Assembly: GCF_000474235.1 (NCBI RefSeq)
Contig: NZ_BATA01000008.1
Span: 1-52,808, forward strand
From: Halarchaeum acidiphilum MH1-52-1
Lineage (GTDB): Archaea > Halobacteriota > Halobacteria > Halobacteriales > Halobacteriaceae
DNA: 52,808 bases
Direction: 5' to 3'
In this document: positions 1-52,808 of the stretch, in pieces
Layout: each line of letters starts with the position of its first letter
Position numbering within the stretch: position 1 is the stretch's first letter
The notes under the pieces: generated by a model
Told to the model about the DNA's origin: nothing
Seen by the model: the letters and a program-made list of their open reading frames with translations, nothing else
Databases searched by the model: none
Made by a program: the position numbers and the translations under genes

Positions 1-245
1 CACGCCGGGGAGGATGTCATAGAGCGGGGAGTCGTTCTCCTGACCGACGACCTCGCCGCCCGAGAGGCGGCATCCGACGCGGGCGTCGAAGTACACGGTT
101 CTATCGGCGTCATCGTGCTCGGCTACGCGGGTTGCTCGACGGAGACGAAGCGGCATCGCGTATGCGGGCGCTCCAGCGGGAGACGAGTCTCTTCGTGACC
201 GAGGCGGTCGTGGAGCGCGGTATCCGGACGTTGGACGAGCAGTAA
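1..245 (+). pseudogene. PIN-domain protein (DUF3368-like), 5' truncated and frameshifted
   Basis: This is the C-terminal half of a PIN-domain nucleic-acid-binding protein; the N-terminal half lies outside the window. The first frame reads LLTDDLAAREAASDAGVEV followed by HGSIGVIVLGYA, the typical DUF3368 run (Asp pair, then the G-S-I-G-V turn). From about position 126 the reading continues in another frame with RGLLDGDEAASRMRALQRE and ends at the TAA at 243-245. One missing base near 126 explains the shift, so this may be a sequencing error rather than a dead gene. PIN proteins are usually Mg-dependent ribonucleases and many are VapC-type toxins, but the acidic catalytic residues near the N-terminus are not visible here and no antitoxin can be seen. 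Confidence 0.7.
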
Positions 246-535
246 CGGAACGAGCGGCTTCGATAGAGCCGCTAAGCACAGTCGCTATGGATAGATTGTG
301 AGTCGTGAGTGCCGAGGCCGCCGATCTCCGCGAATCCGATGCGGAGTCCGTCGACACACGCCTCGCGCTGACGAACGCGGGATCCCGAGCGTCGAGCCGT
401 CGCGGTTCGCGACGGGGCGGTTCGCTCGGTTCGCTTCGTTCGAAACGCCCCACGGTCCGATCGGGCGGATGAACCCCGGCCGTGCCGAACGACGTTTCAC
501 GGGCGGTACGAGGCGGATGTCACGGGGTCGTCCGA

Positions 536-729
536 GAGGGATTCGCCCCCTCGTGATGTCGCCAGAAACCGATGGTTTCTGGCTGCAAGCGGGAACTCTT
601 CGATTTCCCGCCATGACGAGACGCCGTCGGCGTCTCGAACCACTTGCCCCCGAGGCGGTTGATATCTGTCGTCGGGGACTCCGGCTTGAAGCTTTCATAA
701 CTGTGGAGGGCGTAGCTCCCGCTGGATGA
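536..729 (+). other. Hairpin-rich spacer, possible decayed 3' end of an IS1341-type tnpB
   Basis: The gap 246-725 has no convincing gene. From 536 it holds consecutive inverted repeats: GAGGG/CCCTC (536-552), a perfect 10-bp stem with a 3-nt loop at 561-583, GCGGGAA/TTCCCGC (589-611), and a perfect 8-bp stem with a 3-nt loop at 618-636. The sequence after them (639-700) resembles, from memory of haloarchaeal IS200/IS605-type elements, the tail of tnpB that also encodes the guide (omega) RNA. No catalytic TnpB motif is present, so an IS relic is only a guess. Nothing is recognisable in 246-535. Confidence 0.3.
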
Positions 730-2327
730 CCGGGTTCTCGACGCGGACTGGCGGGGCAGTCTCGACGGCCGTCGGGTTCACACTCGCCGCGATCCATCTC
801 CACGACGTGTACACGCTCGCCGGTGATCCGGTGTACGCCGTGCTGTCCGTCGTCCCGTTCGTCGCCTCGATCGGGGTGGGGCTGACCGGTATCGGGATCG
901 CGCGGGGGCAGTTCGTACCGCCGCGGTTCGTCGATCGCGTGCTCCTGTGGATGGTCGCGGGCATCATCGCCGTCGCGTCGTTGAACGCGTGGATCATGGC
1001 GGGCGTCCTCCTCCACGTTCCGTGGTCGCCGGCGTTCGATCCGACCGGAGAGCTCTTCAGCGTCATCCCGTTCGGCGTCCTCCTCGGGGTGCTCGTCGGC
1101 ATCTACGACGCGCGACGCCTCGATCAGCAGCGTTCCATCCGGCGACTCAATCGGATCAACGAGACGCTGCGGATCGCGACGCAGGAGATCGTGAACGTGA
1201 CCGACCGCGACGTCCTCGCCCGCGCGGTCTGCGAGCGCCTCGTCAGCTCCGATCTCTACGACGGCGTCTGGATCGGGCAGTACGATCCCGACGACGGAGC
1301 CGTCAATCCGGTCGCGTCGGCGGGGCTTTCCGAGGCGTACGTCGAGTCGATCGACGTCACCACCGACGACGCGCCGACCGGGCGGGGTGCCGGCGGACGC
1401 GCGATCAAGACCGGTGAGATCCAGCGCGTCGAGGACGTCTACGCCGATCCATCGATGAAGCCGTGGTGGGACATGTTCGAGCGCCTCGGCGTCGAGTCGC
1501 TCGCCGTCGTCCCGATCGCGCACGACGACACCGTCTACGGCTTCTTCAGCATCTACGCCGACCGGCCGGAGGTCTTCGACGAGCGCGAGTGCGAGGTGCT
1601 CTCCGAACTCGGTGACTCCATCGGCCACGCCGTCACGTCCATCGAGGCGCGCGACCGTCTCGCGGAGCGTGAGCGCGAGCTCGCGCGACAGAACGAGCGC
1701 TTGGAGGAGTTCGCGGCCGTCGTCTCCCACGACCTCCGAAGCCCGTTGAACGTCGCCGAGGGGTTCCTCGATCTCGCGCGCGAGACCGGCGACGACGAGC
1801 ACTTCGATCGCGTCGAGTCGGCTCTGGCTCGAATGAACGACCTCATCGACGACATCCTCACGCTCGCCAGACAGGGCGATGCCGTCGACGAGTTCGAGCG
1901 CGTCGTCTTCCGCGACGTCGTCGAGCGCGCGTGGTCGACGGCCGGTACGTCCGCGGCGTCGCTCCGGATCGACGGCGATCTCGGTCTCGTCTCCTGCGAT
2001 CGCAGTCGGTTGCGCCAGCTCCTCGAGAACCTCTTTCGGAACGCGATCGAACACGGCGCCGACGACGTCACCGTTACGGTCGGGCCGACGGCCGACGGCT
2101 TCTACGTCGCCGACGACGGTCCCGGAATCCCCGAGTCCGAGCGCGAGCGGGTGTTCGACGTCGGCTACACGACCGCCGAGGGAGGCACCGGATTCGGGCT
2201 TAACATCGTCCGGGAGATCGCCGACGCGCACGGCTGGTCGGTCTCGCTCGTCGAGAGCGAGGACGGCGGTGCCCGCTTCGAGTTCGCGAGCGTCGACGTC
2301 GCCGCGCGCGAGTCCGACGCGGTGTGA
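726..2327 (+). CDS. Membrane sensor histidine kinase with GAF domain
   Basis: Orphan sensor kinase of 533 residues. About four membrane segments lie in residues 10-125, followed by a short coiled linker and a GAF-type sensor domain (about 155-305). A HisKA dimerisation domain follows, with the phospho-acceptor His335 in SHDLRSPLN, and then a HATPase_c domain with N-box [11 protein letters not shown] (Asn439), G1 box DDGPGIP and G2 box [10 protein letters not shown]. All catalytic boxes are intact, so autophosphorylation is expected. The signal cannot be told from sequence; the GAF domain could bind a small molecule or sense redox or light through a cofactor. No response regulator is adjacent, which is usual in haloarchaea. 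The ATG at 726 starts before the first membrane segment. Confidence 0.9.
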
Positions 2328-2404
2328 GGCGGGACGGCCGCTGAGGACGGGGATCGCGGTCCCGATCCGACTTCCGGACGGCGTTCGGGACGCGTCGAGC
2401 GCCG

Positions 2405-2569
2405 CTACCGCTCGATCTCGCTCGCGATTCCGGCGCCGAGCGCGCAGAGACCGCAGAGCGCGACGAGGGCGCCGAGTGCCGCGGCAGGCCACGCGAGCGC
2501 GTGTGATCCCCAGAGTCCGACGACGAGCGCGATGCCGCCGGCGACGACGAGGCGGACGAAGCGTTCCAC
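2405..2569 (-). CDS. Small two-span membrane protein
   Basis: A 54-residue protein from a GTG start. It has a short charged N-terminus (ERFVR), two hydrophobic segments (about residues 7-25 and 28-48) and a charged tail ending ASEIER. It follows the lipase-maturation-factor-like gene on the same strand after a 41-nt gap, so the two may be co-transcribed. I do not recognise the family with certainty; DUF2892-type small membrane proteins look similar but have different conserved residues. Codon choice and hydrophobic pattern favour a real gene. Confidence 0.5.
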
Positions 2570-2610
2570 GTCGGGGGCGACGGCGCCCCGCCGGTTGTGT
2601 CTGTCGCCCC

Positions 2611-4086
2611 TCAGTAGCGATCGATCCGCCGGCGGTCCCGTCGCGACGCGAGGTCGCCGGCGTCGCTGGCGGACACGTACGTCCCGACGCGCTCGCGGCG
2701 CCACCAGTCGCTCGTCTCCGCGCGCTCCGCCGGCGTCGTGTATCGGTAGCGATAGCGCACCACGCGCACGCGCTCCGGCGGGTCGTCGCCGAACGGGTCG
2801 TCGCCGAGGAGCGAGCGCGTCGCCGGGTCGCCCTCCAAGAGGCGGTCCAAGAGGCGATAGAGCCAGCGCTGGCGCCGGCCCGGTCGGGGACGCATCGCCG
2901 CGAACCAGAGCTGCCAGTCGAGGCGGAGGTGATAGGGCGCCCACTGCATCGGGCGCTCCCCGACCGCGTCCGGTTGCCCCTTCCACCCGTAGGCCGTCCA
3001 GTCGCCCTCGTCGGGGTCGGCCTCGCGCGTGCCCTCGACGACGAGCTGGTATCGGGTGCTCGTGATCGAGCCGAACGCGCCGTAGGTGTTGACGAGGTGC
3101 AGCGGGTCGAATCCCCGATTCATCGTCTGGGACTCGGAGAGGAGGTTCCGCGCGGGGCGGACGCTGAGGACGAGGATCGCGGCGGCGACGACGAACGCGG
3201 CGTAGGTCTGGTACGCGGGCGTCGGCGCGGCCGTCGGGACGCCGACCGGGAGGACGGGCGCGAGGACGCCGTCGTCGAGTGTCGCGACGGCCTGCACGAT
3301 CGTCAGGGCGTTCAGCCACGCGAAGTTCCCGGTGCCCATGAGCCAGAGCTGGAAGCCGATCGTGAGCGCGCCGCCGAGCGCCGCGTACGGCTGCGGCGCG
3401 AAGTAGAGGAACGGCACCGCGAGCTCGACGACGTGGTTGCCGAGCACCTCGACGCGGTGGAACCGCGCGGGGAGGTGGTGGGCGAACCAACTGCCGGGGT
3501 TCGGCATCGGCTGGGTCTCGTAGTGGTCGTCCATCGCCGTCAGGTCGCGCCAGCAGTCGTCGCCGCGCAGCTTGATGAGACCGGCGCCGAACATGTTGCG
3601 AAAGAGCAGCCAGCGCAGGAGCCAGACGATGATCTCGGGTGGCGCGCTCGCGCCCGCGCCGAGGAAGATCGCGAGGAAGCCGGTTTCGAGGAGCATCGAC
3701 TCCCAGCCGTACCCATAAAAGACGCGGCCGGCGTTGACGAAGGAGAGGTAGAGGACCCACATCGCGGCCCAGAGCGCCATCGACGCCGGCACGGCGTACG
3801 CGCCGAGGACGTTCGGGACGCCGGTGACGGCGAGCGCGGCGAGACCGACGCCGGTCCACGCGGCGACGCCGACGACGCGGTCGTCGGGATACAGGTGAAA
3901 GAGGCTCGGACGCTCGGCGAACGCGGCGCGCTCGGCGTACTCGGAGAGCGGGAGGAGACCGTCCTCGCCGACGAGCGGGCGGAACTGGCGCGCGGCGACG
4001 AGGAAGGCGAGGAGGTAGAGAATCGCGAGACCGCGCTGGAAGAGGAAGCGAGTCAGCCAGTAGTCGCCCGTCCCGAGGAGGCTCAC
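2611..4086 (-). CDS. Lipase maturation factor family (LMF1/DUF1222-like) membrane protein
   Basis: Polytopic membrane protein of about 491 residues. The N-terminal half has many hydrophobic segments. Recognisable family features are the [13 protein letters not shown] start, [19 protein letters not shown], the [17 protein letters not shown] region, [11 protein letters not shown], and the soluble C-terminal half with RYQLVVEGT and [16 protein letters not shown]. In animals LMF1 helps lipases fold in the ER; in haloarchaea the role is unknown, and a membrane or cell-surface function is an inference. The GTG at 4086 is chosen because it gives a short N-terminus before the first segment; a TTG slightly upstream is an alternative. 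It is divergent from hpt. Confidence 0.85.
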
Positions 4087-4290
4087 GCGGGCCGCTACCG
4101 CCGCGAGGTACAAACCGCTGGCGGACGCTCCGACGGTCGCTCGGCTAGTCCCGGCTGTACGGATCGCGATGGGGATCTCGATCCGGGCCTCGTCGCGGAA
4201 CTCGGTCGCGTCGGCGTTCCGCGATGGGGATCGAACGACGCCGGACGCGCGGAGCGAACGGTTTTTCCCGCCTTTCGCCGAACGGGCGAC

Positions 4291-4839
4291 ATGGAACGCC
4301 TGCGCGAGTCGCTCCACGAGGCCCCGATCATCGACAAGGACGGCTACCACTACCTCGTCCACCCGATCAGCAACGGCGTGCCGATGCTCGAACCCGCGCT
4401 GCTCCGCGAGGTCGTCGTCGGCGTGACGCGCGCCGCCGACCTCGACGTGGACAAGATCGTCGCCCCCGAGGCCATGGGTATCCACATCGCGACCGCCGTC
4501 TCGCTCCAGACGGACGTGCCGCTCGTCGTCATCCGCAAGCGCGAGTACGGCTTGGAGGGCGAGGTCGCGCTCCATCAGGAGACGGGCTACTCGGAGTCCG
4601 AGATGTTCATCAACGACGTGGAGGAGGGGGATCGCGTCCTGATCCTCGACGACCTGCTCTCGACGGGCGGCACGCTCGCCGCCATCACGGACGCGCTCGA
4701 CGACATCGGCGCGGAGATCACGGACATCGTCGTCGCGCTCCGGAAGGTCGGGCCCTCCGCGCTCGACGACACCGACTACGAGGCGACGAGCCTCCTCGAC
4801 ATCACCGTGGACGAGACCGGCGTCACCGTCCACGAGTGA
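4291..4839 (+). CDS. hpt: Hypoxanthine/guanine phosphoribosyltransferase
   Basis: Soluble purine-salvage enzyme of 182 residues that transfers phosphoribose from PRPP to hypoxanthine or guanine. The PRPP-binding loop is [13 protein letters not shown], preceded by the [12 protein letters not shown] region. Length and sequence fit the archaeal Hpt family, which is closer to adenine phosphoribosyltransferases than to bacterial HGPRT, so base specificity is assigned by family rather than seen. The ATG at 4291 follows a T-rich box (GTTTTTC, 4261-4267) at the spacing usual for haloarchaeal leaderless transcripts. The next gene, on the same strand 91 nt downstream, is a purine/pyrimidine permease, which supports a salvage role. 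Confidence 0.9.
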
Positions 4840-4897
4840 GCACGTACATGCATACAATTGGAGAAATAGGTCGGTGAAGTAGGGTCGAACACGCAAC

Positions 4898-4905
4898 GCT
4901 TATCG
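4898..4905 (+). promoter_or_regulatory. TATA-like box of the NCS2 permease gene
   Basis: GCTTATCG lies about 30 nt before the ATG at 4931, the spacing expected for a leaderless haloarchaeal transcript. Confidence 0.5.
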
Positions 4906-4930
4906 GATCGAGCGGGCACGGACGAGATAC

Positions 4931-6280
4931 ATGGCGTCCGAGACGGACCCCGAAATCGACATCGAGTACGGTCTCGACGACCGGCCGCCGTGGCCGCGCT
5001 CGCTCCTGCTCGCCCTCCAGCACGTCGCCGTGATGATCGTGCCAGCGACCGCCGTCGCGTACATCGTCGGCGGTGCGGTGGGGCTGGGCGACGCGACCGC
5101 GTACATCGTCCAGATGGTGCTGCTGTTCTCCGGCCTCGCGACGGTCGTGCAGGCCTACACGGTCGGTTCCGTCGGCGCGAAACTCCCCGTCGTCATGGGG
5201 ACGAGCTTCACCTTCGTCGGCGCGGCCTCCACGGTCGGCGTGAACTACGGCCTCGGCGCCGTCTTCGGCGCCATCCTCGTCACCGGCTGGCTCGTCGAGG
5301 GTCTCATCGGCTGGCAGTTCGAGCGCATCAAGCCCTACTTCCCGCCGCTCGTCACCGGTCTCGTCGTCGTCATCATCGGGCTCTACCTCGTCCCCTCGGC
5401 GATGAACGACGCCGCCGGCGGCGCGGGGAGCGCGCACTACGGCGCCCCGTACAACCTCGCGCTCGCGGCGCTCGTCCTCCTCGTCGCCGTCGTCCTCAAC
5501 CTCTTCACGCGCGGTATCACGCGCCTCCTCAGCACACTCGTCGCCATCGCCGTCGGCTACGTCGCCGCGTTCGCGCTCACCGTCACCGGCGTCGCCCCCG
5601 GCCTCCTCACCTTCGACGCCGTCGCCGCCCAACCGTGGCTCGCGATCCCGCGCGTCGGACGCTTCGGCTTCTCCTTCCACCCCGTTCCGATCGTCACTTT
5701 CGCCTTCCTCTTCCTCGTCTCCGCGATGGAGACCGTCGGCGACATGTCGAGCGTCACCGCCGCCGAGGGCCGCACGCCCACGGACGAGGAGTTCCGCGGC
5801 GGCCTCTTCACCGACGGCCTGATGAGTTCGGTAGGCGGAATCTTCGGCGCATTTCCCGTCACCTCCTTCTCGCAGAACGCCGGCATCATCAACTTCACCG
5901 GAGTCATGAGTCGCCACGTCGTCGGCGTCGCCGGCGTCATCCTCGCCGTGCTCGGCCTCAGCCCGAAGATCGGCGCGCTCGTCACCACCATCCCGAGCGC
6001 CGTCTTCGGCGGCGCGGTCCTCCTGATGGCCGGCATGGTCGCCGCGAGCGGCGCGCGCCTCATCACGCTCGACGTCACGCTCGATCGGCGGAACATGGTC
6101 GTACTCGCCGTCTCGCTCGGTCTCGGTCTCGGCGTCGCGACCACCCCCGAGGCGCTCGGCGGTCTCCCGCGCGCCGCGCGGACGTTCCTCACCGAACCCG
6201 TCATCGTCACCGCGCTCACCGCGCTGGTGCTCAACACCCTCGTCCCCGGCGAGGACAGCCCGCTGTTCGACGCGGAGTGA
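4931..6280 (+). CDS. NCS2-family nucleobase (uracil/xanthine) permease
   Basis: Integral membrane symporter of 449 residues with a short acidic cytoplasmic N-terminus and about 12-14 hydrophobic segments. NCS2 signatures are visible: VMGTSFTFVGAA for the first half-helix and the SAMETVGDMSSV stretch carrying the conserved glutamate of TM8, followed by DGLMSSVGGIFGAFPVTSFS and QNAGIINFTGV (the Q-N-x-G motif). The family imports uracil, xanthine or other purines with protons or Na+. Position next to hpt favours a purine substrate, but the exact base cannot be read from the sequence. Confidence 0.9.
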   Translation: MASETDPEIDIEYGLDDRPPWPRSLLLALQHVAVMIVPATAVAYIVGGAVGLGDATAYIVQMVLLFSGLATVVQAYTVGSVGAKLPVVMGTSFTFVGAASTVGVNYGLGAVFGAILVTGWLVEGLIGWQFERIKPYFPPLVTGLVVVIIGLYLVPSAMNDAAGGAGSAHYGAPYNLALAALVLLVAVVLNLFTRGITRLLSTLVAIAVGYVAAFALTVTGVAPGLLTFDAVAAQPWLAIPRVGRFGFSFHPVPIVTFAFLFLVSAMETVGDMSSVTAAEGRTPTDEEFRGGLFTDGLMSSVGGIFGAFPVTSFSQNAGIINFTGVMSRHVVGVAGVILAVLGLSPKIGALVTTIPSAVFGGAVLLMAGMVAASGARLITLDVTLDRRNMVVLAVSLGLGLGVATTPEALGGLPRAARTFLTEPVIVTALTALVLNTLVPGEDSPLFDAE

Positions 6281-6345
6281 GTGTCCGACTCACTTGCTAC
6301 CACAGCACTCGGAGGTGCTTTACGCGCCCGTCGCCTCAGTGACGT

Positions 6346-6953
6346 ATGGACTACCAGATCGCGCTGGACCGGGCGTTCGACGCCCTCCCCGAGCGCCCCG
6401 CCGAGGCCGACGCCCGCCTGACCATCCCCGACCCTGAGGGCGAGACGGACGGCGCGTTCACCCGCCTCACGAACGTTCGCGCCATCGCGAACGCGGTGTC
6501 GCGCGAACCCGACCACCTCTTCCGGAACGTCCAGCGCGAACTCGGGACGAACGGCCAGTTCGACGGCCAGCGCGCCCGCTACAACGGCTCGTTCTCCGTC
6601 GCGGACTTCGACGACGCCATCGACGCCTACGTCGCGGAGTTCGTCACCTGCTCCGAGTGCGGCCGCCCCGACACCCGCCTCACGACCGAGGACGGCGTCG
6701 ACATGCTGCGCTGTACGGCCTGCGGGGCGTTCCGTCCCGTCCAGAAGAAGACGAACGCGACGCGCACCGTCCGCGAGACCGTCGAGTCCGGCAAGACCTA
6801 CGAACTGGAGATCACCGGCACGGGCCGGAAGGGCGACGGCGTCGCCGAACGCGGCCGCTACACCGTCTTCGTCCCGGGCGCCGTGAGGGCCAGACCGTCC
6901 GCGCGTACATCAAGAACACGAGCGGCGACCTCGCGTTCGCGCGCCTCGTCTGA
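6346..6953 (+). CDS. Translation initiation factor aIF2 subunit beta with TRAM domain (frameshifted)
   Basis: Beta subunit of the archaeal initiator-tRNA carrier aIF2. The order is an N-terminal helix (MDYQIALDRAFDALP), the central alpha/beta core (HLFRNVQRELGTNGQ), a four-cysteine zinc ribbon (CSECGRPDT then CTACGAFRP), and a C-terminal TRAM-like RNA-binding extension ending YIKNTSGDLAFARLV, as in other haloarchaeal homologues. The reading shifts frame near 6880-6883; one extra C there restores VPG followed by REGQTVRAYIKN. Because the factor is essential, the break is most likely a sequence error. The protein would be about 202 residues. It lies on the same strand as the permease but has its own 65-nt upstream gap. 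Confidence 0.88.
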
Positions 6954-7076
6954 GTCGCCGGCCCTACGGCGAGTTGCCGCCGGCCTGCCGCGACGCCGGC
7001 GTCCGCCCTCCTGTTCCGGTCAGCGGTAGAACTACGTGTATTCTCCACCACAGGTGGGTGCGACTAGCACAGATCT

Positions 7077-7389
7077 GACGTCGTCGGGAAAGCCTGCGCG
7101 TACGTCTCCCGAAACGGCGACGAACGCCCCGCGTTCGAGGGACCGGGACACGACGACGGCCAGATTCCGAAGGGGACCGTCGAACTCGGCGAGTCACCGC
7201 GCGACGCGTGGACGCACACCGTCACCGTCACCGTCACTGGCGGGGGCGCGAAGCGGCGTCGAGTTCGACCTCCGATGGTTCGACCTCCGGACGGCGGCCG
7301 ACGAGACCTTCGCGCTCGACCTTGTCGACTTCGACACGCTCCCAGTCGGATCGGACGCGACCGCGGCGGCCGTGTCCGCTGACGACTAG
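7077..7389 (+). pseudogene. NUDIX hydrolase remnant lacking the Nudix box
   Basis: The first frame reads GKACAYVSRNGDERPAFEG, then QIPKGTVELGESPRDA, and passes straight to WTHTVTVTVTGGG. After one frame change near 7245-7260 it continues SGVEFDLRWFDLRTAADETF and ends at 7389. This lines up with the start and end of the intact NUDIX gene at 46489 (KAYAYVTRDG, QVPKGGVEP, DRWSHEVTGGG, YWVDLATAA) but lacks the roughly 45-50 residues between, including the catalytic R-E-x-x-E-E-x-G-x helix. There is also no start codon between the upstream in-frame TAG and the first conserved residues. It cannot encode an active hydrolase. Confidence 0.65.
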
Positions 7390-8570
7390 TTCGTCGTGAC
7401 GACCTCGACGACGGCGTTGTGGTCGAGGACGGTGTCCTTGCCGAGCTGGCGCTTCGAGCGACAGTCGATCCCGTGGAGGAACCCCTCGCCGATGTCCGAG
7501 TGGATGGCGTAGGCGAAGTCCTCGGCCGTCGCGTCCTGTGGGAGGAGGAAGACGTCCGGGAACGGACCCTGCGTCCAGTTGAGGCTCGCGTCGCCCGTGA
7601 AGATCGCCTTCAGCCCGAGTTCCTCGAAGAGAGCGGTCTCCAAGGCCCGCTGGACGCCCGTTCCGCCGAACGACGTCACGAACTCGCGGATCTCCTCGAG
7701 GCCCTGCTCTTGCTCCGCCGAGACGTCCGCGACGATCTCGAAGTCGTCGTCGCCGGGCGTGTAGTCGACGACGCCCTGCTCGGCCGCGTTCTTCAGCGCC
7801 TTCTCCGCGTGGACGCTCACGGGGACGATGGTGACGTCCTCGTAGTCGGGATCGTTCGTGATCTCCTCGTAGTTCGCCTGTCCCTCGGGCGTGTCGAGCT
7901 TGTTCGCGGCGACGACCATCGGCTTCGTGCGCTCGCGGATGGCGCGCGCGAGTGCGAGTTCGTCGTCCTCGTCCCACGTCCCGGGATCGAGAGCGAGACC
8001 CTCCCCGAGGATGATCTGCTTGATCTCGTCCTTGTTCGTGCCGAACGCGCTCATCTGCTCGGCGAGTTCGACTTCGAGTTCGGTCTCGGTGGTGTGCGCG
8101 GTCTCGAAGCGCTCGATGCCCTTCCGGAGGATGCCCAGATACCACTGATCGAGTTCCTCCTCGAGGAAGTCGATGTCGTCGCGGGGATCGTGGCCCTCGG
8201 TGGGTTCGCCCTCCGCGTCCGTCTTCCCGGAGAAGTCCACGATGTGGACGAGGACGTCCGCCTCGTTGAGGTCGGTGAGGAACTGATTGCCGAGTCCCTT
8301 CCCCTCGTGCGCGCCGGGGATGAGACCGGCGACGTCGACGAGCTTCGTCGGCACGAAGCGCTTGCCGTCCTCGCAGTAGCCCGCGTTCGGCGCGCACTCC
8401 TCGTCGAACTCGGGGGCCGCGCAGTCCGTGCGAACGTACGCCTCGCCGACCGCGGGATCGATGGTCGTGAAGGGGTAGGCGCCCTCGGGGACGTCGTTCA
8501 TCGTCGCCGCGTTGAAGAAGGAGGACTTGCCGACGGAGGGCTTCCCCACGAGACCGATCTTGTAACCCAT
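7386..8570 (-). CDS. YchF/OLA1-type P-loop GTPase/ATPase
   Basis: Soluble nucleotide-binding protein of 394 residues in the Obg/YchF superfamily. The Walker A loop is GLVGKPSVGKSS, the G2/G3 region includes YPFTTIDP and LVDVAGLIPGAHEGKGLG, and the base-specificity loop is AANKLD. The C-terminal TGS domain (VFLLPQDATAEDFAYAIHS) suggests ribosome or RNA association. Between G2 and G3 lies a Cys-containing insert (C-x8-C-x6-C). YchF proteins prefer ATP over GTP and bind ribosomes in bacteria and eukaryotes; the archaeal role is unsettled. A second paralogue lies at 49063-50244. The ATG at 8570 has an AT-rich box about 30 nt upstream. Its stop overlaps the end of the NUDIX remnant. Confidence 0.9.
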   Translation of the reverse strand: MGYKIGLVGKPSVGKSSFFNAATMNDVPEGAYPFTTIDPAVGEAYVRTDCAAPEFDEECAPNAGYCEDGKRFVPTKLVDVAGLIPGAHEGKGLGNQFLTDLNEADVLVHIVDFSGKTDAEGEPTEGHDPRDDIDFLEEELDQWYLGILRKGIERFETAHTTETELEVELAEQMSAFGTNKDEIKQIILGEGLALDPGTWDEDDELALARAIRERTKPMVVAANKLDTPEGQANYEEITNDPDYEDVTIVPVSVHAEKALKNAAEQGVVDYTPGDDDFEIVADVSAEQEQGLEEIREFVTSFGGTGVQRALETALFEELGLKAIFTGDASLNWTQGPFPDVFLLPQDATAEDFAYAIHSDIGEGFLHGIDCRSKRQLGKDTVLDHNAVVEVVTTN

Positions 8571-8692
8571 TGCGGTGTCGAAGGCCGTCGCGGCCTAAAT
8601 GGTCTTCTGAAGACCGGTAGCGTGCCACTCAGTAGCACGATATTCGCCGCCGTCCCGAAACCGTTTCCCTTCCGTCCTTCCTGAGCCGACGT

Positions 8693-9312
8693 ATGGACCG
8701 ACGCGACTACCTCGCTGCCCTGAGCGTCGCCGGTCTCGCCGGACTCACCGGCTGTAGCGCGCTCTCCGACCACAGCGGTATCGGTGACGATCCCCCGGAG
8801 GGATGCGGCGTCCCCGCCTCTTTCGCCGCGAACCGCGGCGACCTGCCGGCCGACGACGACCCGACCGACGGCATCCCGCCCGCGGTGAGCGAGACGCCGC
8901 CCGCCCGCGACGTCGATCCCGGCTCCTTCCCCGTCGCGACCGTCGACGGCACCGACGTCCGGCTCGCCCCCGTCGACGTGGCGCACTACTGGTGGCGCCG
9001 CGGCGCCGCCCGGTTCGCCGACGCCCGCGGGCGCGACGCGTACGACCGCGCGCACGTCTACGGTGCCGTGAACAGCCCCGCCTCCGGATCGACCGACTGC
9101 GACCCCGCCCCCTACTGGCCGGGGGGCGATCGGATCGTCTGCTACGGCGGGGGCGAGCGCCACCTCGGTCCCCGGCGGCCGCGGCCCTCCTCGCGAACGA
9201 CTACGACGAGGTGTACGCCGTCGACGGCGGGTTTCAGCCGTGGCGTCGAAGCGGCTACCCGATCGCCGGCGAGGGCGTCGAGCGATCCGCGACGACCACC
9301 GCCTCCGAGTGA
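8693..9312 (+). CDS. Rhodanese-domain Tat lipoprotein (frameshifted)
   Basis: Secreted, membrane-anchored protein of about 206 residues. The N-terminus carries a Tat-like twin arginine (MDRRDYLAAL), a hydrophobic stretch and a lipobox LTGC, so export and lipid anchoring at Cys21 are expected. A rhodanese fold follows: FADARGRDAYDRAHVYGAVN, the active-site strand DRIVCYGGG with its cysteine, and YDEVYAVDGGFQPWRRSGYP. Rhodaneses move sulfane sulfur or act as persulfide carriers; the substrate here is unknown. The frame changes at the C run 9170-9173; one more C restores HLGP followed by AAALLANDY, so a sequencing error is likely. Confidence 0.75.
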
Positions 9313-9367
9313 CGTGCGAGCCGCCCCGGCCCGCGGGCTTTTTGCCGTCCACGGTCCTCCTTCCCTC

Positions 9368-10018
9368 GTGAGCGATCACCCGATACCGAAGGGCGTGAGC
9401 CGGGAGACGCTGTGCACCGTCGTCGCCGGCTGGTACGCCGCTGGCGCGAGCGAGGGGGCGACGCAGACGAGCGCCGTCGAGGACGCGACCGGTATCAGCG
9501 ACGCCGTGAGCAGACAGACGGCGTTCCTCGCCGACGTCGGCGTGCTGGACGTGGACGGCCGCGACCACCGCCTCACAGAGCGCGGGGCCGACCTCGCCGC
9601 CGCGCTCGCGAACGACCGGCAGGCCGACGCCCGCGCGGCCTTCCGCGACCTCCTCGCGGAGTGGGCGCCGACGCGACGCGTCCGCGCGCTCCTCGACGGC
9701 GAGCCGATGAGCGCCACCGACCTCCTCCCGGTTCTCGCCGGTCTCGCCGGCCACGACCCCGATCGCGAGCGCGTCCGCGTCGGTCTCCGCACGCTCCTCG
9801 ATCTCTGGACGTGGGCGGGCGTCCTCGACCGCACCGACCGGGGCGCGTACCTCCCCGGCCGCGTCGAGGCCGCCTCGCAGAGTTCGGTCGCCGTCGGTCT
9901 CGAACTCACCATCGACGTCGATCCGGACGACGTCGAGAACCTCGTGCGCGCCATCCAGCGCGGCCTCGCCGAGGACGACCTCTCGACCGTCGAGGCCGAC
10001 CTCGACTTCGACGAGTAG
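9368..10018 (+). CDS. Haloarchaeal winged-helix-like protein of unknown function
   Basis: Acidic soluble protein of 216 residues from a GTG start. Residues about 15-75 look like a winged-helix module (ETLCTVVAGWYAAG, then SDAVSRQTAFLADVGVLDV and HRLTERGADLAAAL), and a second helical or winged module follows (SATDLLPVLAGLAGH to YLPGRVEAA). The last 40 residues form an acidic helix-rich tail. DNA binding is inferred from the helix-turn-helix pattern; no partner is evident. Its stop is 3 nt before the start of the cation antiporter gene, so the two are probably co-transcribed. I know no specific function for this conserved haloarchaeal type. Confidence 0.7.
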   Translation: MSDHPIPKGVSRETLCTVVAGWYAAGASEGATQTSAVEDATGISDAVSRQTAFLADVGVLDVDGRDHRLTERGADLAAALANDRQADARAAFRDLLAEWAPTRRVRALLDGEPMSATDLLPVLAGLAGHDPDRERVRVGLRTLLDLWTWAGVLDRTDRGAYLPGRVEAASQSSVAVGLELTIDVDPDDVENLVRAIQRGLAEDDLSTVEADLDFDE

Positions 10019-10021
10019 TCC

Positions 10022-10938
10022 GTGCTCACCTCGCTCGCGCTCCTCTCGGCCGGCCTCCTCGCGCTCGTCTACGGCGCCGACCGCGTCGTCGCCGCGGCCG
10101 CGGGGCTCGCCGAACACGCCGGTGTCAGCGCGCTCTTCGTCGGCGTCACCGTCGTCGCCGTCGGCTCCAGCGTCCCCGAGATCGCGACCGCCGCGTACGC
10201 CGCGCTCTACGGGGCCGGCACGCTCGCGGTCGGCCACATCGTCGGCTCCGCGACCGCCCAGATAACGCTCGGTATCGGTCTCGTCGCCGTCGTCTCGCCG
10301 CTCACCGTCCCCCGAAACCGCCTCGCCGTCTACGGCGGCGGGATGCTCGGCGCGATGGCAGTCATGCTCGCCGTCACCGTCTCCGGCGTCGTCACGCGCG
10401 TCGAGGGGGTCGTGATGTGCGCGTGCTACCTCGGGTTCCTCGCCGTCGTGGTCGATCGCACCGACTTCGCCGATCACGCGACCGACCACGACGGCATCCA
10501 CGAACCCCGCCGCGCCGTCGCGTGGCTCGCCTGCGGTCTCGCGCTCGTCCTCGTCGGGGGCCACCTCCTCGTCACCGAGGGACGTGCGTTCGCGCTCGCC
10601 GTCGGTCTCCCCTCCTACTTCGTCGGCGCGATCACCGGTCTCGGGACGACGATCCCCGAGATCGTCGTCGCGCTTCAGGCCGTCCGCGAGGGCGAATCCG
10701 GCATCGCCGTCGGCACGCTCCTCGGCTCGAACGTCACCGACCCCCTGTTCAGCCTCGGCTTCGGCGCCGCCGTCGGCGGTCTCCACGTCGCCCACGTCCA
10801 CCGTATCCTCTCGCCGGCGGCTACATGCTCGCCGTCTCGGCCCTCGTCGTCGCCGTCTTCGCCCTCCGTCCCACGATGGGACGCCGAACCGGTCTCGTCG
10901 TCGCCGCGCTCTACCTCCCGACGTTCCTCCTCGTCTAG
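10022..10938 (+). CDS. CaCA-family Na+/Ca2+ antiporter-like membrane protein (frameshifted)
   Basis: Membrane exchanger of about 305 residues with ten or so hydrophobic segments and the two inverted alpha-repeats of the cation/calcium antiporter family: VGVTVVAVGSSVPEIATA (alpha-1) and GAITGLGTTIPEIVVAL (alpha-2). The acidic ion-binding residue in each G-x-S/T-x-P-E motif is present. It probably exchanges Ca2+ or another divalent cation for Na+ or H+. The reading changes frame near 10816, where one extra G restores SPGGYMLAVSALVVAV, the last segments and the stop at 10936-10938. The GTG start comes 3 nt after the previous stop. Confidence 0.85.
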
Positions 10939-11013
10939 CCCGTCGGCATCGCCGCCGCTTGCGCGGGGCGTCCGGCGGACACGCTTTTCGGACGCGCGTC
11001 CGTGAACCCGGAC

Positions 11014-12338
11014 ATGACCGAACGCGTCGTCGTGATGGGCGCCGCCGGACGGGACTTCCACGACTACTTCGTCGAACTGCGCGACGACCCCGAGCGCGAG
11101 GTGGTCGCGTTCACGCGCGCACCGGGCCAGAACCTCGGCGAGACGGCGGCGGAGGGCTTCGCCGACTTCCCCGCCGAGTTGACTCCCGAGGGGACGGGAT
11201 CGATCCCGATCGTTCCCGAGCCGATCTGGCGGCGACGGTCACCGAGCGCGACGCCGACCTCGTGCTGTTCGCCTACTCGGACGTCGCGCACGAGGACGTG
11301 ATGCACGCGGCCTCGCGCGCGCTCGCCGCGGGCGCGGACTTCGGGATCCTCGGTCCCGACACAATCCAGTTGGACGTCGACGTCCCGGTCGTCGCCGTGA
11401 ACGCCGTGCGCACGGGCTGCGGGAAGTCGGCGCTCTCGCAGGCGTTCGCGGACGAACTCGACTCTCGGGGACGCGACGTCGCGGTCGTTCGCGAGCCGAT
11501 GCCGTACGGCGACCTCACGGCGAAGCGCGTCGAGCGCTTCGCGACCGAGGCGGATCTCGACGGTCTCACCGTCGAGGAACGCGAGGAGTACGAGGACCAC
11601 GTCGCGGCGGGGCACGTCGTCTACGCGGGCGTCGACTACCGCGCGGTGTTCGATCGGGCGAGCGAGGAGGCGGACGCGATCGTCTGGGACGGCGGGAACA
11701 ACGAGTTCGCGTTCGCGGTCCCGGACTACCACGTCGTGCTCGTCGACGCCCTGCGGCCCGACCACGGCGAGCGCTACCACCCCGGCGAGGCGAACCTCCG
11801 GCGCGCGGACGCCGTCCTCGTGACGAAGGAGAACGCCGCGAGCGACGAGGCGGTCGAGACGGCGAGCGACGTCGCCGCGCGCCTCGCACCGGCGGACGCA
11901 CCGATCCACCACAGCGACTCCGTCGTGCACGCGGACGACCCCGAGCGAATCGCGGATCGCGACGCGCTCGTCGTCGAGGACGGCCCGACGCTCACGCACG
12001 GCGGGGCGTCCCACGGCGCGGGATACGTCGCCGCTGCGGACGGGGGCGCGGCGTCGCTCGTCGATCCCGAGCCGTACGCGGTCGGCGAGATCGCCGACGT
12101 CCTCGACGAGTACGACCACCTCGATCGCGTCCTCCCCGCGATGGGGTACAGCGACGACCAACTCGCCGATCTGGCGGCGACGATCGACGCCGCGGACCCG
12201 GACGTCGTCGTCGCGGGGACGCCGGTGGACCTCGACGACCTCGTGGACGTCGACGCGCCAGTCGTGCGGGCGCACTACGATCTCGAACTGCGCGACGCGA
12301 CGCCCTCCGACCTCCTCGACGCCGGTCTCGATCGCTGA
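11014..12338 (+). CDS. COG2403-type P-loop protein, annotated as cyclic 2,3-diphosphoglycerate synthetase/GTPase (frameshifted)
   Basis: Soluble protein of about 441 residues. An N-terminal Rossmann-like part (ERVVVMGAAGRDFHDY) precedes a P-loop domain with Walker A VNAVRTGCGKSALSQ, an acidic ADAIVWDGGNNEF strand and a VLVDALRPDH region. The family is often named cyclic 2,3-diphosphoglycerate synthetase from the methanogen enzyme; haloarchaea are not known to accumulate that solute, so the true reaction is uncertain. Frame is lost at 11220/11221, where one more G joins IPIVPE to ADLAATVTERDADLVLFAYS. The ATG at 11014 is preferred over the GTG at 11002 because a T-rich box (CGCTTTTC) lies about 30 nt upstream. 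Confidence 0.8.
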
Positions 12339-12382
12339 TCCGTGGCGGGTGGGGGTTCTGGCTCCGTGACGATCCCCCCGAG

Positions 12383-12588
12383 ATGAGCGCCGTCCTGACG
12401 TGTACCGCTCGGCTCCCGGTGTGGGACGCCCTCTCGGGGTTCCACGATGCCCGCCGGGACGACGGTCTCGACCCGTCCGTCACCGGCGTCGAGCGCTTCG
12501 ATCTCGCGGCCGACCTCGGGATCCCGGATCAGTCGCTCTCCGAGCGCTTCCGGCGCGCGCACGCCGCGCTCCTCGAGCACACGTCTAG
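12383..12588 (+). CDS. Minimal HTH_10 (bat-type) DNA-binding protein, possibly degenerate
   Basis: The frame encodes little more than the bacterio-opsin-activator type helix-turn-helix module: a weak LT-x-x-x-R-x-x-V-W-D-A-L start, then FDLAADLGIPDQSLSERFRR and AHAALLEH. The ending matches the LSE-x-LRRA tail of HTH_10 domains. The first frame runs past a sensible end, while the neighbouring frame stops at 12586-12588 right after EH, so one missing base near 12580 may exist. Full-length Bat regulators carry PAS/GAF domains that are absent here. It could be a stand-alone HTH protein or the leftover of a larger gene. It converges on the DUF2071 gene, and the two ends touch. Confidence 0.45.
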
Positions 12589-13274
12589 AGCCGGCGGAGG
12601 TGATGGGCGTCGACCTCGACGCCGCGCGAGTGGGCGACGTGCGGCGTCGAGTCGGGATCGTCGAACCCGTTCGCGTCGAAGAGATCGTTCCGCCGGACGT
12701 CGAGCGTCGCGTCCGTCAGCGTCCACGGGTCGTGCTCGATGTCGCCGTACCACAGCCCTCCGAGCCCGCGCGTGTAGAAGCGATAGCGCTCGACGAGGAA
12801 CGATTCGAGGCTCCCAGACTCGGGCGTGACGCGCTCCGCTCCGGGGGTGATCGTGGCGTCGAACTCGCACGACGGCACGCCCTCGTGTGTCCGGGTGCTC
12901 CGGAAGTGCAGGCCGCTGTCTGAGACGCGCGAAACGTCGATATCGGCGTGATAGTAGGGGATCCGGAAGAACGTCCGGGCGAGGGGGATCCCGATCGCGC
13001 CGCTCGCGTCGAGATTGTAGAAGTAGATCGCCCGATCACCGCTCTCGGCGGTGACGTAGGTCCGGAGGTTCAGCTCGCCGAAGGTGGGCGCGAGCGCGCG
13101 CGGCCATCCGGGCGGGCGGACGTCGCCCATGACGAACGGGACGACGGAGAGGTAGGCGTCGCCCTCGTAGGTGTCGACGGCGAGACCGTCGGGGAGGGTC
13201 CGCGCGACGGCGGCCGGCTCGACCGGCCACGAGGCGAAGCAGACGTCGCGCCAGTCCATCGAGAGGACGTGCAT
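12585..13274 (-). CDS. DUF2071 (YqjF-like) family protein
   Basis: Soluble protein of 229 residues. The opening MHVLSMDWRDVCFASWPVEP, the YLSVVPFVMGDVRPPG strand, FGELNLRTYV, IYFYNLDASGAIG and RTFFRIPYYHADI regions are typical of the DUF2071/YqjF family, whose fold resembles acetoacetate decarboxylase. The biochemical function is unknown. The ATG at 13274 is chosen because it starts exactly at the conserved block; the open frame continues upstream only into the divergent promoter region shared with the ZIP-like gene. Confidence 0.8.
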   Translation of the reverse strand: MHVLSMDWRDVCFASWPVEPAAVARTLPDGLAVDTYEGDAYLSVVPFVMGDVRPPGWPRALAPTFGELNLRTYVTAESGDRAIYFYNLDASGAIGIPLARTFFRIPYYHADIDVSRVSDSGLHFRSTRTHEGVPSCEFDATITPGAERVTPESGSLESFLVERYRFYTRGLGGLWYGDIEHDPWTLTDATLDVRRNDLFDANGFDDPDSTPHVAHSRGVEVDAHHLRRL

Positions 13275-13334
13275 ACGCGTGTTTCTCGCGGCCGTCCCTT
13301 CGACGTGCCGGCCGTCGCCGCGGTCACCGACACC

Positions 13335-13345
13335 GTTAATAATAT
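13335..13345 (+). promoter_or_regulatory. AT-rich promoter of the ZIP-like gene
   Basis: GTTAATAATAT lies about 20-30 nt before the GTG at 13366 in an otherwise G+C-rich region, and a second AT-rich patch, ATTAGTAATAG, follows directly before the start. It is the strongest TATA-like box nearby. A metal-responsive operator could lie here, but I cannot identify one. Confidence 0.5.
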
Positions 13346-13365
13346 CTGGGCTGGAATTAGTAATA

Positions 13366-14238
13366 GTGTCAGACACGATCTCCGCCGATCCCGCCCGCGG
13401 TCGCTCGATCGCGCTCGGCGCGGGCCTCCTCGTTCTCCTGTGCTGTCTCTCCGGCGCCGCGCTCGCGGCCGGCCGCGCCGGGAAGGTCGTCGGGATCGGG
13501 TGGGTGGCGTTCGGGGCGATGGCGCTCGGCGCGGTCCTCGGCGCGCGCGCGGACGCCGGCAGCGCGCGCGGACTCGTCTGGGGGTACGGTCTCGCGAGCG
13601 GCGCGATGGTGACGAGCGCCGCCGTCTTCCTCGTTCCGCAGGCCGTCGGCTACGATCCCCGCCTCGCCGGATTCGGTCTCGCCACCGGCGTCATCGCGGG
13701 GTTCGGCGCGCACACCGTCGGCCACCGCCTCTCGCACCGCGACCTCCCGATCGATCGGACGGCCGCGCAGCTCACCGCGCACGCGCTCGCCGCGGGCGCC
13801 ATCATCGGCGCCGTCTACGCGACGATGCCGGATCTCGGCGTCGTCCTCGGTCTCGCCATCGTCTCGCACAAGGGACCCGCGGGGTACGCCGCCGCGCGCC
13901 GCCTCCGCATCGACGACCGCCCGGTGACGCCGCTGCTCGTCCCGGCGGCCGCCCTCGGGGTCGTCGCCGTCGCCGTCACCCTCCTTCGCGTCCCGCCGAA
14001 CCCGGCCGTCGACGCCGTCGTGTTCGGGTTCGCCGCGGGCGTCTTCCTGCACGTCGCCATGGATTTCCTCCCCGACTGCGAGATCGGCGGGGAGATCCAC
14101 GCGGCCGTCACCCGCGACGCCGGCGGCGACGGCCACGATCACGCGCTCCTCGACCGACTTCGGACGCACGCCGTCGCCAGCACCGTCGTCGGTGGCTGCT
14201 GCGTCCTCGTCGCGAGCGTCGCGCTCGGCGTCGTCTGA
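13366..14238 (+). CDS. ZIP-like metal transporter family protein
   Basis: Membrane protein of 290 residues with about eight hydrophobic segments. The arrangement resembles ZIP transporters: LTAHALAAGAIIGAVYAT occupies the place of the TM4 H-x-x-x-E-G motif, LAIVSHKGPAGYAAARRL that of TM5, and FLHVAMDFLPDCEIG the later His/Asp/Glu-containing segment. The glutamates usually found in the TM4 and TM5 motifs are replaced by alanine, so metal binding may differ from classical ZIPs. A His/Asp-rich loop (GGDGHDHALLD) follows. It starts with GTG after an AT-rich promoter and is divergent from the DUF2071 gene. Confidence 0.75.
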   Translation: MSDTISADPARGRSIALGAGLLVLLCCLSGAALAAGRAGKVVGIGWVAFGAMALGAVLGARADAGSARGLVWGYGLASGAMVTSAAVFLVPQAVGYDPRLAGFGLATGVIAGFGAHTVGHRLSHRDLPIDRTAAQLTAHALAAGAIIGAVYATMPDLGVVLGLAIVSHKGPAGYAAARRLRIDDRPVTPLLVPAAALGVVAVAVTLLRVPPNPAVDAVVFGFAAGVFLHVAMDFLPDCEIGGEIHAAVTRDAGGDGHDHALLDRLRTHAVASTVVGGCCVLVASVALGVV

Positions 14239-14338
14239 GACGCCCGGCTCCGATCCGCCCGACTCCACGTTCGTCCACCCGCCCGCGACGCGCGACGGGG
14301 AGTCGCGAGACCGTCGGTCGTGCGATACTGTGCCACAT

Positions 14339-14360
14339 GGAGTCCTAATATCTCCTTTTT
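14339..14360 (+). terminator. Possible terminator after the ZIP-like gene
   Basis: A weak GGAG/CTCC stem directly precedes TTTTT about 100 nt after the ZIP-like stop. T-runs end archaeal transcripts; the short stem makes this tentative. Confidence 0.3.
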
Positions 14361-14442
14361 GGCGTTGGCGTCCGGCGGTTTTCGGTCGCCGCCGCGATCC
14401 GCGGTCGATCAGGCGTCTGACGAACTGTTCGAGAGAGACACT

Positions 14443-14448
14443 CTTATG
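14443..14448 (+). promoter_or_regulatory. TATA-like box of leuA
   Basis: CTTATG lies about 26 nt before an in-frame ATG at 14469 and 35 nt before the ATG at 14478, within the usual TATA-to-start range. Confidence 0.4.
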
Positions 14449-14477
14449 TGGGAGGCCGTTCTGTACGAATGTACACG

Positions 14478-15701
<1,224 letters not shown>

Positions 15702-15744
15702 GCTGTCATGCCCTCGTTCGGCAACGTTTGCGCGGCCGGGAAGG

Positions 15745-15752
15745 TTGAAATA
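15745..15752 (+). promoter_or_regulatory. TATA-like box for the ilv leader transcript
   Basis: TTGAAATA is centred 29 nt before the ATG of a 26-codon leader ORF at 15778, the classic distance for a leaderless haloarchaeal mRNA. It suggests a promoter inside the leuA-ilvB gap, separate from that of leuA. Confidence 0.55.
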
Positions 15753-15777
15753 GGAGCGACGCCTACCGCCGGTACCG

Positions 15778-15858
15778 ATGCGACGAGCGCCCACGCAGGC
15801 GACGCGACCCCGCGTGAGTGTCATCGCCGCGGTCCCGACGTTCATCGTAGGGGCGTAA
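15778..15858 (+). CDS. Candidate ilv leader peptide (leaderless short ORF)
   Basis: A 26-codon ORF whose ATG sits at the predicted transcription start. After a basic N-terminal part, its second half (VSVIAAVPTFIV) carries four Val and two Ile among 12 codons, the end products of the ilv genes, and includes GTA, which appears rare in this G+C-rich window. Its stop codon lies inside the loop and stem of a terminator-like hairpin (15850-15863). That layout resembles leader peptides that control amino-acid operons by attenuation in bacteria. Translation and function are inferred; no homologue could be checked. The next gene, ilvB, starts 79 nt later. Confidence 0.5.
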   Translation: MRRAPTQATRPRVSVIAAVPTFIVGA

Positions 15859-15880
15859 GCCCCCTCTCTCCTCATCCTCA
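15850..15880 (+). terminator. Candidate attenuator hairpin before ilvB
   Basis: A GGGGC/GCCCC stem closed by a GTAA (GNRA-type) loop is followed by a pyrimidine tract, CCTCTCTCCTCATCCTC. It overlaps the stop codon of the leader ORF. The segment GCGCCC at 15786-15791 inside the leader ORF can pair with the 5' arm and the first loop base instead, which would offer an antiterminator. The tract has few consecutive T residues, so termination efficiency is uncertain. Confidence 0.45.
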
Positions 15881-15937
15881 CCGGCCGTTTGCACCGTCCG
15901 TCGAATCCACTAGCGACCGCACCACACACACCACACA

Positions 15938-17670
15938 ATGAGCGAGAGCGAACCCGAACGATCGACCGAACGCGACGCGGAGGAGACGCTGCCGACAGGC
16001 GCGTCGTCCGTCGTGGCCGCACTGGAGAACGCCGGCGTCGAGGCCGCTTTCGGCGTGCAGGGCGGCGCCATCATGCCCATCTACGACGCGCTCTACCAGA
16101 GCGACATCGAGCACGTCACGATGGCGCACGAACAGGGCGCCGCGCACGCCGCGGACGCCTACGGCGCCGTCACCGGCAAACCGGGCGTCTGTCTGGCGAC
16201 GTCCGGTCCCGGCGCGACCAACCTCGTCACCGGCATCGCCGACGCGACATGGACTCGGAGCCGCTGTTGGCCCTCACCGGGCAGGTGGCAACCGACATGG
16301 TCGGCAACGACGCGTTTCAGGAGGCCGATACGACAGGTATCACGCGCCCCGTGACGAAGGCGAGCTACTTCGCGAGCGACCCGGACACCGTCGGTGACAC
16401 CGTCGGCGAGGCCTTCGAACTCGCCCGGAAGGGCCGGCAGGGACCGACGCTCGTCGATCTACCGAAGGACGTCTCGAACGCCGAGGACGTCGCGCGTCCC
16501 GGTCCCGCGGCGGGACCCGAGACGCAGGTCGTCCCGGACGAGGCCGATCCCGAAGCGGTCACCCGCGCCGCGACGGCGCTCGCGAACGCCGAGCGGCCCG
16601 TCATCCTCGCGGGCGGCGGCGTCATCAAGGGGAACGCCTCGGAGGAACTCCGGCAGTTCGCCATCGATCACGGCGTCCCCGTGGTCACGACGATGCCGGG
16701 CGTCGGCGCCTTCGACGAGACGCACGAACTCGCCATGGAGATGGCGGGCATGCACGGCACCGGCTACGCGAACATGGCCGTCACGCACTGCGACGTGATG
16801 CTCGCGGTCGGCACGCGCTTCGACGACCGGCTCACGGGCGGCGTGGACACGTTCGCGCCCGAGGCCGAAATCGCGCACGTCGACATCGACGCCTCGGAGA
16901 TCTCGAAGAACGTCCACGCGGACTACCCCCTCGTCGGCGACGCGAGCACGGTGCTGCGCCAGCTCGACGAGGCGCTGGCCCGCTCGCCGGACACCGACGC
17001 GTGGCGCGACCAGTGCACCCACTGGGAGACGGAGTATCCGATGGACTACGACGCGCCCGAGGACGAACCCCTCAAGCCGCAGTTCGTCGTCGAGGCGTTC
17101 GACGAGGCGACCGACGCGGACACCATCGTCACGACGGGCGTCGGCCAACACCAGATGTGGGCGGTCCAGTACTGGACGTTCACCGAGCCGCGGACGTGGA
17201 TCTCCAGTCACGGTCTCGGAACGATGGGGTACGGTCTCCCAGCCGCCATCGGCGCGAAGGTCGCCGCCCCCGAGAAGGAGGTCGTCTGCTTCGACGGCGA
17301 CGGCTCCTTCCTGATGACCTCGCAGGGTCTCTCGGTCGCGGTCCGCGAGGACCTCGATATCACGGTCTGCATCCTGAACAACGAGGCCGTCGGCATGGTC
17401 CGACAGTGGCAGGACGCCTTCTTCGAGGGCCGCCGGATGGCCTCCGAGTACCCGTGGGGTCCGGACTTCGCGACGCTCGCCGACGCGTTCGGTGCGAAGG
17501 GCTTCACCCTCGACGCGTACGACGACGTCGCCGATACGATCGCGGCGGCTCGCGACTACGACGGCCCGAGCGTCATCGACTGCCACATCGATCCCCGCGA
17601 GGACGTCTACCCGATGGTCGCATCGGGCGGCGCGAACGGACTGTTCGCACTGCAGGAGGAGCACCTATGA
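15938..17670 (+). CDS. ilvB: Acetolactate synthase large (catalytic) subunit (frameshifted)
   Basis: ThDP- and FAD-dependent enzyme of about 577 residues that joins two pyruvates, or pyruvate and 2-oxobutyrate, in valine/isoleucine synthesis. Seen features are the ThDP-activating glutamate region [39 protein letters not shown], the central FAD domain ([24 protein letters not shown]) and the C-terminal ThDP/Mg motif [15 protein letters not shown] with [14 protein letters not shown]. The frame is broken near 16246; one more G restores [16 protein letters not shown]. The acidic N-terminal extension is typical of haloarchaea. The stop overlaps a short ORF (ATGA) that leads into ilvN. Confidence 0.92.
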
Positions 17671-17768
17671 ACGGACACGAACACGCGACACGGACGGCGT
17701 CGCGGAACGAGCGAGCGGCCAGCGTCGCGAGTCGCGCGGCCACGACCGCCCGAGGTGACCGACGATGA
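17667..17768 (+). CDS. Candidate 33-aa coupling ORF between ilvB and ilvN
   Basis: The ATG overlaps the ilvB stop (ATGA) and the TGA overlaps the ilvN start (ATGA), so this frame exactly bridges the 94-nt gap and could keep ribosomes moving from ilvB to ilvN. The peptide is Arg-, Ala- and Thr-rich and not acidic, unlike typical haloarchaeal proteins, so any role is more likely in translational coupling than as a folded product. The arrangement could also be coincidence. Confidence 0.3.
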   Translation: MNGHEHATRTASRNERAASVASRAATTARGDRR

Positions 17769-18373
17769 CGGGCGAACTCCCCGGACCCGCGCCCGAGGAG
17801 CGCCCGCATCCGAGCGGGCGCCGGAACGAGCAGGGCATCCGCATCGATCCCGAGGCGGAGGCCGAACCCGAGGTCCGCCGCGAGGTGCTGTCGGCGCTCG
17901 TCGACCACGAGCCCGGCGTTCTCGCCGAGGTCTCGGGGCTGTTCGCGCGCCGGCAGTTCAACATCGAGAGCTTGACCGTCGGCCCGACGATGACTGGCGG
18001 GCTGGCGCGCATGACGATCGTCGTCGAGGAGACGGATCCCGGCGTCGAGCAGGCCAAGCGCCAACTGCGCAAGCTCGTCCCCGTCCACGCGGTCCGCGAA
18101 CTCGAGGCCGCGACAGAGCGCGAACTCGCGCTCATCAAGGTCGGCGACGACGACCCCGCGGGCGTCGCGGCCGTCGCCGAGATGTACGGCGGCGAGGCCG
18201 TCGAGGCCGGCCCGGAGGTCGTGACGGTCGAGCTGACCGGCACGGAAGCGGAGATCGACGCCGCGGTCGAGGCGTTCGAACGGTTCGGCGTGCGCGAGGT
18301 CGCCCGCACGGGCACCGCCGCGCTCGCCGGCGGCACGGAGTTCACGGCACACGAAACCCACAACAATGAGTGA
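17765..18373 (+). CDS. ilvN: Acetolactate synthase small (regulatory) subunit
   Basis: Regulatory partner of IlvB with 202 residues. After a haloarchaeal N-terminal extension ([19 protein letters not shown]), an ACT domain spans about residues 38-110: [19 protein letters not shown] and [14 protein letters not shown] form the valine-binding type strand-helix pattern. A C-terminal second domain carries RELALIKV and the [17 protein letters not shown] run. It stabilises and activates IlvB and normally gives valine feedback inhibition. It overlaps ilvC by 8 nt, so the two are translationally coupled. Confidence 0.92.
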
Positions 18374-19412
18374 CGACGAATTCACGCAACCGGTGTATCA
18401 CGAAGAAGACACGAACCCCGACTACATCGCGGACAAGACGGTCGCGGTGCTCGGCTACGGGAGTCAGGGCCACGCGCACGCCCAGAACCTCCACGAGTCG
18501 GGCGTCGACGTCGTCGTCGGCCTGCGCGAGGACTCCGCGTCCCGGGCGGCCGCGAAAGAGGACGGACTGCGCGTCGCGACGCCCGTCGAGGCGGCCGCCG
18601 AGGCGGACGTCGTGAGCGTCCTCGTTCCGGACACCGTCCAGCCGGCCGTCTACGCCGCTATCGAGGACGAACTCGAAGCGGGCAACACGCTCCAGTTCGC
18701 CCACGGATTCAACATCCACTACGGGCAGATCGAGCCGAAGGACGGCATCGACGTGACGATGGTCGCGCCGAAGTCCCCGGGCCACATCGTCCGCCGCACG
18801 TACGAGTCCGGAGAGGGCACTCCCGGTCTCGTCGCCGTCTATCAGGACGAGACGGGCGAGGCGAAGGAGGAGGCGCTCGCGTACGCGAGCGCCATCGGCT
18901 GCGCGCGCGCCGGCGTCATTCAGACCTCGTTCAAGGAGGAGACGGAGACCGACCTCTTCGGCGAGCAGGCCGTCCTCTGCGGGGGCGTCACGAGCCTCGT
19001 CAAGCAGGGGTACGAGGTGCTGGTCGATGCGGGTTACAGCCCCGAGATGGCGTACTTCGAGGTCCTCAACGAGCTGAAGCTCATCGTCGATCTGATGTAC
19101 GAGGGCGGACTCGGCGAGATGTGGGACTCGGTGTCCGATACGGCCGAGTTCGGCGGTCTCACGCGCGGTGACGTCGTCGTCGACGAGGGCGCCCGCGAGA
19201 ACATGGAGGAGGTCTTAGAGCAGGTCCAGAACGGCGAGTTCGCGCAGGAGTGGATCACCGAGAATCAGGCCAACCGGCCGCGGTTCAATCAGCTCCACGA
19301 GCGCGAGCGCAACCACGAGATCGAGGAGGTCGGCGAGCGCCTCCGCGAACTCTTCGAGTGGGCCGAAGAGGAGACCGAGGACGAACAGGAGCGCGCAGAG
19401 GTACGTCAATGA
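18366..19412 (+). CDS. ilvC: Ketol-acid reductoisomerase
   Basis: Class I KARI of 348 residues that rearranges and reduces acetolactate or acetohydroxybutyrate with NAD(P)H and Mg2+. The Rossmann loop is [17 protein letters not shown], followed by VVVGLRE, which determines cofactor choice. The [11 protein letters not shown] segment carries the catalytic His. The knotted C-terminal domain holds the metal ligands in [15 protein letters not shown] and the [18 protein letters not shown] helix. An acidic tail ([13 protein letters not shown]) extends beyond the bacterial enzyme. The start overlaps the ilvN stop and the stop overlaps the leuC start (ATGA). Confidence 0.95.
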
Positions 19413-20830
19413 GCGAGGGCACGCTCTACGATGCGGTCTGGGACGAACACACCGTCACGACGCTCCCGACGGGCCAGACCCAGCTGTTCGTCGGTCTCCA
19501 CCTCATCCACGAGGTGACGAGTCCGCAGGCGTTCGGGATGCTTCAGGAGCGCGACATCGACGTCGCGTACCCGGAGCTGACGCACGCGACCGTCGACCAC
19601 ATCGTCCCGACGGGCGATCGCTCCCGACCGTTCGGGAACGACGCGGCCGAGCGGATGATGGAGGAACTCGAGGACAACGTCCGCGAGGCCGGCATCGAGT
19701 TCGACGACCCGACGACGGGCGATCAGGGTATCGTCCACGTCATCGGGCCGGAGCAGGGCATCACGACGCCCGGCAAGACCATCGTCTGCGGCGATTCGCA
19801 CACGGCGACGCACGGCGCGTTCGGCGCCGTCGCGTTCGGTATCGGCACCTCGCAGATTCGCGACGTCCTCGCGACGCAGTGTATCGCCATGGAGAAGCAG
19901 AAGGTCCGGCGCATCGAGGTCGAGGGCGAACTCGGGCCCGGCGTCGAGGCCAAGGACGTCATCCTCGAGATCATTCGCCGACTCGGCACGGACGGCGGCG
20001 TCGGCTACGTCTACGAGTACGGCGGCGAGGCGATCGAGAACCTCGGCATGGAGGGGAGAATGTCCATCTGCAACATGTCCATCGAGGGCGGCGCGCGCGC
20101 CGGCTACGTCAACCCCGACGAGACCACGTACGAGTGGCTCGCGGAGACGGACGCGTACGCGGACGACCCCGAAAAATTCGAGCGCCACAAGGAGTACTGG
20201 GAGTCCATCAAGACGGACGACGATGCGGAGTACGACGACGTCGTCACGATCGACGGCTCCGAGCTCGAACCGGTCGTCACGTGGGGCACCACGCCGGGGC
20301 AGGGCATCGGCATCACGGACCCGATTCCGGACCCCGAGGAGATGGAGTCGGGCGACGCGGACGTCGCCCGGCGCGCACAGGACCACATGCGCGTCGAACC
20401 CGGTGAGACGATGGCGGGCTACGAGATCGACGTCGCCTTCCTCGGCTCCTGTACGAACGCCCGGCTGCCCGACCTGCGCGCCGCCGCACGCGTCGTCGAG
20501 GGCCGCGAGGTCGCCGACGACGTGCGCGCGTTCGTCGTCCCCGGCAGCCAGCGCGTGAAGGCCGCCGCGGAGGAGGAAGGTCTCGATCAGATCTTCACCG
20601 AGGCCGGCTTCGACTGGCGCGACGCCGGCTGTTCGATGTGTCTCGGGATGAACGACGACCAACTGGAGGGCGACGAGGCGTGTGCCTCGTCCTCGAATCG
20701 GAACTTCATCGGGCGGCAGGGTTCGAAGGACGGCCGGACCGTCCTGATGAACCCGCGGATGGTCGCCGCCGCCGCCGTCACCGGGGAAGTGACTGACGTG
20801 CGCGACCTGAAGGAGGTGAACCTCGCGTGA
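19409..20830 (+). CDS. leuC: 3-isopropylmalate dehydratase large subunit
   Basis: Aconitase-family subunit of 473 residues that holds the [4Fe-4S] cluster for isomerising 2- to 3-isopropylmalate. Cluster cysteines are visible in [13 protein letters not shown] and in the GCSMCLGMN motif (C-x2-C). The substrate region [24 protein letters not shown] and the C-terminal [20 protein letters not shown] are conserved. The mid-protein acidic insertions ([19 protein letters not shown] region) follow the halophilic pattern. It is coupled to ilvC by an ATGA overlap and to leuD by a GTGA overlap, so a stoichiometric LeuCD complex is expected. Confidence 0.95.
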
Positions 20831-21477
20831 GCGACCTCGCTGACGGACCGGCCGAAACCGTCGAGGAGGTGACCGGGACGGGGATCCCGATCCGCGGGAA
20901 CGACATCGACACCGACCAGATCATCCCCGCGCGCTTCATGAAGGTCGTCACCTTCGACGGTCTCGGCGAGTACGCCTTCTTCGATCAGCGCTTCGACGAC
21001 GAGGACAACGAGAAGGACCACCCGTTCAACGAGGATCGGTACCAGAGCGCGAACGTCCTCGTGGTGAACTCGAACTTCGGCTGTGGCTCCTCGCGCGAGC
21101 ACGCCCCGCAGGCGCTGATGCGGTGGGGGATCGACGCCATCATCGGGGAGTCGTTCGCCGAGATCTTCGCGGGGAACTGCCTCGCGCTCGGGATCCCGAC
21201 GCTCACCGCCGACCACGAGTCCATCAACGCCTTACAGCAGTGGGTGGACGACCACCCCGACGAGGACCTCCACGTCGACATCGTGCGCGAGGTCGTCGAG
21301 TACGACGACACGGAGATGAGCGCGAACGTCGATAAGGCCCAGCACAAGGCGCTCGTCGAGGGCGTCTGGGACACGACGGCGCTCATGGAGGCGAACGCGG
21401 ACGCGACGCGCGACGTCGCGGAATCGCTCCCGTACGTCGAGTCGGAATCGCTCCCCCGGACCGAGACCGATGACTGA
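20827..21477 (+). CDS. leuD: 3-isopropylmalate dehydratase small subunit
   Basis: Swivel-domain partner of LeuC with 216 residues. Motifs are [20 protein letters not shown], the [19 protein letters not shown] loop that closes over the substrate, and [19 protein letters not shown]. The GTG start is set by overlap with the leuC stop; it gives a length in line with bacterial-type LeuD plus an acidic extension. The C-terminal tail ([12 protein letters not shown]) is acidic and runs 8 nt into leuB. Confidence 0.94.
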
Positions 21478-22438
21478 GGAGATCGTCGTCATCCCCGGCG
21501 ACGGCATCGGGCAGGAGGTCGTCCCCGCCGCGGTGGACGTCCTGCAAGCCACGGGCGTCGACTTCGAGTTCGTCGAGGCCCCCGCGGGCGATCACGTCGC
21601 CGCGGAGGGCGGTGACCCGCTCCCGGAGGAGACGCGCGGCCTCGCCGCGAGCGCCGACGCGACGCTGTTCGGCGCGGCCGGCGAGAGCGCCGCGGACGTC
21701 ATCCTCCCGCTTCGGGATGCCGTGGACTCCTTCGTCAACGTTCGGCCCGCGCGCACCTACCCGGGCGTGGACGCGCTCAAGCCCGACATGGACGTCGTCT
21801 TCCTCCGGGAGAACACCGAGGGCGTCTACGCCGGTCACGAGTCGCGGCTCACTGACGACGTCACGACGCTGACGCGCGTCGTCTCGAAGTCCGCGAGCGC
21901 GCGCCTCGCCGAGTACGCCTGCGAGTTCGCCCCCGAGGGCTTCACCGTCGCGCACAAAGCGAACGTGATGCGCGAATCGGACGGTCTCTTCCGCGATACG
22001 GTGCAGGCGGTCGCCGAGGAGCGCGGCGTCGAGACGGAGACGGCGCTGATGGACGCGCTCGCGATGCATCTCTGTCTGCGCCCCGAGGAGTACGAGGTCG
22101 TCGTCTGCCCGAACCTCGCGGGCGACGTGCTCTCCGACCTCGCCGCCGGCCTCGTGGGTGGTCTCGGACTCCTGCCGTCCGCGAACATCGGCGAGGAGCG
22201 CGCGCTCTTCGAGCCGGTCCACGGCACCGCGCCGGACATCGCCGGGCAGGGCGTCGCGAACCCCTGCGCGACCGTCCTCTCGGCCGCGATGCTGCTCGAC
22301 TACCTCGATTACGACGAAGAAGCGCAGACCGTTCGGGACGCCGTCGAGGGCGTCCTCGCGCACGGCCCGCGGACGCCGGACCTCGGTGGCGACGCCGGCA
22401 CCGAAGACGTGACGGGCGCCATCGTCGAACGGCTCTAA
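21470..22438 (+). CDS. leuB: 3-isopropylmalate dehydrogenase
   Basis: NAD-dependent beta-decarboxylating dehydrogenase of 322 residues that makes 2-oxoisocaproate. It has the nucleotide/substrate signature [15 protein letters not shown], the arginine region [23 protein letters not shown], the catalytic Lys in [15 protein letters not shown], metal-binding Asp residues in [19 protein letters not shown] and the [28 protein letters not shown] adenosine region. Homologues also act on isocitrate or homoisocitrate; the operon fixes the role. It is the last gene of the cluster and is followed by a T-run. Confidence 0.94.
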
Positions 22439-22454
22439 CGCCCCGCCCGCGACG

Positions 22455-22463
22455 TTATTTTTC
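22455..22463 (+). terminator. T-run at the end of the branched-chain cluster
   Basis: TTATTTTTC begins 17 nt after the leuB stop. Archaeal transcription often ends at such T-runs. On the other strand it contains the stop codon of thrB. Confidence 0.4.
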
Positions 22464-23336
22464 GACGATCACCGCGCCGCTCCCGACTGACGAGCGGTAC
22501 GCTCGCGCGTCGACGCCGGCGTTCTCGAAGGCCTCGACCATCGCGGACGCGACGGCGCGCTGACGGGCGGGGTAGCAGGCGGCGAGGATCGCCGGCCCGG
22601 CGCCGCTGACCGTCACGCCCGTCGCGCCCGCGGCCTCGGCGGCCGCGACGACGTCGTCGTAGCCGTCGATGAGCGCCGCGCGGGCCGGCGTCACGACGTG
22701 CTCGTCCATCCCGCGCCCGACGAGCGTCGGGTCGTCGCGCTGCATCCCCGCGGTGAGCGTCGCGGCGCTCCCGACGGTGTGGACGACGTCGTCCATGCTC
22801 GTGGAGTCGGGGACGACGCCGCGCGCGTCGCGCGTCGAGACGACGATCTCCGGGAGGCAGGCGACGAGCGGCACCTCCGCATCGATGCTGAGCACGCCGT
22901 CGTCGCGGACGACCGTGAACCCCCCGAGGATCGACGGCGCGACGTTGTCCGCGTGCGCCTCGCCGGAGACCGCGGCCTCGCCCTCCGCGGCGACGCGGAC
23001 GAGTTCCTCGCCCGTCAGCCCGCGCTCGTAGAGCGCGTCGAGCGCGACGGCGGCCGCGGCCGCGGACGCGGCGCTGGAGCCGAGTCCTGAGGAGGGACGG
23101 ACGCCCTTGTCGATCCGGATGCGTGCCGGGGCGTCGAGTTCGGCGGCGACGACGCCCGCCGTGTTCTTCGCGGGGTCCTCCGGGATGTACTGCGCGCCCG
23201 CGCCCGACACCTCGATCGTGGTCTCGTCGGCCCGTTCGACGCTGACGACGTCGGCGGGCCGGTCGAGCGCGACGCCGAACACGTCGAACCCGCTCCCGAG
23301 GTTCGCACTCGTCGCGGGGGCGCGGACCGTAAGCAT
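22455..23336 (-). CDS. thrB: Homoserine kinase
   Basis: GHMP-family kinase of 293 residues that phosphorylates homoserine in threonine synthesis, which also supplies the 2-oxobutyrate used by ilvB. Motif 1 is VRAPATSANLGSGFDVFG, the phosphate-binding motif 2 is PSSGLGSSAASAAAA, and motif 3 is GATGVTVSGAGPAILAAC near the C-terminus. The ATG at 23336 (MLTVRAPATS) matches the usual family start; an upstream in-frame ATG would add five residues. It converges on leuB, and its promoter region carries an inverted repeat. Confidence 0.93.
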   Translation of the reverse strand: MLTVRAPATSANLGSGFDVFGVALDRPADVVSVERADETTIEVSGAGAQYIPEDPAKNTAGVVAAELDAPARIRIDKGVRPSSGLGSSAASAAAAAVALDALYERGLTGEELVRVAAEGEAAVSGEAHADNVAPSILGGFTVVRDDGVLSIDAEVPLVACLPEIVVSTRDARGVVPDSTSMDDVVHTVGSAATLTAGMQRDDPTLVGRGMDEHVVTPARAALIDGYDDVVAAAEAAGATGVTVSGAGPAILAACYPARQRAVASAMVEAFENAGVDARAYRSSVGSGAVIVEK

Positions 23337-23357
23337 GCGCGCTCGTACCATGCGGGG

Positions 23358-23389
23358 GTGGAAAAGGCTAGCGAACCATGTTTTTCCAC
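23358..23389. promoter_or_regulatory. 8-bp inverted repeat over the thrB promoter
   Basis: GTGGAAAA and TTTTCCAC form a perfect inverted repeat with a 16-nt spacer. The half-site nearest thrB (23358-23365) falls where its TATA box should be, about 25-30 nt before the start at 23336. A dimeric regulator could bind here; none is identified. Confidence 0.35.
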
Positions 23390-23584
23390 GGAGGGGGCGC
23401 CTACGGTATCCCTCACCGCGCAAAAACACGGTCCACGCGAGTGACGCGTCCCGCGAGAGGGAACGGCCGAACGCGACGCGCTCGGTGTCACTCACGCCAC
23501 CGGCGCGACTGCGCTGCCCCCACCGACCGTCCCGCTGACGTTCGATAGAGACCGAGAGGTGATCAAATCACGGAGCTAGCGTCC

Positions 23585-23720
23585 GGCGACCGAGAGGCTC
23601 GAAGAGGTCGGTAGGTCGCCGGTTCCCTCGCCGGAGGCGAGGCCGAGGGGGGTGCGTAGCACTCGACGACGGCTTTTGGTCGAGCTTTTGCCAGCGAGCG
23701 AAGCGAGCGCTGCAAAAGGC
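23585..23720 (+). repeat. Dispersed structured repeat, copy A
   Basis: One of three copies in the window. It lies in the 426-nt gap between thrB and the FAD enzyme gene; 23390-23584 holds nothing recognisable. In order it has a hairpin with GGCGACC/GGTCGCC arms (23585-23620), CCTCGCC/GGCGAGG (626-642 of the 23-kb block), a short GTGC/GCAC hairpin, then the conserved CTTTTGGTCGAGCTTTTGC and the long stem closing on GCAAAAGG. Loops and stem lengths match copies B and C although the stem sequences differ. Confidence 0.75.
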
Positions 23721-23762
23721 CGTTTCGCAACACTAACCCGCCGCGCCGTCGCATCCTGTGCC

Positions 23763-25079
23763 ATGATCGGAATCGTCGGCGGCGGTATCGCGGGGCTGGC
23801 GGCGGCGCGGCGGTTGCAGGCCGCGGGCCGCGAGGTGACGGTGTTCGAGGCGTCGGAGCAGGTTGGCGGTCTCGCGGCGACGTACGAGACGGCGGGCGAT
23901 CGATTGGAGAAGTTCTACCACCACCTCTCGGGTTCCGAGGAGACGATCGTCGCGTTGATCGAGGAACTCGGTCTCGGCGACGACTTGACGTGGCCGATCG
24001 GGAAGAACGCCTACTACATCGACGGGACGGTCCACCCGATGGACAAGCCGTGGGAGATCCTCGCGTTCCCCTACTGGAACCTCTACGACACCTTCCGGCT
24101 GGGGATGCTCGTCCTCGACGTCGACGTGCGCGGTGGGATCCCGTCGTTCGACACGTACGAGGACCTCCGGGACTTCGAGGACGTGCCCGTCAGGGAGTTC
24201 TGCATCGAGCACACGACGCGGAACGTCTACGAGACGTTCTTCGAGCCACTCTTGGAGGCGAAGTTCGGCGAGCGCGCGGAGGACGTCTCGGCGGCGTGGC
24301 TCCTCGGGCGCATCAAGTTCCGCGGCGAGCGCGACCTGCTGAAGGGCGAGCCGCTCGGCTATCTGCGCGGCGGCTTCGGCCGGCTACTCGACGAACTGTT
24401 GGCCGACGTCGGGAGCGACACCGTCCGGACGAACACGCGCGTGACGGACGTCGCGTACGACGAGAGCGGGGTGCGGACGCTGACGACGGAGGACGCGGAC
24501 GGCGTGGTGGAGACGCACGACGTCGATTCGGTCGTCGTCGCGGCGATGCCGAACGTCCTCGAAGACCTCACGGGCTACGCGTGCGACGTCGAGTTTCAGG
24601 GGACGGTCTGCTCGGTGATCTCGATGGACGAGTCGCTGACGGACACCTACTGGCTGAACGTCGCCGACGAGGCGCCGTTCGGGGCGCTGATCGAGCACAC
24701 GAACTTCATCGACGAGTCGCACTACGGCGGCGAACACCTCCTCTACGTTCCGAAGTACGTCCAAAGCCCGGACGATCCGGTCTGGGGGATGGACGACGGG
24801 GCGGTGGCAGAGACGTGGATCGAGGGGATCGAATCGCTGTTCCCCGAGTTCGACCGCGAGTCGGTGAACTGGGTGAAGACGGCGCGCAACCCCCGGACAG
24901 CGCCGATCTACGAGCGCGGCTATCTCGACTTGGTGGTGCCGTACGACCTCGCGGACGACGTCGCGCCCGGCGTCTACTACGCGGGGATGGCGAGCGAGGC
25001 GCAGTACCCCGAGCGGTCGCTGAACGGCGGGATCGTCGCGGGCTACGAGGTCGCGGACCGGATCGTCGAGGATCGCTGA
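23763..25079 (+). CDS. FAD-dependent amine-oxidase/protoporphyrinogen-oxidase-like protein
   Basis: Flavoprotein of 438 residues. The N-terminal dinucleotide fold is IGIVGGGIAGLAAARRL, followed by VFEASEQVGGLAATYE, the hallmark of the NAD(P)/FAD amine oxidase and desaturase group. KFYHHLSGSEETIVALIEELG and a C-terminal GVYYAGMASEAQYPERSLNGGI flavin-binding segment complete the fold. Similar archaeal proteins are often labelled protoporphyrinogen oxidase; related UDP-galactopyranose mutase-like enzymes act in glycosylation. No neighbour clarifies the substrate. The frame from the ATG at 23763 starts right at the Rossmann strand. Confidence 0.8.
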   Translation: MIGIVGGGIAGLAAARRLQAAGREVTVFEASEQVGGLAATYETAGDRLEKFYHHLSGSEETIVALIEELGLGDDLTWPIGKNAYYIDGTVHPMDKPWEILAFPYWNLYDTFRLGMLVLDVDVRGGIPSFDTYEDLRDFEDVPVREFCIEHTTRNVYETFFEPLLEAKFGERAEDVSAAWLLGRIKFRGERDLLKGEPLGYLRGGFGRLLDELLADVGSDTVRTNTRVTDVAYDESGVRTLTTEDADGVVETHDVDSVVVAAMPNVLEDLTGYACDVEFQGTVCSVISMDESLTDTYWLNVADEAPFGALIEHTNFIDESHYGGEHLLYVPKYVQSPDDPVWGMDDGAVAETWIEGIESLFPEFDRESVNWVKTARNPRTAPIYERGYLDLVVPYDLADDVAPGVYYAGMASEAQYPERSLNGGIVAGYEVADRIVEDR

Positions 25080-25082
25080 CGG

Positions 25083-25658
25083 CTATTTCGCGCCGGGAGC
25101 GTCGTTGACGTCGACGTCGTTCGGCGCGTCCTGACTCCCGCGCGTCGTCTCGCCGTCACCGTCCTCGACGTAGACGTCGTCCGCGAAGCCGCCGGTCGCG
25201 TGCGGGAAGTCGCCGTCTTCGAGACGCTCGGGCGTCGCGGTGGCGGCGGGGAGACCGTCCGCGGGTGCGAACTCGCCGAGCGGGTCCTCGACGGTGATCC
25301 CGTGGCGCTCGAAGAAGTCGCGGTGGCGCTCGTAGTGGGCGTCGACCTCCGCGGGCGGGAACTCCATCATCTCCGCCCAGCCGTGATCGTAGAAGTCGAA
25401 CGTGCCGACGATGTGCGTGATCTCGCGCGCCGTCGCCTCGTCGCACCCCTCTTGTAGGGCGGTGAGGTACATCTCGGTGCTGGCGTCGAAGAACGCCTCG
25501 AGGTGTGGGATGCGCTCCTCGCGGTACTCCGGGTCCGCCCATCCGCTGAAGACGGAGACGTGAATGTCGACGAGCTTCTCGTGGACGAGATCGCCGACCC
25601 CCGGTAGCTCCAGCGCCTTGCGGGCCGCGAAGTGGCTGACGTTCTGTCGGAGCTTCAT
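25083..25658 (-). CDS. Conserved haloarchaeal protein (DUF6149-like)
   Basis: Soluble acidic protein of 191 residues. The N-terminal 120 residues are helical and conserved in haloarchaea as I remember them (MKLRQNVSHFAARKALELPG, VHEKLVDIHVSVFSGWADP, then THIVGTFDFYDHGWAEMMEF); the C-terminal third is a low-complexity acidic tail. The aromatic and His-rich FYDHGWAEMMEFP stretch could bind a cofactor or metal, but this is a guess. No function is known to me. Its start region has a CTTTGTA box about 30 nt upstream, and it is divergent from the next oxidoreductase. Confidence 0.75.
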   Translation of the reverse strand: MKLRQNVSHFAARKALELPGVGDLVHEKLVDIHVSVFSGWADPEYREERIPHLEAFFDASTEMYLTALQEGCDEATAREITHIVGTFDFYDHGWAEMMEFPPAEVDAHYERHRDFFERHGITVEDPLGEFAPADGLPAATATPERLEDGDFPHATGGFADDVYVEDGDGETTRGSQDAPNDVDVNDAPGAK

Positions 25659-25760
25659 GTCCAACGCATGGGGTGCGACGTACAAAGATTCACCCCTGTT
25701 TCGCGCTGCCGTGTTGCACTTCGGCAATGTGTGCCGGAAGCGTGGACGGATAGCAATCGA

Positions 25761-25768
25761 CTTTAACC
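25761..25768 (+). promoter_or_regulatory. TATA-like box of the FAD oxidoreductase gene
   Basis: CTTTAACC begins 28 nt before the ATG at 25789, consistent with a leaderless transcript. Confidence 0.6.
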
Positions 25769-25788
25769 CGGAACGCACAGTGCCGAAT

Positions 25789-27033
25789 ATGAGCGAGTCG
25801 TTCGTGATCATCGGCGACGGGGTCGCGGGGAGTTCCGCGGCGGAGACGATCCGCGAGCGCGCGCCCGACGCCGACGTCACCGTCGTCACCGACGAGGGTG
25901 AAGCCCTCTACAATCGCATTCTGATCAAGGAGTTCGCGAAGGGGAAGCTCCCGGAGGCGCCCATCTCGATCCACGACGAGGAGTGGTACGCCGAGCGCGA
26001 CATCACGCTCCAGTTGAACACGCTCGTCACGGGCGTCGATACGGACGCGCACGTCGTCCACACCCACGAGGGCGACGACCTCGACTACGACAAACTGCTC
26101 GTCGCGACGGGCGGGACGCCGACCCAGTTGCCCGTCGAGAACTCCGACGCGGACGGCATCCACCACTTCTGGACGTTCGAGGACGCCCGCCGGATCCGCG
26201 AGCACGCGGAGGGTGCCGGCTCCGGCGTCATCGTCGGCGCGGGCCTGCTCGGGATCGACCTCGCGGCCATCTGCGCCGGGCAGGGGATCGACGCGAAGTA
26301 CCTGATGCGCGGCAACCGCTGGTGGCGCTACGCGCTCAGCGAGGCGGGCGCCGAGATCATCCACGACGCGCTCGCGGAGAAGGGCGTCGAGCCGGTCTTC
26401 GAGTCCGGCGCGTCGGGCTTCGAGACGGACGACGAGGGACGCGTCGTCGCCACGATCGGCGGCGACGGCGAGCGCTACGAGTCGGATTTCGTCGGCATCG
26501 CGATCGGCCTGAACTTCAACGCCGAGTTCCTCCAAGACACCGACGTCGAGATCGACGACGGCATCGTCGTCGACGAGTACATGCGGACCGACGCCGAGGA
26601 CGTCTACGCGGCGGGCGATATCACGCGCTTCTACGACACCATCCGCGGCACGCACGCCCAGAACGGCTCGTGGGGGTCCGCGAAACAGCAAGGCTCCGTC
26701 GCCGGCCACGCGATGGCCGCGGACGACGTCGACTCCGACGTCGATGCGTTCCGCTGGGTCTCCTCGTACTCCATCACCCACTTCGACTTCCCGTTCCTCT
26801 CCTTCGGGTTCCCGACGGACGGGGACGAGCACGTCGAGCGGACGTATTCGGAGACGGAGTGGCGGCGTCTCGCCTTCGAGGACGGGAAGCTCATCGGCGG
26901 CGTCCTCATCGGCGATCTCGCCCCGCAGTCGAAGTACAAGCAGCTCATCCGCGCCGAGACCGACGTCGCCGATCAGTCCGACGTCCTCCTCCAGCAGAAC
27001 TTCGAACTCGACGAGCTCGACGCCGACCTGTGA
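25789..27033 (+). CDS. NAD(P)/FAD-dependent oxidoreductase (pyridine nucleotide-disulfide class)
   Basis: Flavoprotein of 414 residues with two dinucleotide-binding folds: FVIIGDGVAGSSAAETIRER (FAD) and GVIVGAGLLGIDLAAICAGQG (NAD(P)H). Between them is LLVATGGTPTQLP, and the second FAD contact is AEDVYAAGDITRFYD. It resembles the NirB N-terminal half and rubredoxin/ferredoxin reductases of the FAD-dependent family; no redox-active C-x2-C or C-x4-C pair is seen. The C-terminal domain (YSITHFDFPFLSFGFPT) is typical of haloarchaeal members. The electron acceptor cannot be inferred. The start is fixed by the promoter spacing. Confidence 0.85.
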   Translation: MSESFVIIGDGVAGSSAAETIRERAPDADVTVVTDEGEALYNRILIKEFAKGKLPEAPISIHDEEWYAERDITLQLNTLVTGVDTDAHVVHTHEGDDLDYDKLLVATGGTPTQLPVENSDADGIHHFWTFEDARRIREHAEGAGSGVIVGAGLLGIDLAAICAGQGIDAKYLMRGNRWWRYALSEAGAEIIHDALAEKGVEPVFESGASGFETDDEGRVVATIGGDGERYESDFVGIAIGLNFNAEFLQDTDVEIDDGIVVDEYMRTDAEDVYAAGDITRFYDTIRGTHAQNGSWGSAKQQGSVAGHAMAADDVDSDVDAFRWVSSYSITHFDFPFLSFGFPTDGDEHVERTYSETEWRRLAFEDGKLIGGVLIGDLAPQSKYKQLIRAETDVADQSDVLLQQNFELDELDADL

Positions 27034-27275
27034 TCGGATAGCGGCACCGAACGCCGATTTCCCGGTTCGGCTCCGCGACGCGCCGCGCCACAGACACCGG
27101 TCGACTCGCTCTTCTCATCGCCGCCGAACCGACCGCCGAGTAGCGTACGGTGGGACCGGGCGTCACGACCAGCAGCGGCCACTCCGCCCTCAGAATCGTA
27201 TCGCCCCCGCTGTGTTGCGCCCCGGAATCGCTCCGACCGAAGCCGTTTTCCACGCGAGCGGCCCACTGTGTACCC

Positions 27276-27695
27276 ATGAGCATGAGCGGCGGGAGCACGG
27301 ACATGACGCTCGCCTTCGAGCTGTCCGCGCTCAAGCGACTCGCGAAGCCCGGAACGGCGTTCGCGGACGCCCGGCAGTGGACGGAGTACGTCGGCGTCGT
27401 GAGCGACGAACCGACGTACGTCGTCACGAACTTCACCCGCAAGCGCCGCATCAGACAGGACTTCTTCTCCGGGCCGAAGGACAAAGACGAGAGTCTGGAG
27501 AACGTCAAGAGCCAGTTCGACACGGACCGGCACGTCTTCGTCGGCACTGATTCGGACGACGAGGCGCTCGCCGCCGAGACGGGGTGGGAGTTCCTCCACG
27601 TCGAGGACGCCGCCGACGCGGCCGGGTGGGAACTCGGCGATCCCGAGGAGAGCACCGCGGCGGCCGGCGAACCCGAGCGCGACGACTGGCCGTAG
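27276..27695 (+). CDS. Conserved haloarchaeal protein (DUF7124-like)
   Basis: Soluble protein of 139 residues. The conserved part is MTLAFELSALKRLAKPGTAF, YVGVVSDEPTYVVTNFTRK and IRQDFFSGPKDKDESLENV, then a Rossmann-like end VFVGTDSDDEALAAETGWEF with an acidic tail. I know no biochemical role. The ATG at 27276 has a CCGTTTTCC box about 30 nt upstream; in-frame ATGs at 27282 and 27303 are alternatives, the latter starting directly at the conserved block. It is followed by the DUF5815-like gene after a single base, so they form an operon. The 242-nt gap before it holds nothing recognisable apart from that box. Confidence 0.75.
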   Translation: MSMSGGSTDMTLAFELSALKRLAKPGTAFADARQWTEYVGVVSDEPTYVVTNFTRKRRIRQDFFSGPKDKDESLENVKSQFDTDRHVFVGTDSDDEALAAETGWEFLHVEDAADAAGWELGDPEESTAAAGEPERDDWP

Positions 27696-27696
27696 C

Positions 27697-28281
27697 ATGA
27701 CGGACACGGGACCGCGCGTGCCCGACGCCGGTGGCGGCGGTGGCGGCGATGAGGCGGACGCGGAGGCGGACGACGGCACCGTCGCGCTCCCCTGCGGCGA
27801 GACCGTCCACCGCTCCGCGTTCGACCTCGGGATGCGCGAGTACGAGTGCGCGTGCGGCGAGCGCCACGCTATCGTGATGGACATGCATCCGCCGTCGCGC
27901 TTCGTCCCGGAGGGCGTCGTCGAGGTCCTCCGCGAGACGGTGTCCGTGGGGGAAGACGACGCCTTCGAGGAGTTCGGCACCCCGCACCTGATGGGGAGCG
28001 TCATGGAGGAGTTCCCGGACGAGATCGTCGCCGTCGACGCGACTGACGACGGCCGCGTCGGCTACGCGATGCTGTGGGTGTCGAGCTTCGACGCCCGGAC
28101 GCTCCACGAGCACGTCGTCGAACTCGTCGTCGAGTTGATGGAGCACGCGGTGAGTCACGCGCGCGACGACGGCGCGCAGGGCGCCTTCGAAGAGCAGATG
28201 CTCGACTTCGACGTGAGCGAGTTCGTCGACCTGTACAGACGCGAGCGCGACTGGCGCGACGAGTACGACTCGCCCGCGTGA
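27697..28281 (+). CDS. Conserved haloarchaeal protein (DUF5815-like)
   Basis: Soluble protein of 194 residues. After a Gly/Asp-rich N-terminus comes a likely zinc-binding block with spaced cysteines (LPCGETVHRSAFDLG, YECACGERHAIVMDMH), then PPSRFVPEGVVEVLRETV, FGTPHLMGSVMEEFPDEIV and a helical C-terminus VVELMEHAVSHARDD, FVDLYRRERDWRDEYDSPA. The Cys/His pattern suggests a small metal site, but none is proven. No function is known to me. It shares a transcript with the preceding gene and ends about 60 nt before the carB operator. Confidence 0.75.
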   Translation: MTDTGPRVPDAGGGGGGDEADAEADDGTVALPCGETVHRSAFDLGMREYECACGERHAIVMDMHPPSRFVPEGVVEVLRETVSVGEDDAFEEFGTPHLMGSVMEEFPDEIVAVDATDDGRVGYAMLWVSSFDARTLHEHVVELVVELMEHAVSHARDDGAQGAFEEQMLDFDVSEFVDLYRRERDWRDEYDSPA

Positions 28282-28338
28282 CGCGCACGAAGGCGTGAAA
28301 CGACGTCGCTGCCCTTCGCGTCGCACGGGCTGCCCCTG

Positions 28339-28355
28339 ATTACGATTTTCGTAAT
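28339..28355. promoter_or_regulatory. Palindromic operator upstream of carB
   Basis: ATTACGA-TTT-TCGTAAT is a perfect 7-bp inverted repeat with a 3-nt centre. It ends about 32 nt before the carB TATA box. The core TTACGA-N3-TCGTAA recurs between carA and lrp (33452-33466). A half-matching TTACGA-GAT-TTGAAC follows at 28360. The Lrp-type protein encoded beside carA is the obvious candidate to bind it. Confidence 0.65.
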
Positions 28356-28386
28356 CCGGTTACGAGATTTGAACCGTTTCGTTTCG

Positions 28387-28394
28387 CTTATTAC
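28387..28394 (+). promoter_or_regulatory. TATA-like box of carB
   Basis: GCTTATTA lies about 30 nt before the ATG at 28421, the spacing of a leaderless transcript. Confidence 0.55.
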
Positions 28395-28420
28395 GATGTA
28401 CGCACTCGTGTCACCCACAC

Positions 28421-31400
28421 ATGAGTGACGACCGGACCGTCCTCCTCATCGGGAGCGGCCCGATACAGATCGGACAGGCGGCAGAGTTCGACTACTCCGG
28501 CGCGCAGGCGTGTCGCGCCCTGCAGGAGGAGGGCGCCCGAGTCGTCCTCGTCAACTCCAACCCCGCCACCATCATGACGGACCCCGAGATGGCGGACGAG
28601 GTCTACATCGAACCCATCACCACCGACGCCATCGCGGAGGTCATCGCGGCGGAGAATCCCGACGGCGTGATCGCCGGTCTCGGCGGCCAGACGGGGCTGA
28701 ACGTTACCGCCGAACTCGCCGAGGAGGGCGTGCTCGACGAGTACGACGTCGACATCATGGGCACGCCGCTCGACACCATCTACGCGACGGAGGACCGCGA
28801 ACTCTTCCGCCAGCGGATGCACGAACTCGACCAGCCCGTCGCGCGCTCGACAACCATCTCGCTCGACGAGGGCGAGAGCGTGCAGGAACTCGACGCCGAC
28901 GCGCTCGGCGAACGCGTCGAGGACGCCGTCGCGGAGGTCGGCGGGCTTCCGGTCATCATGCGGACGACCTACACCCTCGGTGGCTCCGGCTCCGGCGTCG
29001 TCGAGGACATGGAGGTCCTCAAAGAGCGCGTCCGCAAGGGTCTGCGCCTCTCTCGCAACGATGAGGTGCTCATCACCGAGTCCATCGCCGGCTGGGTCGA
29101 ACTCGAATACGAGGTGATGCGCGACGCCGGCGACTCCACCGTCATCATCTGCAACATGGAGAACATCGACCCGATGGGCATCCACACCGGGGAGTCCACG
29201 GTCGTCACGCCGTCGCAGGTCATCCCGGACGACGGCCATCAGGAGATGCGCGACGCCGCGCTGGAGGTCATCCGCGACCTCGGGATCGAAGGCGGGTGTA
29301 ACATCCAGTTCGCGTGGCGCGACGACGGCACGCCCGGCGGCGAATACCGCGTCGTCGAGGTGAACCCCCGCGTCTCTCGCTCCTCCGCGCTCGCCTCGAA
29401 GGCGACCGGCTATCCGATCGCGCGCGTCACGGCGAAGGTCGCGCTCGGCAAGCGCCTCCACGAGATCACGAACGAGATCACGGGCGAGACGACCGCCGCG
29501 TTCGAGCCGGCGATCGACTACGTCGTCACGAAGGTGCCGCGCTGGCCCAAGGACAAGTTCGACAACGTCGACTTCACGCTCGGCACCGCGATGAAGTCGA
29601 CGGGCGAGGCGATGGCGATCGGGCGCACCTTCGAGGAGTCGCTGCTGAAGGCGATGCGCTCCAGCGAGTACGACCCCGACGTCGAGTGGGCGGCGCTCTC
29701 CGACGACGAACTCGCCGAGACGTACGTCGCGCGCCCGAGTCCCGATCGCCCCTACGCGATCTTCGAGGCGTTCGATCGCGGCTTCACGGTCGAGGAGGTC
29801 GTCGATCTGACCGGCATCGAGGAGTGGTACGTCGAGCGCTTCGCACGGATCGCCGACGCCGCCGACGGCGCGAAGGACGGCGAGTTCACCGACGCCGCCA
29901 TCGAGGGCTTCACGAACCACGAGATCACGGCGCTCGCGGGCGGCGCGTTCGACGACACGCACCCGTCGTGGCTGCCGTCGGACGTCGACGCCGAGGCGTC
30001 CGCGGACGAACCCGAGGCGCGCCCCGACGGCGCGGGCGTGAGCGTCGCCGAGGTCGAAGACGACGTCCCCGGGCGCACCTACAAGCAGGTCGACACCTGC
30101 GCGGGCGAGTTCGAAGCCCAGACGCCGTACTACTACTCCGCGCGCGCTCCCGAGTGGTTCAGCGGGCCCTTCGAGGGCGAGGCCGCGGGCGGCGAACTCC
30201 GCGTCGATCACGACACCGATTCCGTCGTCGTCGTCGGCGGCGGTCCCATCCGCATCGGGCAGGGCGTCGAGTTCGACTACTGCTCCGTTCACGCCGTGCG
30301 CGCCCTCCGCGAGGAGGGAATCGAGGCCCACGTCGTCAACAACAACCCCGAGACCGTCTCGACGGACTACGACACCTCTGACGGCCTCTTCTTCGAGCCG
30401 ATCACGGCCGAGGAGGTCGCGGACGTCGTCGAGGCCACGGGCGCCGACGGCGTGATGGTCCAGTTCGGCGGCCAGACGTCCGTGAACGTCGCGGACGAGC
30501 TCGAAGCCGAGATCGATCGCCGCGGACTAAGTGCAAAAATCCTCGGCACGAGCGTCGAGGCGATGGACCTCGCGGAGGACCGCGATCGGTTCAACGTCCT
30601 GATGGACGACCTCGGGATCAGCCAGCCCGACGGGGGCACGGCGACGAGCAAGGCGGAGGCGCTCGACCTCGCGCACGATCTCGGGTATCCCGTGCTCGTC
30701 CGGCCGTCCTACGTCCTCGGTGGGCGCGCGATGGACGTCGTCCACGACGACGACGAGCTCGCGGAGTACATCGAGGAGGCCGTCCGGGTCGCCCCCGACA
30801 AACCGATCCTCGTCGACGAGTTCCTCGCCGACGCCGTCGAACTCGACGTCGACGCCGTCTCGGACGGCGAGGACGCTCTCATCGGCGGCGTGATGGAGCA
30901 CGTCGAGGCCGCCGGCGTTCACTCGGGTGACTCCGCCTGCGTCATCCCGCCGCGCAATCTCGACGACGACACGCTCGCCCGCGTCCGCGAGGTCGTCGAG
31001 GAGATCGCGACCGCGCTCGAAACCGTCGGCCTGCTCAACGTCCAGCTCGCCGTGAAGGACGGCGAGGTCTACGTCCTCGAAGCGAACCCGCGTTCCTCGC
31101 GCACCGTGCCGTTCGTCTCGAAGGCGACGGGCGTGCCGATCGCGAAGCTCGCCGCGAAGGTCATGGCCGGCGAGTCGCTCGCCGACCTCGGCGTCGAGGA
31201 GGGCGTCCCCGAGCAGTTCAGCGTCAAAGAGGTCGTCCTGCCGTTCGACCGCTTCGAGGGTGCCGACCCCCGTCTCGGTCCCGAGATGAAGTCCACGGGC
31301 GAGGTCATGGGGACCGCGCGGACCTTCGGGAAGGCCTACGAGAAGGCCCAGTCCGCCGCCGGCAACCCGCTCCCCGAGGGCGGCGTCGCCGTCGTCGACT

Positions 31401-31662
31401 TCGACGTCGAGGCTTCGCCGACTACTACGACGTCCAGTCGTTCGACGACGTGCCGGCGGCCATCCGCGAGAACGAGATCGACCTCTACGTCGGCGCCGAC
31501 GTCGACGCGCTCCAGACCGCCATCGAGGAGGACCTCTCCTACGTCTCGACGCTCGCGAGCGCCGAGGCGAGCCTCGAAGCCCTCGCGCACCGCGACGAGG
31601 ACCTCGACGTCGCCTCCGTCAGCTCGCGCCCCATCACGAACGCGACGTGGGGCGGCGAGTGA
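28421..31662 (+). CDS. carB: Carbamoyl-phosphate synthase large subunit (frameshifted)
   Basis: Large subunit of about 1080 residues that makes carbamoyl phosphate from ammonia, bicarbonate and two ATP for pyrimidine and arginine synthesis. Two homologous ATP-grasp halves are visible: GSGPIQIGQAAEFDYSG, TTYTLGGSGSGVV and VEVNPRVSRSSALASKATGYP in the first, GGGPIRIGQGVEFDYCS, RPSYVLGGRAMDVV and LEANPRSSRTVPFVSKATGVP in the second. The C-terminal allosteric domain is very short and ends PITNATWGGE, in line with haloarchaeal proteins. The frame is lost near 31411, where one more G restores DVEGFADYYDVQSFDDVP. carB is not adjacent to carA but shares its operator. Confidence 0.93.
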
Positions 31663-31707
31663 GGAGCGGGCAGTAGCTACACCTTCCTCCCCCACCTCGG
31701 GGGCGGT

Positions 31708-32262
31708 ATGGACACGACCGCCGCCGTCACGGACGCGTTTCCGGAACTCTCCGAGATCGCCGACGACGACCTCCGCGCGCGCGTCGTCGCCGCGTGGGCG
31801 ACCGCGATGGAGGAGACGGGAATGGACGATCTCGACGCAGTCCCGTGGTTCCCGCCCGCGCAGCGCGAGCACGACATCGAGGACGAGTACCTCGTCGGGC
31901 ACGTCCGCGACGTCACGCGCGGCGCGCTCGCGCTCGCGGACTCGCTCGCCGCGACGCGTGACGCCGACGTCGACCGCGACCTCGTCGTCGCCGCGGCGCT
32001 CGTCCACGACGTCAGCAAGCTCTACGAGTTCGACGGCCACGCGGAGACGCCGATCGGCGACCTCCTCGGGCACCCGTACTACGGCGTCCACGCGGTCGCG
32101 ACCGCCGGTCTCCCCGCCGCGTACGCGCACGTCGTCCTGAGCCACACCGACCGGACGCCCGTCGACCCGGCGTTCCTCGAAGCCGAGATCGTGAAGCGCG
32201 CGGACGAGGCCGCGGCCGCGGCGATCCGGGCGGAGGCGGTGGACGACCTGCGAGACGTGTAG
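31708..32262 (+). CDS. HD-domain phosphohydrolase-like protein
   Basis: Soluble protein of 184 residues. The metal-binding His and Asp pairs of the HD superfamily are spread over YLVGHVRDVTRGALALAD, VVAAALVHDVSKLYEFDG (the H-D pair) and HVVLSHTDRTP. The order H...HD...H...D fits small nucleotide or nucleic-acid phosphohydrolases. The substrate is unknown. It follows carB by 45 nt on the same strand and may be read with it, while carA runs toward it from the other side; a role in nucleotide metabolism is suggested only by this position. Confidence 0.8.
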   Translation: MDTTAAVTDAFPELSEIADDDLRARVVAAWATAMEETGMDDLDAVPWFPPAQREHDIEDEYLVGHVRDVTRGALALADSLAATRDADVDRDLVVAAALVHDVSKLYEFDGHAETPIGDLLGHPYYGVHAVATAGLPAAYAHVVLSHTDRTPVDPAFLEAEIVKRADEAAAAAIRAEAVDDLRDV

Positions 32263-32347
32263 TGAGGGCGGGGCCGAGAGAACGAACGCGAGGAGGAGCG
32301 AGATCGATAGGGAGAACGAGCGAGAGACCGGGCGTCGATGATCCGAC

Positions 32348-33400
32348 TTACGCCGTGACCGTGCGGCCCTCGGCGAGTTCGAGGACCTCGTCGAAGAAGT
32401 CGAGGGTGTCGTGCGGGCCGGGGTTCGCCTCGGGGTGGTACTGGCGCGTCAGGATGCCGTACTCCGCGCTGTCGAGACCCTCGGGGGTGTCGTCGTTGAC
32501 GTTCACCTGCGTGACGGTGAGGTCGCCGGGCTCGTCGACGGTGTAGCCGTGGTTCTGCGTCGTCATGACGACGCGGCCGGTGTCGTGGTCGAGGACGGGC
32601 TGATTGACGCCGCGGTGGCCGAAGTCCATCTTCTCCGTGGTGCCGCCGAGGGCGCGCGCGACGACCTGCTGGCCGAGACAGATGCCGGCGATCGGGAGCT
32701 CGCCCGTGAAGTGCTCGACGAGCGCTTGGGCGGCCTCGAAGTTCGCGGGGTCGCCGGGACCGTTCGAGATGAAGAGGACGTCCGGGTCGAGCGCCTCGAC
32801 GTCGTCGGCCGTGGCGTCGTACGGGAGGACGTGGACGTCGGCGTTGCGCGCGGTGAGCGACTCGACGATCGATCCCTTCGCACCACAGTCGATGAGCGCG
32901 ACACGCGCGCCCGACCCCTCGTAGTGGATCGGCTCCTCGACGCTGACGTCCGCGCCGATGTCCGTGAGATCGCTCATGTGCGGGCAGGAGTCGAGTTGGG
33001 CTTTCGCCTCCTCGGGCGAGGCCTCATCGCCGGCGGAGATCCCGACCTTCATCGCGCCGCCGTCGCGGATGTCCGTCACGAGGTCGCGGGTGTCGACGTG
33101 GTCGACGGCGGGGACGCCCTCGGCGTCGAGCCACTCGGCGACGTCGTCCGTCATCTCGCGCGCGACGACGGCGTAGGGGTGGACGCGCTCGGACTCGAAG
33201 CGCTCCTCTCGGACGCCGTAGTTGCCGATGAGCGGGTAGGAGAACGTGAGCACCTGCGCCTCGTAGGAGGGGTCGGTGAGGCTCTCCTCGTACCCGGTGT
33301 AGGCGGTCGTGAACACGAGTTCGCCCCGGGCCGCACCCGGGGCGCGTGCGCGCGCTTCGACTACGTCCCCCGTTTCGAGGGCGAGGTAGGCGTCCGACAT
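32348..33400 (-). CDS. carA: Carbamoyl-phosphate synthase small (glutaminase) subunit
   Basis: Glutamine amidotransferase subunit of 350 residues that feeds ammonia to CarB. The N-terminal half carries YLALETGDVVEARARAPGA and the FTTAYTGYEESLTDPSYEAQ block of CarA proteins. The C-terminal class I amidotransferase domain has the nucleophile Cys in GICLGQQVVARALGG and the His/Glu pair in RQYHPEANPGPHDT; FGHRGVNQPV is also conserved. The ATG at 33400 is about 33 nt after a CTTATA box on the minus strand. It is divergent from the Lrp-type regulator, and the intergenic palindrome probably controls both. Confidence 0.94.
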   Translation of the reverse strand: MSDAYLALETGDVVEARARAPGAARGELVFTTAYTGYEESLTDPSYEAQVLTFSYPLIGNYGVREERFESERVHPYAVVAREMTDDVAEWLDAEGVPAVDHVDTRDLVTDIRDGGAMKVGISAGDEASPEEAKAQLDSCPHMSDLTDIGADVSVEEPIHYEGSGARVALIDCGAKGSIVESLTARNADVHVLPYDATADDVEALDPDVLFISNGPGDPANFEAAQALVEHFTGELPIAGICLGQQVVARALGGTTEKMDFGHRGVNQPVLDHDTGRVVMTTQNHGYTVDEPGDLTVTQVNVNDDTPEGLDSAEYGILTRQYHPEANPGPHDTLDFFDEVLELAEGRTVTA

Positions 33401-33425
33401 TACGAGAAACGAACGGACTTACCGA

Positions 33426-33433
33426 CTATAAGC
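33426..33433 (-). promoter_or_regulatory. TATA-like box of carA
   Basis: On the minus strand GCTTATAG lies about 30 nt before the carA ATG at 33400. The operator palindrome begins about 20 nt further upstream. Confidence 0.6.
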
Positions 33434-33451
33434 CTTGCTTTCGTAGCGTGA

Positions 33452-33466
33452 TTACGAATTTCGTAA
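33452..33466. promoter_or_regulatory. Palindromic operator between carA and lrp
   Basis: TTACGA-ATT-TCGTAA has the same arms and spacing as the site upstream of carB. It ends 31 nt before the lrp ATG, so it covers the likely lrp promoter (autoregulation), and it lies just upstream of the carA TATA box. Confidence 0.65.
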
Positions 33467-33497
33467 CCCCTTTCGTTCGCCGCTCCCTCTCGTGCGT

Positions 33498-33908
33498 ATG
33501 GACGACCTCGACCGCCAGATTCTGGACGTCCTCCGACGGGACGCCAGAACGCCCTACACCGAGATCGGCGACGAACTCGGCGTCAGCGAGGGCACCATCC
33601 GCAACCGCGTCGAGCGCCTGCAAGAGGAGGGGATCATCGAGCGATTCACCGTCTCCACCAGCACGGGCAACGTCAAGGCCATGATCGAAGTCGACGTCGC
33701 AGTCGACGTCGACACCCACGCCGTCGGCGACCAGATCGCCGAGTGGCCCGAAGTCGACTTCGTCTGGCAGGTCTCCGGGGAACTCGACATCGTCGTCGTC
33801 GTCGACGCGAAGAACACCGGTCGCGTCAACGAACTCATCACCAAAACGCGCGAACTCGACGACGTAACGACGACGAAGACCCGGCTGATCCTCGACGAGA
33901 CGCTGTAA
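33498..33908 (+). CDS. Lrp/AsnC-family transcription regulator
   Basis: DNA-binding protein of 136 residues. The N-terminal winged helix-turn-helix is MDDLDRQILDVLRRDARTPY, TEIGDELGVSEGTIRNRVER, and LQEEGIIERFTV; the C-terminal RAM/ACT-like ligand domain follows (MIEVDVAVDVDTH, VDFVWQVSGELDIVVVVDAK, then TKTRLILDE). Such proteins form octamers and respond to amino acids. Divergent orientation to carA and an identical palindrome at carB suggest it senses glutamine, arginine or another nitrogen signal and controls carbamoyl phosphate supply; this is inference. The ATG at 33498 is preferred to the GTG at 33492 because it begins the conserved block. Confidence 0.85.
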   Translation: MDDLDRQILDVLRRDARTPYTEIGDELGVSEGTIRNRVERLQEEGIIERFTVSTSTGNVKAMIEVDVAVDVDTHAVGDQIAEWPEVDFVWQVSGELDIVVVVDAKNTGRVNELITKTRELDDVTTTKTRLILDETL

Positions 33909-33910
33909 CC

Positions 33911-34053
33911 CGACCTTTTGCTGCGCGCGCTTCGCGCGCTGGCAAAAGCTCGACCAAAAGCGCATCAGACCCCCTTCGGGGGTCTTCGCGCCTCGCGCTT
34001 CGCGCGAGTGAACCGCGCGACTACCGGGTCCTAACGGACCGCTCGTCGCGCGA
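33911..34053 (-). repeat. Dispersed structured repeat, copy B (reverse)
   Basis: Read on the minus strand it has CGCGCGAC...GTCGCGCG enclosing GGTCC-GTTA-GGACC, then CTCGCGC-GAA-GCGCGAG, then GACCCCC-GAA-GGGGGTC, then CTTTTGGTCGAGCTTTTGC with a GC-rich stem closing on GCAAAAGG. It begins 2 nt after the lrp stop and could terminate or stabilise that transcript. It has the same order of hairpins as copies A and C. Confidence 0.75.
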
Positions 34054-34113
34054 ATGATCCCGCATGAATTGTTCAGTACAGTCAGTGACCGAATCGTGTG
34101 CGTCAGACAAGGG

Positions 34114-34120
34114 GTTTAAC
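34114..34120 (+). promoter_or_regulatory. TATA-like box of the small membrane gene
   Basis: GTTTAAC lies 30 nt before the ATG at 34144. Confidence 0.5.
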
Positions 34121-34143
34121 GATGAGAAGGTAACGTGCTCCGT

Positions 34144-34338
34144 ATGGTCAGGGGACCCCGGTCAGGGACGAAAATCGGCTGGGCGATAGGCGTCGCCGCT
34201 GCCATCATCGGTTTTCTCGGTTATTTCGTGTTTGGCTGGCGGTTCAGTTCGGGTAACGGAGGAATATCGTCAGGAATTGGCCTGCTCATCGCTGTGATCG
34301 CCGTTGTTCTCGCCCTCTACCGGAACTTCTCGAAATAG
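34144..34338 (+). CDS. Small two-span membrane protein in a low-G+C island
   Basis: A 64-residue protein: basic start MVRGPRSGTKIG, a first membrane span (WAIGVAAAIIGFLGYFVFG), a short Gly/Ser loop and a second span (IGLLIAVIAVVLALYRNF) with a Lys end. The DNA from 34061 to 34360 is clearly less G+C-rich than its surroundings, with many A/T-ending codons, suggesting recent arrival. It stands alone between inverted copies B and C of the dispersed repeat. I do not recognise the family. The start is set by the TATA-like box; a GTG at 34135 is an alternative. Confidence 0.5.
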   Translation: MVRGPRSGTKIGWAIGVAAAIIGFLGYFVFGWRFSSGNGGISSGIGLLIAVIAVVLALYRNFSK

Positions 34339-34400
34339 GTAGGACTTTTGAACATCTGTTCCACGCCGATAGCTGTCGAACCAAACGACGCGGCTACCGT

Positions 34401-34558
34401 CCGCGCGACGAGCGGCTCGAAGAGCCCGGTGGTCGCGCGGTTCACTCGCGCCGAGGGCGCGAGGCCGAGGAGGGGGCAAAGCCCCCGACGACGGCTTTTG
34501 GTCGAGCTTTTGCAAGCGACGGCGCGCGGAGCGCGCCGAGCGCTGCAAAAGGTCGCGG
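34401..34558 (+). repeat. Dispersed structured repeat, copy C
   Basis: It starts with a 9-bp CCGCGCGAC/GTCGCGCGG stem (34401-34440) enclosing GGCTC-GAA-GAGCC, then CTCGCGCC-GAG-GGCGCGAG, then GGGGGC-AAA-GCCCCC, then CTTTTGGTCGAGCTTTTGC, GGCGCGC-GGA-GCGCGCC and GCAAAAGG. It is inverted relative to copy B, 350 nt away. The rest of the 34339-34708 gap (34559-34708) shows nothing recognisable. Confidence 0.75.
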
Positions 34559-34708
34559 GGGTTGCAGTGGTGAGTCATCGCGGCGAGGAACGCCCGCCCC
34601 GCGCCGGCGCGCGGGTACAAGTGCCATCGGGGCGCAACGCTCGCCCGTGCTCGAACGACGCCTCCGCGGAGTGTGCGATGACATCCCCGTCCCCCTCGAT
34701 CCAGCGAG

Positions 34709-34936
34709 ATGACTGTCGATGCCTGCACGGGTGAGATACGTGGCGGCCACCGGCTCGATGCGGTGACGTGGCACTTCGACGTCCGCGAGATCGGCGGCGC
34801 CGAATACGTCGTCCTGCGGCTCGACTTCGACGCGCTCGACGTCTCGCTCACGTTCGACGTCGGCGCGGGCGAGCGCTTCGCGACCCAGTTCTCCCACGCG
34901 CTCGCCCGCGCGGACGCGACCGGACGAGACCGGTGA
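34709..34936 (+). CDS. Small conserved-looking haloarchaeal protein
   Basis: A 75-residue soluble acidic protein: MTVDACTGEIRGGHRLDAVT, then two strands (WHFDVREIGGAEYVVLRLDF and DALDVSLTFDVGAGERFATQ) and a C-terminal helix (FSHALARADATGRDR). The alternating pattern suggests a small beta-sheet domain. No motif or partner allows a function. Acidic composition and codon choice support it being real. It lies between repeat copy C and the PAC2 gene. Confidence 0.45.
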   Translation: MTVDACTGEIRGGHRLDAVTWHFDVREIGGAEYVVLRLDFDALDVSLTFDVGAGERFATQFSHALARADATGRDR

Positions 34937-35038
34937 GGTGCCGTGGAATGCGGTCGGGTGAGACCGATGCGACGTCGCGGGGCGCGGGCGGCGATCGCGA
35001 GCGCCCCCGACGAGTCGCCGCCCCCTACGACGGCGTGT

Positions 35039-35785
35039 TCACTCGAACATCCGCATCGGCTGGGCCTGACTCGACTCCTCCTCGCTGGCCTGCTGCATCC
35101 GCTCTGCGAGCTGCTCTTTCTGCTCGCGGATCTCCTCGGCCTGTTCGACGAGGGTGTCGGTGTCGATGGTGATGTCGGCGATGGGTCCGATGCCCTTATC
35201 GAGGAGCTGCTTCGAGGCGGCGGGATCGGGGAACTGCGGGTCGGACTCGACGACGACGCAGACGCCGTCGAGGTCGCCGGTGTCGGCGCGATTGACGAGC
35301 GCGCCGGTGGGACCGCCGACGACGCCCTGCTCGGGCGGCGTGTCGATCCCGTGTTCGGTGAGGATCTCGGCGCCGCTCCCGGTCGCGACGCCGAACACCT
35401 CGGGGACGTGGCTCGGGTCGTCCTCCTGCGTGGGGAAGCCGCTGAGGTAGAGGGGCGTCGCCCCGACGTCGGTCACCCAGTCGGTGACGCACTCGGCGAA
35501 CTCGGCGGCGGCGACGCGGTTGACGGGGATGTCGGCCTGTAGGGCGAGCAGGTCGCGCTCCTCGTCGGCGTAGATGCGGACGGGCGGCCGCGCGGTGTAG
35601 TCGTCCTCGTCGTAGACGGCGACCTCGGGCAGCCCCTCGCAGTCGACGCTGCCGACGTACGTCATGTCGAACTGGTCGACGAGGTGGTCGGTGGCGATCT
35701 TCCCGACGAGACCGACGCCCGGCAGCCCCTCGACGAGCACGGGATCGTCGAGGTCGAACTCGACTCGTTCTCTGACGCATGCCAT
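35039..35785 (-). CDS. PAC2-family (proteasome assembly chaperone-like) protein
   Basis: Soluble protein of 248 residues of the PAC2/COG2047 family. Conserved blocks are VLVEGLPGVGLVGKIATDHL, YVGSVDCEGLPEVAVY, the acidic core TPLYLSGFPTQEDD, GVVGGPTGALVNRADTGDL and a C-terminal coiled helix (LVEQAEEIREQKEQLAERMQ). Eukaryotic PAC2 helps build the 20S proteasome; archaeal members are ATP-grasp-like in part and their role is inferred. The PAN gene at the window end is 17 kb away. The ATG at 35785 is immediately before the conserved strand and is divergent from the RNA methyltransferase gene. Confidence 0.85.
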   Translation of the reverse strand: MACVRERVEFDLDDPVLVEGLPGVGLVGKIATDHLVDQFDMTYVGSVDCEGLPEVAVYDEDDYTARPPVRIYADEERDLLALQADIPVNRVAAAEFAECVTDWVTDVGATPLYLSGFPTQEDDPSHVPEVFGVATGSGAEILTEHGIDTPPEQGVVGGPTGALVNRADTGDLDGVCVVVESDPQFPDPAASKQLLDKGIGPIADITIDTDTLVEQAEEIREQKEQLAERMQQASEEESSQAQPMRMFE

Positions 35786-35887
35786 GGGTCCGATGACTCG
35801 CGCGAGGGGGATAAGTGCGGGGGCGGGATCGCCGCGGCCCCGAGAACGCAACCCCCAAGCCCCGCGGACGCGAGTGGACGGACACGA

Positions 35888-36796
35888 ATGGACGCGCTCG
35901 AACGCTACGAGCCGATCATCGACGACTACGACGCGTTCCGCGAGGCCGTCGCGCGCCCGCTCCCCTCCGTCGTCCGAGTCAACGGGATCAAGACGGAACC
36001 GGAGCGCGCGGTCGCGGCGCTGGAGACCGAGGGCGTGGCCGTGACGCGCCGCGAGTGGAACGACTCGGTCCTCGAGGTCGACGCGGCCAAGCCGGGCAAC
36101 ACGTGGCCGTACTTTCACGGCTGGATCCACGGACAGGAGGAGGTCTCGGCGATCCCGGCGGCCGTCCTCGATCCGGAGCCGGGCGACGCGGTGTGGGACA
36201 CCTGCGCCGCGCCCGGCTCGAAGACGACGCAGCTCGCCGATCTCCTCGACGATACGGGCCTGCTCGTGGCGAACGACGACAACCTCGGGCGCCTCTCGGC
36301 GCTGCGCTCGAACGCCGAACGCCTCGGCGCGACGTGCGTCGCCGTGACGAACGACGACGCCCGCCGTTTCACCACGGAGGGATTCGGTATCGACGCCTTC
36401 GACGCCGTGCTCGCGGACGTCCCCTGCACCTGCGAGGGGACGATCCGGAAGAACGCGGACGCCCTCGACACCGTCGGCCGCGAGGCCAGCCTGAACATCG
36501 CGGCGCTGCAGGCGGACATCCTCCGGCGCGCGATCAGCCTCACTCGCGACGGCGGGACGGTCGTCTACTCGACGTGCACGTTCGCCCCCGAGGAGAACGA
36601 GGGCGTCGTCGATCGCGTCCTCGACGACGAACCCGTCGAACTCCGCGAGTTCGAGGTCGCCCTCGACTCCTCGCCCGGTCTCACGGCGTGGGACGGCGAG
36701 ACGTACGACGACGCGCTCGCGAAGACCAAGCGCTTCTACCCCCACCAGAACGACACGGGGGGGTTCTTCTGCGCGAAACTGGAGGTGGCGCGATGA
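35888..36796 (+). CDS. RsmB/NOP-family RNA cytosine-C5 methyltransferase
   Basis: SAM-dependent RNA m5C methyltransferase of 302 residues. The SAM loop is VWDTCAAPGSKTTQLADLL, motif IV is LADVPCTCEGTIRKN with its catalytic-release Cys, and motif VI is VVYSTCTFAPEENEGVV with the nucleophilic Cys. The N-terminal part (LPSVVRVNGIKTEPERAV) is the RNA-recognition region. Targets could be tRNA or rRNA; sequence alone does not decide. The C-terminal PUA-like domain usual in bacterial RsmF is missing here but appears to be encoded as a separate protein by the next, overlapping gene. Confidence 0.9.
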   Translation: MDALERYEPIIDDYDAFREAVARPLPSVVRVNGIKTEPERAVAALETEGVAVTRREWNDSVLEVDAAKPGNTWPYFHGWIHGQEEVSAIPAAVLDPEPGDAVWDTCAAPGSKTTQLADLLDDTGLLVANDDNLGRLSALRSNAERLGATCVAVTNDDARRFTTEGFGIDAFDAVLADVPCTCEGTIRKNADALDTVGREASLNIAALQADILRRAISLTRDGGTVVYSTCTFAPEENEGVVDRVLDDEPVELREFEVALDSSPGLTAWDGETYDDALAKTKRFYPHQNDTGGFFCAKLEVAR

Positions 36797-37295
36797 GCGG
36801 GAACGTCAGCCACCGCTTCGAGCGCCTGCCCGCGACCGAGACCGAACGCGACGTCGAGGGCCGTCCGTCCCGCGAGGCCGTCCTCGACTACTGGGAGGAG
36901 CGTTTCGGCGTCCCCCGCGCGGTGCTCGAACCCTACACCTTCTGGGAGAAGGGCGCGGGGAAGCTCTGGATCGCGGCGAGCGACGTCCCGGACGGTCTCG
37001 AAGTCGAGTCGCTCGGAATGACCTTCCTCCGCACGCGACAGGAGCACTGGAAGCCGACGACGAACGCCGCCCAGCGCTTCGGCCGACACGCCACGAAGAA
37101 CGTGATCGACCTCTCGCGCGAGGAGGCCGCGGCGTTCGTCGCCGGCGAGGATCGGGAGATCGAGTGGGACGGCGACTGGGGCTACCTGATCGCCGCGCAC
37201 GAACTCGAAGACCGGCGCGAACCCCTCGGCGTCGGTCTCTACCTCCACGGCGAACTCCGCTCGATGATCCCGAAGGCCGCCGCCGCGAGTTTTAA
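36793..37295 (+). CDS. PUA-like RNA-binding partner protein (DUF7122-like, frameshifted)
   Basis: Soluble protein of about 167 residues starting inside the last codons of the methyltransferase gene (ATGA overlap). It resembles the C-terminal FAU/PUA-like domain of RsmF-type methyltransferases: AVLDYWEERFGVPRAVLEPY, FWEKGAGKLWIAASDVP, then GMTFLRTRQEHWKPTTNAAQ, RFGRHATKNVIDLSREEA, and GVGLYLHGELRSMIPK. One missing G near 37275 hides the natural end GRRREF with stop TAA at 37293-37295; without repair the frame runs on into shadow sequence. Overlap and family suggest it works with the methyltransferase on RNA. Confidence 0.75.
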
Positions 37296-38800
37296 GCTTT
37301 CTCCCGCAGCACGCCGCCACCGAGACCCTCCCACTCGACGCGGTATCCGAGTTCGGCGAGCACCGCGCTCGTCTCCGTCAGCCCGCGCTCTTCAACTCTC
37401 GCCTCGGCGTCGTCGAGCGCCATCCCCGCCTCGATCTCGTCTCGGAGGGCGTCGAGCACCGCGGGTCGGACGAGCGTTCGTCCCACCAGTCGGTGCTCGG
37501 GGAACGCGCGCTCCTCGACGACGTCGACCGATACGCCGTGCGTCACGGCGAGGTCGTCCAGCGCCACGACGTCCGCGTCGGGGACGAGTTCGGCGGGGAG
37601 TCCCTCGCTCGCGTCCGCCTCCAAGTCCGCCTCGAACTCGCGGAGGACGTCCACGACGTCCTTCACGCGCACGGAGCCCGCGTAGGGGATCGCGCGGTGG
37701 TCGCGCGTCTCGATCTCCTCGCCGACGCCGAGCGACTCGTCGACCGCGACGAGGAGTTCGACGTCCGTTTCCGCCAGCTGTGCGAGCTTCTTCTCGACGT
37801 ACTCGGGCGTCCAGAAGCCCATGATCTCGAAGTACACCCGAAAGTCGGCGTACCGGTAATCGAAGGCGAAGTCGGGGACCATCAGGTGCTCGCCGGCGGC
37901 GAGGAGGTCGGGTTCGCGGACGAGGTCCCAGTCGAGATCGAGCGCGGCGAAGCGCGTCGCGAACTCGCGCTCGACGCCGCTGTCGTAGGAGACGTCGGTC
38001 ACGGGTTCGGCGTCGGGGACGCGCAGCGGATCGGCGTCGCTGAGGGTCAGCGTCCGCTCGGTGCCCCGATCGTCGATCGTGGCTTCGAGGCGCCAGTCCT
38101 CGCGCTCGACGACGGCGCGGAGGACGCGCGCGAAGCGCGTGCCGTACCGTCGCGTCCGGCGGAAGAGCGCGTCCGGGCCGGTGAGGACGACCTCGCGGCC
38201 GAGTTCGCCCTCGATCTCGCGCACCTCGTAGAGGAGGCCGAGCCGCTTGATCGCGAGGACGAGCGAGCGCGGATCGTCCGTGCGGACGCGGACCTCCGTG
38301 GCGTCGAAGAGCGCGGTCTGCGCCAACGAGAGGTTGTACTGGGCGACGAGCGCCTCGGGGGACCAGCGCGGATCGAACTTCGTCAGGACCTCGCGCGACT
38401 CGCGATCCGCGTGGAGGCTCGTCGCCACGTCGTCCGGCGTCGCGTCGAGGCGCGCGGCGGCGTCGGCGAGCGCGTCGTCGCGTTCGGTCTCGGTGACGAC
38501 GCCGACGTCATCCGCGGCGGCGAACGCGACGCGGCGGGCCGTCTGCGGGTCGAGGGGCGCGCGGACCGCGAAGGTCCCGTCGCGCTCGGCGAGCTTCGCG
38601 AACCCGCGAACGAGCTTGAAGTCCGGGGCCTCGCGTTCGAGCGCGGTGAGCGCCGCCGTCAGCGTCCGCCGGTCGTCGCCGACGGCGTCGCGATGGGCGT
38701 CGAGGACGCGCCCGGCGATCGCCGCGTCGCCGTCGTCGGCGAAGCGCGGCCGGTAGCCGCCGCCGGCGCGCGAGACCCGCAGGAGGTCCTTCGTGAGCAC
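37292..38800 (-). CDS. DUF790 nuclease Bax1, partner of XPB
   Basis: Archaeal DNA-repair nuclease of 502 residues (DUF790/Bax1). It opens VLTKDLLRVSRAGGGYRPRF and has FDPRWSPEALVAQYNLSLAQ, VEREFATRFAALDLDWDLV, and a PD-(D/E)xK-like core LMVPDFAFDYRYADFRVYFE then IMGFWTPEYVEKKLAQL and ELLVAVDESLG. In other archaea Bax1 binds XPB and cuts DNA at bubble junctions. The xpb gene lies just upstream on the same strand, separated by one small antisense lipoprotein gene. The GTG at 38800 begins the conserved block. Its stop overlaps the convergent DUF7122-like gene. Confidence 0.88.
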   Translation of the reverse strand: MLTKDLLRVSRAGGGYRPRFADDGDAAIAGRVLDAHRDAVGDDRRTLTAALTALEREAPDFKLVRGFAKLAERDGTFAVRAPLDPQTARRVAFAAADDVGVVTETERDDALADAAARLDATPDDVATSLHADRESREVLTKFDPRWSPEALVAQYNLSLAQTALFDATEVRVRTDDPRSLVLAIKRLGLLYEVREIEGELGREVVLTGPDALFRRTRRYGTRFARVLRAVVEREDWRLEATIDDRGTERTLTLSDADPLRVPDAEPVTDVSYDSGVEREFATRFAALDLDWDLVREPDLLAAGEHLMVPDFAFDYRYADFRVYFEIMGFWTPEYVEKKLAQLAETDVELLVAVDESLGVGEEIETRDHRAIPYAGSVRVKDVVDVLREFEADLEADASEGLPAELVPDADVVALDDLAVTHGVSVDVVEERAFPEHRLVGRTLVRPAVLDALRDEIEAGMALDDAEARVEERGLTETSAVLAELGYRVEWEGLGGGVLREKA

Positions 38801-38854
38801 GTTCCGGCGTTGGCGACCGGCGGATAAAAGACACGCGGGACCGACGGGGACAGT

Positions 38855-39214
38855 ATGGATCGCCGGACGTTCCTCGCGCGCGGCGCGGGCGCCGCCGGCC
38901 TCCTCGGCCTCGCCGGCTGTCTCGGGGCGTCGGCCGACCCGGCGGCGCTCCTCGTCGCGAGCACGGATGTCGACTTCGCCGACGACGGCTCGCTCGTCAT
39001 CGAGGCAATCGTCTCGAACGTCGAGACCGGCCGGTACGCCGCGACGGTCGTCTTCGGCCCCGAGATCGACGGCCGGACGCGCGAACGCACCGTCGACGTG
39101 ACGCTCGACGCGAACAGTACGCGGGTCGTGACCGTAACGTACGACGGCGTGAAACGCGCCGGCGCGCCCGACGTCACGCCGCACGTCTCGCTGCGCGACG
39201 TTCGTCGCGCGTAG
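38855..39214 (+). CDS. Small Tat lipoprotein of unknown function
   Basis: A 119-residue exported protein. The N-terminus MDRRTFLARGAGAAGLLG carries the twin-arginine motif R-R-x-F-L, followed by a lipobox LAGC (Cys at about 22). The mature part is a single beta-sandwich-like domain (SLVIEAIVSNVETGRYAATV, then VDVTLDANSTRVVTVTYDG) reminiscent of small Ig-like modules. The function is unknown. It lies opposite in direction to, and between, bax1 and xpb. Confidence 0.75.
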   Translation: MDRRTFLARGAGAAGLLGLAGCLGASADPAALLVASTDVDFADDGSLVIEAIVSNVETGRYAATVVFGPEIDGRTRERTVDVTLDANSTRVVTVTYDGVKRAGAPDVTPHVSLRDVRRA

Positions 39215-39260
39215 CGTTCCCCGTCGCGTCGTCTGACGGCACCGATGGAGTCCCGAGCGG

Positions 39261-40603
39261 CTACCGCCGCCGATCCGCGACGCGCTCCTCCGCCGTGTCC
39301 GCGCTCACGAGTTCGTAGAGCGTCGCGCGCGAGCCGTCCTCCTTCGGTCGGAGGACGCGTCCGAGGCGTTGGGTGAACTCGCGCTCGCTGCCCGATCCCG
39401 CGAAGACGACGGCGACGTTCGCGTCGGGGACGTCAACGCCCTCGTCGAGGACGTTCGCCGTCACGACGCGCGAGTAGGTGCCCTCGCGGAACTTTCGCAG
39501 TATCTCGCGGCGCTCGCTCGCCCCGGTCTCGTGCGTGATCGGCGGGAGGAGGAAGCGCTCGGAGAGCCGGTAGACGAGGTCCGTCGAGGCCGTGAAGACG
39601 ATCACGCGATCCCCGCGGTGGCGGTCGAGGATCGACGCGAGTTCGGCGACCTTCGCCTCGGACTCCTGCACGATGGTGCGCGCGCGCTGTTTGGCGAGCA
39701 GCGCCTCGCGCGCCCGCGGGTCGTTCCCGGAGCGCTTGACGAGCTCCTGATAATCGCTCCCGGAGGTGAACGTGATGTTCGCCTGCCGGACGTAGTCCGT
39801 GAAGGTGCCCTGCGCGTCCTCGTAGCGCTCGCGTTCCGCGGGGGTGAGCGGCACCTCGACGCGCCGGACGTCGTAGGGCGCGAGGTGCTCCCCGGCGAGA
39901 TCGTCCACGTCGAGTCGGTAGACGACGTCGCCGACGAGATCGGTGAGGATCTCGTGAGCGCCGTCCGGGCGCTCGAACGTCGCGGTGAGACCGAGGCGCG
40001 CGGGCGCGACGAGCAGGCGCGCGATGTCGCGGTACCCCTCGCCGCCGAGGTGGTGCACCTCTCGAAGACGACGAGACCGAAGCGATCGCCGAGTTCGTCC
40101 GCGCGGAGGTACGCGGAATCATAGGTGGCGACCGTCACGTCGCCGAGCACCTGTTCGCCGCCGCCGAGCTGGCCGACGTCGCAGTCGAATTCGGTTTCGA
40201 GTTCCTCGCGCCACTGATTGAGGAGGTCGATGGTGGGGACGACGACGAGCGCACTCGTGCCGACCGCCTCGATGGCCTTCAGCGCGAGGACGGTCTTGCC
40301 CGCGCCCGTCGGGAGTTCGACGACGCCGCGCTCGTCGTTCCCCTCCCACGCGTCGAGCGCGTCGCGCTGGTAGTCGCGCAGGTCGTACGTCGAGGCGACG
40401 TCGAGGTCCTCCCAGCGCGGCACCGAGTCCTCGACGGTCGTACCGAGCGTCCGCAGGTGGTCGCGGAGGGGACCGTAGCGATACCCCGGCACGCGCCCGG
40501 TGTCGGTGCGGTCGTCGCGCTCGACGTACGGGAGGCGCCCGTAGGCGTCGGCGTCGCCGCCGACCCGAACCGTACCGTCCGCGTAGTCGAGCGTGACCGG
40601 CAT
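39261..40603 (-). CDS. XPB/Rad25-type DNA helicase (frameshifted)
   Basis: Superfamily 2 DNA translocase of about 447 residues. An N-terminal damage-recognition part (VPGYRYGPLRDHLRTLG) precedes Walker A VVELPTGAGKTVLALKAI, the DEAH-type box FEEVHHLGG, motif III LGLTATFER, VIVFTASTDLVYRLSERF, ANVLDEGVDVPDANVAVVF and motif VI FTQRLGRVLRPKEDG. A RED-like residue group and thumb region lie between. The DEAH box is split by a frameshift near 40060; one more G restores FEEVHHLGGEGYRDIA. XPB works with Bax1, encoded just downstream, in nucleotide-excision-type repair in archaea. Confidence 0.9.
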
Positions 40604-40688
40604 CGCTTCACCGTTGGGCGGGTGTCCGTTTAGGTCCCTCGAACGCCGTTCTGAAACCCTTATCCCGCGTCGGGCGCTTCCTCCGTCC

Positions 40689-41339
40689 ATGACTGACGAC
40701 GCCGACGGTGTGGAGGTCGACGTGGAGGAGCCTGCGGCGAGCGACGCCGAGGCGGGCGCGGACGAGGCGGCCGAACCCGACGCAGTCGGCGAGTCGCTCG
40801 CCGAGCGCGTCGCGGAGTACGACGAGGACCTCGCGGAGGAAGTTGCCGACGTCGTGAGCGATCGCAACGAGCTCGCGGAGGACGTCGAGGACCTCGAAGC
40901 CGAGGTCGAGGATCTCGAAGAGCGCCTCCAGCGCGTGCAGGCGGACTTCCAGAACTACAAGAAGCGCGCGAAGCGCAAGCAGGAGGAGACGGAGGAGCGC
41001 GCGACGGAGGACCTCGTGACGCGCCTGCTCGACGTTCGGGACAATTTGACGCGCGCGCTCGCAGAGGAGTCGAACGATGCCGACTCGCTGCGCGAGGGGG
41101 TCGAGATGACGAAGCGCGAACTCGATCGGGTCTTCGAGGACGAGGGGGTCGAGGAGATCGCGCCCGAACCGGGCACCGAAACCGACCCGCACCGCCACGA
41201 GGTCATGCTGGAAGTGTCGAGCGACGAGCCGGAGGGCACGGTCGCCGAGGTGTACCGGCCGGGCTACGAGATGGGCGGGAAGGTCCTCCGCGCCGCGCAG
41301 GTGACGGTCAGCGACGGATCCGGTGCGGACGACGAGTGA
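40689..41339 (+). CDS. grpE: Hsp70 nucleotide-exchange factor GrpE
   Basis: Cytoplasmic cochaperone of 216 residues. An acidic N-terminus leads into a long coiled coil (EDVEDLEAEVEDLEERLQRV), the conserved QADFQNYKKRAKRKQEE block and a C-terminal beta-wing with HRHEVMLEVSS, GTVAEVYRPGYEMGGKVLRA and AQVTVSD. It releases ADP from DnaK. Gene order grpE-dnaK-dnaJ is the usual haloarchaeal arrangement, a chaperone system acquired from bacteria. The ATG at 40689 is preceded by a CTTATCCC box. A 199-nt gap with its own promoter separates it from dnaK. Confidence 0.93.
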   Translation: MTDDADGVEVDVEEPAASDAEAGADEAAEPDAVGESLAERVAEYDEDLAEEVADVVSDRNELAEDVEDLEAEVEDLEERLQRVQADFQNYKKRAKRKQEETEERATEDLVTRLLDVRDNLTRALAEESNDADSLREGVEMTKRELDRVFEDEGVEEIAPEPGTETDPHRHEVMLEVSSDEPEGTVAEVYRPGYEMGGKVLRAAQVTVSDGSGADDE

Positions 41340-41502
41340 GGGACGACGCCGGTCGGCGGTGACGGGGCGATCGCGACGACGATGGCATGCCGAGCGCCCG
41401 ATTACCGGTTCATCATAAACCCAGCGCTCCGCGACGCTGACACGGCCCGAGGCGCCCGTTTTCGCGTTCGCTGGCGGTCGTGTTAGTCGTCCCCACTAGC
41501 AA

Positions 41503-41510
41503 GCTTTAAA
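41503..41510 (+). promoter_or_regulatory. TATA box of dnaK
   Basis: GCTTTAAA lies about 35 nt before the dnaK ATG, followed by CGAAAC just downstream of it. It is the best match to the haloarchaeal TATA consensus in this gap and allows a 5' leader of only a few bases. Confidence 0.6.
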
Positions 41511-41538
41511 CCGAAACAGCGGCTTATTCCCTCCCAAG

Positions 41539-43467
41539 ATGGCCAGCCAGAAGATTCTCGGTATCGACCTCGGTACCACGAACAGCGCGTTCGCGGTGAT
41601 GGAGGGCGGCGAGCCCGAGATCATCGCGAACAGCGAGGGCGAGCGGACGACGCCCTCGGTCGTCTCGTACGACGACGGGGAACTCCTCGTCGGGAAGCCC
41701 GCGAAGAATCAAGCGGTGCAGAACCCCGACCAGACCGTCGCCTCCATCAAGCGCCACATGGGCGAGGAGGACTACGCGGTCGAACTCGGTGACGAGGAGT
41801 ACACGCCCGAGGAGATCAGCGCGCGCATCCTCCAGAAGATCAAGCGCGACGCGGAGGACTACCTCGGTGACGACGTCGAGAAGGCCGTCATCACGGTCCC
41901 CGCGTACTTCAACGACAAGCAGCGACAGGCGACGAAGAACGCCGGCCAGATCGCGGGCTTCGACGTCGAGCGCATCGTCAACGAGCCGACGGCCGCGTCG
42001 ATGGCGTACGGTCTCGACGAGGAGGGCGAGAACACGGTGCTCGTCTACGACCTCGGCGGCGGGACGTTCGACGTCTCCGTCCTCGAAATCGCCGAGGGCG
42101 CCTACGACGTCATCGCGACGAACGGGGACAACGACCTCGGGGGGGACGACTGGGACGACGCCCTCATCGACCACCTCGCCGACGAGTTCGAGGACGAGCA
42201 CGGCATCGACCTCCGCGAGGACCGACAGGCCCTCCAGCGCCTGAAGGACGCCGCGGAGGAGGCGAAGATCGAACTCTCCTCGCGCAAGGAGACGACCGTC
42301 AACCTCCCGTTCATCACGGCGACGGACGACGGTCCCGTCCACCTCGAACAGGACGTGACGCGCGCGACGTTCGAGAAGATCACGTCCGACCTCCTCGAAC
42401 GGACGGTCGGGCCGACGAAACAGGCCCTCGAGGACGCCGGCTTCGACACGAGCGACATCGATGACGTCGTCCTCGTGGGCGGCTCGACGCGGATGCCGCA
42501 GGTGCAGGAGAAGGTCGAGGAGGTCATCGGACAGGCGCCCCGGAAGTCCGTCAATCCGGACGAGGCCGTCGCGCTCGGCGCGGCCGTGCAGGGCGGCGTG
42601 CTCTCCGGCGACGTCGAGGACGTCGTCCTCCTCGACGTCACCCCGCTCAGCCTCGGGATCGAGGTGAAGGGCGGGCTCTTCGAGCGCCTCGTCGAGAAGA
42701 ACACCACCATCCCGACGGAGGCCTCGAAGGTGTTCACGACCGCCGTGGACAATCAGCAGTCCGTTCAGATCCGCGTCTTCCAAGGCGAGCGCGAGATCGC
42801 CGAGGAGAACGAGCTGCTGGGCGCGTTCCAGCTGACCGGCATTCCGCCGGCACCCGCCGGCACCCCGCAGATCGAGGTGTCGTTCGAGATCGACGCGGAC
42901 GGCATCGTCCACGTCTCCGCGGAGGATCAGGGGTCGGGCAACTCCGAGGACATCACCATCGAGGGCGGCGCCGGCCTCTCCGATGAGGAGATCGAGCGCA
43001 TGCAGGAGGAGGCGGAAGAACACGCCGCCGAGGACGAGGAGCGCCGCGAGCGCATCGAGGCCCGCAACGAGGCCGAGACGGCCGTTCAGCGCGCCGAGAC
43101 CCTCCTCGAGGAGAACGAGGAGATGGTCGACGAGGAGACGCGCGAGACGATCGAGAGCGACGTCGAGGACATCGAGGCGCTCCTCGAGGACGAGGACGCC
43201 GAGACCGAGGCGATTCGGGACGCCACCGAGGCGCTCAGCGAGGACCTCCAAGAGATCGGCAAACAGGCCTACGAGGGCGCCCAGCAGGCAGGGGCCGGCG
43301 GCGCGGGCGCCGGTGCCGGCATGGGCGGCATGGGCAGTATGGGTGACATGGGCGACATGGACCCCGAAGACGTCGATGCCGAGGACTTCGTCGACGCCGA
43401 CTTCGAAGATGTTGATGGCAACGACGCAGACGACGCAGACGACGCAGACGACACGGACGCGAACTGA
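41539..43467 (+). CDS. dnaK: Molecular chaperone DnaK (Hsp70)
   Basis: ATP-dependent chaperone of 642 residues. The ATPase domain has [62 protein letters not shown] and [13 protein letters not shown]. The short [12 protein letters not shown] region lacks the insertion of Gram-negative Hsp70s, as in Gram-positive and archaeal proteins. The substrate-binding domain starts at [14 protein letters not shown], then a helical lid and a Gly/Met-rich tail followed by an acidic D-A-D-D repeat from a short GACGCAGAC microsatellite. It works with GrpE and DnaJ encoded on either side. Confidence 0.96.
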
Positions 43468-43513
43468 AGCCAACGCCTAACCGCACGCACCCACTACCCC
43501 CTCCACCTACCCG

Positions 43514-44704
43514 ATGAGTCAGGACTTCTACGACGCGCTCGGGGTCGATCGCGACGCCGACGAGAGCGAGATCAAGAAGGCGTACCGCAAGAAGGTCAAG
43601 CAGTACCACCCGGACGTGAGCGACGAGCCCGACGCCGAGGAGAAGTTCAAGACGATTCAGAAGGCGAAGGACGTGCTCACCGACGAGGACAAGCGCGAGG
43701 CCTACGACCGCCTCGGCCACGAGCGCTACGAGGAGGCCGAGAAGCACGGCGCGGACCCCGGATCCGGCGGAGCGGGCGGCGCCGGCGGGATGGGCGGCAT
43801 GGGAGGCATGGGCGGTGCCGGCGGTATGGGCGGCGCCGGCGGGATGGGCGGTGCCGGCGGCATGAACGACATCTTCGAGCAGTTCTTCGGCGGGGGCGGA
43901 CGCTCGCAGGACCCGAACCGACCCCAGCAGGGGCAGGACCTCCGGACGCGAATGGACATCGACCTGCAGGAGGCCCACGACGGCGCGACGAAGCAGCTCA
44001 CCGTCACGCGCCCCGAGTCCTGTCCGGAGTGCGACGGCAGCGGCCATCCCGCCGATGCGGACGTCCGCACCTGTCCCGAGTGCGACGGGCAGGGGCAGAC
44101 GACGACCGTCCAACAGACGCCGCTCGGCCGCGTCCAGCAGCGCCAGACGTGTCGGCGCTGCGGCGGCGAGGGGCAGATCTACAGCGAGAACTGCGACGAG
44201 TGCAACGGGCAGGGCACCGTCCGCCGCGAGGCGACGCTCACCGTCGAGATCCCCGCGGGGATCGCCGACGGGCAGACCCTCCGCATGGAGCGCGAGGGCG
44301 CGCCCGGCGAGAACCGGGGGCCGAACGGCGACCTCCTCATCGAGATCTCCGTCGAGAGCCATCCCGAATTCGAACGCGACGGCGACGACCTCGAACACCG
44401 CCATCCCATCTCGTTCCCGCAGGCCGTCTTCGGCGCGACGATCCAAGTGCCGACGCTCGACGGCGAGGTCGAGTTCGAGGTGCCAACGGGTACACAGAGC
44501 GGCGAGCGCTTCCGCCTCCGCCGGAAGGGCATGCCCCGCCTCCGCGGCCGCGGGCAGGGCGACCTCTACGTCACCGTGCAGGTCGTCACGCCCGAGTCGC
44601 TCAACGAGGAGCAACGCGAGGCTCTCGAAGCCTTCGCGGAAGCGGGCGGCGAGGAGGTCGACGTCGAGCAGGGCTTCTTCGAGAAGATCAAGAACAGCCT
44701 GTAG
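43514..44704 (+). CDS. dnaJ: Hsp40 cochaperone DnaJ
   Basis: Type I Hsp40 of 396 residues. The J domain spans 1-70 with the HPD motif in VKQYHPDVSDEP. A Gly/Met-rich linker of repeated GGMGGAGG units (about 43770-43865) follows. The zinc region has four C-x2-C-x-G-x-G type repeats (CPECDGSGHP, CPECDGQGQT, CRRCGGEGQI, CDECNGQGTV). The C-terminal substrate domains include VEIPAGIADGQTLRMEREG and RLRRKGMPRLRGRGQGDLYV. It stimulates DnaK ATPase. Its stop is 3 nt from the end of the convergent membrane-protein gene. Confidence 0.96.
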   Translation: MSQDFYDALGVDRDADESEIKKAYRKKVKQYHPDVSDEPDAEEKFKTIQKAKDVLTDEDKREAYDRLGHERYEEAEKHGADPGSGGAGGAGGMGGMGGMGGAGGMGGAGGMGGAGGMNDIFEQFFGGGGRSQDPNRPQQGQDLRTRMDIDLQEAHDGATKQLTVTRPESCPECDGSGHPADADVRTCPECDGQGQTTTVQQTPLGRVQQRQTCRRCGGEGQIYSENCDECNGQGTVRREATLTVEIPAGIADGQTLRMEREGAPGENRGPNGDLLIEISVESHPEFERDGDDLEHRHPISFPQAVFGATIQVPTLDGEVEFEVPTGTQSGERFRLRRKGMPRLRGRGQGDLYVTVQVVTPESLNEEQREALEAFAEAGGEEVDVEQGFFEKIKNSL

Positions 44705-44707
44705 CCG

Positions 44708-45232
44708 TTATTCTGTGGGGCTTCGCCGCGCCCGCACGGCCCGCCAGACGAGCGCGGCGGCGCCGGAGATACGGGGGGCGCGTGTCCCTGTACGTCCCGA
44801 CGGCGAGGGCGGCGAGCGAGAGCCCGTAGACGACGAACGGCAGTTCGCGGAGCCAGTAGACGAACGGGAAGCCGCCGGCCGCGTCCGTGGTGAGGCGGTA
44901 GGTGTCGCCCTCGTTGACGACGGCGCAGATGCCGCGGCCGGGGGCGATGTTGTCGCTGTACGTGAAGTCCGCGGGCCAGTCCTCGCGGCCGTAGACGGTG
45001 TCGTAACCATCGGGCGACTCGATGGCGCGCTCGACGGCGGCGCGCCCGCCCGCGGAGAGGTCGTCGGCGTGGAGCACGGGCGTCGCGTTTCGCACCTGCG
45101 ACTGGTCGATTTTCTCGACGGAGAGCGTCGCCTGCTCGCCCCAGTCGTTCATCGTGAACGGAGCGCCGACGAGCGTGAGCGCCACGAGGCCGGCGAGGGG
45201 GGCGACGACGAGGCGGGCGTCCGGGTGTCCAT
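44708..45232 (-). CDS. Haloarchaeal membrane protein of unknown function (two frameshifts)
   Basis: Repaired reading of about 174 residues. MDTRTP joins RLVVAPLAGLVALTLVGAPF (signal-anchor span) after a one-base loss near 45216. An extracellular domain follows (SVEKIDQSQVRNATPVLHAD, GYDTVYGREDWPADFTYSDN, RGICAVVNEGDTYRLTTD), then a second span (LPFVVYGLSLAALAVGTY). Near 44775 one extra base in a G run separates this from the end RISGAAALVWRAVRAR with stop at 44708. The topology suggests a domain held outside between two spans. I do not recognise its function. It converges on dnaJ and is divergent from the aminotransferase gene. Confidence 0.6.
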
Positions 45233-45292
45233 ACGCCAACCAGTCACAGTCACGACAAGTTCTTTCGAGTGCCCGACTCGCGAACCCGCGGG

Positions 45293-45300
45293 ATTTAATC
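45293..45300 (+). promoter_or_regulatory. TATA-like box of the aminotransferase gene
   Basis: ATTTAATC lies about 30 nt before the ATG at 45324. Confidence 0.6.
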
Positions 45301-45323
45301 GGGTGCGCGCCGCCCTCGCACAC

Positions 45324-46445
45324 ATGAGCGAGTTCTCCGAGCGCGTGGAAGCCATCGACATCAGCGGCATCCGGAAGGTGTTCGAGGCGGCGAGCGAGGA
45401 CGCGATCAACCTCGGGTTGGGCCAGCCCGACTTCCCGACGCCCGAGCACGCCCGGCAGGGCGCCATCGACGCCATCGAAGCCGGGAAGGCGGACGGCTAC
45501 ACGTCGAACAAGGGGACGGCGAGCCTCCGCGCGGCGATCGCGGAGAAGCACGCCCGCGACAACGCGTTCACGGTGTCGCCGGAGGACGTCATCGCGACGT
45601 CGGGCGGGAGCGAGGCGCTCCACCTCGCCATCGAAGCGCACGTCGACGACGGCGAGGAAGTGCTCTTCCCCGATCCGGGCTTCGTCTCCTACGACGCGCT
45701 GACGAAGCTCGCGGGCGGCACGCCCGTCGGTCTCCCGCTGCGCGATGACCTGACGCTCGATCCCGCGACGGTCGAGGAGCACATCACGGAGGACACCGCG
45801 GCGTTCGTCGTGAACTCCCCGGCGAATCCGACGGGTGCGGTGTCGCCCCCCGAGGACATGCGCGAGTTCGCGCGCATCGCCGAGGAGCACGACGTGCTCT
45901 GCATCAGCGACGAAGTCTACGAGCACATCGTCTTCGAGGGCGAACACCGTTCGCCGATGGCCTACGACGAGTCGGGGAACGTCGTCGTCGTGAACGCCTG
46001 CTCGAAGACCTACTCGATGACTGGCTGGCGCCTCGGCTGGGTGACCGGCACCACGGAGCGCGTCGAGCGGATGCTCCGCGTCCACCAGTACGCACAGGCC
46101 TGTGCGTCCGCGCCCGCGCAGTACGCTGCGGAGGCGGCGCTCACCGGACCGCAGGAGTCCGTTGCGGAGATGGTGTCCGCGTTCGAGGAGCGCCGGGACG
46201 TCCTCTTAGACGGTCTCGAAGACATGGGACTCGACGTGCCGACGCCGAAGGGCGCGTTCTACGCGATGCCCGAGGTGCCTGACGGGTGGGTCGACGCGGT
46301 GCTCGATCGCGGCGTCGTCGTCGTCCCCGGCGGCGCGTTCGGCGATCGCGGCGCGGGGTCCGCCCGGATCTCCTACGCGACGAGCATGGCGAACATCGAG
46401 GACGCGCTCGACGCGATGCGCGAGGCGACCGCCGCGGTCCGCTGA
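45324..46445 (+). CDS. PLP-dependent class I/II aminotransferase
   Basis: Fold-type I aminotransferase of 373 residues. Features are INLGLGQPDFPTPEHARQG, YTSNKGTASLRAAIAEKH, VNSPANPTGAV, CISDEVYEHIVFEG (the Asp/Tyr that contact PLP), the Schiff-base Lys in VVNACSKTYSMTGWRLGW and a C-terminal ARISYATSMANIEDALD Arg that binds the substrate carboxylate. It belongs to the aspartate/aromatic/alanine aminotransferase group; the exact amino donor cannot be assigned. It is leaderless by its promoter spacing and is not obviously in an operon. Confidence 0.9.
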   Translation: MSEFSERVEAIDISGIRKVFEAASEDAINLGLGQPDFPTPEHARQGAIDAIEAGKADGYTSNKGTASLRAAIAEKHARDNAFTVSPEDVIATSGGSEALHLAIEAHVDDGEEVLFPDPGFVSYDALTKLAGGTPVGLPLRDDLTLDPATVEEHITEDTAAFVVNSPANPTGAVSPPEDMREFARIAEEHDVLCISDEVYEHIVFEGEHRSPMAYDESGNVVVVNACSKTYSMTGWRLGWVTGTTERVERMLRVHQYAQACASAPAQYAAEAALTGPQESVAEMVSAFEERRDVLLDGLEDMGLDVPTPKGAFYAMPEVPDGWVDAVLDRGVVVVPGGAFGDRGAGSARISYATSMANIEDALDAMREATAAVR

Positions 46446-46488
46446 CCCGTCCGCGGGGTTTTAGCGACCGTCGCTCGAACGTTCGCGC

Positions 46489-46977
46489 ATGTCGAGCGAA
46501 CCCCGTCGCATCGAGGAGAAGGCCTACGCGTACGTGACGCGCGACGGGTCGGACCTCCTCGTCTTCGAGCCGCCGGACGGCGAGGGACCACAGGTCCCGA
46601 AGGGCGGCGTCGAACCGGACGAAGATCCCGCTGACGCCGTATTGCGCGAACTCCGCGAGGAGACCGGACTCGGAGACGCGACGCTGTGCGCGCACGTCGC
46701 CACGGACGAGTGGTCCCACCTCACGAAGCCGAAGGCCTATCGCAGATACTTCTACCACGTTCGCGTCGACGCGGTACCGGACCGGTGGTCCCACGAGGTC
46801 ACCGGCGGCGGCGAGGACGACGGCCTCGTCTACGCCTGCTATTGGGTGGATCTCGCGACGGCCGCCGAGCGACTCGTCCGTGAGCAGGGGGCGTACCTCG
46901 ACGCGCTCGACGACGCCGACTGCGGGGACGCGAGCGACGGCGTCACTCAGAACGCCGACAGGACGTCCTCCTCGTAG
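46489..46977 (+). CDS. NUDIX hydrolase
   Basis: Soluble pyrophosphohydrolase of 162 residues. The Nudix box runs from KGGVEPDEDPADAVLR to ELREETGLGDA, with the catalytic R-E-x-x-E-E-x-G pattern intact, framed by KAYAYVTRDGSDLLVFEP and DRWSHEVTGGGEDDG, YWVDLATAAERL. The substrate (capped nucleotides, NDP-sugars or similar) is unknown. It is the intact relative of the remnant at 7077-7389. A GGTTTTAG box lies about 30 nt before the ATG. Its last 31 nt overlap the end of the convergent LLM oxidoreductase gene. Confidence 0.88.
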   Translation: MSSEPRRIEEKAYAYVTRDGSDLLVFEPPDGEGPQVPKGGVEPDEDPADAVLRELREETGLGDATLCAHVATDEWSHLTKPKAYRRYFYHVRVDAVPDRWSHEVTGGGEDDGLVYACYWVDLATAAERLVREQGAYLDALDDADCGDASDGVTQNADRTSSS

Positions 46978-47900
46978 AAGTCGAAGAAGGCCTCCTGATT
47001 CGGCCCGACGTTGTGGACGTAGACGTGGTCGTAGCCCGCGTCCACGAACTCCTGCAGGGCGGCGATGTGTGCGTCGGGATCGGGATCCGTGAGCGTGTGG
47101 CCCTCGCGGACGTCCTCGCGGGTCACGTCCTCGCAGGCGTGCTCGAAGTGGGCGGGCGTCGGGAGTTCCGAACTCAGCGGTCCCGCGAGTTCGCCCGTCG
47201 GCCACCAGTCGGACACCGTCTCGACGGCTTCCTCCTCGGTCTCGGCGTAGCAGACCGCGAGCTGGCCGTACGTCGGGCCGTCGCCGCCCGCGTCGCGGTA
47301 CGTCTCGACGACGCCCTCGTTCGGGCCGACGCAGACGATTCCGTCGCCGACGGCCGCGGCCGTCCGCGCGCTGTGCTCGCCGTACGCCGAGACGTAGATC
47401 GGCGGCGTCTCCTCGGGGAGCGTGAAGAGCTGGGCGTTCTCGACGGTGTAGTGTTCCCCGTCGTGGCTCACCATCTCGCCGCTCCAGAGCGCTCGTACTA
47501 CGTCGATGGCCTCCTCCAGCATCTCCAGACGGACGTGATGCGGCGGCCACTTCGCGCCGGTGACGTGCTCGTTCAGGCGCTCGCCGGTGCCGACGCCGAA
47601 GAAGAACCGCCCGTCGAGCATCGACGCGGTCGTCGCCGTCGCCTGCGCGAGGTTCGCGGGGTGCTCGCGGATGATCGGTGCGGTGACGCCCGTCCCGACC
47701 TCGATGTCGTCCGTCGTCTCGGAGACGGCGCCGAGCGTGCTCCACACGTAGGGCGCCTCGCCCTGCTGGCGGATCCACGGGTGGTAGTGGTCGGAGATCG
47801 GCGCGAAGTCGAAGCCGCGCGCCTCCGCCTCGGCGGCCAGCGACGCCAGTTCGCTCCCGTCGTGCTCCTCGCTCGACAGCGCGTAGCCGAATGCCGTCAT
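46947..47900 (-). CDS. LLM-class (F420-dependent type) oxidoreductase
   Basis: TIM-barrel oxidoreductase of 317 residues of the luciferase-like family. Conserved parts are FGYALSSEEHDGSELASLAA, FDFAPISDHYHPWI, VGTGVTAPIIREHPANLAQA, GRFFFGVGTGERLNEHVTG and PIYVSAYGEHSARTAAAVGDG. The HPW/NEH pattern is like the F420-dependent glucose-6-phosphate dehydrogenase group (TIGR03557-type), so F420 rather than FMN is the likely cofactor; the substrate is unknown. It is divergent from the MoaB/CinA-like gene, with 138 nt between. Confidence 0.87.
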   Translation of the reverse strand: MTAFGYALSSEEHDGSELASLAAEAEARGFDFAPISDHYHPWIRQQGEAPYVWSTLGAVSETTDDIEVGTGVTAPIIREHPANLAQATATTASMLDGRFFFGVGTGERLNEHVTGAKWPPHHVRLEMLEEAIDVVRALWSGEMVSHDGEHYTVENAQLFTLPEETPPIYVSAYGEHSARTAAAVGDGIVCVGPNEGVVETYRDAGGDGPTYGQLAVCYAETEEEAVETVSDWWPTGELAGPLSSELPTPAHFEHACEDVTREDVREGHTLTDPDPDAHIAALQEFVDAGYDHVYVHNVGPNQEAFFDFYEEDVLSAF

Positions 47901-48006
47901 GCCCGTGTGAACGAGCGCCGGCGGGTCGTGCTTTCGGGCCGCGATCGGTCGCCGCGCGACGGCTCCCCCCGCTCACCGTTCGGCCCGTCACCCGCCGCTG
48001 CCACAC

Positions 48007-48014
48007 GCTTTAAT
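48007..48014 (+). promoter_or_regulatory. TATA-like box of the MoaB/CinA-like gene
   Basis: GCTTTAAT lies 32 nt before the ATG at 48039 in the divergent gap with the LLM gene. Confidence 0.6.
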
Positions 48015-48038
48015 CGTCGCGCCGTCCTCCACTCCCGC

Positions 48039-48788
48039 ATGGAAGTCGCGATCCTCACCGTCGGTGACGAGCTACTCGCCGGCGACACCGAAAACACGAA
48101 CGCGTCGTGGCTCGGCCGACAGCTCTCCGCGCGCGGTGCGTCAGTCGAGCGCGTCCTCGTCGTCCCGGACGAGCGCGCGACCATCGCCGAGTACGTCCGC
48201 GAGTGGCGCGACGCCTACGACGCCGTCATCGTCACCGGTGGGCTCGGCGGGACGCACGACGACGTGACGATGGACGCCGTCGCGGACGCCGCCGACGTCG
48301 ACCTCCACGTGCCCGACGAGGCCCGGGAGGCCGTCGAGCGCGCCGCGCGCGCCTATCGCGACGCGAACCCCGCGGAGGCCGAGCGCTTCGAACTCGACCT
48401 CGACGTCGAGTCGTGGGCCACCGTCCCCGAGGACGCGCGCGTCATCCCGAACGAACCCGGTCTCTCCCCCGGTGCGAAGGTCGGCGCCATCGACGACGGC
48501 GGCGCGATCTACGTCTTCCCGGGCGTCCCCGACGAGGTCCACGCGATGTTCGACCTCGTCGCCGGGGACTTCGGCGGCGACGTCGTCTCCGAGATCACCT
48601 ACACGAGCGCCCCCGAGGGGGCCATCGGTCCCGACCTCGAAGCCGTCCGCGACGCCTACGACGTCGCCGTCGGCAGCTACCCCTCCGGCGAGGGTCCGAA
48701 TCGCCTGAAGGTCACCGGCGAGGACCCCGAGGAGGTCGCCGCGGCGCTCGCCGACCTCGAGGAGCGCGTCGAGTCACCGGCCGAGTGA
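48039..48788 (+). CDS. CinA N-terminal/MoaB-type molybdopterin-binding-like protein
   Basis: Soluble protein of 249 residues. The N-terminal MoCF_biosynth domain has VAILTVGDELLAGDTENTNA, WLGRQLSARGASVERVLVVP and VIVTGGLGGTHDDVTMDAVA (the T-G-G-x-G-x-x-x-x-D motif). The middle segment NEPGLSPGAKVGAIDDGG leads to AIYVFPGVPDEVHAMFD, as in CinA/NMN-deamidase-type proteins. The C-terminal amidohydrolase domain of full CinA is absent. Annotation as competence/damage-inducible or NMN-deamidase-related is by family only; a nucleotide-pyrophosphate substrate is plausible. Confidence 0.85.
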   Translation: MEVAILTVGDELLAGDTENTNASWLGRQLSARGASVERVLVVPDERATIAEYVREWRDAYDAVIVTGGLGGTHDDVTMDAVADAADVDLHVPDEAREAVERAARAYRDANPAEAERFELDLDVESWATVPEDARVIPNEPGLSPGAKVGAIDDGGAIYVFPGVPDEVHAMFDLVAGDFGGDVVSEITYTSAPEGAIGPDLEAVRDAYDVAVGSYPSGEGPNRLKVTGEDPEEVAAALADLEERVESPAE

Positions 48789-48876
48789 TCGGGGCGGACG
48801 GTCCCGCACGCGACCGATCGCGTCGGGGATAGATTTAACAGCCGCTACCAGAAAGTATATCATTGGGGATCGCACC

Positions 48877-49011
48877 ATGCCAGTTCCAACGTATCCGAGC
48901 GACGAACCGGACCGTCGCGGTGGTGCCCCCGACCTCGACGACCTCGTCGGGCGCATCATCCGCGGGAACGACGAGCGCGAACGTGCGCCCGCACCGACGT
49001 GCGGGCCGTAG
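48877..49011 (+). CDS. 44-aa acidic small protein
   Basis: A short ORF, ATG to TAG, with MPVPTYPSDEPDRRGGAPDL, DDLVGRIIRGNDERER and APAPTCGP. A TATATC box lies about 22 nt upstream and a TTTTTT run 36 nt downstream, so it looks like a complete transcription unit. Composition is acidic/basic mixed with one central helix (DLDDLVGRIIRGND) that could be a peptide-binding or docking helix. No family is recognised. Confidence 0.45.
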   Translation: MPVPTYPSDEPDRRGGAPDLDDLVGRIIRGNDERERAPAPTCGP

Positions 49012-49047
49012 CGGGACGGCCCACCGTCGGACGTGAGCGCCGGGTCG

Positions 49048-49053
49048 TTTTTT
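49048..49053 (+). terminator. T6 run after the 44-aa gene
   Basis: TTTTTT on the plus strand, 36 nt after the stop at 49011, is an unusual run for this G+C-rich genome and fits archaeal termination. Confidence 0.5.
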
Positions 49054-49062
49054 CGCCAGTCG

Positions 49063-50244
49063 TCACGTCGCCGTGCTGACGATCTTGATGACGTCGCCCT
49101 CCTCGAGTTCGTAGTCCTCCGCGACCTCCCGCGAGGTGCGGGCGTTCACGGCGTGGAGATACCCGTCGCCGATGTCGGAGTGGACGGCGTACGCGAGGTC
49201 TTTCGGCGTCGACCCGCGCGGGAGGAGGAAGGCGTCGGGGAGCATCGTTCCCGTCCCGTCCGTCCACTTCGCGGCGTCCTGCACGGGGTAGGCCGTGAGG
49301 TGATCGAGCAGGTCGTACACCGCGTCGTTCAGCGCCGTCTGGACTCCGGTGCCGCCGTACGCGGCCATCGTCTCGCGCAACTCGGAGAGGAGAGACGCCT
49401 GCTCCTCCGGGAGGTCGCCCGTCACCTCGAAGGTCTCGTCGCCGGGATCGTAGGTGAGGACGCCCGCGTCCGCCCCGCGGCGGAGCGCGAGTTCGCCCTG
49501 CGCGGTCGCGGGAATCACGGGCTTGTCGAGATCGCGGAGGCGCTCGACGTACTCGTCGGGCGCGACGTCGATCTTGTTCGCGACGACGACGATCGGTTTC
49601 GTCCGCGCGCGGATGTCGCGCGCGAGCGCCTCCCGATCGTCGTCGGTCCACTGGATCGGGTCGTCGGGGTAGTCGAGCGTGCGGAGCGTCGCCATCACGT
49701 CGTATTCCGTCGCGCCGAAGCCCGTCAGGAGGTCCGTGACGGCCTCCTCGATGTCGAATCCGGGGCTGCGCGACTGGCGCTCGACGGACTCCCAGTTCCG
49801 GTTCACGATCCCGGTCAGCCAGAGGTCCATCTCCTCCTCCACGAAGTCGATGTCCTCCACGGGATCGTGCGTCCCCACCTCCACGGGTTCGCCCTCGGGA
49901 CCCGTCCCACCGGAGGCGTCCACGACGTTCAGGATCGCGTCCGCGTTCGTCAGTTCGTCGAGGAACTGATTGCCGAGACCGCGTCCCTCGTGCGCGCCCG
50001 GGACGAGACCCGCGACGTCGAGCAACTCGACGGGCACGTAGCGCGTCCCGTCGCGGCAATGCTCGCTATCGCAGCGCTCCTCGCGGTCCGTGCAGGGACA
50101 GGTCGTCCGGACGTGCGTGACGCCGCGGTTCGCGTCGATCGTCGTGAAGGGGTAGTTCGCCATCTGGACCTCGGCCATCGTCGCCGCCGTGTAGAAGGTG
50201 GACTTGCCGGCGTTCGGCTTGCCGGCCAGCGCGAGGGAGAGCAT
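49063..50244 (-). CDS. YchF-type P-loop GTPase/ATPase, second paralogue
   Basis: Paralogue of the protein at 7386-8570, 393 residues. Walker A is ALAGKPNAGKSTFYTAATM; YPFTTIDANRGVTHVR, LLDVAGLVPGAHEGRGLGNQ and VANKID complete the nucleotide site; the TGS domain (AFLLPRGSTPKDLAYAVHSD) closes the protein. Between the switch regions is a cysteine-rich insert, C-x-C-x6-C-x4-C (TCPCTDREERC then DSEHC), which may bind zinc. The sister protein has a different Cys spacing. Both probably act on ribosomes or RNA. It is likely read together with nothing upstream; the VOC gene is 39 nt away on the same strand. Confidence 0.9.
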   Translation of the reverse strand: MLSLALAGKPNAGKSTFYTAATMAEVQMANYPFTTIDANRGVTHVRTTCPCTDREERCDSEHCRDGTRYVPVELLDVAGLVPGAHEGRGLGNQFLDELTNADAILNVVDASGGTGPEGEPVEVGTHDPVEDIDFVEEEMDLWLTGIVNRNWESVERQSRSPGFDIEEAVTDLLTGFGATEYDVMATLRTLDYPDDPIQWTDDDREALARDIRARTKPIVVVANKIDVAPDEYVERLRDLDKPVIPATAQGELALRRGADAGVLTYDPGDETFEVTGDLPEEQASLLSELRETMAAYGGTGVQTALNDAVYDLLDHLTAYPVQDAAKWTDGTGTMLPDAFLLPRGSTPKDLAYAVHSDIGDGYLHAVNARTSREVAEDYELEEGDVIKIVSTAT

Positions 50245-50283
50245 GGGAAGGGATAGCAGGAGGACGCGAAAGGCCGTTTCGCT

Positions 50284-50715
50284 TCAGCCTTCGAGGACCT
50301 CGATCAGGTTGCCGTCCGGGTCGCGCACGAAGAGGATGGTCGTTCCGCTCGCCGTCGTCCGCGGGCCGTCCGCCAGCGTCTCCACGTCGTCGGGCAGCGA
50401 CTCGTGGAAGGCGTCGAGATCCGGCACGGAGAGACCGAGATGCGTCGCGCCCGTGTCGTTCACCGCTCCGCCGCGAACGTCGTCGCCCGCGGGATCGTAA
50501 CTGACGAGTTCGACGCGCGCGCCGTCCGCATCGAGGTGCGCGAAGTCCGCGCTCGCGCCCTCGACGGCGACGCCCTCCGCGAACGCCTCGCCGGACACCT
50601 CGAACTCCGCGAGGACGTCGAGACCGAGGACGTCGCGGTAGAACGCGAGCGCCTCGTCGAGATCGGAGACGGTGATACCGAAGTGGTGCGCGCTTGGTGT
50701 CGCGTCGTCGCTCAT
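50284..50715 (-). CDS. VOC-superfamily (glyoxalase-like) protein
   Basis: Metal-dependent enzyme or binding protein of 143 residues with two beta-alpha-beta-beta-beta modules. Putative metal ligands are His in HHFGITVSDLDEALAFYRD, His in THLGLSVPDLDAFHESL, and Glu in PDGNLIEVLEG. The FVRDPDGNLIEV ending is the usual VOC signature. The family covers glyoxalase I, ring-cleavage dioxygenases and methylmalonyl-CoA epimerase; none can be chosen here. The ATG at 50715 starts MSDDATPSAH; an upstream in-frame ATG would add nine residues. Confidence 0.85.
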   Translation of the reverse strand: MSDDATPSAHHFGITVSDLDEALAFYRDVLGLDVLAEFEVSGEAFAEGVAVEGASADFAHLDADGARVELVSYDPAGDDVRGGAVNDTGATHLGLSVPDLDAFHESLPDDVETLADGPRTTASGTTILFVRDPDGNLIEVLEG

Positions 50716-50881
50716 ATCGCCCTCTCGCGTCGCCGCTCGCAAATAGCTGTCTCACTCGCGTCGCGGTACCGATATCCCACCGTGCAGTCCGCTCACGCCG
50801 CTCGTTCGTTCATCCGCACCTGCGGTCTGCTCACGGAGCGCTCCGCTCACCGTTCGCGTGTCCGTCCGCGCGTAGCGTGGA

Positions 50882-51753
50882 CTACTCCGGATCCCGGCGT
50901 GGCTCCCGATCGAGCGTCATCTCGCCGCGCGCCCGGATGCCGCCGTCGATGTCCGCGTCCGGGTGGACGACGACGTTCTCTCCGGAGACGTCGCCGAGGA
51001 TCAGCGCGCCCTCGCGGACGTAGACGTCGCCGCCGCGCGTCGTCACGTCGCCGTGGACCTTCGTGCCGACGCCGACGACGACGTCGGCCTGCGCGCGCAG
51101 CTCCCGAAGAGATTGGAGTCGGCACCGACCTCGATCTCCGTCGCGCGGACGTTCCCGTGGAGGCGACACGCGTCGCCGATTTCCGCGGGCGCGGAGGCGC
51201 GCCACGCGTCGTCGCTGACGTGCGCGCCGCGCGGGATCGTGATGGGCGGGGCATCCGTCTCCGCGCTGAGTTCGTCGATGAGTTCCTGCGCTTCCGCCTC
51301 CTCGCCGAGGCGCAACAGCTGGGCGAGGTAGGTCATGAAGAAGACGACCGTCGGCATCGGATTGCGGATGACGATCCACCCGTTCGCCTCGAAGCCCTCC
51401 TCGATGTCGACGTCGTCGCCGATGTCGAGGTCCCCGCCGACGACGAGACGGCCCGCGATGTGCGCGCGCTCGCCGAGGTAGGCGTCGCCGCTCGCGAGGA
51501 CGTTACCGTCCACGTCGCTCCACATGTCGAGGCGGACGTCCGCCTCGGCCTCGATGTCGCCGCCGAAGCGCGCGCGCTCGCCGGCGACGACGTTCTGCCC
51601 GCGGACACCGAACTCGACGGTGCTCTGCCCGCCCACGAGGACGTCCCCGTCGTTCACGAGGTCGTGCTCCTCGACGGTCGTGCCGTCGGGGAGCCGCAAC
51701 CGATCGAGTGGGTCCGAACCGAACACGGCCGTACGGAGCCACCCCACCGCCAT
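50882..51753 (-). CDS. Bactofilin-like polymer-forming protein (frameshifted)
   Basis: Protein of about 290 residues made of right-handed beta-helix repeats of the bactofilin/DUF583 kind: GDVLVGGQSTVEFGVRGQNV, FGGDIEAEADVRLDMWSDVD, AHIAGRLVVGGDLDIGDDVD, then a hydrophobic helical insert (TVVFFMTYLAQLLRLGEE) and a second helical set (HGNVRATEIEVGADSNLFG, VHGDVTTRGGDVYVREGALI). Such proteins polymerise into filaments or sheets; a role in cell shape or envelope is inferred. The frame is lost at the C run 51103-51105; one more base gives LFGELRAQADVVVG. It is divergent from the DUF5800-like gene. Confidence 0.8.
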
Positions 51754-51816
51754 AAAGGACTCGTCGGACGCCTCGCCGACGCGCCCCTTTTATCCCCTCG
51801 GCACCGAGTCGTCGGT

Positions 51817-52020
51817 ATGACAACGCTCTCCTTCGACGAGGACGGCGTCGACGTCGTCTACGAGGGGACGGAGTTCCGCCTCGAACGCGACCTCGTCGAG
51901 CAGGCCACGCAGAAGGACTACTTCGACGTCACCGATCACGAGGTCCTCCGGATGGTCGAGGAGGACCCGACCCTCTCCGGGGAAGCCCGACAGATCGGCG
52001 ACATCGTGGACGCGCAGTAG
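51817..52020 (+). CDS. Small haloarchaeal protein (DUF5800-like)
   Basis: A 67-residue acidic protein: MTTLSFDEDGVDVVYEGTEF, RLERDLVEQATQKDYFDVTD, HEVLRMVEEDPTLSGEARQI. It appears to be a beta-hairpin followed by two helices and is of a type I remember as common in haloarchaea, without known function. A CCTTTTATCC box about 28 nt before the ATG fits a leaderless transcript. Confidence 0.75.
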   Translation: MTTLSFDEDGVDVVYEGTEFRLERDLVEQATQKDYFDVTDHEVLRMVEEDPTLSGEARQIGDIVDAQ

Positions 52021-52060
52021 GCCCGTTCCTTTCTTCTCCGCGGCACTCCATCGTCAGGAT

Positions 52061-52453
52061 ATGGACGACTGGCTCAAGGCCGTACTCGCGCTCGGCGTGC
52101 TCTTCGTCGCGGCGCCGATCCTCGCGATGCTGTTCCTCACGCCGATGCTGGGCGGAACGTACGGTTCGACGGGCGGGATGCACGGCGGCGGAATGTACGG
52201 TTCGACGGGCGGGATGCACGGCGGCGGAATGTACGGTCCGATGGGTGGCGCGTACGGCGGGAGCGTCCTCCTCCGACTCGCCGTCCCGCTCGTCGTGCTC
52301 CTCGCGCTCTGCTACGGCGGCTATCGGCTCCTTCGCGCGGGCGACGGCGAGGACGCCGCGCTCCGCGAACTCCGCGAGGCGTACGCGCGCGGCGATCTCA
52401 CGACGGAAGAGTACGAGGAGCGTCGCGAGCGACTCGACGACTCGCGGGAGTAA
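52061..52453 (+). CDS. SHOCT-domain membrane protein with Gly/Met/His repeat
   Basis: A 130-residue protein: a membrane span (LKAVLALGVLFVAAPILAML), a loop of GSTGGMHGGGMY repeats, a second span (LLRLAVPLVVLLALCYGGY) and a C-terminal SHOCT helix pair (LRELREAYARGDLTTEEYEE). SHOCT domains are short oligomerisation or protein-binding modules at membrane proteins. The Met/His-rich outside loop could bind a metal such as copper, though this is speculation. The repeat is encoded by an exact 36-bp duplication. Confidence 0.8.
   Translation: MDDWLKAVLALGVLFVAAPILAMLFLTPMLGGTYGSTGGMHGGGMYGSTGGMHGGGMYGPMGGAYGGSVLLRLAVPLVVLLALCYGGYRLLRAGDGEDAALRELREAYARGDLTTEEYEERRERLDDSRE
52161..52232 (+). repeat. 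Exact tandem duplication of 36 bp
   Basis: Two identical 36-bp units encode YGSTGGMHGGGM twice; a diverged third unit (YGPMGGAYGG) follows. The in-frame repeat can expand or shrink by slippage. Confidence 0.85.
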
Positions 52454-52481
52454 TCGCGAAGAGGGAGAGAGACCGGGAGAC

Positions 52482-52808
52482 CTAGGCGAACGTCTGCGAG
52501 ACGTCGGGTTCGTCGTCGTGGTCGAGCTTTTCGAGGGCGTTGCGGAAGTCGCTCATCGTCACTTCCGTGCGGTCGTCGCGGATGGCGTACATGCCGGCCT
52601 CGGTGGTGACGGCCTTCACGTCCGCGCCGGAGAGTTCCTCGCTCTCGCGGGCGAGGACCTCGAAGTCGACGCCGTCCGCGACGTTCATGTCGCGGGTGTG
52701 GATCCGGAAGATCTTCGCGCGACCCACCTCGTCGGGCTTGGGCACCTCGATGAGGCGATCGAAGCGGCCCGGGCGCAGGATGGCGCGATCGAGCATGTCG
52801 AAGCGGTT
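52482..52808 (-). CDS. Proteasome-activating nucleotidase PAN, C-terminal part (truncated by window edge)
   Basis: The last 108 residues of an AAA+ proteasomal ATPase; the rest lies beyond 52808. Visible are the second region of homology NRFDMLDRAILRPGRFDRLI with its arginine fingers (R-P-G-R-F-D-R), VPKPDEVGRAKIFRIHT, and the helical lid ELSGADVKAVTTEAGMYAIR with sensor-2 region, ending SDFRNALEKLDHD and DEPDVSQTFA. PAN unfolds substrates for the 20S proteasome. The final three residues are T-F-A rather than a canonical hydrophobic-Tyr-X docking motif. VCP/Cdc48-like ATPases share this lid, but the length and tail fit PAN. Confidence 0.85.
   Translation of the reverse strand, partial: NRFDMLDRAILRPGRFDRLIEVPKPDEVGRAKIFRIHTRDMNVADGVDFEVLARESEELSGADVKAVTTEAGMYAIRDDRTEVTMSDFRNALEKLDHDDEPDVSQTFA

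Follow-up and report, generated by a model that had tools for sequence, protein, structure and literature searches.

A leaderless leader ORF ending in Ile and Val codons at a conserved hairpin precedes ilvB in Halobacteria and is a candidate ribosome-mediated attenuator

The ilvB upstream region of a Halarchaeum genome

The window analyzed here, which is the whole stretch of 52,808 nucleotides, belongs to a Halarchaeum MAG assembly of 2.63 Mb in 165 contigs, to which, among named species, Halarchaeum nitratireducens and H. rubridurum come closest (91% identity in IlvB). It carries leuA and ilvB, and the ORFs located 3' of them were named from recognised sequence and synteny as ilvC-like, leuC, leuD and leuB-like. 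Compared with three Halarchaeum relatives, leuA and ilvB each show a one-base deletion (at 15460-15466 and 16238-16246, respectively), and both deletions are probably assembly errors of the MAG. The following features were identified at the ilvB end of this region:

15745 to 15752, plus strand: TATA-like box TTGAAATA of the ilvB leader promoter, at the same position in congeneric species
15778 to 15858, plus strand: leader ORF of 26 codons encoding MRRAPTQATRPRVSVIAAVPTFIVGA, with a putative leaderless start and the stop codon TAA at 15856-15858; the frame is conserved across Halobacteria
15844 to 15849, plus strand: terminal putative sensing codons ATC GTA (Ile-Val); ATT or ATC followed by GTA is present in nearly all loci
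15850 to 15863, plus strand: hairpin GGGGC-GTAA-GCCCC, conserved in all 108 compared loci
15864 to 15880, plus strand: G-poor, C/T-rich tract after the hairpin, the proposed place of an early transcript end
15889 to 15896, plus strand: downstream box of the GYAYCG type, here TTGCACCG, conserved across loci
15938 to 17670, plus strand: ilvB, acetolactate synthase large subunit, its frame broken by the one-base deletion near 16241

The original prediction had placed a TATA-like box, a 26-codon ORF and a GTAA hairpin with the stop codon in its loop ahead of ilvB, and the coordinates of all three were verified in the window. The TTGAAATA box begins 33 nt 5' of the leader ATG at 15778; the spacing of 29 nt first given for this interval differs by the base from which it is counted. 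The hairpin consists of the arms GGGGC (15850-15854) and GCCCC (15859-15863), and its loop GTAA (15855-15858) holds the leader stop. The pyrimidine tract noticed beyond it is present as a C/T-rich, G-poor stretch that contains no T run. Folded in isolation, the hairpin gave -11.6 kcal/mol (z -3.7, with 0 of 200 shuffles equally good), and the structure of the entire 108-nt leader was not unusual (z -0.2). Since the whole leader folds no better than usual, folding energy by itself is insufficient as a case.

Conservation and reading frame of the leader

Loci of ilvB were gathered from 59 relatives as well as 80 named genomes, leaving 105 after de-duplication, and further loci were added to form the 108-locus set used for the statistics; these 108 loci are related, so that their counts are not independent. 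The same leader element was found at every ilvB locus with sufficient upstream sequence, in about 15 families of Halobacteria. What had been proposed for a single genome, a leaderless Ile/Val leader peptide with its stop in a conserved hairpin before ilvB, is thereby kept across the class, with both the short ORF and the hairpin conserved. In the common layout linked to ilvB, a TATA box is followed after about 33 nt by an ATG that opens an ORF, usually 20-30 codons long, with IVGA or IVGA plus one residue at its end; the stop overlaps the loop of a hairpin. The exact sequence GTAGGGGC lies upstream of ilvB in 85 of the 105 de-duplicated loci; another 17 have variants, mostly GTAGGGGT, also GTAGGGCC, GIIGIIGIIGAPQ before the stop in Natronomonas and a degenerate IRVRAAPAH before the stop, and the last three are either not ilvB or truncated by a contig end. 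Among congeners the element is nearly identical at its end, and the peptide drifts in its N-terminal half.

A strict pattern of the element matched in 161 of 242 genomes of the class, nearly always once per genome, against 3 matches for a reversed control; some of the genomes missed by it do carry the element, when checked, with a slightly different loop. No convincing match was obtained in about 100 genomes from other classes of the phylum, the two matches outside the class having no stop in the loop and looking like chance. An extra match in genome G250 falls inside an SDR gene and was likewise attributed to chance. The element is absent in three genomes of the same order (G034, G036 and G049), which have a divergent IlvB (about 54%). 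In genome G054 (locus L117, G054:C2:397923-397943, minus strand) we observed a second complete Ile/Val leader, MRQLDTDSHTAPASGGAVGARLIVGV followed by a stop, with no ilvB detected behind it; it is possibly the remnant of a duplicated operon.

For a test of the frame, the best TATA hexamer was chosen at each locus and then the first ATG 3' of it, the frame itself not being used. This ATG was in frame with the terminal GTA in 98 of 100 loci, where one third would be expected, and the modal distance between TATA and ATG across the 100 loci was 33 nt, which is the geometry of a leaderless transcript. Stop codons numbered 0 in 2052 codons of the leader frame, and 1 and 20 in the other frames. As in leader-peptide attenuators, a translatable short ORF thus lies upstream of the operon, conserved in frame, start and promoter geometry. 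Judged from these comparisons of sequence the leader frame is under selection, and leader and ilvB presumably belong to one transcript.

The codon content of the ORF changes towards its end. Ile, Val and Leu together rise from about 14% in its upstream part to 25% in the fifth to eighth codons before the terminal Ile and 41% in the four directly before it, as compared with 18% in IlvB itself. GTA occupies the terminal position in 107 of 108 loci yet accounts for 29 of the 4988 Val codons (0.6%) in ilvB of the same loci. It is preceded by ATT in 83 and by ATC in 22 of the 108 loci, ATT representing 7% of the Ile codons in ilvB, and codons ending in A or T fill 54% of the last four positions before GTA versus 12% in ilvB. 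Codons for the end products are thus enriched at the sensing position, both in the gradient from 14 to 41% and in the rare GTA and ATT, and a sensor of tRNA charging would be expected to use rare codons like those at the leader end. If the A site lies within the last four or so codons, the ribosome would cover the GGGGC arm, so the position of these codons matches the reach of the ribosome and fits a direct occlusion of the hairpin. Given these patterns, translation of the leader and its sensing of Ile and Val are very probable.

The hairpin and its possible mode of action

A stem of at least 5 pairs, with loops of 3-9 nt, is present in all 108 loci, and the leader stop overlaps the loop in 96 of them; in the remaining 12 it lies directly past the hairpin. 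The 5' arm shows next to no variation, and the 3' half is often incomplete. Two-sided changes affect the closing pair (C-G, U-A), and GGGCC/GGCCC replaces the usual arms in a pair of related genomes and in one other lineage. With a 5' arm that hardly varies, covariation is modest; the evidence for pairing is nonetheless good, and the 5' arm pairs with its own 3' arm at a mean P of 0.95. We expect, with fair assurance, that the hairpin is the output switch. The GCGCCC inside the ORF, originally suggested as an alternative partner of the 5' arm and hence a candidate antiterminator, did not hold up: it is missing in the congeneric species, and across the 108 loci the arm pairs upstream less (0.61) than with shuffled upstream sequence (0.74). 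No conserved alternative partner, and thus no alternative antiterminator structure, was found among these loci, so direct occlusion by the ribosome is proposed instead.

Past the stem, the first 20 nt are G-poor and C/T-rich, the longest T run does not exceed 4 in 102 of 108 loci, and no poly-U tract follows the hairpin. A GYAYCG box stands about 26-37 nt 3' of the hairpin in 72% of loci versus 4% in shuffles; in other species it is often followed by TTTTC. Between the hairpin and ilvB, about 80-120 nt past the leader GTA, many loci (L011, L026, L071, L092 and others) have a second mini-ORF, uORF2, which is rich in Arg, Thr and Pro and often has YRP or a final YR before the stop; in 78 of 96 loci the stop of uORF2 and the ilvB start overlap in an ATGA. 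Neither uORF2 nor an SD before ilvB is present in the window or its congeners.

We favour, with moderate confidence, the interpretation that the element is a ribosome-mediated leader-peptide attenuator of the ilvB operon common to Halobacteria. The transcript would begin with the leader ATG or very close to it, and the leaderless mRNA would be loaded with a ribosome that translates the mini-ORF. Under a shortage of Ile-tRNA or Val-tRNA, this ribosome would stall on the rare ATT/ATC-GTA or on the preceding Ile, Val or Leu codons; its leading edge would hide the GGGGC arm, the hairpin would be blocked and RNA polymerase would proceed into ilvB. With both tRNAs charged, the ribosome would arrive at the stop in the loop and depart, and the free hairpin would close over the G-poor pyrimidine tract, ending transcription early. 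The stalling, the direction of the switch and the use of the hairpin for termination rather than otherwise are inferred steps of this scheme. Archaeal termination normally depends on T stretches (PMC7237163), and as poly-U is missing here, transcription attenuation is to be taken as the best-fitting mechanism and not as a demonstrated one. In a Haloferax volcanii reporter, 59% of transcripts ended at a hairpin alone and 95% at a T stretch (PMC7237163), which makes a modest attenuator lacking poly-U plausible. Premature termination as the output has, in our estimate, somewhat better than even chances.

The missing U tract would also suit a scheme with the same Ile/Val sensing in which the hairpin acts after transcription, either on mRNA stability, as a 3' end or processing site, or on the access of ribosomes to uORF2 or ilvB. 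The coupling of uORF2 to ilvB by the ATGA overlap speaks for it, as does the conserved GYAYCG box. Against it, the stretch between hairpin and ilvB ranges in length from about 80 to over 300 nt, and no common sequestration is visible since Halarchaeum lacks both uORF2 and the SD; we regard such post-transcriptional action as rather unlikely. Pairing over a long range between the 3' arm and an SD in front of ilvB appeared possible by eye in Halobacterium, and with no SD in Halarchaeum it is not general.

The conserved frame and the good leaderless promoter would also be expected of an upstream ORF or small protein that is expressed constitutively and not regulated by amino acids. The leader peptide is, however, weakly constrained, its synonymous fraction being 0.30 versus 0.24 +/- 0.03 at random (29 independent close pairs), and such weak constraint is expected if the act of reading matters and not the product. 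A drifting N-terminal half together with fixed rare Ile/Val codons and a fixed stop in the hairpin is the reverse of the pattern expected for a functional small protein, which makes this explanation very unlikely. Least probable of all is that the palindrome GTAGGGGC...GCCCCTAC is a DNA operator or a site for an RNA-binding protein, with the ORF incidental: the near-invariant 5' half would agree with it, but the loop varies from 3 to 9 nt, the 3' half is often incomplete so that two-fold symmetry at fixed spacing is lacking, and one codon phase is kept, with the stop in the loop and Ile/Val-rich codons ahead. For the attenuator, in turn, the near-invariance of GTAGGGGC exceeds what a plain stem needs and counts against the model.

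The leuA leader and comparison with known systems

The neighbouring leuA has its own leaderless TATA-ATG mini-ORF (MS...RVLPGH... and a stop) in 57 of 57 de-duplicated loci. In the window it comprises:

14478 to 14549: leuA mini-ORF encoding MSSNDIPGASPGERVLPGHISPQ, overlapping leuA in a different frame
14520 to 14528: GTT CTT CCA within this mini-ORF, a candidate slippage site

The CTT is normally the sole Leu codon of the mini-ORF. Because the ATG of the mini-ORF is out of the leuA frame and the leuA frame contains no ATG or GTG in 34 of 57 loci, a +1 shift would be needed to reach LeuA, and +1 ribosomal slippage could plausibly occur at the near-invariant GTT-CTT-C. Pfeiffer and colleagues noted a start-codon anomaly of leuA2 (HVO_1510) in Haloferax and speculated on slippage, with translation only in the absence of leucine (PMC8305020). 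Their case concerns slippage from an out-of-frame ATG in this neighbouring gene, ilvB not being mentioned there, and the class-wide leuA pattern supports their idea.

A link of the ilvB leader to leuA-Halobacteria, a computed RNA motif of the same lineage and pathway, had been suggested and was not borne out: no Rfam family matched the window or 14 relatives at gathering score, the leuA upstream region included, and nothing relevant appeared at relaxed E-values, in a library that may not include leuA-Halobacteria. A crude screen around trpC or hisG in 29 relatives gave no general leader rich in Trp or His. In two loci of one genus (L145 and L150, positions 1330-1393) the trpC match is closely preceded by a short ORF, MGVWWRV(V/S)GLYLPGTA..., that contains two Trp codons side by side.

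Leader-peptide attenuation has so far been regarded as an invention of bacteria, and was known only from Proteobacteria and Actinobacteria before a survey added Firmicutes (PMC2965389). Our literature search, to which most subscription papers were out of reach, found no published archaeal leader-peptide attenuator. We give about even odds to this being the first archaeal ribosome-sensing attenuator, class-wide, in which the ribosome directly occludes a single hairpin of a leaderless mRNA, and which is paired within one gene cluster with a leuA leader that has a Leu codon and programmed +1 slippage. If so, haloarchaea would govern branched-chain amino-acid synthesis by ribosome sensing, leaderless mRNAs would be able to sense amino acids, and coupled transcription and translation would serve regulation in Archaea despite their eukaryote-like RNA polymerase. 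Haloferax volcanii, for which genetics, Ribo-seq and Term-seq exist, offers a direct test system.

The attenuators of the enterobacterial ilvGMEDA, ilvBN and leuABCD operons have a leader peptide of pathway amino acids with rare sensing codons. Unlike them, the haloarchaeal leader has no terminator/antiterminator pair; its regulatory codons abut the hairpin arm and its stop lies in the loop. Closer in arrangement are the actinobacterial ilvB and ilvBNC attenuators (PMC1262725; Corynebacterium glutamicum, PMC11857589), where, as here, a short Ile/Val/Leu ORF overlaps a hairpin before ilvB; in the actinobacterial ilvB leader it is the Ile, Val and Leu codons that overlap the candidate terminator hairpin (PMC1262725). 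The actinobacterial hairpins are then followed by poly-U, and C. glutamicum has a three-hairpin model (PMC11857589), whereas the haloarchaeal leader has one short hairpin, no U tract and a leaderless TATA promoter, and belongs to another domain of life. Against the model counts a result cited in PMC1262725: changing the codons of the analogous ilvB leader of Streptomyces coelicolor had no effect. Since we saw no sequence relation to the actinobacterial ilvB leaders, and U tract and antiterminator are both missing, we describe the haloarchaeal element as attenuator-like and do not file it in a described family; its likeness to the actinobacterial leaders is likely a convergence in mode of working.
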